A DNA stretch of 64,000 bases, taken from an uncultured Alphaproteobacteria bacterium (GTDB lineage Bacteria > Pseudomonadota > Alphaproteobacteria > Geminicoccales > Geminicoccaceae). Below are positions 1 through 64,000 of this stretch, one piece after another (within the stretch, counting starts at the first letter, position 1; every line of letters begins with the position of its first letter). A program made the position numbers and the translations under genes. The notes below the pieces were generated by a model. It had not been told where the DNA came from and ran no database searches. It was given only the letters and a program-made list of their open reading frames with translations. The DNA is taken from assembly GCA_937995535.1 (NCBI GenBank), contig CALKJU010000009.1, forward strand, positions 124,001 to 188,000, in the 5' to 3' direction.

Positions 1-1237
1 CAAGACCTCGGTCGACGAGCCGAGCCGCGGCGCGGCCGAGATGCTGCCGCTCGACGATCTCCTCGATCGGGACCGGTCCGGTGGCGAGCAGCTCCCAGGC
101 GCGCCGGGTGCTCGCGCCCAGGCTGGCCGTGTCGATCCGGTCCACCCGGCGCAGGAGGAACGCACCGTCATGCTCGCGGGGCTGGCCACGCGCTGCTTGC
201 CGCTCCAGCTCGCTGCGGATCCCGGGATGCTGCTGCGCGAGCAGGCAGAGCGGCAGCAGGCGGCGCGGGCCGAGAACGAGCGCGCCGCCCTCGCGTCGCA
301 CCTCGCTGTCGCCACCGAGTCCTGCCGTTCGCACATCGATGGCGCGAACCATCGTGCGGTACCCGGCCACACAGGCACCCTGGAGCGACAGCCTCGGCCG
401 GCCATCCCGCAGCACCGCGACGTCGGTCGTGGTTCCCCCGACGTCCGCGACCACGGCGTCCGCCACGCCGCTGAGGAAGGCGGCGCCGATGACGCTCGCC
501 GCCGGACCGGAGAGGATCGTCTCGATCGGACGGCGCGCGGCGACGTCGACCGCCACCAGCGAGCCGTCGCCGGTGACGACCATGAGCGGTGCGGTGATGG
601 CGCTGGCCTGGAGCTCCTCCGTGACGGCGGCCAGGAGTGCCCGAAGCTCCGGAATAAGCCGGGCGTTGAGCAGCGTCGTCAGTGCCCGGCGCGGCGCGTC
701 GAGATCGCTGGTGAGCTCATGCGAGCAGGTGACCGGCAGGCCTGCCGCCGCGGCGAGCGCTGCCACGGCCCGCTCATGGGCCGGATTGCGGACCGCGAAT
801 TGGCCGCAGACCGCGACGGCGTCGACACTGTCCGCCCAGCGAGCCAGGGTCGCAGCGGCTGCGTCACGATCGAGCGACGCCTGCTCCTGCCCGTCCGCGC
901 GATGCCCGCCGCGAACGAGCGCCGTCGGCGTGTCGGCGAGCGCCCGGTCGAGACCGGACCGGCGCAGTGCCCGTTCGTCGAGACCGATCAGGAGCAATCC
1001 GGCGCGCCCGCCGCGGCCCTCGACGAGCGCATTGGTGGCGAGCGTTGTCGACAGGCTGACCAGCGCCACCGGGCCAGCGCATTCCGCGCGGACCGCACGG
1101 ATCGCCGCGCCGATGCCCAGGCTCAGATCGTGATGTGTGGTCAGCGCCTTGGCCGTGGCGACCACCCGCTCGGCCGGGTCGAGCAGCACGGCGTCGGTGA
1201 ACGTCCCGCCGGTGTCGATACCGAGGCGCAGGCTCAC
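1..1237 (-). CDS. hydantoinase/oxoprolinase family protein, subunit A (3' end cut by window)
   Basis: This is an ATP-dependent amidohydrolase of the HyuA/5-oxoprolinase group, which opens cyclic amides such as hydantoins or 5-oxoproline, usually with a HyuB partner. Reading leftwards from GTG at 1237, residues 6-15 are GIDTGGTFTD, the N-terminal ATPase motif of the family, and residues 265-272 are DVGGTTTD, the second phosphate-binding motif. About 412 codons are present; family members are usually 650-700 residues, so the C-terminal third lies beyond the left edge. An in-frame ATG at 1276 would add 13 residues; the GTG is preferred because the family motif normally starts within ten residues. 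No strong ribosome site is seen for either. The substrate cannot be told from the sequence, and any HyuB partner would be outside the window. The divergent MFS gene may be its transporter, but that is only proximity. Confidence 0.88.
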   Translation of the reverse strand, partial: MSLRLGIDTGGTFTDAVLLDPAERVVATAKALTTHHDLSLGIGAAIRAVRAECAGPVALVSLSTTLATNALVEGRGGRAGLLLIGLDERALRRSGLDRALADTPTALVRGGHRADGQEQASLDRDAAAATLARWADSVDAVAVCGQFAVRNPAHERAVAALAAAAGLPVTCSHELTSDLDAPRRALTTLLNARLIPELRALLAAVTEELQASAITAPLMVVTGDGSLVAVDVAARRPIETILSGPAASVIGAAFLSGVADAVVADVGGTTTDVAVLRDGRPRLSLQGACVAGYRTMVRAIDVRTAGLGGDSEVRREGGALVLGPRRLLPLCLLAQQHPGIRSELERQAARGQPREHDGAFLLRRVDRIDTASLGASTRRAWELLATGPVPIEEIVERQHLGRAAARLVDRGL

Positions 1238-1326
1238 GTCAGCGCGCGAATGCGATCGGCCGATGCGGAGCAGCATGGCTTCGGGGTAAGGCTCGGGGCG
1301 ACGCCGCCGGAGGCCGCAGGCCGGGC

Positions 1327-2595
1327 ATGATCACCGCCCTCCGCTCCGTCTGGGCCCTGCTGCTCGGCATGGGTGTCCTGATGCTCGGCCACGGTCTCCA
1401 GGGCACACTGCTGCCGGTCCGCGCCAGCCTCGAGGCCTTCGGCACCGCCGTCATCGGCATGGTCATGTCCGGCTACTTCCTGGGCCTGCTGGCCGGGGCG
1501 CTGGTTACGCCGCGGCTGGTCGCCCGGGTTGGCCATGTCCGCGTGTTCGCCGCCCTGGCCTCGCTCGCCTCGTCGGTCATCCTGATCCAGGCGCTGCTCG
1601 TCCTGCCGAGCCTGTGGTTCGTGCTGCGCTTCGTCAGTGGCGTCTGCCTGTGCGGGATCTACATCGTGGCCGAGAGCTGGCTCAACGGCACGGTCAGCAA
1701 CGAGCACCGCGGGCGGCTGTTCTCCGTGTACATGGTGGTCCAGCTCGGTGCGATCGCCGGGGGCCAGTTTCTTCTGACGCTCGCCGACCCCCGTGGCGAG
1801 ACCCTGTTCATTCTCGCCTCGATCCTCCTCTCCTTGGCCCTCCTGCCGCTGCTCCTGTCGGCCCGACCGACGCCGCCGATCGAGCCGCACCGTGCGTTCG
1901 GCCTGCCCCAGCTCTATCGCGTCTCGCCGCTCGGCTTCATCGGCATCGGCGGGATCGGCCTCGCGCAGTCGGCCCTCTACGCGATGGGCCCGGTCTATGC
2001 CGGCGCGGTCGGGCTCGGCACCGCCGGCATCTCGACCTTCATGGCGCTGGCGATCCTCGGCGGTGTCACGCTCCAATACCCGATCGGCCGCGCGTCGGAC
2101 CGTTTCGACCGCCGCACCGTGCTGACCGTCGTCACCGTTCTCGCCGCCCTCGCGGTGGTCGGTGCCATCGCCGTCGATCCGCCACCCGGCGCACTGTTCG
2201 TCATGTTCTTCCTGTTCGGCGGCCTGTCGCTGCCGCTCTATTCGGTCTGCGTCGCGCACATCAACGACTTCCTCAGCCGCGACGAGCTGGTTGGCGCGAG
2301 CAGCGCGCTGTTGCTGGTCAACGCGGTCGGCAGTGCGCTGGGCCCGACGCTCGCCGCCTTCGCCATGGAGGCACTGGGCAGTCGTGGCTTCCCCTTGTTC
2401 CTCGCCGCCATGCATCTCGCCATCGGCGGGTTCGCGCTGTGGCGCATGACGCGGCGCGCGGCGCCGCCACTCGCCGCCCAGGGGCCGACCGTATTCATCA
2501 GCACCAGCGCCGCCGCCTCGCCGGTCGTGACCAGCATCGCCCAGGCCGAGCGGCTGCAGCGCGAGCCGGAGGACTCGGCACCGGCGTCGGCCTGA
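1327..2595 (+). CDS. MFS transporter, YcaD/YfcJ-like
   Basis: A 422-residue major facilitator superfamily permease with about 12 hydrophobic segments. The first segments (LLLGMGVLMLGHGLQGTLLP, then SGYFLGLLAGALVTPRLVAR) and the loop GRLFSVYMVVQLGAIAGGQF resemble the YcaD-type subgroup of small-molecule exporters and sugar/drug carriers. A second six-helix half follows the central hydrophilic loop near residues 175-200, which carries the usual DRFDRR-type motif after helix 8. The polar C-terminal tail (about 35 residues) is cytoplasmic by the normal topology. The start at 1327 lies about 90 nt from the divergent HyuA start, so the two genes probably share a regulatory region. The substrate is unknown. 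Confidence 0.9.
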   Translation: MITALRSVWALLLGMGVLMLGHGLQGTLLPVRASLEAFGTAVIGMVMSGYFLGLLAGALVTPRLVARVGHVRVFAALASLASSVILIQALLVLPSLWFVLRFVSGVCLCGIYIVAESWLNGTVSNEHRGRLFSVYMVVQLGAIAGGQFLLTLADPRGETLFILASILLSLALLPLLLSARPTPPIEPHRAFGLPQLYRVSPLGFIGIGGIGLAQSALYAMGPVYAGAVGLGTAGISTFMALAILGGVTLQYPIGRASDRFDRRTVLTVVTVLAALAVVGAIAVDPPPGALFVMFFLFGGLSLPLYSVCVAHINDFLSRDELVGASSALLLVNAVGSALGPTLAAFAMEALGSRGFPLFLAAMHLAIGGFALWRMTRRAAPPLAAQGPTVFISTSAAASPVVTSIAQAERLQREPEDSAPASA

Positions 2596-2883
2596 CGGAT
2601 TTTTGCGCTCGCCCGTCGGCTGCGCAGACCGTATAGTCACCCGCGTACCGGTACACCGCTCAAGGTCGACGCCCGCTCTTGTCCCCCTCCGTGCATGGCA
2701 CCGCTCCGGTGCCGCCGACTTGGTCGGCGTTGTCGGGCAATTCGTCGTGGTGGCGTCGACGTCCCGTTCGCCCGGGCCGCAGCACGCGTCACGTCGTGGC
2801 CATCGGTGGGGAGCGTGAGTGGTCCGTCGCCCCGGCCTTGCACCGGCACTCCGTCGCCACGCCCCGGATCCTGGATGCCTTCT
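2596..2883 (+). promoter_or_regulatory. long, hairpin-rich leader region of the RRM gene
   Basis: These 288 bases hold no convincing gene. A -10-like TATAGT lies at 2632-2637, without a good -35 at the normal distance. A perfect 10-bp palindrome GTACCGGTAC lies at 2645-2654, where transcription would begin. Two short perfect hairpins follow: GGCACC/GGTGCC at 2697-2713 (5-nt loop) and GCCGAC/GTCGGC at 2714-2728 (3-nt loop). Transcription from the TATAGT would give a leader of roughly 240 nt before the RRM start codon, an arrangement common in cold-regulated RNA-binding protein genes. Promoter and palindrome function are inferred. Confidence 0.4.
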
Positions 2884-3384
2884 ATGTCGCGTAAGCTGTT
2901 CGTCGCCAACTTCCCCTTCACCACGACCGTGGAGGAGCTGCAGAGCCTGTTCGGAGCCCACGGCAACGTGGTCTACGCCAAGATCGCCACCGATCACGAG
3001 ACAGGACGGTCGCGTGGCTTCGGCTTCATCGAGATGGAGACCGCCGAGCAGGCCGAGGCGGCGATCCGCGAGCTGGACGGCTACCAGCTCGGTAGCCGGC
3101 CGCTCGCGGTGCGCGTCGCCGAGGACCGTCCGGGTCGCGGCCCGGGTGGCCCCGGTGGCGGGCCGCGCGGTCCGCGTCCGCCGCGCCAGGACGCCGGCGG
3201 CTTCGGCGAGCGCAGCCCCTATGGCCGTGGGCCGGGTGGCGGTGGCGGCGGCTATGGCGAGCGCAGTCCCTACGGACGTGGCCCGGGTGGTGGCGGTGGC
3301 GGCGGCGGTTATGGCGAGCGCCGTGGCCCCGGCGGCCCCGGTGGCTACCCGCCGCGCGGACCACGCGGCCCGCGCTCCATGTGA
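2884..3384 (+). CDS. RRM-domain RNA-binding protein with Gly/Arg-rich tail
   Basis: A 166-residue single-RRM protein of the small bacterial glycine-rich RNA-binding family (Rbp-like), probably a cytoplasmic RNA chaperone or post-transcriptional regulator. Residues 4-10 (KLFVANF) are RNP2 and residues 44-51 (RGFGFIEM) are RNP1 with the aromatic RNA-stacking residues kept. The RRM ends near residue 82. The rest is low complexity, with two near-identical copies of GERSPYGRGPGGGGGG and further Arg-Gly-Gly-like units, resembling eukaryotic RGG boxes. ATG 2884 begins the usual MSRKLFV; an in-frame ATG at 2875 would add three residues. The GC-rich tail is expected to be prone to sequencing and polymerase slippage. 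A strong hairpin follows the stop. Confidence 0.92.
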   Translation: MSRKLFVANFPFTTTVEELQSLFGAHGNVVYAKIATDHETGRSRGFGFIEMETAEQAEAAIRELDGYQLGSRPLAVRVAEDRPGRGPGGPGGGPRGPRPPRQDAGGFGERSPYGRGPGGGGGGYGERSPYGRGPGGGGGGGGYGERRGPGGPGGYPPRGPRGPRSM

Positions 3385-3392
3385 CAACGGCT

Positions 3393-3415
3393 CGGGCGGG
3401 GCACGCCCCCGCCCG
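3393..3415. terminator. hairpin terminator between convergent genes
   Basis: A 9-bp perfect stem CGGGCGGGG/CCCCGCCCG with a 5-nt loop lies 8 nt after the RRM stop and 5 nt before the DapA-family stop on the other strand. It has no T-tract, so it is best read as a bidirectional transcript-end hairpin of a GC-rich genome. Confidence 0.55.
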
Positions 3416-3420
3416 GCGTC

Positions 3421-4341
3421 TCAGGCGGCATCGCGCAACGCCGGTCGCGCCGCCAGGGCCTTGCGTACGATGTGCTCGACCATCTCGCGCTCGGCGCCGA
3501 CGATCCGTCCGCGCGGCGCACGGCACACCTCCGAGCCCCGTCCGACCAGCGCCTGCACGAGCTTGATGTACTGGACGAGCTTGGGCTTGGTGTCGAGGTG
3601 GAGGAGGTCGGCGAACCAGCGGTAGAGTTCGACCGCTTCGGCGAACCGCCCGGCGGCGCCGAGTTGCCAGAGGCGGAGCGTCTCGACCGGGAAGGCGTTG
3701 ACCAGACCGGCGACCGAGCCGGCGATGCCGAGCATCTGGCTCTCCAATACGAGATCGTCGACACCGCAGAAGAGCAGGTAGCGCCGGCCGGTAGCATTGT
3801 GCAGATCGGTGATCCGCCGGACGTCGTCCGAGCTCTCCTTGATCGCCACGATCGAGGTCACGTCGCCCAGCTCGACGAACATCTCGGGCGTCGTGTCGAC
3901 GCCGTAGGTCACCGGGTTGTTGTAGATCATGATCGGCAGCTCGGTCGCCGCCGCGACAGTGCGGAAATGTGCCAGGGTCTCGCTACGATCGCTCCGGTAG
4001 ACCATCGGCGGCAGCACCATCAGCCCGTCGATGCCGAGCCTGGCGCAGGCCTCGGCGTGGCGGCAGGCGAGCCGCGGCGTGTACTCGGCAACGCCGGACA
4101 GCACCGGCACACGTCCCTCGGCCGCCTCCTGTGCCGCCTTGAGCACGTCGAGCTTCTCGGCCGGCTCGAGCGAGCAGGCCTCGCCGACCGTGCCCAGCAT
4201 GATCAGGCCGTGCACCCCCTCGTCGACCAGCCAGCGCACATGCCGCGCGGTGGCGTCGAGATCGACGCTCTCGTCGTCCCGCATCTGCGTCGTCACCGCC
4301 GGGAACACCCCGGCCCAGGCTGGATGCCCGTTCATCGTCAT
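3421..4341 (-). CDS. DapA-family lyase, probable 1-pyrroline-4-hydroxy-2-carboxylate deaminase type
   Basis: A 306-residue TIM-barrel aldolase/dehydratase of the dihydrodipicolinate synthase family. The Schiff-base lysine is K168 in VAIKESS and the proton-relay tyrosine is Y140 in IMIYNNP. The start GVFPAVTTQ and the segments [21 protein letters not shown] and GSEVCRAPR resemble, from memory, the subgroup assigned to hydroxyproline breakdown (LhpC type, deaminating 4-hydroxy-pyrroline-2-carboxylate to 2-oxoglutarate semialdehyde) rather than lysine biosynthesis. ATG 4341 overlaps the upstream stop as ATGA and is preceded by AGGAGG, so the gene is translationally coupled to the enolase-superfamily gene; ATG 4335 is the alternative. 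Neither a hydroxyproline dehydrogenase nor a semialdehyde dehydrogenase is nearby, so the exact substrate is an inference. Confidence 0.8.
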
Positions 4342-5450
4342 TCTCCTCCTCGGAAATGCAGGACCGGCGGGCCAAGCACGTCCTCGAGCGGCTCGACGCC
4401 GAGACCGGGCGCCGAGCCGGCGCGCATGACCCCGCCTTCGCGCCGTGGCGCCCCGCGGGCGACCTCGCGTGTGCCGTAGCTGTTGAAATCGGTCGCCGAG
4501 AAGCGCAGCGCCTCGGGCGTGCTGTGGGCGAGATGGGCGATCGCCGCAGTCACGATGTCGCCGCCCCAGCTGTCCTCGAGGGTCATGGCGATGCCGCGCT
4601 CGACGCAAACGTCGCGCAGCAGCCGCGTGCGGGTGAGCCCGCCGAGCTTGCTGATCTTGAGATTGACCACGTCCATCGCACCGAGCTCCAGTGCCCTGAG
4701 CAGCACGCCCAGATCCTGGATGCTCTCATCGAGGACGAACGGGTGGTCGGTCGCCCGGCGGACCGCGAGGCACTCCTCGAAGGTGGCGCAGGGCTGCTCG
4801 ATGTACACGTCGACGTCGCGCACCGCGCGCACGACGCGTAGCGCCTGGTGCGGGAGCCAGCCGGTGTTGGCGTCGGCGACCAGCACCTCGCCCGTCGTCA
4901 GCACGGCGCGCACCGCGCGGATCCGCTCGATGTCGGTGTCCGGATCGCCGCCGACCTTGAGCTGGAAGCGCCGGTAGCCCTCGGCGCGATAGCCCGCGAC
5001 ACGCGACGCCATGGCCTCCGGCCGATCCTGCGAGATCGCGCGGTACAGCTCGACCGCCTCGCCATGACGCCCGCCGAGCAGGCTCGCCACAGGCCGGCCG
5101 CAGGCGCGGCCGAGCAGGTCCCACGCCGCCATGTCGATCGCCGACTTGACGTAGGCGTGCCCCTTCAGGACGCGGTCCATCGTGTGGTTGAGGACGCCGA
5201 GGTCGGTGGGGTCGAGACCGAGGAGCTGCGGTCCCAGCTCGCCCAGGCCGCTGCGCGCGCCGGCGGCATAGGCGGGCAGGTAGACGGGCCCGAGCGGGCA
5301 CACCTCACCCCAGCCAGTGAGGCCGGCGTCCGTGTCGAGGGCCACCACGGTGCTGTCGAACACGTCGACCGACTTGCCGCCCGACCAGGCGTAGCGGCCT
5401 TCGCGCAGCGGCAGCTCGACCCGGAACACCCTGATGCCGGTAAGACGCAT
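4338..5450 (-). CDS. mandelate racemase/muconate lactonizing enzyme family protein, hydroxyproline-betaine epimerase or 3-hydroxyproline dehydratase type
   Basis: A 370-residue enolase-superfamily enzyme. The N-terminal capping domain (about 1-120) contains [10 protein letters not shown], a loop like that of the proline-betaine/hydroxyproline clade. In the barrel, the metal ligands are read as D193 (ADANTGW), E218 (YIEQPC) and D241 (VLDES), with catalytic lysines K165 (QLKVGG) on one face and K265 (NLKISKLGG) on the other. This two-lysine arrangement suits 1,1-proton transfer (epimerase) or syn-dehydration. The first catalytic-loop position is Q163 where MLE-type enzymes often have Lys. The gene is the first of a two-gene operon with the DapA-family enzyme. 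It is divergent from hrcA. Other acid-sugar dehydratase roles are possible but less likely. Confidence 0.8.
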
Positions 5451-5544
5451 TGTCGGCCCCGCTCCCGCTCCCGACCCGCAGCCTGTTACCTATCAGCCAA
5501 CCGCGGCGACGACGACCCCGATCAACGCACGGCTCCCCGTCCGA

Positions 5545-5573
5545 TTGACGCTACCTGCGCCCCTCCCTACATA
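5545..5573 (+). promoter_or_regulatory. housekeeping-sigma promoter of hrcA-grpE
   Basis: TTGACG (5545-5550), a 17-nt spacer and TACATA (5568-5573) make a near-consensus promoter 37 nt before the hrcA ATG. No CIRCE inverted repeat is visible here, so HrcA self-repression is not evident. Confidence 0.65.
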
Positions 5574-5609
5574 GCGGCCACGCTGTCGGACCCGTCCCTC
5601 GCCAAGCTG

Positions 5610-6692
5610 ATGATCGTCGAGCTCAACGCCCGGTCGCGGGAAGTCTTCCGGCGGATCGTCGACGCCTACGTGCAGACGGGCGAGCCGGTCGGCTCGCGGA
5701 CGATCTCGCGACGTCTCGACGACCAGCTCTCGCCGGCGACCATCCGCAACGTCATGGCCGACCTCGAGGATGCGGGGCTGCTGATGGCGCCGCACACCTC
5801 GGCCGGCCGGGTGCCGACCGATGCGGGCTTGCGCCTCTATGTCGACGGGCTGCTCGAGGTCGGCGCGCTGACCGAGGAGGAGCGCGCCGGCATCGAGAGC
5901 CGGTGCGCCGGCTCGGGGCGGAGCATGGAAGCGGTCCTCGCCGACGCTTCCGAGGCGCTCTCAGGCCTCTCGCGCTATGCCGGGCTGGTCGTCGCCCCCA
6001 CCGTCGACCGTCCCTTCAAGCATGTCGAGTTCGTGCCTTTGTCGCCCGGCCGCGCGCTGGTCGTGGTCGTCACCGACAACGGCCTGGTCGAGAACCGCGT
6101 CATCGAGGTGCCGCTCGGCATGTCGGCCTCGACCTTGGTCGAGGCGGGCAACTATCTGACCGCCCGGCTCGCCGGCCGCGGCCTCGCCGAGGCGCGCCAG
6201 CAGATCCAGCGCGAGATCGAGGAGCAGCGGGCGCAGCTCGACGAGCTGACACAGAAGGTGGTCTCGGCCGGCCTTGCCACATGGTCGGGCGCATCGAGTC
6301 CGGAGCGTGACGCCGGCTTCCTCATCGTCCGCGGCCACGCCAAGCTGCTCGAGGACGTGTCGAGCCTCGTCGACCTCGAGCGGATCCGAAACCTGTTCGC
6401 GGTGCTGGAGACCAAGACGAGCCTGCTGCGGCTGATCGACCTCGCCCAGGCCGGCCAGGGGGTGCAGATCTTCATTGGCGCCGAGAACGAGTTGTTCGGC
6501 CTGAGCGGCTGCTCGACGATCATCGCGCCCTACCGCGCCGGGTCCGGTGACGGACGCGCGCCCGCGGTGGTCGGCGCGATCGGCGTGGTCGGGCCGACCC
6601 GAATGAACTATGCGAGGATCATTCCGATGGTGGATTACACGGCTCGGGTGGTGAGCCGGCTGCTGGGCGGCGAAAGAGAGATCGGGGCATGA
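5610..6692 (+). CDS. hrcA: heat-inducible transcription repressor HrcA
   Basis: A 360-residue repressor of class I heat-shock genes that binds CIRCE operators as a dimer and is kept active by GroEL. The N-terminal winged helix includes SREVFRRIVDAYVQTGEPVG and SPATIRNVMADLEDAGLL, the hallmark DNA-binding segment; the GAF-like core ends in the conserved GVVGPTRMNYARIIPMVDY. ATG 5610 is chosen because it gives the usual short leader before the SREVF motif. The gene overlaps grpE by ATGA. The CIRCE targets (groESL) would lie outside the window, since neither this promoter nor the grpE start region shows the repeat. Confidence 0.96.
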   Translation: MIVELNARSREVFRRIVDAYVQTGEPVGSRTISRRLDDQLSPATIRNVMADLEDAGLLMAPHTSAGRVPTDAGLRLYVDGLLEVGALTEEERAGIESRCAGSGRSMEAVLADASEALSGLSRYAGLVVAPTVDRPFKHVEFVPLSPGRALVVVVTDNGLVENRVIEVPLGMSASTLVEAGNYLTARLAGRGLAEARQQIQREIEEQRAQLDELTQKVVSAGLATWSGASSPERDAGFLIVRGHAKLLEDVSSLVDLERIRNLFAVLETKTSLLRLIDLAQAGQGVQIFIGAENELFGLSGCSTIIAPYRAGSGDGRAPAVVGAIGVVGPTRMNYARIIPMVDYTARVVSRLLGGEREIGA

Positions 6693-7309
6693 GCGATACC
6701 GAGGACAAGCCCGCCACGGGCGACGCGGCGACGGCCGAGGCTCTCGCGGCGGCGGCCGAGGCGGCGGCGCCGGCTCCCACGGCCGAGGAGGAGCTCGCCG
6801 AGGTCAAGGACCGGCTGCTGCGCACGCTGGCGGAGATGGAGAACCTCCGGCAGCGGACGCGCCGCGAGATCGAGGAGGCGCAGACCTACGGGGTGACGCG
6901 CTTCGCGCGTGAGCTGCTCGAAGTCGCCGACAATCTGCGCCGCGCGATCGAGAGCGTCCCACAAGGCGACCTTCCAGAGCCGCTGCGCAACCTCGTCGCC
7001 GGGGTCGAGATGACCGAGAAGGCCCTCCTCGCCACCTTCGAGCGGCACAAGATCCGCAAGGTCCAGCCCGAGCGCGGCGAGCGCTTCGATCACAAGCTGC
7101 ATCAGGCGATGTTCGAGGTGCCGACCGAGGAGGTGGCGGCCGGCTCGGTCGCCGAGGTGCTGGCGCCAGGCTATGTGATCGGCGATCGCCTGCTGCGGGC
7201 CGCGATGGTCGGAGTGGCGAAGGCGCCGCCGGCACCGGCGGAGACGCGTGCGGCTGCGCCCGAGGCGGGCGAACTCGAGCGCGGACGGACCATCGACACC
7301 TCGGCCTGA
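6689..7309 (+). CDS. grpE: nucleotide exchange factor GrpE
   Basis: A 206-residue co-chaperone that releases ADP from DnaK. The sequence has an acidic, alanine-rich N-terminal arm, a long coiled-coil segment (about 35-90, with [20 protein letters not shown]) and the C-terminal beta-wing with [13 protein letters not shown] and the [18 protein letters not shown] signature. It is translationally coupled to hrcA by an ATGA overlap, the usual alphaproteobacterial pair. dnaK and dnaJ are not in the window. Confidence 0.97.
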
Positions 7310-7394
7310 CGGCGCCGCTGCCACCGCCCCGACGATGGGCGGTCCGGCGCCGTTCGACTTCGGTCACCCCTTCTCGCAGATGGAGCGTTTGGCG

Positions 7395-8615
7395 ATGAGC
7401 GGCAGCGTGAAGCGCGTGGTGCTGGCCTTCTCCGGTGGGCTCGACACCTCGGTCATCCTCCGCTGGCTGCAGGACGTGTATCGCTGCGAGGTCGTGACCT
7501 TCACGGCCGATCTGGGCCAGGGCGAGGAGCTGGAGCCGGCACGCGCCAAGGCCGAGCTGATGGGCGCGACGCAGGTCTTCATCGAGGATCTCCGCGAGGA
7601 GTTCGTCCGCGACTTCGTCTTTCCGATGTTCCGTGCCAATGCCCTCTACGAGGGCGCCTATCTGCTCGGCACCTCGATCGCCCGCCCGCTGATCGCCAAG
7701 CGATTGATCGAGATCGCGCACGAGGTCGGGGCCGACGCGGTGGCCCACGGCGCCACCGGCAAGGGCAACGATCAGGTCCGCTTCGAGCTCGGCTGCTACG
7801 CGCTCGACCCGCATATCCGGATCATCGCCCCCTGGCGCGAATGGGATCTGAACTCGCGCGAGAAGCTGATCGACTACGCCGAGACGCGCCAGATCCCGAT
7901 TCCACGCGGCAAGCGCGGCGAGCCGCCGTACAGCACCGACGCCAATCTCCTTCACATCTCCTACGAGGGTCGCGCGCTGGAGGATCCGTGGCAGGAGCCG
8001 GACGAGGAGATGTTCACCCGCACGGTCGCCCCGGAGCTGGCCCGCGACAAGCCGACCTACGTGGAGATCGGCTTCGAGCGCGGCGATCCGGTCTCGCTCG
8101 ACGGCGAGGCGCTGTCTCCGGCGCAGCTCCTGAGCCGCCTGAACGATCTCGCCGGCGCCAACGGAATCGGCCGTCTCGACATCGTCGAGAATCGCTACGT
8201 CGGCATGAAGTCGCGGGGGGTCTACGAGACCCCGGGCGGCACGGTGCTGCTTGCCGCGCATCGTGGCATCGAGAGCATCACCCTCGATCGCGCCTCGGCG
8301 CACCTCAAGGACGAGCTGATGCCGCGTTACGCCGAGCTGATCTACAACGGCTACTGGTTCAGCCCCGAGCGCGAGATGCTGCAGGCGCTGATCGACAAGA
8401 GCCAGGAGCATGTGAGCGGTACGGTGCGGGTCAAGCTGCTGAAGGGCACCGTGAGCGTGGTCGGCCGCAAGAGCCCGAACAGCCTCTACAGCCAGGACTT
8501 CGCCACCTTCGAGGCCGACACGGTCTACGACCAGAAGGACGCGCACGGCTTCATCCGGCTCAACGCGCTGCGGCTGCGCATCGCGGCGCTCGCGCGCGAG
8601 CGCCGGGAGACCTGA
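7395..8615 (+). CDS. argG: argininosuccinate synthase
   Basis: A 406-residue ligase that joins citrulline and aspartate with ATP in the penultimate step of arginine synthesis. AFSGGLDTS (residues 11-19) is the PP-loop; [22 protein letters not shown] and [14 protein letters not shown] are family signatures. The length is typical of the type found in most proteobacteria. ATG 7395 is preferred because GGAG lies 9 nt upstream; an in-frame ATG at 7380 would overlap that site. The gene stands alone, 85 nt after grpE, and may be transcribed separately. Confidence 0.97.
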
Positions 8616-8736
8616 CCACCAGGACACACCCAAGGAGTGATTTTCTTAAGGCATCGTAGGCGATAAGCCCCGTGTCTTGACCCACCGCTTGCGTTGGGCA
8701 GCATCGTGGTGGGTCTTGGCGTATCGGGGTGGCCGG

Positions 8737-10269
8737 ATGCACGCGAGCGGCTCGTCGATCTGGATCGGCCTCGACGCGTTCGATCTTGTCGAGCTGCGCC
8801 TGCGGCTGCGGCAGGGGGACCTGCCCAATCTCGCGAGGCTCGCCCGCACCGGTGGCCTTACCCGGCTGGCGCCCGACGTGCCCGGCCTGCATCAGAGTGT
8901 CTGGCGGTCGTTCGTCAACGGCCGGCCGGTCGGTGACCATGGCTGGTATTTCAGCAAGGTTTGGCGGCCTGAGCACGGCCGCCTGGAGTGCGCCGATCCC
9001 AGTTGGCTGCGGCTGGAGCCGTTCTGGCAGCCACTCGCCGATGCGGGCCTGCGGCTGGCGCTCATCGACGTGCCCCATGTGCGCGATCCGGGGCCGACCT
9101 TCGACGGCGTGTTTCTCGGTGGCTGGCAGGCCCACGACCGCCACCCCTTGGAGGTGCGACCGGCAACGCTGCTCGGCGAGCTGACCGCCCGGTTCGGCCC
9201 GCCGGTCATGCCCCCGGAGCATTACGGGCCGCAGCAGAGCGGCGAGCTCCGCCGGCTGCATCGCCTCGCCCTTGCGGCACTGGATCAGATCGCGCGGGTG
9301 GCCGAGTGGATCCTGCGCCGCGAGCGCCCGGATCTGATGCTCCTCGCACTCGGCGCGCCGCATCGCGTCGGGCACTATCTATGGGATCTGTCGCAGATCG
9401 ACCGGAGCCGGCTCGCGCCCGAGGAGATCCGTACCCTGGATCGGGCGCTCGATGACGTCTACGCGGCGGCTGACCGGGCGGTCGGTCGGATCGCCGCCGC
9501 AGCTCCGCCCGGGGCGCGCCTGGCGGCGTTCGCGCTGCACGGGATGGGGCCGAACCCGGGGTGGAACGATCTGCTGCCACGGCTGCTGGACGGTCAGCCG
9601 GAGGCGCGACGGCGTCGCTCGTTGCGCGCCCGCGCCCACGGGCTGCGGCGCTCGCCGCTGGTCCTGAACGCCTCGCGGCTGATGCCGCCGGCGATTGCCG
9701 ATGTCCTGCGCGATGTCTGGTCGGCGCGCATGCACCATTGGTCGTCGACCCGCTTCTTCGCGCTGCCAAGCGAGACCGGCGGACTGGTCCGCATCAATCT
9801 CGCCGGGCGCGAGCCTCTCGGCATCGTCGAGCCAGGCGCGGAGTACGAGGATCTCTGCGCCGAGCTGGCGGCGCGGCTGACCGCGGTGACCGACCTCGAG
9901 ACCGGCGAGCCGATCGTGGCGCGCGTCAATTTCGTCGATCAGCTGGTGCCGCCGGACGCGCCGTTCCGGCCCTACCTGCCCGACCTCGCCGTCGAGTGGC
10001 GCGAGCGGCGGATCGGCGACAGCGTCGGTCTGCGCCTCGCCGGCGGCGCCACGCTGCGCTGGCCGCGGGGCCGGCGGACCAGCTCCGGGCGCAGCGGCGA
10101 CCATCGCAGCCACGGCTGGGTGGTCGGCGACGCCGATGTGCCGGTGCCGCTCGATCGCGCGCCGTCGGGCGTCGAGCTGGCCGCCGCGATCCTCGACGGC
10201 TGCGTGCAACGGCGGCCGCGGGCCGCGCCACAGCGCGCGCCCGCCGCAACGCGGTTGCAGACCGCCTGA
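8737..10269 (+). CDS. AlkP-superfamily type I phosphodiesterase/phosphohydrolase
   Basis: A 510-residue protein of the alkaline-phosphatase fold (type I phosphodiesterase/nucleotide pyrophosphatase group). Residues 10-16 (IGLDAFD) carry the first metal aspartate; the stretch PGLHQSVWRSFVNGRPVGDHG holds the probable Ser/Thr nucleophile region (Ser54) in the place of the usual TxPxxTS...G..P..HG; GAPHRVGHYLWD and FALHGMGPNPG provide the later metal-binding His residues. No signal peptide or membrane segment is seen, so it is likely cytoplasmic. ATG 8737 is chosen because GLDAFD then falls at the usual distance. An inverted repeat (8679-8686/8708-8715) precedes it. Neighbouring genes suggest a role in glycan or nucleotide-sugar handling, but the substrate is unknown. 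Confidence 0.8.
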   Translation: MHASGSSIWIGLDAFDLVELRLRLRQGDLPNLARLARTGGLTRLAPDVPGLHQSVWRSFVNGRPVGDHGWYFSKVWRPEHGRLECADPSWLRLEPFWQPLADAGLRLALIDVPHVRDPGPTFDGVFLGGWQAHDRHPLEVRPATLLGELTARFGPPVMPPEHYGPQQSGELRRLHRLALAALDQIARVAEWILRRERPDLMLLALGAPHRVGHYLWDLSQIDRSRLAPEEIRTLDRALDDVYAAADRAVGRIAAAAPPGARLAAFALHGMGPNPGWNDLLPRLLDGQPEARRRRSLRARAHGLRRSPLVLNASRLMPPAIADVLRDVWSARMHHWSSTRFFALPSETGGLVRINLAGREPLGIVEPGAEYEDLCAELAARLTAVTDLETGEPIVARVNFVDQLVPPDAPFRPYLPDLAVEWRERRIGDSVGLRLAGGATLRWPRGRRTSSGRSGDHRSHGWVVGDADVPVPLDRAPSGVELAAAILDGCVQRRPRAAPQRAPAATRLQTA

Positions 10270-10299
10270 GCGCAGTCACGGCCGGCGATCGCCGCACCA

Positions 10300-10519
10300 C
10301 CGGTGGCGACCTCTGCGGCGCGTGCGGCTCGCCGGTATTCGGCCGCGGCGACGGCTCGGACTGGTGGAATTGCATCTAGGCTCGTTCGAGCTGACCGAGC
10401 GGTTCGCGCCCACCTACGAGCTCTGGACCGTCCGACCCGGGTCCGGGCTACCGGCGGTGCCAAGTGTGATCCGCCACGACGAGGGGAACCGTCCCGGTCC
10501 ACAGCGCAGCGAGCCGTGA
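10300..10519 (+). pseudogene. GFA-family (glutathione-dependent formaldehyde-activating-like) remnant, frameshifted
   Basis: This stretch encodes the C-terminal half of a GFA-family protein split over two frames. One frame reads GGDLCGACGSPVFGRGDGSD up to about 10360 and runs into a stop at 10377-10379; the next frame reads VELHLGSFELTERFAPTYEL and then WTVRPGSGLPAVP to a stop at 10517-10519. The CxxCGSPVF motif and the LGS...PTYELW segment are in the right order and spacing for the family, so one base seems to have been lost near 10362. The N-terminal zinc-binding Cys residues are missing. It is a relic between the phosphohydrolase gene and the convergent flippase gene. Confidence 0.55.
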
Positions 10520-10537
10520 GCCGCAACAACCCCCGCG

Positions 10538-11992
10538 TCAGCGCGTCGACACGGCGGGCTCTGGCTGGCGGCGCGCAAGACGGCGCAGTTCGCCCACGCG
10601 GATCAGGCCGACGGCGATCAGCATCAGCACCGTTGCGACGCCCAGCGCGGCGAGTTCAGCGAGCAGCCAGATACCGTGGCCCGGCAGGGACCAAGCGAGC
10701 AGCGCGACGGCGCCGCTGGTGGCTACGAGGCGGCCGAGATCGCCGGGGGCGAGCCAACCGCCGAGCGCGCGCCGGACCGCTCCGCCGGCGAGCAGCACGC
10801 CGGTCAGGCACCCCGCCGCCGTCGCCAGCGCCGCGCCCATCGCGCCCAGCGGCAGGATCGCCGGCAGGAGCAGGACGGTCACCGCCAGGGCCGCGAGGTT
10901 GGCGCGCAGCAGCGCCGCCATGGCGCCCAGCCCGACCAGCGCCGCGCTGTGGACCAGGAGCAGCGTCATGCCGATGCCCTGGCCGATGAACAGCACGGCG
11001 AGCAGCGGTCCCGCCGCAGCGTAGGCGGGGCCGAACAGAAGCGTCGTGATGGTCGCCCCGTCGACCACCGCCACCGCAGCCGCCGGCAGCAGCAGCATGA
11101 GCATGAGACGGATGGTGTCGACGAGGACCTGCCGGGCCTCGTCGGGCGCGCCGCGGGCCAGCGCCGCGGCGACGCTGGCGACCACCACGCTTCCCGAGCC
11201 GAGTGCGAGGATGATCGGCAGGCGCCCGATCGACTGCGCGGCGGCGTACTGGCCGGCCGCGTCGGGCGGGACGAGGGCGGCGCCGACGCCGAGCGCCCAG
11301 AGGCCGATCACCGCGAGCACTTGGCTTGCCACGCCGCGCACGCAGAGGGCCAGCGCGAGGCGGACGGTCGCGCGCATCGCGGCTCCGGCCGGCGGGCCGA
11401 CCTCGCTCCGGGCGGTGAAAGCGGCGACGGCGAGGCCGATCGCCGACGCTGCGGCGTTGACGACGAGCGCCCCAGCGATGCTGATCCCGTACCAAGCGAG
11501 GCCGACGATGCCCACCGCCTTGGCCAGCGCGTAGATCGCGGTGACGAGGGCCGCGGCGGCGAAACGCTGCCGCCCGTTCAAGATCGCATTGCCGACGAAG
11601 AGGAGGCAGTAGAATGGAATGTCGAGGGCGGCGATGCGGAACAGGTGAGCCCCGTCGGTGACGTTGAGCACCGCGGCGAGCGCCGGCGCGCCGAGCCAGA
11701 AGCCCGCGAACAGCAGGAGATAGGTGATGGTCCCGAGGAGCAGCCCGCCGCCGGCGATACGGGGCGCCTGAACCCCGGCGGCCGCCATCTGCCGAGTCAG
11801 CGCCGCCGGCAGCCCGAGGCGGCCGATCACCTCGGTCGCGAGCAGCGTCCCGTAAACGAGGCTGTAGGCGCCGAACAGCGTCGGCCCGAGTCCTGCGGCG
11901 AGGATCACCGTGGTGAGGTAGCCGGCCAGCGTCACGAGCAGGTGCGCCCCGGTCTGCAGCGCCATCGCCTGGATGCCCTGGGCCCTGCGCAT
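10538..11992 (-). CDS. polysaccharide flippase, Wzx/MATE-like (oligosaccharide flippase family)
   Basis: A 484-residue integral membrane protein with 12-14 hydrophobic helices, of the polysaccharide-biosynthesis transporter family that moves lipid-linked oligosaccharides across the inner membrane. The N-terminus (GIQAMALQTGAHLLVTLAGY) and the helix containing GPTLFGAYSLVYGTLLATEV are typical of Wzx-like proteins, as is the central PPDAAGQYAAAQSIGRLP segment. ATG 11992 gives a normal short cytoplasmic head; the reading frame stays open upstream without a better start. It is divergent from the GH1 gene, 99 nt away. No glycosyltransferase is present, so its substrate must be made elsewhere. Confidence 0.85.
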   Translation of the reverse strand: MRRAQGIQAMALQTGAHLLVTLAGYLTTVILAAGLGPTLFGAYSLVYGTLLATEVIGRLGLPAALTRQMAAAGVQAPRIAGGGLLLGTITYLLLFAGFWLGAPALAAVLNVTDGAHLFRIAALDIPFYCLLFVGNAILNGRQRFAAAALVTAIYALAKAVGIVGLAWYGISIAGALVVNAAASAIGLAVAAFTARSEVGPPAGAAMRATVRLALALCVRGVASQVLAVIGLWALGVGAALVPPDAAGQYAAAQSIGRLPIILALGSGSVVVASVAAALARGAPDEARQVLVDTIRLMLMLLLPAAAVAVVDGATITTLLFGPAYAAAGPLLAVLFIGQGIGMTLLLVHSAALVGLGAMAALLRANLAALAVTVLLLPAILPLGAMGAALATAAGCLTGVLLAGGAVRRALGGWLAPGDLGRLVATSGAVALLAWSLPGHGIWLLAELAALGVATVLMLIAVGLIRVGELRRLARRQPEPAVSTR

Positions 11993-12091
11993 CAGCGTGT
12001 CGCCGGCGGCATCGGAGGCAAGCTTGCTCCTTTTCGGGAACCTCGCGCGACTGGTAGATGTCGCGCCGCCTGCAGGCCCGACAAGCGTTCG

Positions 12092-13327
12092 ATGAGCACA
12101 GCGTTTCGTTTTCCCGAGGGGTTCCTCTGGGGCTCGGCCATGGCCGGGCATCAGGTCGAGGGGGACAACCGGCACAGCGACTGGTGGGCCTACGAGCAGG
12201 CCGGCCGGCTGCCGTTCCGCTCCGGCTCCGCATGCCGTCATCTCGAGCGTTACGAGGCCGATCTCGACCTCGCCCGCGAGCTCGGCCTGAACGCGCACCG
12301 CTTCTCGATCGAGTGGGCGCGGCTCGAGCCGGAGCCCGGCCAGTGCGACATCGCCGCTCTCGACCACTACCGGCGGATGGTGGCAGCGATGCGGACGCGC
12401 GGGCTGGAGCCGATCGCGACCCTGCATCACTTCGTCGCCCCGGCCTGGTTCACCGACCGCGGCGGCTGGCTCGCGGCCGACGCGGCCGACCGCTTCGCCG
12501 CCCATGTCGAGCGGGTCGCCGCGGCGCTCGCCGGCGAGATCCGCTGGTGGCTGACGATCAACGAGCCCACCGTCTACGCCAAGCACGCTTACGTCACGGG
12601 CGACTGGCCGCCCTGTGTCCACGGCCAGTGGCTCGCGAGCCTGCGCGCGATGCGCGCGATGGCCGAGGCGCACCGGCGCGCCTACGCCATCCTCCACACG
12701 CACCGCGCGGACGCGCAGGTCGGCCTCGCCCACAGCACGCCCTACGTCGTCCCGGCAGATCCCCGACGCATCACCGACCGCCTCGCCGCCCGTGCCCGGG
12801 ACTACGGCCTCAACGGGCTCCTGTTCGACCTGATCGGCCGGCCGGCGCGGCGCTGGCTCGATTTCATCGGCGTCAACTACTACTGCCGGACGGTGGTGCG
12901 CTGGGCACCGCGCGGCCGGGCCGTGTTGCTCGGCGAGGACGATCTCGGCCCACGACCCGGCGAGGCCCGTCGCTTCAGCGACATGGGCTGGGAGGTCTGG
13001 CCACAGGGTTTGACCGAGGTGCTCCGCGCCCTAGCCCGCCACGGCCTGCCGCTGCTGATCACCGAGAACGGCATCGCGACCGAGGACGAGGCGGTGCGCC
13101 GGGCCTACCTCGCCGAGCATCTCGGCGCACTCGCCGCCGCAGTGGGCGCCGGCCTGCCGGTCGTCGGCTACCTCCATTGGTCGCTGATCGACAACTACGA
13201 ATGGGCGCTCGGCTTCGGCCCACGGTTCGGCCTGTTCGAGGTCGACTACGCGACCCAGGTGCGCCGGCCGCGGGCCACCGCCGCCGACTACGCCGCCGTC
13301 GTCCGCGCCAACGCGCTGGCCACATGA
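12092..13327 (+). CDS. family 1 glycoside hydrolase (beta-glucosidase-like)
   Basis: A 411-residue retaining beta-glycosidase of family GH1. The acid/base is E158 in TINEP and the nucleophile is E325 in ITENG; the N-terminal FPEGFLWGSAMAGHQVEGDN and HRFSIEWARLEP, and the C-terminal HWSLIDNYEWALGF, are diagnostic. At 411 residues it is shorter than most bacterial beta-glucosidases (about 450), lacking some surface loops. No signal peptide is present, so it acts in the cytoplasm. It overlaps the GMC oxidoreductase start by ATGA and is therefore co-translated with it. In this setting it could trim or transfer a sugar on a glycan intermediate instead of degrading dietary sugar; that is inference. 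Confidence 0.92.
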   Translation: MSTAFRFPEGFLWGSAMAGHQVEGDNRHSDWWAYEQAGRLPFRSGSACRHLERYEADLDLARELGLNAHRFSIEWARLEPEPGQCDIAALDHYRRMVAAMRTRGLEPIATLHHFVAPAWFTDRGGWLAADAADRFAAHVERVAAALAGEIRWWLTINEPTVYAKHAYVTGDWPPCVHGQWLASLRAMRAMAEAHRRAYAILHTHRADAQVGLAHSTPYVVPADPRRITDRLAARARDYGLNGLLFDLIGRPARRWLDFIGVNYYCRTVVRWAPRGRAVLLGEDDLGPRPGEARRFSDMGWEVWPQGLTEVLRALARHGLPLLITENGIATEDEAVRRAYLAEHLGALAAAVGAGLPVVGYLHWSLIDNYEWALGFGPRFGLFEVDYATQVRRPRATAADYAAVVRANALAT

Positions 13328-14904
13328 GGCCGATCGACGCGCGGACTCTGCCAGCCGGAACCGCGCTCGACGCCGATCTGTGCATCGTCGGCGCCGGTCC
13401 AGCCGGCATCTCGCTCGCCTGCGCGCTGGTCGAGAGCGGCGTCGACGTCCTGCTCGTCGAGGGTGGGGATCTGCGCCCGGACGCCGCCACCCAGGCGCTG
13501 CACGAGGCGCGCAGCGTCGGCTACCCGCTGCGCCCCAACTATCTCAACCGCGCCCGCCAGTTCGGCGGGACGAGCAATCTCTGGGCCGGGCGCAACATGC
13601 TGCTGTGGCCCGAGGACCTCGCCCGTCGCGACTGGGTGCCCGGCTCGGCCTGGCCGATCGGGCAGACCGAGATCGCTGCCTGGCACGACGCCGCCGCGCG
13701 GCTGCTGGGCCTGCCCGACGCCGGCTGCTTCGCACCGGCGCGGTGGCGCGAGCGGCTCGGACCGAGCGAGGCCGCGCTGTTCGCCAGCGGCCGGCTGGTG
13801 CCGACCGTCTCCGTCTGGGCGCGCCGGCCGATGCGCTTCGGCGTCGTGCATGGGCCGAAGCTGCGCCGTGCGGGCAATGTTCGCACGCTGCTGCGCGCCA
13901 ACGCCGTCGGCCTGCGTCTGGACGCCGCGCGCACCTCGGTGACCGGTGTCGAGCTGGCGACGCTCGGCGGCACGCGGCTCGTGGTCCGCGCGCGGCGGGT
14001 CGTGCTGGCCGCCGGTGGCATCGAGAACGCGCGCCTGTTGCTGCTGGCCGGGCTGGGCGGCCCGCTGGTCGGCCGTTTCTTCATGGAGCATCCGCGGGCG
14101 GTGTTCGGGAAGGTGGAGCTGATCGCCGGCAGCCGCGTCCCCCTGCTACGCGGGCGGCCGTTCCGCGACGGACGCGTCCAGATCGGCACCGCCCTGGCCC
14201 CTGAGCTGCAACGCCGCGAGGGCCTGCTGAACCACTACTGCACACTCGAATCCGAGGTGTCCGACTACGTCGCCCGGACCTACGAGACAGCGGTCGAGGT
14301 CGGCAAGGTGCTGCTGCGGCGCGGCCATGCCGGCGGCCGGCTCGACTTCTCCGCGGTCGGCAAGAGCCGCCTCGAGGGCTTCATCTACCAGCTTTCGCCC
14401 AAGGAGATCCTGCCGCACTGGGCGTTCCGCGCAGTGAGCACGCTGCGCGACCGCTACCGACCGCCGAAGGGCGCGCAGCGCTGCGTGCTGGTCACCTTCT
14501 GCGAGCAGCCGCCCGATCCGGACAGCCGCGTCCGGCTCGGCGAGGAGCGCGACGCCCTTGGGCTGCCGCGCCCGGTGGTCGACTGGCGCATCCCCGACTC
14601 CGTGCCCCGCTCGCTCCTCCGCCTCCATGAGGTCCTCGGTCGCGAACTCGCCGAGCGCGGCGTCGGCCGGCTCGAAGCCGGTGATCCGGCGACCCTCGCC
14701 TACACCGACGCCTCGCACCATCTGGGCACGACCCGGATGAGCGACGATCCGAAGACGGGCGTCGTCGACCGCGATGGCCGCGTCCACGGTACGGCCAATC
14801 TCTGGGTCGCCGGGAGCAGCGTCTTCCCGTCCGGCGGCCACGCCAACCCGACCCTGACCATTGTCGCCTTGGCCCTGCGCCTTGCCGACCGGCTGCGTGG
14901 CTGA
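13324..14904 (+). CDS. GMC-family FAD oxidoreductase
   Basis: A 526-residue flavoprotein of the glucose-methanol-choline oxidoreductase family. The FAD Rossmann motif GAGPAG is at residues 23-28 (CIVGAGPAGISLA), followed by the Glu that binds ribose in LLVEGG. RQFGGTSNLWAGRN is the FAD-contact segment, VVLAAGGIENARLLL the second FAD motif, and the C-terminal HHLGTTRMSDDP and GSSVFPSGGHANPTLT contain the active-site His and Asn. The last pattern is that of bacterial GMC enzymes found in sugar and glycan clusters, which oxidize a hydroxyl to a keto group. The start overlaps the GH1 stop. The electron acceptor and substrate are not known. Confidence 0.92.
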   Translation: MRPIDARTLPAGTALDADLCIVGAGPAGISLACALVESGVDVLLVEGGDLRPDAATQALHEARSVGYPLRPNYLNRARQFGGTSNLWAGRNMLLWPEDLARRDWVPGSAWPIGQTEIAAWHDAAARLLGLPDAGCFAPARWRERLGPSEAALFASGRLVPTVSVWARRPMRFGVVHGPKLRRAGNVRTLLRANAVGLRLDAARTSVTGVELATLGGTRLVVRARRVVLAAGGIENARLLLLAGLGGPLVGRFFMEHPRAVFGKVELIAGSRVPLLRGRPFRDGRVQIGTALAPELQRREGLLNHYCTLESEVSDYVARTYETAVEVGKVLLRRGHAGGRLDFSAVGKSRLEGFIYQLSPKEILPHWAFRAVSTLRDRYRPPKGAQRCVLVTFCEQPPDPDSRVRLGEERDALGLPRPVVDWRIPDSVPRSLLRLHEVLGRELAERGVGRLEAGDPATLAYTDASHHLGTTRMSDDPKTGVVDRDGRVHGTANLWVAGSSVFPSGGHANPTLTIVALALRLADRLRG

Positions 14905-14946
14905 CACCCTTCTCCGCCCCGGTCGCCGGGTCTATAAGCCGCGTGC

Positions 14947-15750
14947 ATGAGCACAGCCCTGCCCGTCCCGCTGATCGGGATCACCTCCTGCCTCAAGGCG
15001 CACGAGCACAGCGCCTTTCACTCGGTGCAGGACAAGTATGTCGACGCCGTGGTCGCCGGTACCAGCGCCGTGCCGGTGCTGATCCCGGCGATCGGGCCGG
15101 CGCTCGACATGGATGCGCTGCTCGCCCGCCTCGACGGTGTTCTCGTCACCGGCAGCCCATCCAATGTCGATCCTGCATATTACGGCGGCCCGCCGCCGCG
15201 GCCCGACAACGAAGCCGATCCGGCGCGCGATGCGACGACGCTGCCGCTGATCCGTGCCACGCTCGCCGCCGGCGTGCCGCTGCTCGCCATCTGCCGCGGC
15301 ATCCAGGAACTCAACGTGGCACTCGGTGGCACGCTGCATCAGCACGTTCACGAGCTGCCCGGCCGGCGCGATCACCGCTCCGACAAGAGCCTGCCCTACG
15401 CCGAGCGCTACGCGCCGGTCCATGCGATCGAGCTGACGCCCGGCGGGCGGCTCCAGGCGGTGATGGGTGGTGCGGCGCGGATCGAGGTCAACTCGCTGCA
15501 CGGCCAGGGCATCGACCGCCTCGCCGCCGGCCTGGTCGTCGAGGCCGTGGCCGAGGACGGCACGATCGAGGCGGTGAGCGTGCCCAAGGCCGCCGGCTTC
15601 GCGCTCGGCGTCCAGTGGCATCCCGAATGGCGCGTGCTGGAGAACGTCTGGTCGCGCCGCCTCTTCGCCGCCTTCGGCGAGGCCGCGCGGACCCGCGCCG
15701 CCGGCCGTCTGGCCGGTCCGCGCGCGCTCGACCACCGCGCGGTCGCCTGA
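14947..15750 (+). CDS. gamma-glutamyl-gamma-aminobutyrate hydrolase-like class I amidotransferase (PuuD-like)
   Basis: A 267-residue glutamine-amidotransferase-fold hydrolase. The catalytic triad is C116 (LAICRGIQELNVALGG), H225 and E227 (VQWHPEW). The start PLIGITSC and the DGVLVTGSPSNVDP loop match PuuD-type enzymes that release GABA from gamma-glutamyl-GABA. It lies 115 nt before a PuuA-type ligase on the same strand, which supports a role in the gamma-glutamylated putrescine pathway. The other enzymes of that route (PuuB oxidase, PuuC dehydrogenase) are not in the window. Confidence 0.88.
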   Translation: MSTALPVPLIGITSCLKAHEHSAFHSVQDKYVDAVVAGTSAVPVLIPAIGPALDMDALLARLDGVLVTGSPSNVDPAYYGGPPPRPDNEADPARDATTLPLIRATLAAGVPLLAICRGIQELNVALGGTLHQHVHELPGRRDHRSDKSLPYAERYAPVHAIELTPGGRLQAVMGGAARIEVNSLHGQGIDRLAAGLVVEAVAEDGTIEAVSVPKAAGFALGVQWHPEWRVLENVWSRRLFAAFGEAARTRAAGRLAGPRALDHRAVA

Positions 15751-15865
15751 GCCAGCCCGGCCGCGGTCATTTCCCGTCGCCCCGCCGAGCGCCGCACGGC
15801 GCGCGCCTTGCCGCGGCGCGGGCGGCGCTTGTAGGTTCCGCGCCGCGCAGCGGCCGGGGTGACGG

Positions 15866-17206
15866 ATGAGCGAGCTCGAGAGCTGGCTGAAGGAGCGGGG
15901 AATCACCGAGATCGAGTGCGTCGTCGCCGACATCAACGGCATCGCGCGCGGCAAGATCCTCCCCGGCTACAAGTTCCTGCGCGTGCACGCCGACGGGCTG
16001 CGCCTGCCGGAAAGCATCTTCACCCAGACGGTGACTGGCGACTATCCGGACGAGGACGTCATCGATCCGGTCGACCGCGACATCCGCCTGCGCCCCGACC
16101 CGACGACCATCCGGATCGTACCCTGGTATGACGAGGCCACGGCGCAGGTGATCGCCGACTGCTTCCACCATGACGGCAGCCCGGTCGAGATCGCCTCGCG
16201 CTACGTCCTCCGGCGCGTGCTGCGCCTCTACGCCGAGCGGGGCTGGAAGCCGGTCGTCTCGCCCGAACTTGAATTCTACCTGACGAAGATCAACGAGGAT
16301 CCGGACTACCCGTTGCAGCCGCCGATCGGCCGCTCGCGGCGGCCGGAGACCGGACGCGCCTCCTACGGCATCGAGGCAGCCAACGAGTTCGACCCGGTAT
16401 TCGAGGACGTCTACGACTGGTGCGAGGCGCAGGAGATCGACATCGACACGCTGAGCCACGAGGCCGGCGCGGGACAGATGGAGATCAACTTCAACCATGG
16501 CGACCCGCTGGCGCTCGCCGACCAGGCCTTCCTGTTCAAGCGCACGCTCCGGCAGGCGGCGATCAAGCACGGCATCTATGCCACCTTCATGGCCAAGCCG
16601 ATGGAGGGCGAGCCGGGCAGCTCGATGCACATTCACCAGTCGCTGTACGATCTGGCGACCGGTCGCAACCTGTTCGCCGGTGAGGGCGGCGAGCCCTTCT
16701 CGCCCTTGTTCCTCTCCTACATCGCCGGACTGCAGAAGTTCTTGCCGGCGGCGATGCCGTTGATGGCACCCAACGTCAACTCCTACCGCCGCCTGCGCCG
16801 CTACTCGACCGCGCCGATCAACACCCACTGGGCGGTCGAGAACCGTACCGTGGGCCTGCGCGTGCCCGAGTCCAGCCCGGAAGCGCGGCGGGTCGAGAAC
16901 CGTGTCGCCGGCGCGGACGCCAACCCCTATCTCGCCATGGCGGCGACGCTGGCCTGCGGCTGGCTCGGCATCGAGCACGGGCTCGAGCCGACCGACCCGA
17001 TCCGCGGCTCGGCCTACCGGAGGGCCCAGACGCTGCCGCAACAGATGTCCGACGCGCTGGCCAAACTCGCCGCATCGAGCCCGCTCAAGGAGGTCCTGGG
17101 CGAGCATTTCGTCGAGGTCCTGCTCGCCGTGAAGCAGGCCGAGAACGACGCCTACCAGAGCGTCATCAGCTCGTGGGAGCGCGAGCATCTGCTGCTGAAC
17201 GTGTGA
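15866..17206 (+). CDS. glutamine synthetase family protein, gamma-glutamylpolyamine synthetase-like (PuuA-like)
   Basis: A 446-residue ATP-dependent gamma-glutamyl-amine ligase of the glutamine synthetase superfamily. ECVVADINGIARGK starts the beta-grasp domain as in PuuA; the metal and glutamate-site motifs SPELEFYL, AGAGQMEINF, KPMEGEPGSSMHIHQS and NSYRRL follow. The adenylylation loop and central loop of GlnA are absent, and the length fits PuuA-type enzymes, so ammonia assimilation is unlikely. GGGGTGA precedes ATG 15866. Its neighbour is a PuuD-like hydrolase, and an agmatinase near 61 kb could supply putrescine. Confidence 0.88.
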   Translation: MSELESWLKERGITEIECVVADINGIARGKILPGYKFLRVHADGLRLPESIFTQTVTGDYPDEDVIDPVDRDIRLRPDPTTIRIVPWYDEATAQVIADCFHHDGSPVEIASRYVLRRVLRLYAERGWKPVVSPELEFYLTKINEDPDYPLQPPIGRSRRPETGRASYGIEAANEFDPVFEDVYDWCEAQEIDIDTLSHEAGAGQMEINFNHGDPLALADQAFLFKRTLRQAAIKHGIYATFMAKPMEGEPGSSMHIHQSLYDLATGRNLFAGEGGEPFSPLFLSYIAGLQKFLPAAMPLMAPNVNSYRRLRRYSTAPINTHWAVENRTVGLRVPESSPEARRVENRVAGADANPYLAMAATLACGWLGIEHGLEPTDPIRGSAYRRAQTLPQQMSDALAKLAASSPLKEVLGEHFVEVLLAVKQAENDAYQSVISSWEREHLLLNV

Positions 17207-17207
17207 G

Positions 17208-17226
17208 CCGCGCGGCCGCCGCGCGG
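17208..17226. terminator. GC-rich hairpin between PuuA-like gene and tRNA-Ala
   Basis: CCGCGCGG, a 3-nt loop and a second CCGCGCGG form an 8-bp perfect stem 2 nt after the stop and 6 nt beyond the 3' end of the convergent tRNA. It has no T-tract, but its placement suits a shared terminator. Confidence 0.5.
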
Positions 17227-17231
17227 CGGGC

Positions 17232-17307
17232 TGGTGGAGCCGAGGGGAGTCGAACCCCCGACCTCTAGAGTGCGATTCTAGCGCTCTCCCAGCTGAGCTA
17301 CGGCCCC
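17232..17307 (-). tRNA. tRNA-Ala (anticodon CGC)
   Basis: A complete 76-nt cloverleaf on the minus strand. The acceptor GGGGCCG pairs with CGGCTCC, including the G3-U70 wobble pair that identifies alanine tRNAs. The D arm is GCTC/GAGC, the anticodon stem is CTAGA/TCTAG with loop ATCGCAC, the T arm is GGGGG/CCCCT-type, and CCA is encoded. The anticodon CGC reads GCG, a frequent codon in this GC-rich DNA. Confidence 0.97.
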
Positions 17308-17320
17308 AAACCCGGCGGCT

Positions 17321-17349
17321 TCTATGGTGACGGGGACCGGGCGAGTCAA
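17321..17349 (-). promoter_or_regulatory. promoter of tRNA-Ala(CGC)
   Basis: On the minus strand TTGACT (17349-17344), a 17-nt spacer and CATAGA (17326-17321) place transcription start about 7 nt before the tRNA 5' end. Confidence 0.55.
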
Positions 17350-17439
17350 GCGCGGCCGGAGGGATGGCCAAGACGGTCTCGGGCGCTATAGTCCGCGCGC
17401 CCCGGCAGACGGGGTTGCAGCCCTGGTCGCCGCTCGCCG

Positions 17440-17721
17440 ATGTACGCCGTCTACAATCTCGTCAGCGCCGTCATCACGCTCTACATCTGGGTGCTGATCG
17501 TCGCCGTCGTGCTCGACTGGCTGGTCGTGTTCAACGTCGTCAACCCGCGTAACCAGGCCGTCTACCTGGTCCGCGATCTGACCGGGCGGCTGACCGAGCC
17601 GCTGCTGCGCCCGATCCGCAGCCTGCTGCCGAGCATGGGCGGCCTCGACATCTCTCCCGTGCTGCTGATCCTGGCGCTCTATTTCGTGCGCGACCTCGCC
17701 TTCCAATATCTGCGCCCTTGA
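17440..17721 (+). CDS. YggT family membrane protein
   Basis: A 93-residue protein with two transmembrane segments (about 8-32 and 70-90) separated by a loop containing RDLTGRLTEPLLRPIRSLLP, the defining YggT motif. YggT proteins are inner-membrane proteins of uncertain role (linked in other bacteria to osmotic resistance and to assembly around cell-division or secretion factors). It overlaps the next gene by TTGA and heads a yggT-yggU-folD operon, a frequent alphaproteobacterial order. Confidence 0.93.
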   Translation: MYAVYNLVSAVITLYIWVLIVAVVLDWLVVFNVVNPRNQAVYLVRDLTGRLTEPLLRPIRSLLPSMGGLDISPVLLILALYFVRDLAFQYLRP

Positions 17722-18047
17722 GCCTGGCCCCATATCTGCGCGCGACGCCGGCAGGTGTCGAGCTCGCGGTCCGGGCGACGCCGCGGGCGCGCCGTCCCGG
17801 CCTCGGACCTCCGGTGACCGACGCCGACCGGACGTCCTGGCTGGCGGTGCGGGTCGTCGAGCCGGCCGAGGGCGGGCGGGCGACCCGGGCCGTGGCGGCG
17901 CTGGTCGCGCGTGCCTGCGATCTGCCGCCGAGCGCGGTCGAGGTTGTCGCCGGCGCCGGCTCGCGGTGGAAGAGGCTGCGCATCGCCGGGGCGCCGGCCG
18001 ACGTCGAGGCGCGGCTGCGCGCGGCGCTCGCCGCCGAGGACGGATGA
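17718..18047 (+). CDS. DUF167 (YggU) family protein
   Basis: A 109-residue small cytoplasmic protein of the DUF167/YggU family. The pattern ELAVRATPRARRPG, then WLAVRVVEPAEGGRATRAV and VVAGAGSRWKRLRIAG, is the family signature. TTG 17718 is chosen as the start because it overlaps the yggT stop (TTGA) and gives the normal length; no ATG is available. The biochemical role of the family is not established. Confidence 0.9.
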   Translation: MSLAPYLRATPAGVELAVRATPRARRPGLGPPVTDADRTSWLAVRVVEPAEGGRATRAVAALVARACDLPPSAVEVVAGAGSRWKRLRIAGAPADVEARLRAALAAEDG

Positions 18048-18940
18048 TGGCGCGGCTGATCGACGGGCGGGCGGCAGCCGCGGCGTTGCGCGAGCGCGTC
18101 GCGAGGGGCAGTGCCGCCTGGGCCGCCGAGCGCGGGCGGCCGCCGCATTTGGAGGTCGTGCTGGTCGGCGAGCAGCCGGCGAGCCTCGCCTATGTCGCGA
18201 GCAAGGCGCGCCGCGCGCGCGAGGTCGGCCAGACCGCCGCAGTGCGTCGCCTCCCGGCGACGATCGGCACCGAGCCACTGGTCGCGCTCATCGCGGAGCT
18301 CAACCAGCGCACCGAGGTCGACGGAATCCTCGTCCAGCTTCCCCTGCCGGTGCAGGTCGACACGCCAGCCGTGCTGGCGGCGATCGATCCGGCCAAGGAC
18401 GTCGACGGCTTCCACCCGATCAACGCCGGCCGGCTGGCGCAGGCGCGCGATCCGCTCACCGAGGAGCTGCTGATCCCCTGCACGCCGTTGGGCTGCCTGA
18501 TGCTGCTCCGCGACACGCTGGGCGAGAGCGGCCTCACCGGCCGGCGCGCGGTCGTGCTCGGCCGCTCGACGATCGTTGGCCGGCCGCTGGCGGCGCTCCT
18601 CCTCGCCGCGGACTGCACGGTGACCGTGGTGCATTCGCGAAGCCACGACCCGGCCGGCGAATGCCGCCGCGCCGAGATCCTGGTCGCCGCGGTCGGCCGG
18701 CCGGGCCTCGTCGGGCGCGACTGGGTCGCCCCAGGCGCGGTGGTCCTCGATGTCGGCATCAACCGGGTGGCGCTGCCCGACGGCACGAGCCGCCTCGTCG
18801 GTGACGTGGCGTTCGACGAGGTCGCCGAGACCGCCGCCGCGATCAGCCCGGTGCCGGGCGGGGTCGGACCGATGACCGTGGCCTGCCTGTTGCACAACAC
18901 GCTGCTCGCGGCCCGGCGCCGCGCCGCCGGCGGGAGTTGA
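18044..18940 (+). CDS. folD: bifunctional methylenetetrahydrofolate dehydrogenase/cyclohydrolase
   Basis: A 298-residue enzyme interconverting 5,10-methylene-THF, methenyl-THF and 10-formyl-THF with NADP. The catalytic Tyr50-x3-Lys54 lies in YVASKARR; VDGILVQLPLP, KDVDGFHP, VVLGRSTIVGRPLA (nucleotide binding) and PVPGGVGPMT are conserved signatures. ATG 18044 overlaps the yggU stop as ATGATG; ATG 18047 is an equivalent alternative. It supplies one-carbon units for purine and formyl-Met synthesis. Confidence 0.97.
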   Translation: MMARLIDGRAAAAALRERVARGSAAWAAERGRPPHLEVVLVGEQPASLAYVASKARRAREVGQTAAVRRLPATIGTEPLVALIAELNQRTEVDGILVQLPLPVQVDTPAVLAAIDPAKDVDGFHPINAGRLAQARDPLTEELLIPCTPLGCLMLLRDTLGESGLTGRRAVVLGRSTIVGRPLAALLLAADCTVTVVHSRSHDPAGECRRAEILVAAVGRPGLVGRDWVAPGAVVLDVGINRVALPDGTSRLVGDVAFDEVAETAAAISPVPGGVGPMTVACLLHNTLLAARRRAAGGS

Positions 18941-19076
18941 TCCCGCCGCCGGACCGGCGCGCCGCGGCCCATGGCCGTCGCTTGCCTCGCCGGCACCGTC
19001 ACCATGACCGGAACGCGCCGGTGCGGCCGATCTTCCCTGTCCAAGCCTTCCCGCCAGCTACCGACGCCGCGAGGGC

Positions 19077-19778
19077 TCAGGCGACCGCGCGCTCGGCGAC
19101 GGGATCCGGGTCCTTGAGCACGTAGCCGCGGCCCCAGACGGTCTCGATATAGGTGTCGCCGCCGGTCGCCGCCGCGATCTTCTTGCGCAGCTTGCAGATG
19201 AAGACGTCGATGATCTTGAGCTCGGGCTCGTCCATCCCGCCATAGAGATGATCGAGGAACATCTCCTTGGTCAGGGTCGTGCCTTTGCGCAGCGAGAGCA
19301 GCTCCAGGATCGCGTACTCCTTGCCGGTCACGTGCAGCCGCACGCCGCCGACCTCGACCGAGCGGGCGTCCAGGTTGACCAGCATCCGCCCGGTCTGGAT
19401 GACCGACTGGGCGTGCCCCTTGGAGCGCCGGACGATGGCCTGGACGCGCGCCGTCAGTTCGGCGCGGTTGAACGGCTTGGTCAGATAGTCGTCGGCGCCG
19501 CCGGTGAGGCCGCGGACCTTGTCCATGGGATCGGAGCGCCCGGACAGGATCAGCACCGGCGTCTGGACCTTGGCGGCACGCAGCCGGCGGACGACCTCGT
19601 AGCCGTCGATGTCCGGCAGGTGCAGGTCCAGCACGACGATGTCGAAATCGTAGAGCTTGGCCAGCTCGATACCGTCCTCGCCACGGTCGGTCGCCTCGAA
19701 GACGATGTTCTCACCGCGCAGGGCGGTCTCGATCAGCCGCGCCGAGACCGGATCGTCCTCGATCACCAATGCGCGCAT
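19077..19778 (-). CDS. ctrA: cell-cycle response regulator CtrA
   Basis: A 233-residue OmpR-family regulator closely matching Caulobacter CtrA as I recall it. The receiver phosphoacceptor is D51 ([12 protein letters not shown]), and the DNA-binding domain contains [20 protein letters not shown] and [20 protein letters not shown], which are nearly invariant in CtrA. The C-terminus ends in Ala-Val-Ala, matching the hydrophobic tail through which ClpXP recognizes CtrA. It would govern flagellar, chemotaxis and cell-cycle genes; outside Caulobacter-like groups it is often non-essential and mainly motility-related. A CtrA box lies 64-78 nt upstream, and the divergent gene is fliI. Confidence 0.96.
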
Positions 19779-19841
19779 CGCGTGCTCCCCTGCAGATTGC
19801 CGACCATCCCACTTGCCAGCGTAACCTTAAGGGACGCTTCC

Positions 19842-19856
19842 TTAAGGCGCTGTTAA
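19842..19856. promoter_or_regulatory. CtrA-binding box (TTAA-N7-TTAA)
   Basis: TTAA at 19842-19845 and 19853-19856 are separated by exactly 7 nt, the published CtrA consensus; a third TTAA lies at 19827-19830. The box is between ctrA and fliI, so it can serve autoregulation and flagellar control. Confidence 0.7.
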
Positions 19857-19955
19857 CGGGAATAGATCAGGCTCGAAGCCGGCACCACCCGGCTCGGCTG
19901 TGGTGACAAGGAATACAACCATAGGACGTAGTTAGATGCAACCAAAAAGCACGCC

Positions 19956-21392
19956 ATGGGCGTCGGGCACGTAAGCTCTGGTTGTGTTCCGCGCCGCGCC
20001 CTGTTGCGCGACGCGGAGGCCGTGGCAGCGCTCCTGGCGGAGCTGGAAGCGTGCCGGCAGGCGCGGCTCGGCGGGCAAGTCAGCCGCTGCGAGGGCCGGC
20101 TGATCGCCTGTCGCGGGCTCTCCCGCCTCGCCGGCATCGGCACGACCTGTGAAGTGGAGACGGGCCCTCCGCTCGGCCCCTGCGGGGGACCGTTGTTCGA
20201 CCCGGCGAGTGCGGTCCCGGCGGAGGTCGTCGGCTTCCGCGACGACGAGGTCCTGCTCATGCCGTACGCCGAGACGACCGGCATCCGCCTGGGCGCGCGG
20301 GTCGCCGTGGCGTGGCAGCAGGATCAGGTCGCGCCGTCCGTGGCCTGGCTCGGCCGCGTGATCGGGCCGTTCGCCGAGCCGCTCGACGATGGGCCACCGC
20401 TGCCGCCGGGCCACACCCCCTATCCCTTGCGGGCGCGTCCGATCCCTGCGCACGAGCGGGAGCTGGTCGGCGACCGCCTCACCCTGGGCGTGCGGGCTCT
20501 CGATCTCTTCACCCCCTGCTGTCGCGGCCAGCGGCTCGGGATCTTCGCCGGCTCGGGGGTCGGCAAGTCGACGCTGCTGTCGATGGTCGCCCGCGACAGC
20601 GCCGCAGACGCGCTGGTCGTCGGGCTGATCGGCGAGCGCGGCCGGGAGCTCAACGAATTCCTCCACCGGACGCTGAGCCCGGAGGCGCGCGCCCGCTCGG
20701 TCGTGGTCGTCGCCACCTCCGACATGCCGGCGATGCTGCGCCGCCGCGCGGCGCAGCTGACGATGACCGTGGCCGAGGCGTTGCGCGACCGCGGCCTGAA
20801 CGTGCTCTGCCTGCTCGACAGTGTGACCCGGGTGGCCACCGCCCTGCGCGAGATCCACCTCGCCGCCGGCGAGGTACCGACCAGCAAGGGCTTCCCGCCC
20901 AGCGTCTTCGCCGAGTTACCGCAGCTCCTCGAGCGCGCCGGACCGGGCCGGGCGGGTAGCGGCGCCATCACCGGACTGTTCACCGTCCTCGTCGAGGGCG
21001 ACGACACCAACGAGCCGGTGGCCGACACCGTGCGCGGCATTCTCGACGGGCACGTCGTCCTGGACCGGGCGATCGCCGAGGGCGGCCGCTTCCCGGCCGT
21101 CGACGTGCTGCGCAGCGTCTCCCGCGCGGCCCCCGACTGCTACCGGCCCGAGGAGCGCGAGCTGATCCGCCGCGCGCGTCGCCTGCTTCGCGCGCATCAC
21201 GACATCGCCGAGCTGATCCGGCTCGGCGCCTACCGGGGCGGCGCCGACCCGCTCGTCGACGCAGCGATCGCGGTCCTGCCGGCGCTGGAGACGCTTCTCC
21301 ACCAGGAGCCGGACGAGCCACCGGGCGCCGGGCCGCCCTTCGCGCGGCTCGCGGAGATCCTTGGCGAGGCCGGCGCGGAGCCGACCGGCTGA
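19956..21392 (+). CDS. fliI: flagellum-specific ATPase FliI
   Basis: A 478-residue F1-beta-like ATPase that drives or primes flagellar type III export. The Walker A motif is in GIFAGSGVGKSTLL, followed by LIGERGRELNEFL, the Walker B region LCLLDSVTRVATALREIHLA and TSKGFPPSVFAELPQLLERA, all typical of FliI/YscN. The N-terminal 30 residues are not conserved and ATG 19956 has no ribosome site, so the true start may be further in. It overlaps fliJ by TGATG. A non-flagellar injectisome ATPase is unlikely because ctrA adjoins and no secretion genes are nearby. Confidence 0.92.
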   Translation: MGVGHVSSGCVPRRALLRDAEAVAALLAELEACRQARLGGQVSRCEGRLIACRGLSRLAGIGTTCEVETGPPLGPCGGPLFDPASAVPAEVVGFRDDEVLLMPYAETTGIRLGARVAVAWQQDQVAPSVAWLGRVIGPFAEPLDDGPPLPPGHTPYPLRARPIPAHERELVGDRLTLGVRALDLFTPCCRGQRLGIFAGSGVGKSTLLSMVARDSAADALVVGLIGERGRELNEFLHRTLSPEARARSVVVVATSDMPAMLRRRAAQLTMTVAEALRDRGLNVLCLLDSVTRVATALREIHLAAGEVPTSKGFPPSVFAELPQLLERAGPGRAGSGAITGLFTVLVEGDDTNEPVADTVRGILDGHVVLDRAIAEGGRFPAVDVLRSVSRAAPDCYRPEERELIRRARRLLRAHHDIAELIRLGAYRGGADPLVDAAIAVLPALETLLHQEPDEPPGAGPPFARLAEILGEAGAEPTG

Positions 21393-21814
21393 TGCGCTCG
21401 CGGACGCTGCGTCTGCTGGAGCGCTTGGCGCGGAGCGAGGTCGACGCGGCGCAACGGGAACTGGCCGTCGTCGACGGGCGGCGGCGCGAGATCGCGGCCG
21501 CCCTCGTGCGGGAACGATCCACCCGGCCTGCCGAGCTGGCCGCCGCGCGGGGGCTGCCAGCGGAAGCGCAGTTCGCGAGCGGCTTCTGGCGCGGCACACG
21601 CGAACGGGAGACGGCGCTCGATCAGCTGCACGCGACCGTGGCCGCCCGCGGCGACGAGCTGCGCCGCACCTTGACGGAGCGGCTCGCAACGCAGCGGCGC
21701 TACGAGCTGGCCGCGGCCGCGATCGAGCGGCGCCTCTTGGCCGAGCAGGCGCAGCGCGAGCTCGTCGGGATCGAGGACGCGGATCGCGCCCGGCGCCGGG
21801 CGGCGCGACGCTAG
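21392..21814 (+). CDS. fliJ: FliJ-like flagellar export coiled-coil protein
   Basis: A 140-residue, almost entirely helical, Arg/Glu/Ala-rich coiled-coil protein immediately downstream of fliI with a TGATG overlap. RLARSEVDAAQRELAVVDGR starts a heptad-like pattern that continues to about residue 125. FliJ is the FliI stalk partner and export chaperone escort; sequence conservation is weak in the family, so the call relies on position, length and coiled-coil character. Its TAG stop shares the CTAG palindrome at 21811-21814 with the convergent ferredoxin stop. Confidence 0.75.
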   Translation: MRSRTLRLLERLARSEVDAAQRELAVVDGRRREIAAALVRERSTRPAELAAARGLPAEAQFASGFWRGTRERETALDQLHATVAARGDELRRTLTERLATQRRYELAAAAIERRLLAEQAQRELVGIEDADRARRRAARR

Positions 21815-22125
21815 AACTTCGGCGCCAACGTCACGCGCAGGCCGTCGAGGTCGTCGGTCCACTTGATCTGGCAGGAAAGCCGCGACGTGTCGCGCACATC
21901 GAGGGCCTCGTCGAGCATCATCGTCTCGTCGGGACCGGGCTCCCCCACCTTCGCCAGCCCCGCCGGATCGACATAGACGTGGCAGGTGGCGCAGGCGCAG
22001 CAGCCGCCGCACGCCGCCTCGATGTCGAGATTGTTCTCGCGGATGATCTCCATGACCGACCAGCCGACTTGGCCCTCGAGGACGTGCTCGTGGCCCTCGC
22101 GGTCGGTGACGTACAGCTTCGACAT
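21811..22125 (-). CDS. 2Fe-2S ferredoxin, adrenodoxin (ISC) type
   Basis: A 104-residue ferredoxin with cluster ligands C39, C45, C48 and C85 (pattern C-x5-C-x2-C...C, in ACGGCCACATCHVYVDP and RLSCQIKW). Extra Cys at 42 and 43 are inside the loop and are not expected ligands. It is of the vertebrate-adrenodoxin/ISC class used for Fe-S assembly and P450 or oxygenase electron supply. The reductase-like gene sits 1 nt upstream on the same strand, so the two probably work as a redox pair. Confidence 0.93.
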   Translation of the reverse strand: MSKLYVTDREGHEHVLEGQVGWSVMEIIRENNLDIEAACGGCCACATCHVYVDPAGLAKVGEPGPDETMMLDEALDVRDTSRLSCQIKWTDDLDGLRVTLAPKF

Positions 22126-22126
22126 G

Positions 22127-24838
<2,712 letters not shown>

Positions 24839-24857
24839 CGCCTGGGCGCGGTCGCGA

Positions 24858-25172
24858 TCAGGCGACGGGACCCACCGGTTCGGCCGGCGCCAGCTCGAGC
24901 TGTGTGCCTTCGGTCATGATGCAGCTCTCGCCCTCGGGATCGGTGACGACGACCGTCCACGTCTCGCCGCGGCGCGTCGCGAACAGCTCGAACAGCCGGC
25001 CATCGCCCTGGATGCCGCTGGCGAAGGGCTTCTCGCCGAAGGTCCGATCGAGCCAGTCCGCAACCTCGTTGCGCGTCCCGCAGCCGCGAAAGCCAACCTC
25101 GGCGGCAGCCGCGTCCGCGACGATCGGGCACGCCATCGCCAGCCCGATCAGCACCGCCAGCCTGCGATCCAT
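24858..25172 (-). CDS. small secreted hypothetical protein
   Basis: A 104-residue protein with a clear Sec signal (MDRRLAVLIGLAMACPIVAD, cleaved probably after ADAAA). The mature part is about 80 residues with two Cys (in GFRGCGTRNE and GESCIMTEG) that could form one disulfide in the periplasm, and a mixed alpha/beta pattern containing ETWTVVVTDPEGESC. GGGAGGGA precedes ATG 25172 at a good distance. I do not recognize the family. It faces the UxaA-type gene tail to tail and is divergent from the CoA-transferase-like pair. Confidence 0.7.
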   Translation of the reverse strand: MDRRLAVLIGLAMACPIVADAAAAEVGFRGCGTRNEVADWLDRTFGEKPFASGIQGDGRLFELFATRRGETWTVVVTDPEGESCIMTEGTQLELAPAEPVGPVA

Positions 25173-25208
25173 CCTGGTCCCTCCCCGGTCGGAGTGCGAC
25201 ACGGAGCG

Positions 25209-25278
25209 AAGGTAAACATAGCACATGTTTCGAGCATCTCGCTGCAACGTTCTTGCGCCTTCGCACGCAAGGTAAACA
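25209..25278. repeat. direct repeat AAGGTAAACA, two copies 60 bp apart
   Basis: AAGGTAAACA occurs at 25209-25218 and 25269-25278, in the AT-richer gap between the divergent secreted-protein and CoA-transferase-like genes. The second copy ends 7 nt before the ATG at 25286. The repeat could be a regulator site; nothing else supports that. Confidence 0.4.
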
Positions 25279-25285
25279 CGATCCG

Positions 25286-26137
25286 ATGAGTGGAGCGCAG
25301 CGCGGTACGGCCAGGGCCGCGCCCACGGTGGCAGCCGCAACGCTCGCGCAACGGATTCCCGACGGCGCGCTTCTCGCCCTCGCGCCCGACTACTCGGGCT
25401 GCGCTCTCGCGGTCGTCCGCGAGCTGATCCGGCGGCCCGCCCGTGGGCTGCGCCTTCTCGGCGTGCCACAGCTCGGCCTTCAGGCCGACCTGCTGATCGG
25501 CGCGGGTTGCGTCGCCGAGGTCGAGACGGCGGCGCTGAGCCTCGGCGAGCACGGCCTGGCGCCGGCGTTCCTGCGCGCCGCCACCGCCGGGACGATCGTC
25601 ATCCGCGACTCGACCTGCCCGGCGATCCACGCCGGCCTGACCGCGGCGGAGCGCGGGGTCCCGTTCCTGCCGCTGTGCGGCGTGCTCGGGTCGGACCTGG
25701 TCCGCTGGCGCAAGGACTGGCGCGTGATCGACGATCCTTTTCCGCCCGGCCGACCGATCCTCCTCGTCCCGGCGCTGCGACCGGACGTTGCCCTGTTCCA
25801 CGTCGAGCGGATCGACGCCGCGGGGAACGCCTGGGTCGGCGTGCGGCGCGAGCTGATGACCATGGCGCACGCCGCGCGGACCACGCTGGTCAGCGCGGAG
25901 GCTGCGAGCGCGGAGAACCTGCTGGCCGATGCGACCCTCGCGGCGGGCACGCTTCCAGGCCTCTACGTGACGGCCACCGCCGTCGTGCCGCACGGCGCTG
26001 CACCGACCGGCTGCGGCAAGCTCTACCCCCGCGACGACGCGGTCTACGCGCGGTACGCGGAACGGGCCGCGACCGCTGGCGGCTTCGCGCGCTTTCTCGA
26101 TGCGTGGCTGGCCGGTGACGACGTTCTCGCGGCGTGA
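25286..26137 (+). CDS. CoA-transferase-like subunit A (GctA/IpdA type)
   Basis: A 283-residue family I CoA-transferase alpha-type subunit. RIPDGALLALAPDYSGCALAVVREL corresponds to the N-terminal glycine-rich region, LGVPQLGLQADLLIGAGCV to the CoA-binding strand-loop, and PDVALFHVERIDAAGNAWVG to the conserved DxGN segment. The subunit B gene overlaps its end. ATG 25286 is used; a start at 25253 would run into the repeat region. The acyl substrate is unknown; the lack of the catalytic Glu in the partner argues for a hydrolase or lyase rather than a transferase. Confidence 0.78.
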   Translation: MSGAQRGTARAAPTVAAATLAQRIPDGALLALAPDYSGCALAVVRELIRRPARGLRLLGVPQLGLQADLLIGAGCVAEVETAALSLGEHGLAPAFLRAATAGTIVIRDSTCPAIHAGLTAAERGVPFLPLCGVLGSDLVRWRKDWRVIDDPFPPGRPILLVPALRPDVALFHVERIDAAGNAWVGVRRELMTMAHAARTTLVSAEAASAENLLADATLAAGTLPGLYVTATAVVPHGAAPTGCGKLYPRDDAVYARYAERAATAGGFARFLDAWLAGDDVLAA

Positions 26138-26810
26138 GCTGCTGATCACGACCATCGCCGGGCTGCTCGACGGCTGCGGACACGTCGCCGTCGGGGCCGC
26201 ATCGCCTGTGCCGGCGGCAGGTGCATTGCTCGCGCGGGAGCTGGGCGGCGGCCGGCCGCGCGTCTCGCTCCTCGGCGGCCTCCGCGACAATCCTTTCACC
26301 GACGGGTCGCGCGAGCTGTTCGACTGCGCGGCGCAAGGGCGTGTCGACGCGTTCTTCCTCGGCGGCGCGCAGATCGACGGAGAAGGCAACGTCAACCTGC
26401 TCGGGCTCGGCCCCTACCCGGCCCTCACCCGCCGCTTCGCCGGCTGCTTCGGCGCGCCGTTCATGGCGACGGTGGTCCAGCGGCTGATCCTGTTCCGCGA
26501 GGATCACGATCCCCGCTGCCTCGTCGAGCGGGTCGATTTCGTCACCGCAGCGGGCGGCCGTCCCTGCCACCTGCTGACCGGCATGGCGCTGTTCCGCTTC
26601 GACGCTGGGCGGTTTGTCCTCGAGAGCCTGCATCCCGGCGCGAGCCTCGACGAGCTTCGCAGCCGCACCGGCTTCGCCTTCGCGGTCACCGAGCCCTGCA
26701 CGACCACGTCGCTGCCGTCGCCGGGAACGCTCGCCCTGCTGCGGGGCCCGGTGCGCGCCGCGCTGGCCGAGGTCTATCCGCGCGCCGCCGCGACCCTAGG
26801 ACCCAGCTGA
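26115..26810 (+). CDS. CoA-transferase-like subunit B (GctB/IpdB type) without visible catalytic Glu
   Basis: A 231-residue beta-type subunit; GTG 26115 or ATG 26100 are possible starts. The fold markers FSRRELLITTIAGLLDGCGH and the core AFFLGGAQIDGEGNVNLLGLG are those of family I beta subunits. The position where true transferases carry a nucleophilic Glu (SENG or YESG-like) reads SLLGGLRDNPF, so I see no Glu there. The IpdAB proteins of steroid-degrading actinobacteria are CoA-transferase-fold enzymes that also lost this Glu and hydrolyse a ring C-C bond. The last 15 nt overlap the convergent Smr gene. Confidence 0.75.
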   Translation: MTTFSRRELLITTIAGLLDGCGHVAVGAASPVPAAGALLARELGGGRPRVSLLGGLRDNPFTDGSRELFDCAAQGRVDAFFLGGAQIDGEGNVNLLGLGPYPALTRRFAGCFGAPFMATVVQRLILFREDHDPRCLVERVDFVTAAGGRPCHLLTGMALFRFDAGRFVLESLHPGASLDELRSRTGFAFAVTEPCTTTSLPSPGTLALLRGPVRAALAEVYPRAAATLGPS

Positions 26811-27365
26811 GCGGCGGCGCAGCAGCACGTAAAGCGCGCCGTCCCCGCCGTGCCGCCGCTGCGCCGACGTGTAGGCGATAACGCGGCTGCGGTTCGGTGC
26901 CTCGTCAAGCCAGCGCGGCGTCATCTGCCGGAGTGTCCCGCCACTTCCCAGACCACGGCCGGTGATCACCAGCACGCAGCGCAGTCCGCGTTGTTGGCTG
27001 CGCTCGAGAAAGCCCCGCACGGCGTCATGTGCCTCGGCCTGGGTCAACCCGTGCAGGTCGAGCCGCGCCTCGACCGGAAGCTGCCCGCGCACGAGACGCA
27101 GCCAGGTGCGCCTGTCGAGGTCGACCGGACCGCGCGGGTCCAGACGCGAGGTCGCCCGCGGCGGAGCCGACACCGGCGCTGGGCGGGCCGCAGCCGAGCC
27201 GGCCGCGCTGCGCTCCGGCTCCGGAACAGGCGGAGGCTGCGGCACCGCAGCCGGCGGCTCGGCGGGTCGCAGCGGGGTGACGGTGCGCACCACGTGCCGC
27301 CAGAGCGCGAGCTCCTCCGCGGTCGGCCACCGCATGCGCGGTCGCCGACATCCCTGCTCAGTCAT
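26796..27365 (-). CDS. Smr/MutS2-domain protein
   Basis: A 189-residue protein with a C-terminal Smr domain (about 95-185): VEARLDLHGLTQAEAHDAV carries the LDLHG motif and VLVITGRGLGSGGTLRQ the TGxG motif, both needed for nuclease activity in MutS2-related proteins. The N-terminal half is a proline/alanine-rich linker after RWPTAEELALWRHVVRTVTPL, the alphaproteobacterial Smr head. ATG 27365 overlaps the lutC stop by 8 nt. In other alphaproteobacteria this gene usually follows mltA directly; here lutABC intervene. Confidence 0.92.
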   Translation of the reverse strand: MTEQGCRRPRMRWPTAEELALWRHVVRTVTPLRPAEPPAAVPQPPPVPEPERSAAGSAAARPAPVSAPPRATSRLDPRGPVDLDRRTWLRLVRGQLPVEARLDLHGLTQAEAHDAVRGFLERSQQRGLRCVLVITGRGLGSGGTLRQMTPRWLDEAPNRSRVIAYTSAQRRHGGDGALYVLLRRRSAGS

Positions 27366-28050
27366 CGAGCGGTGGCGAGCGGTCGACGACCAGCACGAGC
27401 AGCCGACGCGGCCCGTGCGCGCCGAGCTCGATCTGCTGCGCGATGTCGCCGGTCCGCGATGGCCCGGTGATGAGGTTGACCGAGCGTGGTGGGGTCCCGA
27501 GCGCGGCGCGCAGGCGCGCCCAGCTCTGCTCGTAGGCGCCGTCGATCTCGTCGGCGAAGACGACGACGATGCTGGTCTCGGGAAGGAAGGCCAGCAGGGT
27601 CGGCCGCTCCGGCGCCGAGGTGAGAAGGAGCGTGCCGGTCTCGGCGATCCCGGTCGAGGCGAGGGTCACGCCGACGGCATCGTCCGGCTCGGCGTCGCCA
27701 CGGCGCACACGCAGCAGGGGCTGGCCCTCCCACCGCGCCAGGTCGAGCAGCGGATCGGGTGCCACGACGATACGCTGCGGCAGGTTGTGACGGCGCAGAT
27801 AGGTGGCGACGGCCGCCGGAACCGCCTCCAGCTCGTCGAGCAGCTCGACCTCCGCGGCCACGGCGCGGGCCATGTCGGTGAACAGGCGCACGCGCCCATC
27901 CCGGTCGAGCTGGCCACGCGCCGGGAGCAGGTTTGGTGCAGGCGCCGCCAGCCGCTCGTGGACCGTCGCCTCGGCCGCCGCCTGCTCGTCGGCACTGCGT
28001 GGCAGCGACCGCCGCAGGCGCGCAAGGATCGCCGCGCGCGCCTCGCTCAT
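27358..28050 (-). CDS. lutC: L-lactate utilization protein LutC (LUD domain)
   Basis: A 230-residue LUD-domain protein, the third component of the LutABC L-lactate oxidation complex. VGVTLASTGIAETGTLLLTS is the conserved LUD motif, followed by LPETSIVVVFADEI and the C-terminal NLITGPSRTGDIAQQIELGAH with GPRRLLVLVVD. It overlaps lutB by ATGA and the Smr gene at its end. The complex oxidizes lactate to pyruvate using Fe-S clusters and an unidentified acceptor. Confidence 0.94.
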   Translation of the reverse strand: MSEARAAILARLRRSLPRSADEQAAAEATVHERLAAPAPNLLPARGQLDRDGRVRLFTDMARAVAAEVELLDELEAVPAAVATYLRRHNLPQRIVVAPDPLLDLARWEGQPLLRVRRGDAEPDDAVGVTLASTGIAETGTLLLTSAPERPTLLAFLPETSIVVVFADEIDGAYEQSWARLRAALGTPPRSVNLITGPSRTGDIAQQIELGAHGPRRLLVLVVDRSPPLDD

Positions 28051-29450
28051 CGCCGCCGCCGACGCCACTGGTCCATGAAGGTACCGCCCTGCGGCGCCGG
28101 CAGGTCGCGCGTGCCGGTCCAGCCGCCGGCGAGCGGCGCCGCCGCCAGCCGCCCACGTCCGCGGGCGAGCAGCCGCAGCGCCCGCGCGGCCCAGCGTGCC
28201 GTGAGGCGGTAGAGGAATGGCCGGCGCGCCAGGGCACCCCACAGTCGCAGGCCCCAGCGCGCAGTGGGCGGCACCAGCGCCTTGCGGAACTGCTCCTCCC
28301 GCCACAGGCGCATCAGCCGAGGCAGCGGGATGCGGACCGGGCAGACCTCTTCGCAGCGGCCGCAGAAGGTCGACGCGTTGGGCAGCGGGTAGCCCTGCTC
28401 GATGCCGATGAACTGCGGCGTGAGCACGGAGCCCATCGGACCGACATAGACCCAGCCATAAGCGTGCCCGCCGGCGGCCAGATAGACCGGGCAATGGTTC
28501 ATGCAGGCGCCGCAGCGGATGCAGCGCAGCATTTCGCGGAAGGCGGTGCCGACCATGGCACTGCGGCCGTTGTCGAGGAGGACGACATGGAACGCTTCCG
28601 GCCCGTCGAGATCGCCCGGCCGCTTCGGTCCGGTCACGAAGGTCGTGTAGGCCGAGAACTCCTGCCCGGTCGCCGAGCGGCCGAGCAGGCGCAGCAGGGT
28701 GAAGGCGTCCTCGACGGTCGGGATGACCTTCTCCAGGCTGGCGATGACGATGTGGGTGCGCGGCAGGCCCTGGGTCAGCTCGGCGTTGCCCTCGTTGGTG
28801 ACCGTCACGGCCGAACCGGTCTCGGCGATCAGGAAGTTGGCGCCGGTGATGCCGACGTCGGCCTCGAGATAGCGCTGCCTAAGAATGCGTCGCGCCTCGC
28901 CGACCAGGGCAGCCGGCTCCTCGATCCGTGGTCCGCCGTGATGCTCGACGAACAGATCCGAGATCTGGTCCTTGGTCAGATGCACCGCCGGGCCGACCAG
29001 GTGGCTCGGCGGCTCGCGGCGAAGCTGGATGATGTATTCGCCGAGATCGGTCTCGACGACGCGCAGGCCGTTGGCTTCCAGCCACGCGTTGAGGCCGATC
29101 TCCTCGGCGATCATGCTCTTGCTCTTGGTCACCGAGCGGGCGCCGGCGGCGCGGCACAGCTCGAGCACGATGCCACGCGCCTCAGCGGCATCGCGCGCCC
29201 AGTGCACCTTGCCACCCTGCTCGACGACACGCGCCTCGAACGCCTCGAGGTAGAGATCGAGATGAGCCAGCGTGTGGTCCTTGATCGCCTTGCCGAGATC
29301 GCGAAGCTGCTCGAACTCGGGCAGGCGTGCGGCGGCCCGCGCGCGACCGGCCTGCCAGCCGACCTTGATGCCGGCCAGCGCGGTCTGGAGCTGTGCATTC
29401 TCCAACGCGCCGGCGGCGCGCTCGCGGAACCTGAGACTGGTCGCCTCCAT
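28047..29450 (-). CDS. lutB: L-lactate utilization iron-sulfur protein LutB
   Basis: A 467-residue protein with an N-terminal LUD-like region (SVTKSKSMIAEEIGLNAWLE, GITGANFLIAETGSAVTVTN) and a C-terminal ferredoxin-like 2x[4Fe-4S] part with CIRCGACMNHCPVY and CGRCEEVCPVRIPL. It overlaps lutC (ATGA) and is overlapped by the lutA stop, so lutABC form one tightly packed operon. The 60-residue basic tail is typical. It is also called YkgF in Escherichia coli. Confidence 0.95.
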   Translation of the reverse strand: MEATSLRFRERAAGALENAQLQTALAGIKVGWQAGRARAAARLPEFEQLRDLGKAIKDHTLAHLDLYLEAFEARVVEQGGKVHWARDAAEARGIVLELCRAAGARSVTKSKSMIAEEIGLNAWLEANGLRVVETDLGEYIIQLRREPPSHLVGPAVHLTKDQISDLFVEHHGGPRIEEPAALVGEARRILRQRYLEADVGITGANFLIAETGSAVTVTNEGNAELTQGLPRTHIVIASLEKVIPTVEDAFTLLRLLGRSATGQEFSAYTTFVTGPKRPGDLDGPEAFHVVLLDNGRSAMVGTAFREMLRCIRCGACMNHCPVYLAAGGHAYGWVYVGPMGSVLTPQFIGIEQGYPLPNASTFCGRCEEVCPVRIPLPRLMRLWREEQFRKALVPPTARWGLRLWGALARRPFLYRLTARWAARALRLLARGRGRLAAAPLAGGWTGTRDLPAPQGGTFMDQWRRRRR

Positions 29451-30211
29451 CAGCCGGCCTCGGCGATCGGCGGTGCTTGCAGCTCGCCGGCCAGGACCTC
29501 GGCGACGTGACGGACCTGCAGCGGCGAGCCCAGACGCTTCAGGCGGCCGGCGATGTTCATCAGGCAGCCGAGATCACCAGCGAGCAGCAGATCGGCGCCG
29601 CTGGCCGTCGCGTTGGCCGCCTTGTTGCTCACCATGCGGGTCGAGATCTCCGGGTATTTGACGCAGAACGTGCCGCCGAACCCGCAGCAGACCTCGCTCT
29701 CGGCGAGCTCGACCAGCTCGAGCCCGCGCACGCTGCCGAGGAGGCGCCGCGGTTGCTCGCGCACCTTCAGCTCGCGCAGACCAGAGCAGCTATCGTGATA
29801 GGTCACGCGCCCCGCCAGCTCGGCGTCGACGGCAGTCATGCCGCGCACGTCGGTGAGGAAGCTCGTCAGCTCCCAACACCGCGCGGCGAGCTCGACGACG
29901 CGCTCATGCATCACCGGGTCGTCCTCGAACAGCTCCGGAAGATGCCGCCGCAACATGCCGGCGCAGGACCCCGATGGCGCCACGATGTAGTCGAACCCCG
30001 CGAACGCGGCCACGAGACCGCGGGCCAACGCCTCGGTCGTCGGCCGGTCACCGGAATTGAACGCCGGCTGGCCGCAGCAGGTCTGCGCCCGGGGCACGCT
30101 GACATCGCAGCCCGCAGCCTCGAGCAGGCGGACGGCGGCGAAGCCGACCGAGGGACGGAACAGATCGACGAGGCAGGTGACGAACAGCGCGACGCGCGGT
30201 CGATCGGTCAT
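29450..30211 (-). CDS. lutA: L-lactate utilization protein LutA (CCG-domain Fe-S)
   Basis: A 253-residue protein with two CCG domains: RAQTCCGQPAFNSGD and SEVCCGFGGTFCVKYPE are the cysteine-rich motifs that bind a 4Fe-4S or noncubane cluster in LutA/YkgE and heterodisulfide reductase subunit B. DSCSGLRELKVREQPRRLL is also characteristic. It is the first gene of lutABC with a candidate promoter 31-59 nt upstream of its ATG. Confidence 0.95.
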   Translation of the reverse strand: MTDRPRVALFVTCLVDLFRPSVGFAAVRLLEAAGCDVSVPRAQTCCGQPAFNSGDRPTTEALARGLVAAFAGFDYIVAPSGSCAGMLRRHLPELFEDDPVMHERVVELAARCWELTSFLTDVRGMTAVDAELAGRVTYHDSCSGLRELKVREQPRRLLGSVRGLELVELAESEVCCGFGGTFCVKYPEISTRMVSNKAANATASGADLLLAGDLGCLMNIAGRLKRLGSPLQVRHVAEVLAGELQAPPIAEAG

Positions 30212-30241
30212 GGCGGTGGATCGGCTCCCGAGCGGACGACG

Positions 30242-30270
30242 AGCCTAGGGGCGAGGTCTGTGTCAGGCAA
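30242..30270 (-). promoter_or_regulatory. candidate promoter of lutABC
   Basis: On the minus strand TTGCCT (30270-30265), a 17-nt spacer and TAGGCT (30247-30242) place transcription about 24 nt before the lutA ATG and after the mltA stop, consistent with lutABC being transcribed independently. Confidence 0.4.
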
Positions 30271-30278
30271 TGTCGTGG

Positions 30279-31463
30279 CTAGGCGCTGGGCACGAGCCCG
30301 CGCGGCACCAGGACGAACCAGCGCCCGATCGCCCGCATATGCCCCGCAATCTGTTCTGCTTCCTTGCCATCACCCCAGAAGACGTCGCCGCGGACCACGC
30401 CGCGGATGGCACCCCCCGTGTCCTGGGCGACCATCAATCGACGCAGCGGCGCCTCGCCTGCGGGCGACGGCGCCGTCGTCTCGACCCAGACCGGCACGCC
30501 CAGGGGAACGAATCGGCGGTCGACCGCGATCGAGCGTCCGGCGGTCAGCGGCACGCCCTGCGCCCCGACCGGTCCGGCACCGGCCACCACCGGCCCGGTC
30601 TCGCGGAAGAACACATAGGACGGGTTCTTGTTCATCAGCGCCTGGGCGCGGCCCGGATTGGCGCGTAGCCAGGCGCGAATCGACTGCAAGGACACCTCGT
30701 CCCGCCGGAGTTCGCCCATCTCGATCAGATCGCGGCCGATGGCCCGGTAGGGCCGCCCGTTCTGCTCGGCGTAGCCGACCCGCAGCCGCTCGCCGTCCGG
30801 CAGCTCGACCTGCCCCGATCCCTGGATCTCCAGAAAGAACTTGTCGACCGGGTCGGCGACCCAGAAGAGCGCCGGGGCCCGCCCGTCGAGCGCGCCGGCC
30901 TCGATCTCGGCGCGGCTGTAGTAGGGGACAAGCCGGCCATCGGCGACCCGCCCGGCGATCCGCCGTCCGTCCAGATCCTCGGCGAACGCGCCGAGATCGA
31001 CTGCGATCAAGTCGCCAGGACGACCGTGCAAGGGAACATGATAGACACCGTTGGGCTCCCGCGCTGCGCGTAGGAGCGGCTCGAAATAGCCGGTGAACAG
31101 GCCGTCCGCCACGCCGCGGTCGGTGAGCGCCATCGGCACGAACCATGTCTCGAAGAAGTCCCGCGCCGCCGCGGGCTCCGTCCGGTCGGCCGCGATGCAG
31201 GGCTCGCGCCAATCGGCGACGGTACCGGCCCAGCCGGCGCGGCCGAGCGCCGCGTCGGACTCGCGCTTCACCAACGCCGCGCAAGAGATCTTGAACGCGC
31301 GGAGCGCTGCCGCGTGGTCGTCGGTGGTCCAGCCCTGAAGATCGGCGAACCGGGCTACGCGAAGCTGCGCCTCAGGCTCCTCAGCCGCGGGCGGGACAGG
31401 AGGCTCGGCGGCGCACCCGGCCAGAACCAGGAGCGCAGCCACCATGATGCCACGCACGCACAC
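30279..31463 (-). CDS. mltA: membrane-bound lytic transglycosylase MltA
   Basis: A 394-residue murein lytic transglycosylase. The N-terminus VRGIMVAALLVLAGCAAEPP is a lipoprotein signal with Cys at the LAGC lipobox, so it is anchored to the outer membrane. FTGYFEPLLRAAREPNG and the 3D domain with VAQDTGGAIRG and DVFWGDGKEAEQIAG (catalytic Asp in the DxGxGI-like region) identify MltA. The GTG start at 31463 has GAGGG 6 nt upstream. It follows the Tim44-domain gene by 9 nt and shares its transcript, a widespread alphaproteobacterial pair. Confidence 0.95.
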   Translation of the reverse strand: MCVRGIMVAALLVLAGCAAEPPVPPAAEEPEAQLRVARFADLQGWTTDDHAAALRAFKISCAALVKRESDAALGRAGWAGTVADWREPCIAADRTEPAAARDFFETWFVPMALTDRGVADGLFTGYFEPLLRAAREPNGVYHVPLHGRPGDLIAVDLGAFAEDLDGRRIAGRVADGRLVPYYSRAEIEAGALDGRAPALFWVADPVDKFFLEIQGSGQVELPDGERLRVGYAEQNGRPYRAIGRDLIEMGELRRDEVSLQSIRAWLRANPGRAQALMNKNPSYVFFRETGPVVAGAGPVGAQGVPLTAGRSIAVDRRFVPLGVPVWVETTAPSPAGEAPLRRLMVAQDTGGAIRGVVRGDVFWGDGKEAEQIAGHMRAIGRWFVLVPRGLVPSA

Positions 31464-31472
31464 CGGCCACCC

Positions 31473-32135
31473 TCAGGTCGGGGAATGCGTCTCGGTGAGC
31501 TGCCAGTTGGGGTCGGACGAGCGGGTGTCACGCTCGAACGTCCAGATGTCGACGATGATCTCCGTTTCCGGCGTGCTGCCCCCGATCGGCTCGCCGCGCG
31601 CATCGTGCGTGACGTTGATCTGCTCGCTCTCGAAGCGCACGGTGAGGCGCGCCCGGCTGCCCAGGGTCTCCGCCCCAACGATCTCCGCACCGCGGATCGC
31701 GACGAGCTCGGTGCTGAGCGATTCGCCGCGGCGGGCACGGTCGTCGATCGCAGTGGTGAACCGACGGTAGACCTCCGGCGCCAGTAACGGCCGGAGGACG
31801 TCCTTCTCGCCCTTCGCGAAGGCATCGACGATCATGCCGAACGCCGCTTTAGCACCCTGGAGGAAGTCGTCGGCGTCGAAGCTGCGGTCCATCCGGCGGA
31901 TCGCCGCCAGACCGGCGGCCACGGGATCCCCGCTCGCCGCCGGCTCGGCCTGCTCCCGCTCGGGCAGCGCCACGACATTGTCGTCCTGCCGCGCCGGCGG
32001 CGGGGCGCTGAACGCATCCGGGCGTCGACGCTCGTGGCCGGTACGGCGACCGAGCACGCTGCGCAGCCGGAGACCGATGAAGGCAGCCACCATCGCGAAG
32101 AAGATGATGTCGAGATAGGCGAAACCGTCGGACAT
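31473..32135 (-). CDS. Tim44/TimA-domain inner-membrane protein
   Basis: A 220-residue protein with one N-terminal membrane segment (MSDGFAYLDIIFFAMVAAFI, typical start of the family) and a C-terminal Tim44-like domain (about 85-218, GAKAAFGMIVDAFAKGEKDV then LRPLLAPEVYRRF). Bacterial Tim44-domain proteins sit at the inner membrane and may serve as protein-insertion adaptors; the mitochondrial homolog is part of the presequence translocase motor. ATG 32135 matches the family start. It is co-directional with mltA and divergent from the histidine phosphatase/secB pair. Confidence 0.9.
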   Translation of the reverse strand: MSDGFAYLDIIFFAMVAAFIGLRLRSVLGRRTGHERRRPDAFSAPPPARQDDNVVALPEREQAEPAASGDPVAAGLAAIRRMDRSFDADDFLQGAKAAFGMIVDAFAKGEKDVLRPLLAPEVYRRFTTAIDDRARRGESLSTELVAIRGAEIVGAETLGSRARLTVRFESEQINVTHDARGEPIGGSTPETEIIVDIWTFERDTRSSDPNWQLTETHSPT

Positions 32136-32365
32136 GGAACTCTGCGCTGGTGGTCGCCATCGGCCGGCGCCGGCGCGGCCACACTGCGTGGCCCGCGGAC
32201 GTGTACCCACCTCCATATAAGAGCGCCGCGCCGAAAACAAACGACACCGTCACCGCGGCGCTTGCCGGCTCCGACAGCGGCACCTAGAAGCTGCACCAAG
32301 TTCGCCCGCCGCGGGCGCCACCATCGCCTGTGTCATGTCGGATCGGGCAGACGAGACTCGCCAAG

Positions 32366-32920
32366 ATGCTCCTGATCCGGCATGCCCAGTCCGAATGGAA
32401 CCTGCTCTTCGGCCGCACCCGAGTCGATCCCGGGCTCCCCGATCCACCGCTCACCGCCGAGGGCATACGCCAGGCCGAGGTCGCGGCCGCCGAGCTCCGG
32501 CGGGTCGGCGTGCGGCGACTGATCAGCAGCCCTTACCGCCGCACCTTGCAGACCGCTGCGATCCTGGCCGCGCACCTCGACGTCCCGATCGAGGTTGAGC
32601 CGCTCGTGCGTGAGCGCTGCGCGTTCTCCTGCGATCAAGGCACCGAGCCCGAGATCCTAGCGCGGGAGTGGCCGGAGCTGGACCTCAGCGGTCTGCCCTC
32701 GATGTGGTGGGGCGGCATGATCGAGAGCCACACCAGCCTGCAGCGTCGCTGCGCGGAGTTTCGCAGGCGCGCCAGCGTCCGGCCCGATCGGGCCGAGCTG
32801 GCCGTCGTCTCGCACTGGGGCTTCATCCGCTGCCTGACCGGGCTCGAGCTGGCCAATGCGGAGCATGTACGCCTGGAACCCGGTATCCTCGGGCAGGCCT
32901 GGGAGGACGACAGCCGATGA
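32366..32920 (+). CDS. histidine phosphatase family protein (phosphoglycerate mutase-like)
   Basis: A 184-residue branch-2 histidine phosphatase. The catalytic His is in LIRHAQSEWN, where the usual RHG reads RHA; the second active-site residues are in SSPYRRTLQTA, RERCAFSCDQG and VVSHWGFIRCL. The fold, the length and the RHA variant suggest a housekeeping phosphatase with a small phosphorylated substrate, not the glycolytic mutase. ATG 32366 begins MLLIRHA, the normal family start. It overlaps secB by ATGA, so the two are translated together. Confidence 0.88.
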   Translation: MLLIRHAQSEWNLLFGRTRVDPGLPDPPLTAEGIRQAEVAAAELRRVGVRRLISSPYRRTLQTAAILAAHLDVPIEVEPLVRERCAFSCDQGTEPEILAREWPELDLSGLPSMWWGGMIESHTSLQRRCAEFRRRASVRPDRAELAVVSHWGFIRCLTGLELANAEHVRLEPGILGQAWEDDSR

Positions 32921-33426
32921 CCGAAACCGCCGGCGGGGGCAATGGCGAGGCCGCCGCGACCGAAAACAAGGGCCCGCGCCTCGCGGTACTGACCCAATAT
33001 GTGAAGGACCTGTCCTTCGAGAACCCGAAGGCGCCGCGGAGCCTCGTGCCGGGCGCGCCGCGCCCCGAGGTGCAGCTCCGGGTCAACGTCGGGGCGCAGC
33101 CGATCGGCGACAACCATTACGAGGTTACGCTGGCACTCAATGTCGAGGCCAAGGCCGGCGACGAGTCCGTGTTCGTCGTCGAGCTGACCTATGGTGGCGT
33201 GTTCCTGGTCGCCAACATCCCGCAGGAGCACCTGCAGTCGGTGCTGCTGATCCAATGCCCGAGCCTGCTGTTTCCCTATGCCCGGCGGATCGTGTCCGAC
33301 GCCACCCGCGACGGCGGCTTTCTGCCTCTCAACATCGACCCGATCGATTTCGTCGCGCTGTTCCAGCGGCGCCTCCAGCAGCAGGCGACCGCGCCCAGCG
33401 GTGATGGGGGTACGGCGACGGCCTGA
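32917..33426 (+). CDS. secB: protein-export chaperone SecB
   Basis: A 169-residue tetrameric cytoplasmic chaperone delivering unfolded preproteins to SecA. After a poorly conserved 20-residue head, YVKDLSFENPKAPRSL is the conserved start, followed by VNVGAQPIGDNHYEVTLALN, VELTYGGVFLVANIP and CPSLLFPYARRIVSDATRDGG, all strong SecB signatures. GGGAGG precedes the ATG by about 10 nt. SecB-Tim44 adjacency (here divergent with one gene between) is common near alphaproteobacterial origins. It converges on the LOG gene with 11 nt between stops. Confidence 0.97.
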   Translation: MTETAGGGNGEAAATENKGPRLAVLTQYVKDLSFENPKAPRSLVPGAPRPEVQLRVNVGAQPIGDNHYEVTLALNVEAKAGDESVFVVELTYGGVFLVANIPQEHLQSVLLIQCPSLLFPYARRIVSDATRDGGFLPLNIDPIDFVALFQRRLQQQATAPSGDGGTATA

Positions 33427-33437
33427 GCTGCGCGAGA

Positions 33438-33977
33438 CTAGTCGGCGAGCGCGCTCAGCCCGGCGTCCACCGAGGGCACGAAGCGGTAGAGGCGGCGGAT
33501 GCTCGGATCGGCGTAGCCGGTCTCGATGACACGCTCGAACACCGTGGCGAGCGGCGCCCAGTAGCCATCGACATCGACGATCACCACCGGCTTATCGTGG
33601 TAGCCGAGTTGGCGAAGCGTGATGACCTCGAGGATCTCGTCGAGCGTGCCCAGGCCACCGGGCAGAACGAGGAACCCGTCCGCGCGCTCGATCATGATCT
33701 CCTTGCGCTCGAACATGGTCTGCGTGACGAGCAGCTCGGCGATCCCCCGCTTGCCGACCTCGCGGTCGAGCAGGCGCTGCGGGATGACGCCGATGACGGT
33801 GCCGCCGGCCGCCAGCGCGGCGTCGGCGCAGATTCCCATCAAGCCGACATCGCCGCCACCGTAGAGGAGCGCCCAGCCGCGCTCCGCGAGCCCGCGGCCA
33901 ACCGCGCGCGCTGCAGCAGCGAAGGCCGGGCTGCGGCCGGGCCGTGAGCCGCAGAAGACACAGATGCTCCGCGCCAC
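33438..33977 (-). CDS. LOG family Rossmann protein (TIGR00730-like)
   Basis: A 179-residue nucleotide 5'-monophosphate phosphoribohydrolase family protein. ICVFCGSRPGRSP, YGGGDVGLMG and the signature PGGLGTLDE (active-site motif PGGxGTxxE) are present, as is MFERKEIMIE. LOG proteins release cytokinin-type bases in plants and are nucleotide-cleaving or DNA-processing-linked proteins in bacteria. The GTG start at 33977 is chosen because the CVFCGS segment then follows directly, as in homologs. It is separated from ilvE by 34 nt on the same strand. Confidence 0.93.
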   Translation of the reverse strand: MARSICVFCGSRPGRSPAFAAAARAVGRGLAERGWALLYGGGDVGLMGICADAALAAGGTVIGVIPQRLLDREVGKRGIAELLVTQTMFERKEIMIERADGFLVLPGGLGTLDEILEVITLRQLGYHDKPVVIVDVDGYWAPLATVFERVIETGYADPSIRRLYRFVPSVDAGLSALAD

Positions 33978-34011
33978 CGGCGCCGATCCGTCGCGCGAGT
34001 GCCAGCAGGCC

Positions 34012-34875
34012 TCAGCCGGCGCCGCGGGTCAGTGCGTGGAAATCGTCGAGCAGCGCGCGGGTGACGGGCCCGACCTGGTAGCTGAGGTCGTCGATCGCGC
34101 GCACCGGGGTCAGCTCGGCGGCGGTTCCGGTCACGAAGATCTCCTGCGCGTTGGCCAGCTCTTCGGGGCGGATCCGCCGCTCGATCACCGGATAGCCGCG
34201 CGCCTGGGCCAGCTCGATCACCGTGCGCCGGGTGATGCCGTTGAGGAAGCGGTCGGGCGTGGGGGTGTGCAGCGCGCCTTCCATGACGAGGAACAGGTTG
34301 GCGCCGGTCGTCTCGGCCACATAGCCCTCGTGGTCGAGCATCAGCGCGTCACCGAAGCCTTTCGCCTCGGCGGCATGCTTGCTGATCGTGCAGATCATGT
34401 ACAGACCGGCCGCCTTGCTGTGCACCGGCGCGGTGTGCGGTGCGGGCCGGGCGTAGACCGCCCGGGTCAGGCGGAGATCGCTGTAATAGGCGCCCCACTC
34501 CCACACCGCGATGGCGACGTTGATGCGCGACTTCTGCGCGGACACGCCCATCTGCTCGGAGCCGCGCCAAGCGAGCGGCCGCACGTAGCAGTCGCGCAGG
34601 CCGTTCTTGGCGATAGTGGCGTTCGTCGCCGCGTCGAGCTCGGCCACGCTGTAGGGCACCTCGAAGCCGAGGATGCGCCCGCTGTCGATCAGCCGCTGGC
34701 TGTGCTCGGTGAGCTTGAAGACCCGCCCGCCATAGGCGCGCTCACCCTCGAACACGCAACTGCCGTAATGCAGGCCGTGCGTGAGGACGTGGATCCGCGC
34801 CTCCCGCCAGGCGACGAACTCGCCGTTGAACCAGATCCAGCCGTCACGGGCGTCGTAGGGAACCAGCTCTGCCAT
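34012..34875 (-). CDS. ilvE: branched-chain amino acid aminotransferase
   Basis: A 287-residue fold-type IV PLP aminotransferase for valine, leucine and isoleucine. The Schiff-base lysine is K154 (VHSKAAGLYM); HVLTHGLHYGSCVFEGERAYGG and ETTGANLFLV and the C-terminal GTAAELTPVRAID are signatures of the short IlvE class. ATG 34875 is preceded by GAGG 9 nt upstream and gives the usual MAELVPYDARDG start. It is divergent from the MarR gene across a 117-nt control region with a perfect TTGACA on its strand (34960-34955). Confidence 0.95.
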   Translation of the reverse strand: MAELVPYDARDGWIWFNGEFVAWREARIHVLTHGLHYGSCVFEGERAYGGRVFKLTEHSQRLIDSGRILGFEVPYSVAELDAATNATIAKNGLRDCYVRPLAWRGSEQMGVSAQKSRINVAIAVWEWGAYYSDLRLTRAVYARPAPHTAPVHSKAAGLYMICTISKHAAEAKGFGDALMLDHEGYVAETTGANLFLVMEGALHTPTPDRFLNGITRRTVIELAQARGYPVIERRIRPEELANAQEIFVTGTAAELTPVRAIDDLSYQVGPVTRALLDDFHALTRGAG

Positions 34876-34954
34876 GTTGCGATACCTCGCCGCGGCGGAC
34901 GCCGCGTCGGAGACAGACGTGAGGGTTGCAGTCGCTAACACCCGAGGCCATAAG

Positions 34955-34960
34955 TGTCAA
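34955..34960 (-). promoter_or_regulatory. candidate -35 element for ilvE
   Basis: TTGACA on the minus strand 80 nt before the ilvE ATG. The paired -10 (TAGCGA, 34937-34932) is weak. It is the only consensus-like hexamer in the divergent ilvE/marR gap, so control by the MarR product is possible. Confidence 0.3.
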
Positions 34961-34992
34961 CGCGACCAGGGCTAAGCCCTTGAAGTCCCGAG

Positions 34993-35469
34993 ATGGTTAC
35001 CGCGAACCCGCTGTTTCTCCGCGATACCGAGGTCGACCGCAGCCTCGAGCTGATCCTGCTCGCCGAGCGCGAGCTTGCCGGTCAGGCCATGCCGCTTGCC
35101 CGGCGGCACGCCCTTTCCGCAGCGGACGTCCGCCTCATGCACCTCGTCGCCAAGCGCCCCGGCATCACTCCGGCGGAGCTCGCCCGTCTCCTCGGCGTCA
35201 CCAAGCAGACCGTGTCGCGTCAGGTCGCGGCGCTTAGCAAGGGCGGACATCTCGAGCGCCGCCCGAGCACCGTCGACTCGCGCAAGGTCACCCTACGCCT
35301 GTCAGCCGACGGTCAGGCACGGATCGACGAACTGTGCGAGCTGCAGCGGCGGCGGCTGCGGCTGGCCTTCAAGCGCGCCGGTGCCGACGCGGTCGAAGGC
35401 TTCCGGCGGGTGCTGATGGCGCTCACCGACGACGGCGCGCGACGGCCCGGGCGGCAGGAAGCCGCCTGA
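34993..35469 (+). CDS. MarR-family transcriptional regulator
   Basis: A 158-residue winged-helix regulator. ALSAADVRLMHLVAKRPGIT, ELARLLGVTKQTVSRQVAAL and the wing DSRKVTLRLSADGQ are the MarR helix-turn-helix and wing. It is the first gene of a run (marR, ompR-like, envZ-like, maf, coaE, dnaQ) linked by overlaps, so it may control the whole run. A MarR gene directly before an OmpR-type regulator resembles the petP-petR pair reported in Rhodobacter capsulatus; similarity in function is not shown. Confidence 0.9.
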   Translation: MVTANPLFLRDTEVDRSLELILLAERELAGQAMPLARRHALSAADVRLMHLVAKRPGITPAELARLLGVTKQTVSRQVAALSKGGHLERRPSTVDSRKVTLRLSADGQARIDELCELQRRRLRLAFKRAGADAVEGFRRVLMALTDDGARRPGRQEAA

Positions 35470-36158
35470 TGGCGGAGGACGAGGTCGCCGGTCATGTGCT
35501 CGTCGTCGACGACGACGACCGTCTGCGTGCGCTGCTCCAGCGCTACCTCACGCAGCATGGCTACATCGTCAGCGTCGCGCACTCGGCGAGCGACGCCTGG
35601 GCGAAGCTCGCCAACCTGCGGCCCGATCTCTGCGTGCTCGACATCATGCTCCCGGATCAGGACGGGATCTCCCTAACCCGCGAGCTGCGCCGGCGCGACC
35701 AGCTGCCGATCCTGCTGCTGACCGCGCGCGGCGAGCCCGAGGACCGGATCCAGGGGCTCGAGGTCGGCGCCGACGACTATCTGGTGAAGCCCTTCGAGCC
35801 ACGCGAGCTGCTCCTGCGCATCGCGACGATCCTGCGGCGGGTCCGGCCGGTCCCCGGCGACGACCTGCTGCGCTTCGGCCCCTTCACCTTCAATCGCGGT
35901 GGCGGGGAGCTGCGCCGCGACGGCGAGCTCGTCCACCTCACCTCGGGGGAGCTGTCCCTGCTGCAGCTCCTCGCCGAGCGCCCGGGACGGGCGGTGAGCC
36001 GTGCCGAGCTGCGCGACCGCAGCCGGATCTCCGGGTCCGATCGGGCGGTGGACGTGCAGATCGCCCGGCTGCGCCGCCGCATCGAGGACGATCCGCGCCA
36101 GCCGCGCTACCTGCTGACGATGCGCAGCGAAGGCTACGCGCTGCGGCCGGGGCTGTGA
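35469..36158 (+). CDS. OmpR-family response regulator
   Basis: A 229-residue two-domain regulator. The receiver has the acidic pair in VLVVDDDDRLR, phosphoacceptor D58 (CVLDIMLPDQDG) and LVKPF; the C-terminal winged helix has FGPFTFNRGGGELRRDG and RAVDVQIARLRRRIEDDP with RYLLTMRSEGYALRPG. It overlaps the MarR stop (TGATG) and is followed 4 nt later by its sensor kinase, making a normal OmpR/EnvZ-type pair. Confidence 0.95.
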   Translation: MAEDEVAGHVLVVDDDDRLRALLQRYLTQHGYIVSVAHSASDAWAKLANLRPDLCVLDIMLPDQDGISLTRELRRRDQLPILLLTARGEPEDRIQGLEVGADDYLVKPFEPRELLLRIATILRRVRPVPGDDLLRFGPFTFNRGGGELRRDGELVHLTSGELSLLQLLAERPGRAVSRAELRDRSRISGSDRAVDVQIARLRRRIEDDPRQPRYLLTMRSEGYALRPGL

Positions 36159-36162
36159 GCCG

Positions 36163-37515
36163 ATGGGTTCGATCCGCGCCTATCTGAACCGCACGATCGT
36201 CCCGCGTACACTGCTGTTCCGGTCCCTGCTGATCGTCGTCACGCCGCTGATCCTCCTGCAAATCCTGCTCACCGTGGTGTTCTACAACCGCCATTGGGAC
36301 ACGGTGACGCGCTGGCTCGCGAGCGGCGTCGCCGGTGAGGTCGCGCTGCTCGCCGAGCGGCTCGCGGCGGTGGAGGGGCCGGCCGAGCGTGGTGCGGTGC
36401 TGGAGCAGACCCGGCGGCACAACGATCTGGCGATCAGCTTCGTGCCCAATGGCAGCCTCGAGCAGGCGGTGGCCCTGGCGGAGCTGAGCGGCCGCTTCAC
36501 CACCCACATCGACCGCAAGATCCTGGAGGCCTTCGAGGACCGGCTGCAGGTCCCGTTCGCCGTCGACCTGTGGCCGGAGGAGGACGACCGGATCGCCGTC
36601 TACGCGCAGCTCGACGACGGCCTGCTCACGGTCGTGGCACCGCGGCGCCGGGTGACCAGCACGACGACCTGGCTGCTCGCGGCATGGATGGTCGGCGGCT
36701 CGGCCGTGCTCATCGCGGTGGCGATCTATTACATGAATCTCCAGGTGCGCCCGATCCGGCGACTGGCGCGCGCCGTCGACCGGTTCGGCAAGGGCCGCGA
36801 CCCGGGCGACTTCCGGATCGAGGGCGCCAGCGAGATCCGCCGCGCCGCCAAGGCGTTCAACCTGATGCGCCAGCGCATCCTGCGATTCATGTCGCAGCGG
36901 ACCGAGATGCTGGCCGCGGTCAGCCACGACCTGCGCACGCCGCTGACCAGGATGAAGCTGGAACTCGAGCTGGTCGACGCCGACGCCGACCCGATCATCG
37001 CCGGGCTGAAGAACGACGTGCTGGAGATGGAACAGCTGGTCGAGGCCTATCTCGCCTTCGCCCGCGGCGACGGCCGCGAGGCGGTCGAGGTGACCCCGCT
37101 GACGCCGCTGCTCGAGGGTCTCCAGCAGCGCGCCGAACGGGCTGGTGCAAAGGTCGAGTTGCGGATCGAGGAGCCGATCGAGGTGGCGCTGCGGCCGGTG
37201 GCCTTCCGCCGCTGCCTCGCGAACCTGGTCGACAACGCCTGCCGCCACGCGCGCTCGATCTGGATCTCGGCACGGCGCACCGCGGACCAGGTCGAGATCA
37301 GCGTCGAGGACGACGGCCCTGGAATCCCCGAGCCCTACCTCGAGCAGGTGGTCCAGCCGTTCTTCCGCCTCGACACCTCGCGCTCCCGCGAGACCGGCGG
37401 GCTGGGCCTCGGCCTGACCATCGCCCGCGACGTGGCGCTCGGCCACGGCGGCGATCTGCTGCTCGGCAGCTCCGCCCATGGCGGCCTGCGCGCGCTGGTG
37501 CGGCTGCCGACGTGA
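36163..37515 (+). CDS. EnvZ-like sensor histidine kinase
   Basis: A 450-residue inner-membrane kinase. Transmembrane helices lie at about residues 18-42 and 168-192, enclosing a periplasmic sensor of about 125 residues; a HAMP segment follows (IYYMNLQVRPIRRLARAVDR). The phosphorylated His is H255 in AAVSHDLRTPLTRMKLE, and the ATP-binding domain has NLVDNACRHA and the FFRLDTSRSRETGGLGLGL stretch. It pairs with the upstream response regulator. Its GTG-type overlap with maf (GTGA) ties signalling and housekeeping genes into one transcript. Confidence 0.95.
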   Translation: MGSIRAYLNRTIVPRTLLFRSLLIVVTPLILLQILLTVVFYNRHWDTVTRWLASGVAGEVALLAERLAAVEGPAERGAVLEQTRRHNDLAISFVPNGSLEQAVALAELSGRFTTHIDRKILEAFEDRLQVPFAVDLWPEEDDRIAVYAQLDDGLLTVVAPRRRVTSTTTWLLAAWMVGGSAVLIAVAIYYMNLQVRPIRRLARAVDRFGKGRDPGDFRIEGASEIRRAAKAFNLMRQRILRFMSQRTEMLAAVSHDLRTPLTRMKLELELVDADADPIIAGLKNDVLEMEQLVEAYLAFARGDGREAVEVTPLTPLLEGLQQRAERAGAKVELRIEEPIEVALRPVAFRRCLANLVDNACRHARSIWISARRTADQVEISVEDDGPGIPEPYLEQVVQPFFRLDTSRSRETGGLGLGLTIARDVALGHGGDLLLGSSAHGGLRALVRLPT

Positions 37516-38108
37516 GGGTCGTCCTCGCCTCGCGCAGCGCGGCGCGCGCGCGTCTGCTCGCCGCTGCCGGGGTCGATGCAGAGATCCTCCCCGCTGACAT
37601 CGACGAGGCGGCGCTGCGCGAGGCGCTGGCCGCGGCGCAGGTGGCGACCGAGGACGCCGCAGTGGCGCTGGCGGAGATGAAGGCGCGCCGCGTCGCACCC
37701 TCGATCCCCGGCGAGGCCATCGTGCTCGGCTGCGATCAGCTCCTCGACAGCGATGGCGAGTGGCTGGACAAGCCGGCCGATCGTGCCGCCGCGGCCCGCC
37801 AGCTCCGACGGCTGCGGGGCAAGACCCACGTCCTCGCGACCGCGGTCGTCGCCTTCCGCGGCGGGGCGCGGGTCTGGCATCACGTCGCCACGCCGCGCCT
37901 GCGGCTGCGCGCCTTCAGCGACGCGTTCCTGGACGCCTATCTGGAACGGGCGGGACCGGAGGTCCTGGGCTCGGTCGGAGCCTACCAGCTCGAGGGGCTG
38001 GGCGCACAGCTCCTGGCCAGCGTCGAGGGGGACCACTTCGCCGTGCAGGGGCTGCCGCTGCTGCCGGTGCTCGGGTTCCTGCGCGAGCAGGGCGTGCTCG
38101 CGCGATGA
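37512..38108 (+). CDS. maf: Maf family nucleotide pyrophosphatase
   Basis: A 198-residue Maf-type nucleoside triphosphate pyrophosphatase, a house-cleaning enzyme linked to division arrest. VVLASRSAARARLLAAAGV is the N-terminal signature, GEAIVLGCDQLLDSDG carries the conserved GxDQ motif, and GSVGAYQLEGLGAQLL with SVEGDHFAVQGLPLLPVL ends the protein. GTG 37512 overlaps the kinase stop. aroE, which normally sits between maf and coaE in alphaproteobacteria, is missing. Confidence 0.94.
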   Translation: MRVVLASRSAARARLLAAAGVDAEILPADIDEAALREALAAAQVATEDAAVALAEMKARRVAPSIPGEAIVLGCDQLLDSDGEWLDKPADRAAAARQLRRLRGKTHVLATAVVAFRGGARVWHHVATPRLRLRAFSDAFLDAYLERAGPEVLGSVGAYQLEGLGAQLLASVEGDHFAVQGLPLLPVLGFLREQGVLAR

Positions 38109-38737
38109 CGGCCTTGCGGCTCCTCGGGCTGACCGGCTCGGTGGCGATGGGCAAGAGCCACGCCGCGCGCATCGTCCGCGCCTTCGGCGTGCCGGTGTTC
38201 GACGCCGATCGGGCAGTGCACGATCTCCTCGCCCCCGGCGGCGGCGCCGTCGCCGCGGTCCTCACCGCCTTCCCGACGGTCCGGGGCCCGACCGGCGGTA
38301 TCGACCGGCCGGCCCTCGGCCGCATCGTGTTCGCCGACGAGGCGGCCCGCCGCCGGCTGGAGGCGATCCTCCATCCGCTCGTCCGGCGAGCCGAGCGCGC
38401 GTTCGTGGCCGCCGCGCGGCGCGCCGGCCACCGACTGGCCGTTCTCGACATCCCGCTGCTCTACGAGACCGGCGCGGAGCGGCGCTGCGACCGCGTCGCA
38501 GTCGTCAGCGCCCCGCCCTATCTGCAGTGGCAGCGGGCTTTGCGGCGGCCCGGCATGTCGCCCGAGCGGCTGCGCGGCATCCTGGCCGGACAGATGCCAG
38601 ACCCGATCAAGCGCCGCCGCGCCGACTTCGTCATCCGCTCCGGCTTCGATCGCGGCGAGACCGTCCGTCAGGTCGGCGCCGTCCTCGCGGCGATGCTCGA
38701 CCGTGCCCGAGAAGGGGGAGGCACCGATGCTCCGTGA
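38105..38737 (+). CDS. coaE: dephospho-CoA kinase
   Basis: A 210-residue kinase for the last step of CoA synthesis. The P-loop is GLTGSVAMGKS (residues 8-18), a mild variant of the usual GLTGGIGSGKS; DADRAVHDL, HPLVRRAERAF and LDIPLLYETG are family motifs. It overlaps maf by ATGA and precedes dnaQ with an overlap, preserving the conserved coaE-dnaQ pair. Confidence 0.95.
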   Translation: MTALRLLGLTGSVAMGKSHAARIVRAFGVPVFDADRAVHDLLAPGGGAVAAVLTAFPTVRGPTGGIDRPALGRIVFADEAARRRLEAILHPLVRRAERAFVAAARRAGHRLAVLDIPLLYETGAERRCDRVAVVSAPPYLQWQRALRRPGMSPERLRGILAGQMPDPIKRRRADFVIRSGFDRGETVRQVGAVLAAMLDRAREGGGTDAP

Positions 38738-39398
38738 GGTGGTGCTCGATACCGAGACGACAGGCCTCAGCCCGGCGGAGGGTCACCGGCTCGTCGAGGT
38801 CGCGGCGGTGGAGCTGCTCAATCACGTCCCGACCGGCCGGCATTTCCACAGCTATGTCAATCCGGAGCGGGAGATGCCCGAGGATGCGTTCCGCATCCAC
38901 GGCCTGAGCGACCCCTTCCTCGCCGAGCAGCCGCTGTTCGCGGAGATCGTCGACGACCTGCTGGCGTTTCTCGAGGACGCCCCGCTCGTCATCCACAACG
39001 CCAAGTTCGACATGGCGTTCCTCAACGCCGAGTTGACCCGGCTGGGTCGCGAGCCGTTGCCGAGCAGCCGCGCCGTCGACACCCTCTCTTTGGCGCTGCG
39101 GCGGTTTCCGGGCGCGCCGGCCAGCCTCGACGCGCTGTGCCGGCGGTTCGGCATCGACACTGCCGGCCGCGTCAAGCACGGCGCCCTTCTCGACAGCGAG
39201 CTGCTGGCCGCCGTCTACCTCCAGCTTCTCGGCGGACGCCAGGCGGACCTCGACCTTGCCATGGTCGTCGCCGGTGCCGGCGCCGGCGCGGAGGCGGCCA
39301 AGCCGCGCCCGCCGCGGCCGCACGCGCCGACGGCCGCCGAGCTCGAGCGCCATGCGGCCTTCATCCGCACCCTGGACGATCCGGTCTGGCTGCGCTGA
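38727..39398 (+). CDS. dnaQ: DNA polymerase III epsilon subunit (3'-5' proofreading exonuclease)
   Basis: A 223-residue DnaQ-type exonuclease. Exo I is [11 protein letters not shown] with D8 and E10, Exo II is [13 protein letters not shown] and Exo III is [13 protein letters not shown], the DEDDh set. The C-terminal tail (about 180-223) would contact the polymerase alpha subunit. ATG 38727 has GGGGGAGG 5 nt upstream and begins inside the coaE coding end; a GTG at 38703 is the less likely start. Its product is the replicative proofreader, co-transcribed with coaE. Confidence 0.96.
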
Positions 39399-39475
39399 CG
39401 GCTGCGACCGACCACCGCTTTGCGCGCCCATCGGGCGCCGCCTACAACCCGGATCGTGAAAGTGGGGAGCAGATG

Positions 39476-40693
39476 ATGCCGAAGATCAAGGTGGCCAAGC
39501 CGATCGTCGAACTCGACGGCGACGAGATGACCCGGATCATCTGGCAGATGATCAAGGACAAACTGATCCTCCCCTATCTCGACGTCGAGCTGATCTACTT
39601 CGATCTCGGCATCCAGCATCGCGACGCGACGGACGACCGGGTCACGGTCGAGGCGGCCGAGGCGATCAAGAAGCACAATGTCGGGGTGAAATGTGCGACG
39701 ATCACCCCGGACGAGGCGCGGGTCGCCGAGTTCGGGCTCAAGAAGATGTGGAAGTCGCCCAACGGCACGATCCGCAACATCCTCGGTGGTACGATCTTCC
39801 GCGAGCCGATCGTCTGCCGCAACGTGCCGCGGCTGGTCCCGGGCTGGACACAACCGATCGTCATCGGCCGCCATGCCTTCGGCGACCAGTACCGCGCCAC
39901 CGACTTCCGCGTGCCGGGCCGGGGCAAGCTGACCATCAGCTTCGTCCCCGAGGATGGCGGCGCGCCGATCGAGCACGAGGTCTTCGACTTCCCGGGCGGC
40001 GGTGTGGCGCTTGCGATGTACAATCTCGACGATTCGATCCGTGACTTCGCCCGGGCTTCGATGAACTATGCGCTGATGCGCGGCTACCCGCTCTACCTCT
40101 CGACCAAGAACACCATCCTCAAGGCCTATGACGGCCGCTTCAAGGACCTGTTCCAAGAGGTGTTCGACGCGGAGTTCAAGGACCAGTTCGCCGCCAAGGG
40201 TCTCACCTACGAGCACCGGTTGATCGATGACATGGTGGCGGCGGCGCTGAAATGGTCGGGTGCGTTCGTCTGGGCCTGCAAGAACTACGATGGCGACGTG
40301 CAGTCCGACACCGTGGCGCAGGGCTTCGGCTCTCTCGGGCTGATGACCTCGGTCCTGATGACGCCGGACGGCAAGACGGTCGAGGCCGAGGCTGCGCACG
40401 GCACCGTGACGCGGCACTATCGCGAGCATCAGAAGGGCAAGCAGACCTCGACCAACCCGATCGCGTCGATCTTCGCCTGGACGCGCGGCCTCACCTACCG
40501 GGCGCGGATCGACGGCACGCCGGAGGTCGAACGCTTCGCGCAGACCCTCGAGCAGGTCTGCGTGGACACCGTCGAGGCCGGCGACATGACCAAGGATCTC
40601 GCGGTCCTCATCGGCCCGGAGCAGCCCTGGCTGACCACGCAGCAGTTCCTGGACGTCCTCGACCGCAACCTGCGGGCGCGGATGACCGCCTGA
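39476..40693 (+). CDS. icd: NADP-dependent isocitrate dehydrogenase
   Basis: A 405-residue TCA-cycle enzyme of the homodimeric, eukaryote-like NADP type found in alphaproteobacteria. [15 protein letters not shown], the substrate loop [45 protein letters not shown] and [12 protein letters not shown] are the signatures; the [16 protein letters not shown] stretch is the NADP region. ATG 39473 and 39476 are adjacent; 39476 has GGGGAG at a better distance. It converges on hslU with 12 nt between stops. Confidence 0.97.
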
Positions 40694-40705
40694 GGCGAGC
40701 CTCGG

Positions 40706-42022
40706 TCAGAGGATGAACTTGCTGAGGTCGGCGCCCTCGAGCAGGGAGCCGACCTTGGCGCGGACATAGTCGCGGTCGACTCGGACCGTCTCGCCGCTCC
40801 GGTCGCTGGCGTTGAAGCTGACGTCCTCGACCAGCTTCTCCATGACCGTCTGCAGCCGCCGGGCGCCGATGTTCTCGACCCGGCTGTTCATGTCGTGGGC
40901 GAGGCTGGCGATCTCCGCCACCGCGTCCGTGGTCACGTCGAGGGTGACGCCCTCGGTGCCGAGCAGCGCCACGTACTGCTTGAGCAGGCTCGCCTCCGGC
41001 TCGACCAGGATGCGGGCCAGGTCCTCGCGGCCGAGCGCGTCGAGCTGGACGCGGATCGGCAGCCGGCCCTGCAGCTCCGGCAGCAGGTCGGACGGTTTGG
41101 TGAGGTGGAAGGCACCCGACGCGATGAACAGGATGTGATCGGTGCGCACCGGCCCGTGCTTGGTGGTCACGGTGGTCCCCTCGATCAACGGCAGGAGGTC
41201 GCGCTGGACGCCCTCGCGGCTGACGTCGGCGCCGATCCGCCCCTCCCGGGCGCTGATCTTGTCGATCTCGTCGAGGAACACGATGCCGTTCTGCTCGACC
41301 GACTCGATCGCCTCGCGGGTGACGCGCTCGGGGTCGAGCAACTTGTCGCTCTCCTCGGCGATCAGCACCTCATAGCTCTCGGCCACGGTCATCTTGCGGC
41401 GCTTGGTGCGCGGGCCGAACGCCTTGCCGAGAATGTCGCCGAGATTGACCATGCCCATCTGCGCCCCCGGCATGCCCGGGATGTCGAAGGCCGGCATGCC
41501 GAGCGGCTGGGTATCCTGCACGTCGAGCTCAATCTCGCGCTGGGCGAGCGCCCCGTCGCGCAGGATCTTGCGCAGCTTCTCGCGGGTGTCGCGGCTGGCC
41601 GCGGTCGAACCCGCGAGCAGCGCGTCCAGGACCCGCTCCTCAGCATTGCGCTCCGCCTGCGCGGCGACCTCCTTGCGCAGCCGGCTACGGGTCAGCTTCA
41701 ATGCGATCTCGACGAGGTCGCGGACGATGCTCTCGACGTCCCGACCGACATAGCCGACCTCGGTGAACTTGGTCGCCTCGACCTTGAGGAACGGTGCCTG
41801 GGCGAGGCGCGCGAGGCGGCGCGCGATCTCGGTCTTTCCGCACCCCGTCGGGCCGATCATCAGGATGTTCTTCGGCAGCACCTCCTCGCGAAGGGCCTCG
41901 TCCAGCTGCTGCCGGCGCCAGCGATTGCGCAGCGCGATCGCGACCGCCCGCTTGGCCGCATGCTGGCCGACGATGAAGCGGTCGAGTTCGGAGACGATCT
42001 CGCGGGGGGTCAGGGCACTCAT
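40706..42022 (-). CDS. hslU: HslU, ATPase subunit of the HslUV protease
   Basis: A 438-residue AAA+ unfoldase. The Walker A site is GPTGCGKT (residues 57-64), Walker B is in [12 protein letters not shown], and the I domain lies between about 110 and 240. The C-terminal end DLSKFIL is the motif that docks into HslV, as in other HslU. It overlaps hslV by ATGA and is the second gene of that operon. The protease degrades misfolded and regulatory proteins at high temperature. Confidence 0.97.
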
Positions 42023-42576
42023 GCGCGCTCGATCGTCTCGATGGTGACGTTGCGGTTGGTGTAGACGCAGATGTCGGCGGCGATGCCGAGCGCCTTGCGG
42101 GCGATGCTCTCCGCGGTGAGGCCGTCGATGTCGATCAGCGCGCGCGCGGCGGCGAGCGCGTAGGTGCCGCCCGAGCCGATGCCAATCAGCCCGTCCTCGG
42201 GCTCGAGCACGTCGCCCATGCCGGTCACGACCAAGGACACCTCGGCGTCGGCGACGGCCATCATCGCCTCGAGCCGGCGCAGATAACGGTCGGTCCGCCA
42301 GTCCTTGGCGAGCTCGACGCAGGCGCGGGTGAGCTGGCCTGGATGCCGCTCCAGCTTCGCCTCGAGGCGCTCGAGCAGGGTGAAGGCGTCGGCGGTGCTG
42401 CCGGCGAAGCCGGCGAGGATGTGCCCGCCGCCGACCCGCCGCACCTTGCGCGCGTTGCCCTTGATGACCGTCTGGTTGAGGCTGACCTGGCCGTCGCCGG
42501 CGATCACCACCTGAGCGCCTTTGCGCACGGAGAGGATCGTCGTGCCGTGCCACGGCCCGGGCGCCGTGCCGTCCAT
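42019..42576 (-). CDS. hslV: HslV, peptidase subunit of the HslUV protease
   Basis: A 185-residue proteasome-beta-like peptidase. Removal of the 11-12 residue propeptide exposes the Thr of [31 protein letters not shown] and [14 protein letters not shown] are conserved. It is the first gene of hslVU. A heat-shock-type element lies 47-75 nt upstream. Confidence 0.97.
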
Positions 42577-42622
42577 CCCACCCTACCCACGGAGGATCGC
42601 GCCTGCCGCGCGAACCGCCCGG

Positions 42623-42651
42623 ATGTGGGCAGGGCCGCAGCCCCGGTCAAG
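42623..42651 (-). promoter_or_regulatory. candidate heat-shock (RpoH-type) promoter of hslVU
   Basis: On the minus strand CTTGAC (42651-42646), 16 nt, then CCCACAT (42629-42623) resembles the CTTGA-N13-17-CCCCAT class of heat-shock promoters. A housekeeping reading is weaker. Confidence 0.35.
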
Positions 42652-42665
42652 GCGCCGCCGCTGGC

Positions 42666-42902
42666 TCAGTCGGCGGCCAGCTCCATTGCCTCGACGGCGA
42701 TCGCCAGAGCACGCAAAGCCGCGATCAGCCCGGGCTCGTCGCGCAGGCGGAACGCACAGGTGACCAGGACCGCGGCTGTGATCACCGGATCCACCGGGCT
42801 TTCCCCGGCCGCCGTCTCGGGCCGTGCGTGGTCGCTGTTCGCGGGTTCCGGACCGCGTCCAGCGGGTCGCACCAGATCGCGCATCAGCGGCCGAGCGTGC
42901 AT
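42666..42902 (-). CDS. small hypothetical protein
   Basis: A possible 78-residue product from ATG 42902 with AAGGGG 6 nt upstream. The C-terminal half (VITAAVLVTCAFRLRDEPGL and then IAALRALAIAVEAMELAAD) forms amphipathic helices without a recognizable domain or membrane segment. It lies downstream of a strong terminator hairpin and 89 nt upstream of hslV on the same strand. I do not recognize it; it may be a real small gene controlled by attenuation, or a chance reading frame. Confidence 0.35.
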   Translation of the reverse strand: MHARPLMRDLVRPAGRGPEPANSDHARPETAAGESPVDPVITAAVLVTCAFRLRDEPGLIAALRALAIAVEAMELAAD

Positions 42903-42921
42903 GCCACACCCCTTCTCTGCC

Positions 42922-42941
42922 GGGGCTGCTGTCGCAGCCCC
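42922..42941 (-). promoter_or_regulatory. second hairpin between terminator and hypothetical ORF
   Basis: GGGGCTGC/GCAGCCCC is an 8-bp perfect stem with a 4-nt loop, 3 nt beyond the U-tract of the terminator and 19 nt before the ORF start. Together with the terminator it gives two tandem hairpins, an arrangement suggestive of attenuation. Confidence 0.45.
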
Positions 42942-42944
42942 TCC

Positions 42945-42981
42945 AAAAAAGTCGCCCCCGCGAGGCCGAGCCTGCGGGGGC
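42945..42981 (-). terminator. Rho-independent terminator
   Basis: On the minus strand GCCCCCGC, a 12-nt loop and GCGGGGGC (42981-42954) are followed by GAC and six T residues (42950-42945). It is the only classical T-tract terminator I find in the window and it terminates leftward transcription. Confidence 0.8.
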
Positions 42982-43013
42982 AATTAGGGAGGGAGGCACC
43001 GTCTGACTTGACA
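42945..43013 (-). ncRNA. candidate ~69-nt small RNA with anti-Shine-Dalgarno motif
   Basis: A minus-strand promoter (43048-43020) is followed by about 69 nt ending in a textbook Rho-independent terminator. The transcript would begin near 43013, contain the single-stranded motif CCUCCCUCCC (anti-SD-like), and end with an 8-bp GC stem plus U6. This architecture resembles the alphaproteobacterial CCUCCUCCC (cuckoo-type) sRNAs. The alternative is a leader/attenuator for the downstream small ORF and hslVU. No coding sequence overlaps it. Confidence 0.45.
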
Positions 43014-43016
43014 AGT
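43006..43016. promoter_or_regulatory. 11-bp palindrome ACTTGACAAGT at predicted RNA start
   Basis: ACTTG-A-CAAGT (43006-43016) overlaps the predicted start of the leftward RNA and could be a repressor site. The TTGACA inside it is not followed by a good -10 on the plus strand. Confidence 0.35.
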
Positions 43017-43019
43017 GGC

Positions 43020-43048
43020 AGATTAGCGGACGTTCCGTTCGCGATCAA
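43020..43048 (-). promoter_or_regulatory. promoter of the candidate small RNA
   Basis: TTGATC (43048-43043), a 17-nt spacer and TAATCT (43025-43020) on the minus strand. The -35 is 4/6 and the -10 is moderate. Confidence 0.4.
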
Positions 43049-43079
43049 GAGAAAAATTCACCCGATATAAAGATTCGTG

Positions 43080-43330
43080 CGGCGAGGCCTTGGTGATCTC
43101 CTGCAGCCATTGCGACGATTTTATCGACAAGTTTAGGGGACTTATCCCCAGACCGCCGGAGAGGTCTCCCACAGCTTTATCATGATGCGATTCCAACGAC
43201 ATAGCCGCCCTGTCTCGTTGATTGTTTACTTGAGATCCCCAGATGGAGCGCGTCCCGACGGCCAGCGATGGTGGCCGACCCGGCCGCCCGGTGTCCTCGA
43301 CGGCAGCATCAGAATCGGGTCATAATCTGT
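43080..43330. other. AT-richer intergenic region with DnaA-box-like sites and small inverted repeats
   Basis: No gene is supported between the small RNA and yebC. On the plus strand TTATCGACA (43120-43128) and TTATCCCCA (43142-43150) each match the DnaA box TTATCCACA at 8 of 9 bases. GGGGA/TCCCC (43135-43149) and AGACC/GGTCT (43150-43167) are short inverted repeats. The base composition is visibly less GC-rich than the rest of the window. It could be part of a replication origin or simply a regulatory region. Confidence 0.35.
43297..43326 (+). promoter_or_regulatory. candidate promoter of yebC-ruvCAB
   Basis: TCGACG (43297-43302), an 18-nt spacer and CATAAT (43321-43326), 131 nt before the yebC ATG. 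The -10 is 5/6, the -35 is weaker. Confidence 0.4.
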
Positions 43331-43457
43331 TGTTAGGTTGAGGTTCTTCTGGCACGGTGGCGGTCTGTCGCTGGCGCTCTCGGTCCCGCTCCCGGTTGGC
43401 GGCGCCGGCGGCCCTGGTGTAGACCGCTCCGCGCAGATCGACGACGACGCCCGGACG

Positions 43458-44207
43458 ACCATGGCAGGGCATTCGCAGTTCAAGAACATCATGCACCGCA
43501 AGGGTCGCCAGGACGCGACCCGGGCACGCATGTTCACGAAGATCATCCGCGAGATCGTGACCGCGGCGCGCGCCGGGCTGCCCGACCCGGCGGCGAATCC
43601 GCGGCTGCGCGCGGCGATCCAGGCCGCGCGCGCGGCGAACGTGCCCAAGGACAACATCGAGCGGGCGCTGAAGAAGGTACAGGGCGGTCAGGCCGAGAGC
43701 TACGAGGAGGTCCGCTACGAGGGTTACGGTCCGGCGGGGGTCGCGCTGATCGTCGAGGCGCTTACCGACAACCGCAACCGCACCGCGAGCGAGATCCGAG
43801 CCGCGTTCAGCCGCCACGGCGGGGCCTTGGGCGAGACCAACAGCGTGAGCTACCAGTTCGACCGTGTCGGACTCGTGCTCTACCCGGCGGAGGTCGCAAC
43901 CGCCGACGCCATGCTCGAGGCGGCGATCGAGGCCGGCGCCAGCGACTGCCAGAGCAGCGAGGCCGGGCACGAGATCACCTGCGATCCCGAGGAGCTGGCC
44001 GCCGTGCGCGACGCGCTGGAGGCGCGCTTCGGCCCACCCTCCGAGGCGCGGCTCGGCTGGCGCCCGCAGGCGACCGTGCCGGTCGACGACGAGCGGGCGC
44101 CGGAGCTGTTCAAGCTGATCGAGCAGCTCGACGACAATGACGACGTGCAGCGGGTGATCGCGAACTTCGAAGTGTCGGACGCGGTGCTCGCCCGTCTCGG
44201 CGGCTGA
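43458..44207 (+). CDS. yebC: YebC/PmpR family DNA-binding transcriptional regulator
   Basis: A 249-residue YebC-family protein. [18 protein letters not shown] is the invariant start, followed by [35 protein letters not shown] and the C-terminal [20 protein letters not shown] and IANFEVSD. These proteins bind DNA or, in some lineages, ribosomes to relieve polyproline stalling. It ends directly before ruvC (the next base starts ruvC), the standard yebC-ruvCAB order. Confidence 0.97.
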
Positions 44208-44717
44208 ATGCGCCTGATCGGCCTCGATCCCGGACTGCGCCACACCGGTTGGGGGCTGATCGACGTCGACGGGCCGCGGCTGCGCTTCCTCGCCTGTGGG
44301 ACAGTGGACAGTGACGATGGCGCACCGCTGCCGGCCCGCCTGGTCATGCTCTACGATGGCTTGGCGGCGGTCCTGCGCGAGGCGCGGCCGGCGAGCGCCG
44401 CCGTCGAGGAGACGGTCGTGAACCGCAACGCCGGATCGTCGCTCAAGCTGGGCCAGGCGCGCGGCGTGGTGCTGCTCGCGGCAGCCCATGCCGGTGTCCC
44501 CGTGGAGGAGTACAATGCCAAGCGCATCAAGCGCTCGGTGACCGGCACGGGGGCGGCGGACAAGGGACAGGTGGCGGCGATGGTGCGAATCCTGCTGGGC
44601 CACGCCGCGGTCGGCAGCGCCGATGCGACCGACGCGCTCGCCGCCGCGATCTGCCACGCCCATCACCTCGGCACGGCGCAGCGGCTCGCGGCCACGACCG
44701 GAGCGCTCGGCGCGTGA
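44208..44717 (+). CDS. ruvC: Holliday junction resolvase RuvC
   Basis: A 169-residue endonuclease that cuts four-way junctions with RuvAB. GLDPGLRHTGWG holds D7, AAVEETVVNRNAGSSLKLGQARG holds E67, and the C-terminal SADATDALAAAICHAH holds the last acidic residues. It starts 1 nt after the yebC stop and overlaps ruvA by GTGA. Confidence 0.96.
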   Translation: MRLIGLDPGLRHTGWGLIDVDGPRLRFLACGTVDSDDGAPLPARLVMLYDGLAAVLREARPASAAVEETVVNRNAGSSLKLGQARGVVLLAAAHAGVPVEEYNAKRIKRSVTGTGAADKGQVAAMVRILLGHAAVGSADATDALAAAICHAHHLGTAQRLAATTGALGA

Positions 44718-45319
44718 TCGCGCTGCTGCGCGGCCGGATCGCCGCCGTCGCCGACGATCATTGCGTGTTGGATGTCGCTGGCGTCGGCTACCTCGTGCAC
44801 GCCGCGCCGCGCGTTTTGTCCGCGCTCGCCGCGGCACGCGAGCCCGTCGAGCTGCACGTTGAAACGCAGGTGCGCGAGGACGCCATCCTTCTGTTCGGCT
44901 TCCTCGATCCGAGCGAGCGGACCTGGTTCCGCGCCCTACAGGCGATCCAGGGCGTCGGCGCGCGTACCGCGCTGGCCGTGCTCGGCACGCTCGGCCCAGC
45001 ACAGCTCGTGACCGCGGTCGCCACGCAGGACCGGGCCGCGCTGACCCGCGTACCTGGGGTCGGGGCGAAGCTCGCCGCGCGGATCGTCGCCGAGCTCAAG
45101 GACCGGATCGGCAAGCTGCCGGAGCGGCCATCGCTGGCCGCCGCCGACCCCGCCGCGAGCGCCGCGGCGCCCCTGGACGACGTCGTCTCGGCGCTGGTCA
45201 ATCTCGGTTACGCACGGAGCGAGGCCTATGCCGCCGCCGCGCGCAGCCAGGGCCGCCTCGGGGCGGGCGCCGACGTCGCGACGCTGATCCGCTCGGCGCT
45301 GCGCGAGCTTGCGGCATGA
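44714..45319 (+). CDS. ruvA: Holliday junction helicase subunit RuvA
   Basis: A 201-residue junction-binding protein. [12 protein letters not shown] starts domain [17 protein letters not shown] and [18 protein letters not shown] are the two helix-hairpin-helix motifs, and [18 protein letters not shown] begins the RuvB-contact domain III after a flexible Ala-rich linker. GTG 44714 overlaps the ruvC stop. Confidence 0.96.
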
Positions 45320-46350
45320 GCGAGCGACTCGTCCGCCCCCAGGCTGGCGACGACGACGCCGAGTCCGGTCTCCGTCCAAGGCGCTTGGCCGAGTTCGTCG
45401 GGCAGCCGCAGCTGCGCGCCAATCTCGGGGTGTTCATCGAGGCGGCGCGGGCGCGCGGCGAGGCGATGGACCACGCGCTGTTCGCCGGCCCGCCGGGATT
45501 GGGCAAGACCACGCTGGCCCAGATCGTCGCCGCCGAGCTCGGGGTCGGCTTCCGCCTGACCAGCGGGCCGATCATCGTCCGCGCCGGCGACCTCGCGGCG
45601 CTGCTGACCAACCTGCAGCCGCGCGACGTGCTGTTCATCGACGAGATCCACCGGCTGAGCCCGGCGGTCGAGGAGATCCTCTACCCGGCGATGGAGGACT
45701 TCCAGCTCGACCTCATGATCGGCGAGGGTCCGGCGGCACGCTCGGTCCGCATCGACCTGCCCCCGTTCACGCTGGTCGGCGCGACGACCCGGACGGGCCT
45801 CCTGACGACCCCGCTCCGCGACCGCTTCGGCATCCTCTGCCGGCTCAACTTCTACGACGTCGAGGAACTCGAGGCGATCGTGCGACGAGGCGCGCGGCTG
45901 CTCCGCATCGAGATTGCGCCCGATGGGGCGCGCGAGATCGCGCGCCGCGCCCGAGGGACGCCTCGCGTCGCCACCCGGCTCCTGCGCCGCGTGCGGGATT
46001 TCTCGACGGTCGCCGATGGGGGTGTCATCGACGGCCGGCTGGCCGACCTCGCGCTCGGCCGGCTCGAGGTCGACCATCTCGGCCTCGACAGCCTCGACCG
46101 CCGCTATCTCGGCGCGATCGCGACCCACTACGGTGGCGGACCGGTCGGCATCGAGACGCTCGCCGCGGCACTCTCCGAGCAGCGCGACACCCTCGAGGAG
46201 ACCGTGGAGCCGTTCCTCCTGCAGCAGGGCCTGCTGCAGCGGACGCCGCGCGGACGGGTGCTCACGCGGGCCGCTTGGCGGCATCTCGACCTCGCCCCGC
46301 CGCCCGCGACGCCGCAGCAGGCCGGCCTGTTCGGTGACGAGGACGGGTGA
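45316..46350 (+). CDS. ruvB: Holliday junction helicase subunit RuvB
   Basis: A 344-residue AAA+ branch-migration motor. [19 protein letters not shown] starts the conserved region, [15 protein letters not shown] is Walker [11 protein letters not shown] is Walker B, and the C-terminal [20 protein letters not shown] is the winged domain. It overlaps ruvA (ATGA) and ybgC (GTGA). Confidence 0.97.
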
Positions 46351-46763
46351 GCCACACCCTGCCGCTGCGCGTCTACTACGAGGACACCGACGCCGGCGGA
46401 GTGGTGTACCACGCGAACTATCTGCGGTTCGCTGAGCGCGGGCGAAGCGAGTGGCTGCGCAGCCTCGGCCTGGACCATCGCCACCTGCGCGAGGAGTACG
46501 GGCGGCAGATCGTGGTCCGCCGCTGTCAGGTCGAGTTCCGCCGCCCCGCGCGGCTCGACGATGCTCTCAGCGTCTCCACGCAACTGGTTGATATCAAAGG
46601 CGCTCGCATCCATCTGCTGCAGCGGATCGAGGGTCCCGGTGCGGCGCTCGTCGAGCTCGCGGTCGAGCTGGCCGTGGTCGACCCGCAGGGGCGCCCGTGC
46701 CGCCTTCCCGAGCCGCTGCGGGCGGCCCTCGACGCAGCGCGAGGACCTCCCCGCGATGCTTGA
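46347..46763 (+). CDS. ybgC: YbgC family acyl-CoA thioesterase
   Basis: A 138-residue hot-dog-fold thioesterase. [21 protein letters not shown] carries the catalytic Asp and the conserved D-x-G-VVYHA-YL signature. In many proteobacteria ybgC precedes tolQRAB and may act on acyl chains tied to envelope lipids; the order is kept here. GTG 46347 overlaps the ruvB stop. Its TGA stop overlaps the -35 of the tolQ promoter. Confidence 0.94.
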
Positions 46764-46789
46764 CAGGCGCGGGCCGCTTCGGGTTTACG
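46760..46789 (+). promoter_or_regulatory. candidate promoter of tolQRAB
   Basis: A consensus TTGACA (46760-46765), an 18-nt spacer and TTTACG (46784-46789), 110 nt before the tolQ ATG. The -35 overlaps the ybgC stop. Confidence 0.5.
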
Positions 46790-46898
46790 CTCGCGCCCAG
46801 GTGTAGCGCAGGGCTTCCTCTTCTCGGTCGTCGACTTGCCCGATCATCTCGCAGCCGCGCGTCGGCCCTGGCCGCAAGCGCGGCGCTCATGAGGAGCC

Positions 46899-47618
46899 AT
46901 GGAACCGACCATCGACGCCGTTGCTCTGGGCGATGGGGCCGCCGGCCTCGGCGTCTGGGCCCTAGTCATGCAGGCCGACCTGGTCGTCAAGGCGGTGATG
47001 CTGGTGCTGCTCGGCGCCTCGGTGTGGTGCTGGGCGGTGATCCTCGACAAGGGCGTCAGGCTCACCCGCCTGAAACGGCGTGCCACGAGCTTCGAGCGGG
47101 ACTTCTGGTCCGGTACGCCGCTCGACGAGCTGTACCGGCGCCTTGCCAAGCGCATCGACCATCCGATGGCGATGATGTTCGCGGCGGCCATCGAGGAATG
47201 GCGCGAGGCGCCGCGCAGCACCGAGCCGGCGGTCAACCAGAGCCTGGTCAGTCGCGTCGGGCGGGTGATGGAACTGACCATGGACCGTGAGCTGAGCGTG
47301 CTCGAGCGCCATCTCCCGTCGCTCGCCACGATCGGCTCGACGGCACCCTTCATCGGCCTGTTCGGCACCGTCTGGGGCATCATGAACAGCTTCCAGTCCA
47401 TCGCGGTGACCAAGAACACGACGCTGGCCGTGGTCGCTCCGGGCATCGCCGAGGCGTTGCTCGCCACGGCGCTGGGCCTGCTCGCGGCGATCCCGGCGGT
47501 GGTCGCGTACAACCGCCTCGCCGGAGAGGTCGACCGCTACGCCGACCGGCTGTCCAGCTTCGGCGAGGAGTTCACGGTCGTCCTGTCGCGCGAGCTCGAC
47601 GCCGCCCGGGTCGCCTGA
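46899..47618 (+). CDS. tolQ: Tol-Pal system protein TolQ
   Basis: A 239-residue inner-membrane proton-channel protein with three transmembrane helices: an N-terminal one near residues 20-45 (VKAVMLVLLGASVWCWAVIL) and two in the C-terminal half around TAPFIGLFGTVWGIMNSFQS and LLATALGLLAAIPAVVAYN, which carry the TolQ/ExbB signature. GAGG precedes the ATG. With TolR it energizes TolA and Pal for outer-membrane constriction at division. Confidence 0.96.
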   Translation: MEPTIDAVALGDGAAGLGVWALVMQADLVVKAVMLVLLGASVWCWAVILDKGVRLTRLKRRATSFERDFWSGTPLDELYRRLAKRIDHPMAMMFAAAIEEWREAPRSTEPAVNQSLVSRVGRVMELTMDRELSVLERHLPSLATIGSTAPFIGLFGTVWGIMNSFQSIAVTKNTTLAVVAPGIAEALLATALGLLAAIPAVVAYNRLAGEVDRYADRLSSFGEEFTVVLSRELDAARVA

Positions 47619-47621
47619 GCG

Positions 47622-48098
47622 ATGGCCGCGACGGCGCAGCCGCGCGCGAAGGGGGGGCACAAACGGCGCCGGCGCCGCCAGATGGCCGAGATCAACGTCA
47701 CCCCGATGGTCGACGTCATGCTCGTGCTGCTGGTCGTGTTCATGATCACGGCACCGCTGCTGACGACCGGCGTCGCGGTTGATCTCCCGCGCACCGACAG
47801 CACCGCGCTCCCGGGACAGGACGAGCCGCTCAGCGTCACTGTCGCCGCGGACGGCCTGATCTACATCCAGGAGAGCGTGATCGAGCTGGAGCAGCTCGGG
47901 CCGCGCCTCGTGGCGATCGCCGAGCGGAAGCCGGACATGCGGGTCTTCGTGCGCGGCGACCGCAAGGTCGACTATGGCCGGATCATGGCCGTCGTCGCCG
48001 CGATCAACCGCGCCGGGATCACCAAGGTGGCGCTGGTCACCGACCCGACCCCGCCGATCCGCCAGACGGTCGCGGTCGGGTCCGCCGCACCGCCATGA
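47622..48098 (+). CDS. tolR: Tol-Pal system protein TolR
   Basis: A 158-residue single-pass protein. After a basic cytoplasmic head, the transmembrane helix MAEINVTPMVDVMLVLLVVF carries the proton-path Asp of the TolR/ExbD family. The periplasmic domain ends in VALVTDPTPPIRQ. It follows tolQ with a 3-nt gap. Confidence 0.95.
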   Translation: MAATAQPRAKGGHKRRRRRQMAEINVTPMVDVMLVLLVVFMITAPLLTTGVAVDLPRTDSTALPGQDEPLSVTVAADGLIYIQESVIELEQLGPRLVAIAERKPDMRVFVRGDRKVDYGRIMAVVAAINRAGITKVALVTDPTPPIRQTVAVGSAAPP

Positions 48099-48120
48099 CC
48101 CGCCGGACGCCCGCGGACCG

Positions 48121-49089
48121 ATGCGCCGCGCGCTGATCGTCTCGATCCTCGCACACGCCGTCCTGGGGGTGGCGGTCATCCTCGGCGCGAACCGCTTCGG
48201 GCGCGAGTTGCCGGTCCAGAGCGCCGTCACCGTGGACATCGTCACCGCCGAGCCCGAGGCGCCGGCGCCACCCGCGGCCAGACCCGCTGAAGCAGCACCA
48301 CTGCCGCCGCGCGAGGCGGCGAGCCCGACGCCGACGCCCGAGCCGGAGCCCGAGGCTGAGCCGGAGCCCGAGCCGCAGCCGACACCGGTGCCGGAGCCTG
48401 AGCCACCGCCGCCACCTCCGACACCCGCGCCGGCGCTCCCCGAGCCCGCCCCGGTCCAGCCGTCGCCACCCGAGCCGCCGGCCCAGCTTGCCGAAGCACC
48501 GGTGTTCGTGCCGCGGCCGCCGCAGCCGCCCAAGGTCGAGAAGGTCGAGCCACCCAGGCGCGAGCCGCCGAAGCCGGAGCCGGCCAAGATCGCCAAGCGT
48601 CCGGCCGCGGAAGAGCCCAAGGAGGCCGCGCCGAAGCCCCCCGCGGACAGCTTCGCCTCGCTGCTGAAGAGCGTCGAGAAGCTCGAGAAGCGGGTCGAGG
48701 CACCGGAGAGGCGGACCGGGACCGGGACGGCAGCGGCCAACGGGACGCGCGGCGGGCGCGACGACGGGGCCGCCGCGGCGGCCAACGCGGCCCAGCTCGC
48801 GGCGATGATCAGCCGCCAAGTGACACCCTGCTGGCGAATCCCGATCGGCGCTCAGGATGCCGGACGGATGCGCGCCGAGCTGAATATCGTGATGGGCCCA
48901 GATGGCAATGTCCGCTCGGTCGTGCCGCTCGACGAGGCGCGCCTCAACGGCGATCCGGTGTTTCGTGCCTTCGCCGAGAGCGCCGTGCGCGCCGTGCGCG
49001 CCTGCTCGCCCCTCAAGCTGCCCGCGGAGTCCTATGACGTATGGCGCAATGTGATCTTCAACTTCGACCCGGCGCAGATGAGCGGATGA
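48121..49089 (+). CDS. tolA: TolA-like energy-transduction protein
   Basis: A 322-residue protein with an N-terminal transmembrane anchor ([20 protein letters not shown]), a long proline/glutamate-rich and lysine-rich periplasmic spacer (about 40-210) and a C-terminal TonB/TolA-type domain with [20 protein letters not shown] and [15 protein letters not shown]. It links TolQR in the inner membrane to Pal and TolB. The repeats in the spacer are low complexity of the coding kind, not mobile repeats. It overlaps tolB by ATGA. Confidence 0.9.
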
Positions 49090-50408
49090 TCGCTGGCCTC
49101 TCGCGGCGGTCGGTTCTCGGCGGCATGGCGACGGCCTGTTTCGCCGCGGCCGTGCCGAGCGTCGCGCGCGCCCAGCTTCGCGTCGACATCACGCGCGGCA
49201 ATGTCGAGCCCGTGCCGATCGCCGTCAGCCGCTTCGCCGGCAGCGCTCCGGGCCGCGACGACCTCGGCTCGGCGATCGCCGACGTCATCGCGGCGAACCT
49301 GCAGGGCTCCGGGCTGTTCCGGGTGATCGACCGCGCCGCCTACATCCAGTCGGCCGACGAGCTGCGCGACGTGCCGCGCTTCGCCGACTGGCGGCAGATC
49401 AACGCGCAGGCTCTGGTGGTCGGGACGGTGGCTCCCGGCCCCCAGGGCGTGGCCGTCGAGTTCCGGCTGTGGGACGTGTTCGCCGGCTCGCAGCTCCGCG
49501 GGCTGCGCTTCGACAGCAGCGCCGAGCAGTGGCGTCGCATCGCGCACAAGATTTCCGACGTGGTCTACGAGCGGATGACTGGCGAACGGGGCTACTTCGA
49601 CAGCCGCATCGTCTACATCAGCGAGACCGGTCCCGCGGCGCGGCGGGTCAAGCGCGTCGCGATCATGGACCAGGACGGCGCCAACCACCGCTTCCTCACC
49701 GACGGCAGCAATCTCGTGCTGACGCCGCAGATCTCGCCCGACGGACGGCGCATCGCGTTCATCGAGTATCGCGGGACCCAGCCGCGCGTCTATCTGGGCG
49801 AGCTCACTGGCGGCCCGACCCGACCGTTGCTCGACCTCGACGGGCTGACCTTCAGCCCGCGCTTCTCGCCGGACGGGAGCACCATCCTCGTCACCGTCGC
49901 GTCGCGCGGTAACTCGGACATCGTCGCCGTCCCGGCCACCGGTGGTCCCGCGCGGCGCCTGACGGACAGCCCGGCGATCGACACCTCGCCGACCTTCTCG
50001 CCGGACGGGGCACAGATCTGCTTCAACTCCGACCGCGGCGGCACACCGCAGCTCTACGTCATGGGCCGTAACGGCGGCGCAGCGCGGCGGATCTCCTACG
50101 GCCAGGGGCGCTACGGCAGCCCGGCCTGGTCGCCGCGCGGCGACTTCATCGCCTTCACCAACATCAGGGGTGGCAGCTTCCACATCGGCGTGATGCGCCC
50201 CGACGGCAGCGACGAGCGGCTGATCACGCGCAGCCCGCTCGACCAGAGCCCGTGCTGGTCACCGAACGGGCGCATCATTCTGTTCGCCCGCGAGGCACGC
50301 GGCGGCAGCTCGCAACTGATGACGATCGACCTCACCGGCTACAATGAGCGCGGCGTGCCGACGCCGCTCGACGCGTCCGATCCGGACTGGTCGCGCTTGA
50401 TTCCGTGA
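49086..50408 (+). CDS. tolB: Tol-Pal system beta-propeller protein TolB, with Tat-type signal
   Basis: A 440-residue periplasmic protein. The N-terminus [20 protein letters not shown] is a twin-arginine-type signal (SRRSVL) with an ARA cleavage site, unlike the Sec signal of enteric TolB. An N-terminal domain (30-170) with [13 protein letters not shown] is followed by a six-bladed propeller with repeated SPDG/SPDGR motifs ([44 protein letters not shown]). It overlaps the tolA stop. It binds Pal and colicin-like partners in other bacteria. Confidence 0.95.
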
Positions 50409-50519
50409 CCGGGCGTCCTGTAAGCACACGTGGTGTCCATCATGGACTTCTTGCCCCAAACGCCCAACCCTGGTGCGGGCGGAGATCGGCGACGCCGGGC
50501 GCCCGCGGGACAACGAACG

Positions 50520-51062
50520 ATGCGCAAGCTCGCCGTCCTGGCCACGAGCCTCCTCCTTATCGCCGGTTGCAGCTCAACCAGCGAGGAACCGCTGTCCGGA
50601 TCCGGCACGACAAATGGTGACGGGACCGTCGGCAGCTCGGACCTCGGCAGCGGCTTCGGCAGCGGCGTGGCGAGCGGCGAACTCGGCGCGGTCACCCCGG
50701 GCAGCTCGGCGGACTTCGAGGTCAATGTCGGCGATCGCGTGTTCTTCGCCTTCGACAGCTCGGTGATCGACGAGGCCGGGCGCGAAACTTTGCAGCGGCA
50801 GGCCGCATGGCTGCAGCAGTTCCCCGAGGTCCGCGCGACCATCGAGGGCCATACCGATTCGGTCGGCACGCGCGAGTACAACCTCGCGCTCGGTGAGCGC
50901 CGCGCGACGGCGGCGCGCAACTATCTGGAGGCGCTCGGCGTCGCGCCGAACCGCCTGCAGACGACCAGCTACGGCGAGGAGCGGCCGGCCGATCCCGGCG
51001 ACAACGAGGCTGCGCACGCGCTCAATCGGCGCGCCGTGACCGTGGTGACGCTGACCAACTGA
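50520..51062 (+). CDS. pal: peptidoglycan-associated lipoprotein Pal
   Basis: A 180-residue outer-membrane lipoprotein. MRKLAVLATSLLLIAGC is a signal with Cys17 at the lipobox; a Gly/Ser-rich linker follows, then the OmpA-like domain with VFFAFDSSVIDEAGRETL and ATIEGHTDSVGTREYNLALG (peptidoglycan-binding D and R) and LGERRATAARNYLEALGV. The 111-nt gap after tolB contains a short GTCCAT/ATGGAC inverted repeat at 50435-50447 but no clear promoter. It overlaps cpoB by TGATG. Confidence 0.97.
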   Translation: MRKLAVLATSLLLIAGCSSTSEEPLSGSGTTNGDGTVGSSDLGSGFGSGVASGELGAVTPGSSADFEVNVGDRVFFAFDSSVIDEAGRETLQRQAAWLQQFPEVRATIEGHTDSVGTREYNLALGERRATAARNYLEALGVAPNRLQTTSYGEERPADPGDNEAAHALNRRAVTVVTLTN

Positions 51063-51970
51063 TGCGCGTGCGTAGAACGACCCTCCTGGCGGCGGCGTTG
51101 CTCACCCTGTTCGGCTCGTCGCTCGGCGTCGCGCAGCCGCCTGCGGCGGTCCGGGCGGCGTTGGCGGAGCTGCGGACCGAGACAGGCGAACTGCGGGGGC
51201 TCCTGCGCGCGCAGGCGCAGGCGGAGCCGAGTCGGCTCGCGACCCTGGAGGTGCGGCTCAGCCGGCTCGAGGAGGAGCTGCGGCGTCTGACCGGCCGGCT
51301 CGAGGAACTCGAATACGCCGACCGGCAGACACAGGCGAGGCTGGACAAGCTGATCGCCGACCTCGATGTGCGCCTGCGCGGCGGCGAGGCGGCGCCGGCC
51401 ATCGCGGCCGAGCCGGCGCCCGTGGCCGAGCCGGCGACGGCGATGTTGCCCGAGGCGGACCCGGAACTCGGTGCCGTCGAGCCACCGCGGCCGGACGCCG
51501 CCGCGGAGCAAGGGTTCGTTCTCGGCCGGATCGATCCCGGCGCGTTGGAGCGACCGGCAGCGCCAGCTTCCGTGCCGGACACGCCCAAAGGCCACTACGA
51601 TGCCGCTCTCGACTTCCTGCAGCGCGGCGACTTCGCGCGGGCGCGCGCCGAGCTCGAGACCTTGCTGCGGCAATATCCGGACGACAGCCTCGCGCCCGGC
51701 GCCGCCTACTGGCTGGCCGAGACCTATTTCGTCGAGGGCGACGCCGATCAGGCCGCCGCCCTGTTCGCGCGCAATTACCAGAGCTATGGCCCGGACGCGC
51801 CACGCGCGGCCGAGAACCTCCTCAAGATGGGTCTGGCCCTGACCCAGATCGGCAAGCGTGCCGAAGCCTGCCAGACCTTCAGCGAGCTCGAGCAGCGCCA
51901 TCCGAATGCCCCGGCGCCGGTCAAGCAGGCCGCGGTGCGTGGCAAGGTCGGTGCCGGCTGCACCGGCTGA
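51062..51970 (+). CDS. cpoB: cell division coordinator CpoB (YbgF)
   Basis: A 302-residue periplasmic protein with a Sec signal (MRVRRTTLLAAALLTLFGSS), an N-terminal coiled coil (RLSRLEEELRRLTGRLEELE, about 45-105), an acidic Ala/Pro linker and a C-terminal three-repeat TPR domain (GHYDAALDFLQRGDFARARA). It coordinates Tol energy with PBP1b in E. coli. The tilS start lies inside its end (GTG 51951). Confidence 0.94.
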   Translation: MRVRRTTLLAAALLTLFGSSLGVAQPPAAVRAALAELRTETGELRGLLRAQAQAEPSRLATLEVRLSRLEEELRRLTGRLEELEYADRQTQARLDKLIADLDVRLRGGEAAPAIAAEPAPVAEPATAMLPEADPELGAVEPPRPDAAAEQGFVLGRIDPGALERPAAPASVPDTPKGHYDAALDFLQRGDFARARAELETLLRQYPDDSLAPGAAYWLAETYFVEGDADQAAALFARNYQSYGPDAPRAAENLLKMGLALTQIGKRAEACQTFSELEQRHPNAPAPVKQAAVRGKVGAGCTG

Positions 51971-53327
51971 GCCGCTCGGCGCCGACGAGTTCGCGGCGCT
52001 GCTCGAGGCGTTGGGCCCCTTCGAAGAACGGCCGACGGTCGCGGTGGCCGTGTCCGGTGGTGCCGACAGCTCGGCACTCGCGCTGTTGACGCGCGACTGG
52101 ATCGCGCGGCGCGACGGTCGGCTTCTAGCGCTCGTCGTCGACCATGGCCTCCGACCGGAGTCCGCAGCCGAAGCGGCTGCTGTCGTAGGCCGGCTCACGG
52201 GCATCGGAATCGACGCCGTCTGCCTCCACTGGCGCGATCCGAAGCCGCGGAGCGGCGTGCAGGCGACGGCTCGGGAGGCCCGCTACAGGCTGCTCGCCGC
52301 GGCCTGTCGCGAGCGCGGGATCCTGCACCTGCTGTTGGGCCATCACGCCGAGGATCAGGCCGAGACGGTCGAGCTGCGTCGCCGATCGGGCAGCGGCCGG
52401 GCCGGCCTCGCCGGGATGTCGGCGGTGCGCGAGCTGGAGGGGCTGCGCCTGCTCCGCCCGCTGCTGAGCGTCCCGCGGGCGCGGCTGGAGGCTACACTGC
52501 GCCTTAGAGGACTGCCCTGGATCGAGGATCCCTCGAACCGCGACGCGCGCTTCGCCCGCAGCGCGCTCCGCCCGACGGCCGGCGCGCAGACCGCCGCCCG
52601 CCTGCGGATCGCGGTCGCGGCGGCGGGCGAGCGTGCGATCGCCGAGCGGACGCTCGCGCGACAATGCGCGCGGCGGGTGACGCTGCATCCGCTGGGCTAC
52701 GCCGTGGTCCAGGTGGCGGCCGACGAGCCCTTGCCACGCGCCGTGCTCGCGCGCTGTCTCGCGGTCGTGGGTGGAAGGCCGTGGCCGCCGGGCGCCGCCG
52801 CGCTCGAGCACCTCGAGCGACGCCTTGCCGCGCCGGGCCGGACCGCGACGCTCGGCGGCTGCGTCGTCCATCGCAGCCAAGGGCGCCTGACGGTCGCGCG
52901 CGAGCCGGCGCTTGCGTTCGAGGAGCTCACCCTGGAACCAGGGGCCGGTGCGCGCTGGGATGGGCGGTTCGTCGTGACGCTGAAGTGGGCCCCGGCGCCC
53001 CTCCGGCTGCGGCGTCTGGCCACGGACGGGCGGCGGCAGCTCGGTGTCGCTGCGCGGAGCACCGCGCGGCGGATGCCCGGCGCGGCGGTCCGCGCGCTGC
53101 CTTCACTGTGGGACGGCCAGACCCTGGTTTGGCACCCGCTGGGCCCACCCGAGGCGTTCCCCGATATGGCGGTCGACGCTGAAGCACGCTTCGCCCCGTC
53201 GGTTCCGCTGGTCGGTGCTCCCTTCCACACGGCGAATGTTGTTTCATTGCCTCGCCCGCTTATCTATCGTGCAGGCGACGCAAGTCGGCCATCGATGAGC
53301 GGGCGAGGGGTCTCTCCGCTTCCCTGA
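51951..53327 (+). CDS. tilS: tRNA(Ile) lysidine synthetase TilS
   Basis: A 458-residue PP-loop ATPase that converts the wobble C of tRNA-Ile(CAU) to lysidine. [10 protein letters not shown] is the PP-loop, [16 protein letters not shown] the second motif and [20 protein letters not shown] the tRNA-binding stretch. The C-terminal half is less conserved. The start is GTG 51951 (or 51939), overlapping the end of cpoB by 20 nt. It precedes ftsH by 13 nt, the common cpoB-tilS-ftsH order. Confidence 0.92.
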
Positions 53328-53340
53328 CGAGGCTTGGGCA

Positions 53341-55275
53341 GTGAACAATTTCAGCAAGAACCTGGCGCTGTGGGTCATCATCGGCCTGCTGCTGATCGCA
53401 TTGTTCAACCTGTTCCAGAGCCCGACCTCGCGCGGTCCGCAGACCAGCCTCGCCTTCTCCGACTTCCTCTCCGAGGTGCAGGCCGGGAGGGTCAGCGACG
53501 TCGTCATCCAAGGCGAGCAGATCAGCGGCCACTTCGCCGACGGCCGGTCGTTCAGCACCTACACGCCGTTCGACCCGGAACTCGTCTCGCGGCTGACCAA
53601 CGCCGGGGTGCGCATCACCGCCGTGCCGAGCGACGAGAACATGCCGACGCTGCTCGGCGTGCTCGTCAACTGGTTCCCAATGCTGCTGCTGATCGGTGTG
53701 TGGATCTTCTTCATGCGCCAGATGCAGTCGGGTGGCGGCAAGGCGATGGGCTTCGGCAAGTCGCGCGCCCGGCTGCTCAACGAGAAGCACGGTCGGGTCA
53801 CCTTCCAGGACGTCGCCGGCATCGACGAAGCCAAGGACGAACTTCAGGAGATCGTCGAGTTCCTGAAGAACCCGCAGAAGTTCCAGCAAGTCGGCGGGCG
53901 CATTCCGAAGGGCTGCCTCCTGGTCGGCCCACCCGGCACCGGCAAGACCTTGCTCGCCCGCGCCATCGCCGGCGAGGCGAACGTCCCGTTCTTCACCATC
54001 TCCGGCTCGGAATTCGTCGAGATGTTCGTGGGCGTCGGTGCGAGCCGGGTCCGCGACATGTTCGAGCAGGCGAAGAAGCACGCGCCCTGCATCGTGTTCA
54101 TCGACGAGATCGACGCGGTCGGTCGGCACCGCGGCGCCGGTCTGGGCGGCGGCAACGACGAGCGTGAGCAGACCTTGAACCAGCTGCTCGTCGAGATGGA
54201 CGGCTTCGAGGCCAACGAGGGCGTCATCCTGATCGCCGCGACCAACCGCCCGGACGTGCTCGACCCGGCACTGCTGCGCCCGGGCCGCTTCGACCGGCAG
54301 GTGGTGGTACCCAATCCGGACGTGCTGGGCCGCGAGAAGATCTTGAATGTCCACATCAAGAAGGTCCGAACCGGGCCGGACGTGGACACCAGGATCATCG
54401 CCCGCGGCACGCCCGGGTTCTCGGGCGCCGATCTCGCCAACATCGTCAACGAGGCCGCGCTGCTGGCCGCCCGCCAGGGCAAGCGCATGGTCACGATGAG
54501 CGATTTCGAGGCGGCCAAGGACAAGGTGATGATGGGCGCCGAGCGGCGCTCCATGGTGATGAGCGAGGAGGAGAAGCGCCTCACCGCCTATCACGAGGCC
54601 GGCCACGCGATCGTCGGCCACCTGCTGCCGGCCTCCGACCCCATCCACAAGGCGACCATCATCCCGCGCGGCCGCGCGCTCGGCATGGTGATGCGCCTGC
54701 CGCTCGGCGATCGCCTCTCGGTCAGCCGCGAGAAGCTCAAGGCCGACATCGCGGTGGCGATGGGCGGACGGGTGGCCGAGGAGCTGATTTTCGGCCACGA
54801 CAAGGTCACGACCGGCGCGTCGTCGGACATCCAGCAGGCGACGAAGATCGCCCGGCAGATGGTCACCCGCTGGGGCATGAGCGACGAGCTCGGGCCGGTG
54901 GGCTACGCCGAGAACGAGCAGGAGATTTTTCTCGGCCACTCGGTCACGCAGACGCGCAACGTGTCCGAGGCGATGGCACAGAAGATCGACCTCGAAGTGC
55001 GCGGGATCATCGACGAGGGTTACGAACTCGCGCGCAAGATCCTGACCGAGCGGCTGCAGTCGCTGCACGATCTCGCCCGAGCGCTGCTCGAGCACGAGAC
55101 GCTCAATGGCGAAGAGGTCGACGCGATCATCCGCGGCGAGCCGATGCCACCGCCGCGCAAGGCGGAAGAGAGCGCGCCGACGCCGGGCTCCGGCAAGCGC
55201 AGCTCGGTGCCGCCGACCTCGCGCCCCTACGACGACACGGGCGGCATCGAGCCGAGCCCAGCTCCGGGCACCTGA
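53341..55275 (+). CDS. ftsH: ATP-dependent zinc metalloprotease FtsH
   Basis: A 644-residue membrane-anchored AAA+ protease. The first membrane helix is in [19 protein letters not shown], the second near 100-125; [17 protein letters not shown] is Walker [17 protein letters not shown] Walker B and second region of homology, and HEAGHAIV is the zinc-binding HExxH. The last 40 residues are a polar tail. The start is GTG 53341 with GAGG 8 nt upstream. FtsH degrades membrane and regulatory proteins, including RpoH in many bacteria. Confidence 0.97.
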
Positions 55276-55282
55276 GCGGAGA

Positions 55283-56326
55283 TCAATCGGCGCTCGTCGG
55301 GCGTCGCGCCCGACCGTAGAGCCAGGGCGCGATGACCACGACGAGACCTATGCGTGCGACGTGGTGCGTCGCGACGAACAGCGGATCGATCCCGAGCGCC
55401 ACGGCGATGATGCCCATCTCGGCAATGCCCCCCGGGCTAAAGGCGAGCAGCAGCGCGACGTAGCCGGCACCGACCAGCGGATTGAGCAGCCCGGCCGTCG
55501 CGGCCGCGACGCCGAGCAGCAGGAGCCCCAGCGCGGCACCAATGACGAGCAGGTGGCCGATGCGGGCGAGCCGCACACCGCCGAAGCGGCAGCCTAGGCT
55601 CGCGCCAATGACGATCTGCGCCACCATCACCACGAGCCGAGGGGGCGCCACGGTGACGAGCCCCGTGACGTGCGCCGCGGCGCTGAGGAGCAGCGGCCCA
55701 AGGAGGAACGGCACCGGCAGGCGCAGGCGCGGCGCGAGCCACAGGCCGATCACCAGGCAGGCGGCGAGGATCAGCAGGTCCAGCGCCGTCGCCGCGGGGC
55801 CGTCGGCGGGCAGCGCGGCCGTCGCGCTCGGCTCCATCGCGCGCACGATGAACGGCACGGCGAAGACGACCGCGAAGATGCGCGTGCTGTGGATCAGCGA
55901 GATGGTCCGCAGATCGCCGCCGGCGCGCTCGCCGAGCACCGTCATCTCGCTCAACCCGCCAGGTGCGGCGGCGAAATACGCGCTGACCGGATCGAGGCGC
56001 GCGACGCGCCGCAGGAACAGCAGGCCGACACCGATCGAGGCCAGAATGTAGACGGGCAAGGCCGCGAGGCTGCCGGCCCAGCGGGCCATGCCGGCGGCGA
56101 TTTCGGCGGTGAACCCGCTGCCGAGCAGGACGCCCAGAACGCCCAGCATCGAAAAGCGAAGGCGGTCGGGCACGGCGAGCGGCAGGCCGCTCATGCTGCC
56201 GGCGATCGTCGCCGTCATGGCGCCGAGCATCCACGGCAGCGGCAGACCGGCCCAGGCGAAGACGGCCCCGCCGACGGCGCCGAGCGCCAGGGCGCCGCCG
56301 AGCCGGCGCAGATCCGCACCTCTCAC
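55283..56326 (-). CDS. AbrB-family (ammonia monooxygenase-like) membrane protein
   Basis: A 347-residue integral membrane protein with about 10 helices in two similar halves, of the AbrB/PF05145 family (two AbrB duplication domains; the name comes from an uncertain regulator annotation). AWAGLPLPWMLGAMTATI and AYFAAAPGGLSEMTVLGE from the first half are mirrored by FSPGGIAEMGIIAVALG in the second. GTG 56326 overlaps the EVE-gene stop as GTGA, favoured over a TTG at 56362. Its function is not established and it is probably a small-solute permease. Confidence 0.85.
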   Translation of the reverse strand: MRGADLRRLGGALALGAVGGAVFAWAGLPLPWMLGAMTATIAGSMSGLPLAVPDRLRFSMLGVLGVLLGSGFTAEIAAGMARWAGSLAALPVYILASIGVGLLFLRRVARLDPVSAYFAAAPGGLSEMTVLGERAGGDLRTISLIHSTRIFAVVFAVPFIVRAMEPSATAALPADGPAATALDLLILAACLVIGLWLAPRLRLPVPFLLGPLLLSAAAHVTGLVTVAPPRLVVMVAQIVIGASLGCRFGGVRLARIGHLLVIGAALGLLLLGVAAATAGLLNPLVGAGYVALLLAFSPGGIAEMGIIAVALGIDPLFVATHHVARIGLVVVIAPWLYGRARRPTSAD

Positions 56327-56736
56327 TCGCGCAGGCCGGCCATCCCGCAGAGCAGACGCCAATGCTCGTCCGACACCGGCATGACGGAGAGTCGCGACTG
56401 GCGGACCAGCTTGAGGTCAGCGAGGCGCGGATCGGCCTTGATCACGGCGAGCGGCACCTCGCGCGGCAGCGGCCGCAGCGGCTTGACCTTGACGCAAACG
56501 AACTTCTCGCCCGGATCGGCGGACGCCGGGTAGGCCTCCTCCGAGACCGTCATGATGCCGACGATCGCCGGCTCGACCACCGAGCGGTAGAAGAAGACCC
56601 GATCGCCCTTGCGCATCGCCCGCATGTTGGCTGCGGCCTGATGGTTGCGCACGCCGCTCCACTCGGTCTCGCCGTCGGCGACGAGCCGATCCCAGCTGTA
56701 GTCATCCGGCTCGGTCTTCATCAGCCAGTGCGCCAT
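56323..56736 (-). CDS. EVE-domain (ASCH/PUA-like) RNA-binding protein
   Basis: A 137-residue EVE-domain protein. MAHWLMKTEPDDYSWDRLVA and SGVRNHQAAANMRAMRKGDRV are the diagnostic EVE motifs; FFYRSVVEPAIVGIMTVSEE is the core strand. EVE domains bind modified bases in RNA or DNA. The ATG at 56736 has GAGGGG 6 nt upstream. It is co-translated with the AbrB-family gene and divergent from the EamA gene. The family is commonly found as a single copy in bacteria. Confidence 0.93.
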   Translation of the reverse strand: MAHWLMKTEPDDYSWDRLVADGETEWSGVRNHQAAANMRAMRKGDRVFFYRSVVEPAIVGIMTVSEEAYPASADPGEKFVCVKVKPLRPLPREVPLAVIKADPRLADLKLVRQSRLSVMPVSDEHWRLLCGMAGLRE

Positions 56737-56818
56737 GCGGGTCCCCTCACGACCGTGGACGATCGCCGGCGGCGACGATAAGGGACCGCCGTCACAGGGC
56801 AAGGAACGGCAGGCCAGG

Positions 56819-57754
56819 ATGGCTCCGGGAGACCAGGCGGGCCGCCGCCGTGCCACGCTGGTAGGCTTCGGCGCGATCGGTCTGTGGGCGCTGCTGGCCC
56901 CGCTGGGCGTGCTGACGGCGGAGGTCCCGCCGCTCCTGCTCACCGGCATGGCGTTCGCAATCGGAGCATTGCTCGGCACGGCGACACAGCTCGCCCGCGG
57001 CCGCTCACCGCTCGGGCCACGAGCCCCCTCGGCGCTCGCCTGGGTGCTCACGGTGAGCGCGTTCTTCGGCTACCACGCGCTCTATTTCTGGTCGCTGCGC
57101 CTCCTGCCTCCGGTCGAGGCGCTACTCATCATCAACCTCTGGCCGCTGCTGATCGTGCTGCTCTCGGCGCTGTTGCCGGGCGAGCGGCTGCTGCCACGGC
57201 ACGTCGTGGGCGCCCTCGCCGGGCTCGTCGGTGTGACGCTGATCGTGCTCGCCGGCGACGGCGGCGCCGGGGTCACCCGACAGCCGCTCGGCTATCTGTG
57301 CGCGCTCGCCTGCGCGCTGATCTGGTCCGGCTACTCGGTCGGCAACCGGCGCCTCGCCGGCGACACGCCGAGCGAGGCGGTGATCGGCTTCGCCGCCGCC
57401 ACCGCGGTCCTGGCACTCGCGACCGCCATCGTCACCGAGCCGCTGCGGCTGCCGACCGGCTGGGCCTGGGTCGCGCTCCTGGCGATGGGACTGGGCCCGG
57501 TCGGCGCCGCGTTCCTGCTGTGGGACCACGCGACCAAGCGCGGCGACCTGCAGGTGCTCGGCTCCGCCGCCTATGCCGGTCCCCTGCTCGGCGCCGTGCT
57601 CCTCCTCCTGCTCGGCCACGGCGCGCCGAGCTTGCGGCTGCTGCTCGCGGCCGTCCTCATCATCGGCGGCGCGATGCTCGCCTCGGGCGATCTGTTCCGC
57701 GCACGGAGGGCGGCTCCGCCGGCCGCCCCCGCCATTGCTGGAGAGCGTCGATGA
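56819..57754 (+). CDS. EamA/DMT-family transporter
   Basis: A 311-residue drug/metabolite transporter with two EamA repeats and about 10 helices. ALYFWSLRLLPPVEALLIIN and LLIVLLSALLPGERLLPRHV are the first-repeat signature, with IWSGYSVGNRRLAGDTPSEA beginning the second. It overlaps the creatinase-like gene (ATGA), so the two probably form one functional unit importing or exporting the substrate of that protein. The substrate class is unknown. Confidence 0.9.
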   Translation: MAPGDQAGRRRATLVGFGAIGLWALLAPLGVLTAEVPPLLLTGMAFAIGALLGTATQLARGRSPLGPRAPSALAWVLTVSAFFGYHALYFWSLRLLPPVEALLIINLWPLLIVLLSALLPGERLLPRHVVGALAGLVGVTLIVLAGDGGAGVTRQPLGYLCALACALIWSGYSVGNRRLAGDTPSEAVIGFAAATAVLALATAIVTEPLRLPTGWAWVALLAMGLGPVGAAFLLWDHATKRGDLQVLGSAAYAGPLLGAVLLLLLGHGAPSLRLLLAAVLIIGGAMLASGDLFRARRAAPPAAPAIAGERR

Positions 57755-58905
57755 CCCTGCATTTCGCTCGCGAGGAGTTCGCCCAGCGCGTCGCGCAGGC
57801 GACCGTGGCGCTCGCCGAAGCCGGTCTCGATGCGCTGCTTTGCTTCAAGCAGGAGAGCATGTACTGGCTCACCGGCTACGACACCTTCGGCTTCTGCTTC
57901 TTCCAGTGCCTGGTCCTGCGCGCCGATGGCGACATGGCGCTGCTCACGCGCTCGGCCGACCTGCGCCAGGCGCGACTGACCTCGACAGTCGAGGACATCC
58001 GCATCTGGGTCGACCGCGCCGACGCCGATCCGGCCACGCAGCTCCGCGATCTGCTCGACAGCAAGGGCCTGCGCGGCAAGCGGCTCGGCGTCGAGTACGA
58101 GACCCACGGCCTCACCGCGGCCAACGGCAAGCGGCTCGAGGCGGCGCTCGAAGGCTTCGCCACGCTCGTTGACGCGTCGCTGCTCATCTCGCGCCTGCGC
58201 CTGGTCAAGTCGCCGGCCGAGCTCGCCTATGTCCGCAAGGCGGCGGAGCTGGCCGACGCCGCACTCGACGCCGCGATCGCCGAGACGCGGCCGGGGGCCG
58301 ACGAGGGCAGGATCCTCGCCCGGATGCACGACGCCATCTTCGAGGGCGGCGGCGACTATCCCGGCAATCCGTTCATCATCGGCAGCGGCCCGCAGGCGCT
58401 GCTGTGCCGCTACTACACCGGCCGCCGGCGGTTGGATCCGGAGGACCAGCTCACCCTCGAATTCGCCGGGGTCTATCGCCAGTACCACGCCTGCCTGATG
58501 CGCACATTGCTGGTCGGCAGGGCCAGCGACGCGCATCGTCGGATGTTCGCCGCCTGCCGCGAGGCACTCGACGCCGCCGAGGCGCTGCTCCGCCCCGGCC
58601 GCACGATGGGCGAGGTGTTCGACGCCCAGGCCGCCGTGCTCGACCGCCACGGCATGCGCGAGCACCGGCTGCATGCCACTGGCTACAGCCTCGGTGCCGT
58701 CTACGCCCCGTCCTGGATGGACTGGCCGATGTTCTATGCCGGCAATCCGGTCGTCATCGGCCCCGGCATGGTCTTCTTCCTGCACATGATCCTGATGGAC
58801 ACAGGCGCCGGCGAGGCGATGACGCTGGCGCGCACCTCCCTGGTCACCGCGCAGGGCGCCGAACCGCTGTCGCGGGCGCCCGTGGAGCTGGTCGTTCGGC
58901 AGTGA
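57751..58905 (+). CDS. M24/creatinase-family protein without metal ligands
   Basis: A 384-residue pita-bread-fold protein of the Xaa-Pro peptidase/creatinase family. The N-terminal creatinase domain includes ESMYWLTGYDTFGFCFFQCL and the C-terminal half RLRLVKSPAELAYVRKAAEL. Where true M24 peptidases have an Asp-Asp-His-Glu-Glu set, the first site reads LTLEFAGVYRQYHACLMRT and the HG-region reads ATGYSLGAVYAPSWMDWP, so the metal ligands look lost, as in creatinase and DoeA-type hydrolases. It probably hydrolyses a guanidino or amidine-like compound. It is translationally coupled to the transporter. Confidence 0.82.
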   Translation: MTLHFAREEFAQRVAQATVALAEAGLDALLCFKQESMYWLTGYDTFGFCFFQCLVLRADGDMALLTRSADLRQARLTSTVEDIRIWVDRADADPATQLRDLLDSKGLRGKRLGVEYETHGLTAANGKRLEAALEGFATLVDASLLISRLRLVKSPAELAYVRKAAELADAALDAAIAETRPGADEGRILARMHDAIFEGGGDYPGNPFIIGSGPQALLCRYYTGRRRLDPEDQLTLEFAGVYRQYHACLMRTLLVGRASDAHRRMFAACREALDAAEALLRPGRTMGEVFDAQAAVLDRHGMREHRLHATGYSLGAVYAPSWMDWPMFYAGNPVVIGPGMVFFLHMILMDTGAGEAMTLARTSLVTAQGAEPLSRAPVELVVRQ

Positions 58906-58926
58906 GGGGTGTGCTAGCTTGAAGCC

Positions 58927-59490
58927 ATGCGCAACGCGCCGCCGCAACTCTTGACCCTCGACGAGTATCGCGAATGGGAACGGCGCCAGCCGACGCGCCA
59001 CGAGCTGATCGCGGGCGAGGTCGTCGCGATGACCGGTGCCGGCGCCGGCCATGTGCGGATGGTCGGGCGCTTGCTGGAGCGTCTGCGGCGTCACCTCCGG
59101 GGGTCCGACTGCGAGGCGTTCTCGAATGATCTGCGACTGGTCGTGCCCCTCGGTGACGCGTTCTATCCGGACATCGTGGTGGTCTGCGGCGACGCTCGGC
59201 CGCGCGACGACGAGGACGAGGTCACGGCAGCTACCGTCGTGGTCGAGGTCCTCTCGCCGAGCACGGCGCAGGTCGACGACACGCGCAAGCGCTGGGGCTA
59301 CATGTCGTTGCCCATGCTCGCGCATTACGTCTTGGTCGATCCGCTGCGGATGGAGTGCGAGGTGGTCAGCCGCGAGCCGGATGGCTCCTATCGCGGCCAG
59401 CGGTTCGCCGCACCCGACGACCTGCTCACCCTCCCGGCGCTGCGCTTCTCGGTGAGGCTCGCGGATCTCTACCGCGACGACCGAGCCTGA
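58927..59490 (+). CDS. Uma2 family restriction endonuclease-like protein (DUF820)
   Basis: A 187-residue PD-(D/E)XK-fold protein. LTLDEYREWERRQPTRHELI, GEVVAMTGAGAGHV and FYPDIVVVCGDARP (catalytic Asp region), then VVVEVLSPSTAQVDDTRKRW (catalytic Glu/Lys region), match the family. Uma2 genes are often multicopy and mobile in cyanobacteria and alphaproteobacteria and their targets are unknown. Its end overlaps the convergent ATP-grasp gene by 22 nt. No toxin-antitoxin partner is evident. Confidence 0.85.
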   Translation: MRNAPPQLLTLDEYREWERRQPTRHELIAGEVVAMTGAGAGHVRMVGRLLERLRRHLRGSDCEAFSNDLRLVVPLGDAFYPDIVVVCGDARPRDDEDEVTAATVVVEVLSPSTAQVDDTRKRWGYMSLPMLAHYVLVDPLRMECEVVSREPDGSYRGQRFAAPDDLLTLPALRFSVRLADLYRDDRA

Positions 59491-60515
59491 CGCTGTCGCC
59501 ATGCGGCGGACACCGCGCGCGCGATCGCCTGCGGCAGCTCACAGCCATGGACCTCCCGCAGATAGGTCAGGAAATCGTAGATCGTGATCGCCGGGCAGAC
59601 CTCGAGCTCGAGGAACCACGCCCGGCCGTCCGAAGCGAGGCGGAAGTCCATCGACCAGTAGTCCCGCAGGTCGAAGCCGCGGGCGATCCGCCGAGCCGCC
59701 TGGAGCACGCCCGGGTGATCGAGTCGCTCCAGATCCACTGTTTCACTATCCGCCGCGCGAAGCTGGGTGATCCGCAGTGAATCGGCCAGCGTCGGAAAGC
59801 CGCGCGCGGTGGTCCTCACCCGATAGGCCGCGGGTTGCGACGCCCCGTCGCCGATGTCGAGGAAGCTCACTCGTACGTCGTCGCCGTCGAGGTAGGACTG
59901 GATCAGGGCGCGGTCGCGATAGCGGGCCCAGATCCGCCGGGTGCGGTCGAGGGCGGCGGCGAGGCCGTCGGTGCGGCTGTCTGTGTCGATCCCGATCTTG
60001 GCGCCGAGCGTCGCCGGCTTGACGAACAGGGGCCCCTCGTTCGGCAGCACGTCCAGCGGTGAGAGAGGCTCGCCGTTCTCGATCAGTGCCGTGGCTGGGG
60101 TGTCGACCGCGAGGGCGCGGGCCAACGCGAGGCAGCGGAACTTGTCCTGGCAGAGGTGGTGCACCGCGGGCGGGCTGCCGAACTGCGGCACCTCCCACAG
60201 TGCCGCGAGGCTGCTGGCGAAGCTGCCCCGATAGTAGGCGAAGCCGTCGGTGAGCGGCCAGAGCATCGTGCCCGACGCGCACAGCAGCGGAAGCCAGAGG
60301 TCGCGGTCGTCGAGGGTGGTATTCGTCAGCGCGACGCCTTCCTCCGCGAGCGCGCTGCGAACATCCGGCTCGAGCATCGCGAAGTCGCTGGCCTGTGCGA
60401 GGTAGAACGCGATCTCGTCGGCGACCTCGGGCGAGTAGCCGCGGTCCATCATTCTCCGCCGACAAGCTTCCTCCGGCTCGTGCAGGACGAGGAGCCGCCG
60501 CAGGCACTCACTCAC
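59469..60515 (-). CDS. ATP-grasp protein, D-alanine-D-alanine ligase-like, unknown substrate
   Basis: A 348-residue protein starting at GTG 60515. After an N-terminal helical domain (RRLLVLHEPEEACRRRMMDR, then YSPEVADEIAFYLAQASDFA), the ATP-grasp fold begins near residue 150: KFRCLALARALAVDTPATAL, the phosphate-binding LFVKPATLGAKIGIDTDSRT, ALIQSYLDGDDVRVSF and the metal/ATP segment AWFLELEVCPAITIYDF. This resembles Ddl-type ligases but with a distinctive N-terminal part. It overlaps agmatinase by 8 nt on the same strand, so it is the second gene of an agmatinase operon. It may ligate an amine or amino acid. Confidence 0.75.
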   Translation of the reverse strand: MSECLRRLLVLHEPEEACRRRMMDRGYSPEVADEIAFYLAQASDFAMLEPDVRSALAEEGVALTNTTLDDRDLWLPLLCASGTMLWPLTDGFAYYRGSFASSLAALWEVPQFGSPPAVHHLCQDKFRCLALARALAVDTPATALIENGEPLSPLDVLPNEGPLFVKPATLGAKIGIDTDSRTDGLAAALDRTRRIWARYRDRALIQSYLDGDDVRVSFLDIGDGASQPAAYRVRTTARGFPTLADSLRITQLRAADSETVDLERLDHPGVLQAARRIARGFDLRDYWSMDFRLASDGRAWFLELEVCPAITIYDFLTYLREVHGCELPQAIARAVSAAWRQRQARSSR

Positions 60516-61473
60516 GGCGCCGTTCCGCCAGCAGACCGACGGCGTACATCGCCACGGTGGCGCCGGCGATGGCGGTGATGTCGGCGTGGTCGTAGGGCGG
60601 CGCGACCTCGACCACATCCATGCCGACCCAGTCGATGGCACGCAGCCGGCGCAGGATCATCAGCGCCTGCGCCGAACTCGGACCGCCCGCGACGGGCGTT
60701 CCGGTACCCGGCGCAAAGGCTGGATCCAGGCAGTCGATGTCGAAGGTGAGATAGGCCTTGGCGGCACCGACCCTGGCGCGGATGCGCTCGACCACGGGCG
60801 CGACGCCGAGCTCCTGGAGCGCCTCGCCGTCGATGATCTCGAGGCCGCAGTCGGTCGGCGCCACGCTGCGGATGCCGACCTGGATCGACCGGGCTGGATC
60901 GATGAGGCCGTGGCGGACGGCACAGGCGACGAAATTGCCGTGATCGACCCGATCGTCGGCGTCGTGCCACGTGTCCTGATGCGCGTCGAACTGGACGAGC
61001 GCCAGCGGCCCGTGTCGTGCCGCATGGGCCTGGAGCAGCGGGAAGGTGATCGAGTGGTCGCCACCGAGGGTCAGGAGCGTCGCGCCGCTGGCGAGGATCT
61101 CGTCGGCCTGGGCGCGGATACATGCCGGCACGTCCTGCGGCCGACCGTAGTCGAAGGAGCAGTCACCCCAGTCGATCGCGCGCAGCCGCTGCCAGGGATC
61201 GATTCCGAACGGCCATTGCGGATCGCTGTCAAAGATCGCCGAGGCGCGGCGGATCGCCTGCGGTCCGAACCGGGCTCCCGGCCGGTTGCTCACCGCGGCG
61301 TCGAACGGCACGCCCCACACCACCAGATCGACGCCGCGAAGATCGCGACCATAGCGCCGGCGCATGAACGAGAGTGCGCCGCCATAGGTCGGCTCGGTTT
61401 CGCCGCCCAGCGTGTCGGTGGCGAGGAAGGCATGATCGGTCGGACGCGGGCGGTGCGGGTCGCCGGACGGCAT
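60508..61473 (-). CDS. speB: agmatinase/ureohydrolase family protein
   Basis: A 321-residue binuclear Mn ureohydrolase. LTLGGDHSITFPLLQAHA has the first metal His, VQFDAHQDTWHDAD the second Asp/His set, and FDIDCLDPAFAPGTGTP the third, with VGMDVVEVAPPYDHADITAI following. The GTGTP and the DTWHD pattern favour agmatinase-type (agmatine to putrescine plus urea) over arginase, though guanidinobutyrase or other guanidino hydrolases remain possible. Its product would feed the PuuA/PuuD-like pair at 15-17 kb. The downstream partner is an ATP-grasp gene. Confidence 0.85.
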   Translation of the reverse strand: MPSGDPHRPRPTDHAFLATDTLGGETEPTYGGALSFMRRRYGRDLRGVDLVVWGVPFDAAVSNRPGARFGPQAIRRASAIFDSDPQWPFGIDPWQRLRAIDWGDCSFDYGRPQDVPACIRAQADEILASGATLLTLGGDHSITFPLLQAHAARHGPLALVQFDAHQDTWHDADDRVDHGNFVACAVRHGLIDPARSIQVGIRSVAPTDCGLEIIDGEALQELGVAPVVERIRARVGAAKAYLTFDIDCLDPAFAPGTGTPVAGGPSSAQALMILRRLRAIDWVGMDVVEVAPPYDHADITAIAGATVAMYAVGLLAERRRE

Positions 61474-61514
61474 GGCGGGCTCCTGGCTGGGTGCGGCGCG
61501 GGGGCACGGATGCG

Positions 61515-61543
61515 TTGAAACGGCCGGGACCGCCTGTTACAAG
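61515..61543 (+). promoter_or_regulatory. promoter of prs
   Basis: TTGAAA (61515-61520), a 17-nt spacer and TACAAG (61538-61543), 44 nt before the prs ATG and divergent from the agmatinase start. Confidence 0.6.
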
Positions 61544-61587
61544 CCCGCCGCCCGAATCGCCGCACCCGCCCTCTCCGGATTTCGACG

Positions 61588-62520
61588 ATGAAGCTGCTCG
61601 CCGGCAACAGCAACCGGCCGCTCGCGGAAGCGATCGCCGCGGCGCTGCGCACCGAGCTGACCAAGGCCACCGTCCATCGCTTCGCCGACATGGAGGTGTT
61701 CGTCGAGATCCACGAGAACGTCCGCGGCGAGGACGTCTTCATCATCCAGTCGACGTCCTACCCGGCCAATGACAACCTCATGGAACTGCTGGTGATCATC
61801 GACGCTTTGCGTCGTGCCTCGGCGCGGCGGATCACGGCGGTGATCCCCTATTTCGGCTACGCCCGGCAGGACCGGAAGACGACCCCGCGCACCCCGATCT
61901 CGGCCAAGCTCGTGGCCAACCTCGTGACCACCGCCGGCGCCAACCGGGTCCTGACGATGGAGCTGCACGCCGGGCAGATCCAGGGCTTCTTCGACATCCC
62001 GGTCGACAATCTCTATAGTACGCCGTGGATGGTGCCGGACATCCTGGACACCATCGGCAGCGACAACCTGGTGATCGTTTCGCCCGACGTCGGCGGGGTC
62101 AGCCGTGCGCGCGGCTTCGCCAAGCGGCTCGAGGTCAGCCTCGCGATCATCGACAAGCGCCGCGAGCGGGCCGGCGTGTCGGAGGTCATGCACGTGATCG
62201 GCGACGTCGCCGGCCGGCGCTGCGTGCTGGTGGACGACATCGTCGACAGCGGTGGGACGCTGATCAACGCGGCCGACGCCCTGCTCGCCGCCGGAGCCAG
62301 CTCGGTGCGGGCCTACTGCACGCATGGCGTGCTCTCGGGCGGTGCCGTGGCGCGGATCGCCGCGAGCCGGCTGGAATGTCTCGTGATCAGCGACAGCATC
62401 CGCCCGACCGAGGCGGTGCGCGTCACCGAGAAGGTGCGCGTCCTGTCGATCGCGCAGTATATGGGCGAGGCGATCAGCCGGATCAGCAACGAGAGTTCCG
62501 TCTCGAGCCTGTTCGACTAG
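61588..62520 (+). CDS. prs: ribose-phosphate pyrophosphokinase
   Basis: A 310-residue PRPP synthase. [20 protein letters not shown] starts the protein; [20 protein letters not shown] is the flexible ATP loop, [19 protein letters not shown]-like positions (62085-62130) bind ribose-5-phosphate, and [18 protein letters not shown] is the PRPP signature. It provides PRPP for nucleotides, histidine and tryptophan. The order prs-rplY-pth-ychF is conserved across proteobacteria. Confidence 0.97.
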
Positions 62521-62596
62521 GACGTGGGCCGGGGCGCAGCGACCTGTCCGGGGCGTGGCATGGGGCCGCGTGCCGGAGGGGCGAGGAGGAAGACCG

Positions 62597-63202
62597 ATGA
62601 GCGAGATACAGACCTTGCCGGCCGAGCACCGCAGCAAGGGCGGCCGTGGTCCGTCGCGCGCGACACGCCGTGACGGCAAGGTGCCCGGGATCGTCTACGG
62701 CGGCCATGAGGCGCCGCTGATGGTCGCCGTGCCGGCCAAGGAGCTGAAGCGGCACCTCCAGGGCAACCCGCGCTTCTACAGCTCGCTGTTCCAGCTCGAC
62801 TTCGGCGGCGAGACGCTGCGCGTCCTGCCGCGCGAGGCGCAGCTCCATCCGGTTAGCGACGACCCGTTGCACATCGACTTCATCCGCGCCACGGCCGGGG
62901 CCCGGGTGACCGTCGAGGTCCCGGTGATCTTCCGCAACGACGCAGCCTCGCCCGGGCTCAAGCGCGGCGGCGTGTTGAACATCGTGCGGCGCAAGGTCGA
63001 GCTGAGCTGCCCGGTCGACGGCATCCCGGCACAGCTCGAGGTCGACCTGACCGGCCTCGAGATCGGCGACAGCGTGCACATCAGCGCAGTGAAGCTTCCC
63101 GAGGGGGTGCGCCCGACCATCGCCCGCGACTTCACGATCTGTGGCGTCACACCGCCGACCAAGGCCGAGGCCGCCGCCGCGGCCGCCGCTGCGGCAAGCT
63201 GA
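62597..63202 (+). CDS. rplY: 50S ribosomal protein L25 (CTC type)
   Basis: A 201-residue two-domain L25 binding 5S r[23 protein letters not shown] and the [19 protein letters not shown] stretch are the N-terminal domain; [20 protein letters not shown] is in the C-terminal domain. The Ala-rich tail ([12 protein letters not shown]-like) is common in alphaproteobacteria. GAGGAGG precedes ATG 62597. It is followed 20 nt later by pth. Confidence 0.95.
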
Positions 63203-63222
63203 GCGGGTCCGGGCACGACGCG

Positions 63223-63825
63223 ATGCGACTCGCCGTCGGGCTCGGCAACCCCGGAGCGGAGTACGCCAGGCACCGACACAATGTCGGCTTCATGGCGGCC
63301 GACGCGATCGCGGCGCGGCATCGGCTCGGACCCTGGCGGCGCAAGTTCCGCGGCGAGATCGCCGAGGGCGACCTCGCCGGGATCCGCCTGCTGCTGCTCA
63401 AGCCACTGACCTATATGAACGAATCTGGTCGTGCCGTGGCCGAGGTGGCGCGCTTCTACAAGATCGCGCCGGCCGACGTCGTGGTGCTGCACGACGAGCT
63501 CGACCTTGCTCCGGGCAAGGTGCGGGTCAAGCTCGGCGGGGGCGTTGCCGGCCACAACGGCCTGCGCAGCATCGCCGCCTGGCTCGGCACGCCGGACTTC
63601 TGGCGGGTGCGGATCGGCATCGGCCACCCGGGCGACAAGGAACGTGTGCTCGGCCATGTGTTGGGGGACTTCCACAAGGCCGAGCTGCCCTGGGTCGAGG
63701 CGATGCTGGCGGCGATCGCCGATGCCTTCGATCTGCTGATCGGCGGCGACGATGGGCGGTTCATGAACAAGGTGGCGCTGGCGACGGCCGCGAAGCCGGC
63801 TCGCGAACGCTCCGCCCCGGCCTGA
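63223..63825 (+). CDS. pth: peptidyl-tRNA hydrolase
   Basis: A 200-residue enzyme releasing peptides from prematurely dropped peptidyl-tRNA. The active-site His19 is in [56 protein letters not shown] and [14 protein letters not shown] are conserved. The ATG at 63223 fits the family start [11 protein letters not shown]. ychF follows after 22 nt. Confidence 0.97.
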
Positions 63826-63847
63826 CCTGCAACCCGCGGAATCCGGG

Positions 63848-64000
63848 ATGGGCTTCAATTGTGGCATCGTCGGCCTGCCGAACGTCGGCAAGTCGACGCT
63901 CTTCAACGCGCTGACCGCGACGGCGGCGGCCGCCGCCGCGAACTATCCGTTCTGCACCATCGAGCCCAACGTCGGCCGGGTGCCGGTTCCCGACCCGCGG
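63848..64000 (+). CDS. ychF: redox-regulated ATPase YchF (3' end cut by window)
   Basis: The first 51 codons of the Obg-family ATPase Ych[19 protein letters not shown] is the P-loop (G1), followed by an Ala-rich stretch and [18 protein letters not shown], which is diagnostic of YchF. The remaining ~310 residues are beyond the right edge. Confidence 0.93.

Follow-up and report, generated by a model that had tools for sequence, protein, structure and literature searches.

In a 64,000-nt stretch of a Geminicoccaceae genome (here called the window), the region between hslV and the divergent gene yebC holds a compact unit on the minus strand: a -10 element, 7 nt, a head, a short spacer, a terminator hairpin and six T. 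An earlier note had proposed a small RNA (sRNA) with an anti-Shine-Dalgarno (anti-SD) motif at this place. This is also the reading best supported by the present analysis; promoter, motif and terminator are conserved in the relatives that possess the unit (the carriers). The features, with positions in the window, are as follows.

43043 to 43048, minus strand: -35 element TTGATC, read from the sequence; the distance of its TTG to the head is constant (±1 nt) in 22 of 22 carrier loci.
43020 to 43025, minus strand: -10 element TAATCT, after a spacer of 17 nt, read from the sequence; TANNNT stands 6-7 nt 5′ of the head in 17 of 22 carrier loci.
42945 to 43012, minus strand: predicted sRNA of 68 nt; a conserved unit of 65-73 nt in carriers, scoring 83 bits with a covariance model.
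42987 to 43012, minus strand: ultraconserved 26-nt head GTCAAGTCAGACGGTGCCTCCCTCCC; 14 contiguous bases are identical in 22 genomes, the others nearly so.
42987 to 42996, minus strand: anti-SD motif CCUCCCUCCC, predicted unpaired in the single-sequence fold and mostly unpaired in the consensus fold.
42945 to 42983, minus strand: intrinsic terminator, a GC-rich hairpin (42983-42952) with T6 at 42950-42945, computed at -26.9 kcal/mol.
42666 to 42902, minus strand: small ORF (smORF) of 78 aa, starting 42 nt past the T-tract; orthologues occupy the same place in all carriers but one (21 of 22) and also in five relatives that have no sRNA.
42623 to 42651, minus strand: sigma-32-like promoter of hslV, CTTGACC-N15-CCCACAT, read from the sequence; the pattern recurs in the smORF-hslV gap of several relatives.
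42019 to 42576, minus strand: hslV, the downstream gene (ORF; orthologues by tblastn).
43461 to 44207, plus strand: yebC, the divergent neighbor (ORF; orthologues by tblastn).

As far as contigs reach, the gene order common to carriers is hslU-hslV-smORF-RNA-yebC-ruvC, with yebC divergent. The unit adjoins yebC in all 22 carriers and lies upstream of smORF-hslVU in 21 of them.

The minus-strand promoter with its 17-nt spacer is present as originally described (TTGATC at 43048-43043, TAATCT at 43025-43020). By consensus it is weak, with 7 of 12 positions matching, and it goes unreported in a generic promoter scan. The case for the promoter therefore rests on conservation, namely the placing of the two elements relative to the head that is given above.

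The earlier note also described an 11-bp palindrome, ACTTGACAAGT, at the start of the RNA. It is present in this sequence but is not conserved: relatives keep only the GTCAAGT half, and the full palindrome is unique to the source genome. As an operator the palindrome was ruled out, its left half not being conserved. The wider proposal, that the first 26 transcribed bases are preserved as DNA for the binding of a transcription factor, is very improbable. A stretch adjoining +1 is a usual place for a repressor to bind, but no conserved symmetry is seen, and the palindrome-making half is absent in relatives. Moreover, the element is followed immediately by an intrinsic terminator whose sequence varies while its fold stays constant, which points to RNA.

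The predicted transcript runs for 68 nt (43012-42945), in line with the approximately 69 nt and T-tract terminator first suggested. The terminator hairpin with its T6 folds at -26 to -27 kcal/mol and holds nearly all the stability of the RNA, leaving the C-rich motif unpaired; none of 200 shuffled sequences folds equally well. The pyrimidine motif CCUCCCUCCC, reported earlier as unpaired, is present and predicted to be so in the single-sequence fold. The terminator had also been called the only classical one of its kind in the window. A scan of both strands of the 64 kb for T5+ runs behind hairpins below -9 kcal/mol finds the strong site here, but also one other, weak site (-10.8 kcal/mol, T5).

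Among carriers, neither the loop nor the stem of the terminator has a constant sequence; folding energies are -22 to -29 kcal/mol in 21 of the 22. (At locus L019 the script took as tail a T-run that belongs to the loop; the true tail lies further on.) The 8-bp basal helix is 95% paired and its covariation score exceeds those of all 500 shuffles and all slid controls, a score to be read with the caveat that most of the pairs are nearly invariant. The length of the predicted RNA is nearly constant as well, at 65-73 nt. A putative 5′ mini-hairpin, GUC/GAC, varies little among carriers.

The distribution of the unit is narrow and its core is nearly frozen. By blastn against 96 genomes (the source genome and relatives), the element is found in 22, all of them Geminicoccaceae and spread over 11 genera, and in none of the others. 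A covariance search of related genomes, which the earlier note had suggested, finds the same carriers: a model built from 21 copies recovers 22 of the 31 family genomes, every other match being far weaker (E-values of this model are rough). Each carrier has one full copy except G020, which has two, both at contig ends of a fragmented draft. Promoter, motif and terminator, on whose conservation in relatives the earlier note had staked its reading, are conserved among the carriers. The 14-mer GACGGTGCCTCCCT is invariant in the 22 loci, and the 26-nt head is nearly so, with a pairwise identity of 0.96-1.0 in the median and 92-94% in the mean. For comparison, third bases at conserved degenerate codons of the neighboring yebC and hslV agree pairwise in 56-60% (median), and only some tenth of them show no change at any of the loci (5/51 and 5/67). 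By this measure, conservation of the head greatly exceeds that of neutral sites, and its surroundings have drifted.

It might be argued that chance has set a C-rich tract between a weak promoter and a terminator, as the generic scans find no promoter at the site and show terminators in the region to be no commoner than expected. Conservation contradicts this reading, which is barely credible given an identical core at the same place in 22 genomes. From sequence comparison, then, it looks like a real, conserved and hitherto undescribed small-RNA unit of Geminicoccaceae.

Outside the family little resembles it. A 19-mer of the head, AGTCAGACGGTGCCTCCCT, occurs among 84,980 species in 21 stretches, only on contigs of the Geminicoccaceae type. 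Most of these bear the title Geminicoccaceae, Rhodospirillales or Alphaproteobacteria; one, L035, is labelled 'Patescibacteria group bacterium' and is probably mis-binned. A search for homologues beyond the family with GACGGTGCCTCCCTNC gave two non-family matches in 385 genomes of the class (G193 and G157); the one that was read, in G193, apparently lies inside a coding sequence. The covariance model gave 12 weak matches in other families of the class. Eight of these were read: each is a C-rich tract followed by an unrelated terminator, and none adjoins hslV or yebC. These matches too were discarded as homologues. One of the weak matches, L329, carries GACGCCTCCCTCCC ahead of its terminator. 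The element (L329:1501-1561, minus strand) belongs to a different alphaproteobacterial family, where it lies in what may be a prophage, with GACTGACGCCTCCCTCCC directly 5′ of an intrinsic terminator; its design is similar, its place is unrelated, and it may be convergent. Another tract, TTTCCTCCCTATCC, stands before a strong terminator (L071:1501-1559, minus strand) in G007, a family member that lacks the RNA at the usual locus.

According to the earlier note, no coding sequence overlaps the candidate. No named gene does, but the smORF at 42902-42666, whose start lies 42 nt past the T-tract, had been missed. In relatives it encodes 63-90 aa, and 21 of 22 carriers have its start 25-52 nt past the T-tract. 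The N-terminus of the protein varies; a block at the C-terminus, VVSAAxLVxTAFRLRDExxLVxALRRLxxAV, is conserved. The AlphaFold model has helices at 39-52 and 56-77 with pLDDT above 90, and the C-terminus is accordingly predicted to be a two-helix hairpin. The protein matched no Pfam or NCBIfam family, and the DUF1127 models matched none of 24 orthologues. Since the smORF lies too close to the T-tract to have a promoter of its own, it probably depends on the sRNA promoter through read-through of the terminator. The same need not hold for hslVU, because a sigma-32-like promoter appears to sit between the smORF and hslV.

This arrangement admits a cis-acting explanation, in which the head serves as a sensor that, together with a protein or the ribosome, decides on read-through into the smORF, and the short RNA is a by-product. 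The constant position of the RNA in the leader of the same smORF in 21 of 22 carriers can also be explained by such a role, and with no room for a separate promoter in the 25-52 nt that follow the T-tract, read-through would be needed. A promoter similar to that of the sRNA can be read upstream of the smORF in several RNA-less relatives, where it would drive the smORF directly. Attenuation in the leader of a small gene is also on record in alphaproteobacteria: the S. meliloti DUF1127 leader has a C-rich element, needs a translated upstream ORF and probably involves Rho (PMC12218461). The likeness to that system is the C-rich element in a small-gene leader; the locus described here differs in having an intrinsic terminator and no evident upstream ORF. 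Other observations speak against attenuation. The head has no upstream ORF bearing a ribosome-binding site. The C-rich head offers no fold alternative to the terminator, and neither the consensus nor the single-sequence folds make evident any helix that would disrupt the terminator; a classical antiterminator is not evident because both the head and the 5′ arm of the terminator are rich in C and so cannot pair with each other. Nor does the head pair better with the SD of the smORF than with controls: the mean is -20.7 kcal/mol for smORF start regions and -22.8 kcal/mol for control starts with GGAGG. A leader peptide, GTG-CCT-CCC-TCC, was considered separately and rejected by inference; it has no SD, its wobble bases are invariant and its distance to the next element is variable.

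In some genomes the RNA and the smORF have parted. G004 has the whole unit (promoter, head and terminator) beside yebC, but neither smORF nor hslV follows it; instead a gene in convergent orientation comes next. Conversely, G007, G009, G013, G018 and G024 keep the smORF and hslV while the full RNA is missing, and nothing resembling it is found around yebC in these five. In G009 a remnant, TGCCTCCCT, stands between the promoter and the smORF with no terminator (L083:1093 onward), apparently a product of decay of the RNA. Non-carriers are scattered on the RpoH tree. The simplest history would be an ancestral RNA with several losses, because independent gains of one sequence at one site are implausible. 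As the RNA and the smORF separate in both directions, a trans-acting sRNA is favored over a leader attenuator, which we regard as unlikely though not far-fetched.

The best explanation, and in our judgment the probable one, is that the smORF leader gives rise to an anti-SD sRNA acting in trans. The 68-nt RNA would have a housekeeping-type promoter and an intrinsic terminator of its own, and the terminator hairpin would protect the 3′ end. The unpaired 5′ head would present GGUGCCUCCCUCCC, which is complementary to strong SD regions, and would pair with those (GGGAGGCACC and shorter) of several mRNAs, thereby blocking ribosome binding. Read-through of the terminator would supply the mRNA of the downstream smORF, which would make the unit a 5′-leader-derived sRNA.

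Candidate targets were sought as GGAGGCACC-N0-7-ATG in all family genomes, the downstream ORFs being read for a sample. An apparent transporter regulon was considered and dropped: solute-binding proteins make up about 10 of 50 genes at GGAGGCACC starts against about 7 of 52 at scrambled sites (GGAGGACCC and GGAGGCCAC), an enrichment that is not significant. Within one genus (L294-L299), five of the six genomes have GGAGGCACC-ATG in the start region of rpoH, which could pair without mismatch to nine bases in the head of the RNA. The match was noticed post hoc, and rpoH SDs of the GGAGGC/GGAGGCA type occur across the family in carriers and non-carriers alike; rpoH is a target candidate only. One may imagine a switch in which the terminated leader lowers translation of rpoH and other strong-SD mRNAs, read-through makes the new small protein, and the sigma-32 regulon is thereby tied to the RNA head. 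This is a long shot. If true, it would provide a lineage-specific link between the sigma-32 regulon and a single conserved head, beside which hslVU stands with its sigma-32-like promoter.

How does the RNA compare with those already described? Rfam covariance models, a check proposed at the outset, gave no match up to E = 5 over 42500-43500. The earlier note had likened the motif to that of the cuckoo sRNAs. The alpha-r14/cuckoo RNAs (NfeR1 of Sinorhizobium, CcsR1-4 of Rhodobacter) have an unpaired, C-rich anti-SD motif that is ultraconserved while the stems drift (PMC10746234, PMC3927594), and silencing through such unpaired motifs is established for NfeR1 (PMC10746234). The present alphaproteobacterial RNA shares the unpaired, ultraconserved motif and the drift of the stem. 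However, cuckoo RNAs are described as having three or more hairpins with CCUCCUCCC in each loop, and often a DUF1127 gene adjoining (the CIN1 locus; PMC10253847), whereas here one CCUCCCUCCC lies in an unpaired head outside the single strong hairpin, conservation reaches 26 nt, and there is no DUF1127 neighbor. The likeness is thus functional at most, and by their descriptions the Geminicoccaceae RNA is not a member of that group. AbcR1 and AbcR2 also use an anti-SD-like motif and silence mRNAs, e.g., of transporter binding proteins (as summarized in PMC10746234). The present RNA has such a motif but only one seed, has no Rfam match, and loses the transporter enrichment against the control.

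The closest architectural precedent is UpsM of Rhodobacter sphaeroides, a family-restricted sRNA released where an intrinsic terminator interrupts the dcw cluster's 268-nt leader (PMC5089854). Both are family-restricted and end at an intrinsic terminator within the 5′ leader of a conserved gene. The architecture is found in 21 of 22 carriers: a promoter, an intrinsic terminator and, 25-52 nt downstream, an ORF with no room for a promoter of its own. The present RNA differs in being approximately 68 nt long and in preceding the smORF and hslVU, and the locus (smORF-hslVU/yebC, Geminicoccaceae) is not that of the UpsM family proper (dcw/mraZ leader, Rhodobacteraceae). Rfam and genome searches revealed no sequence relation between the two. 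The double role proposed for UpsM, with a trans function for the terminated leader and, in addition, regulation of the terminator, here to set the level of the smORF, would suit the matching architecture and family restriction (PMC5089854) and the smORF's seeming need for read-through. The separation of the RNA and the smORF in both directions argues against it, and we consider it improbable.

In closing, Rfam and literature searches found no described small RNA of Geminicoccaceae, and the present one, if a real sRNA, would be the first for the family. It would represent a simpler design of anti-SD sRNA in alphaproteobacteria, in which a single long, ultraconserved head takes the place of hairpin loops in series. 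As the promoter and the smORF persist without the RNA in some relatives, and the RNA without the smORF in one, the family may offer a natural comparison of leader-derived sRNAs with attenuators.
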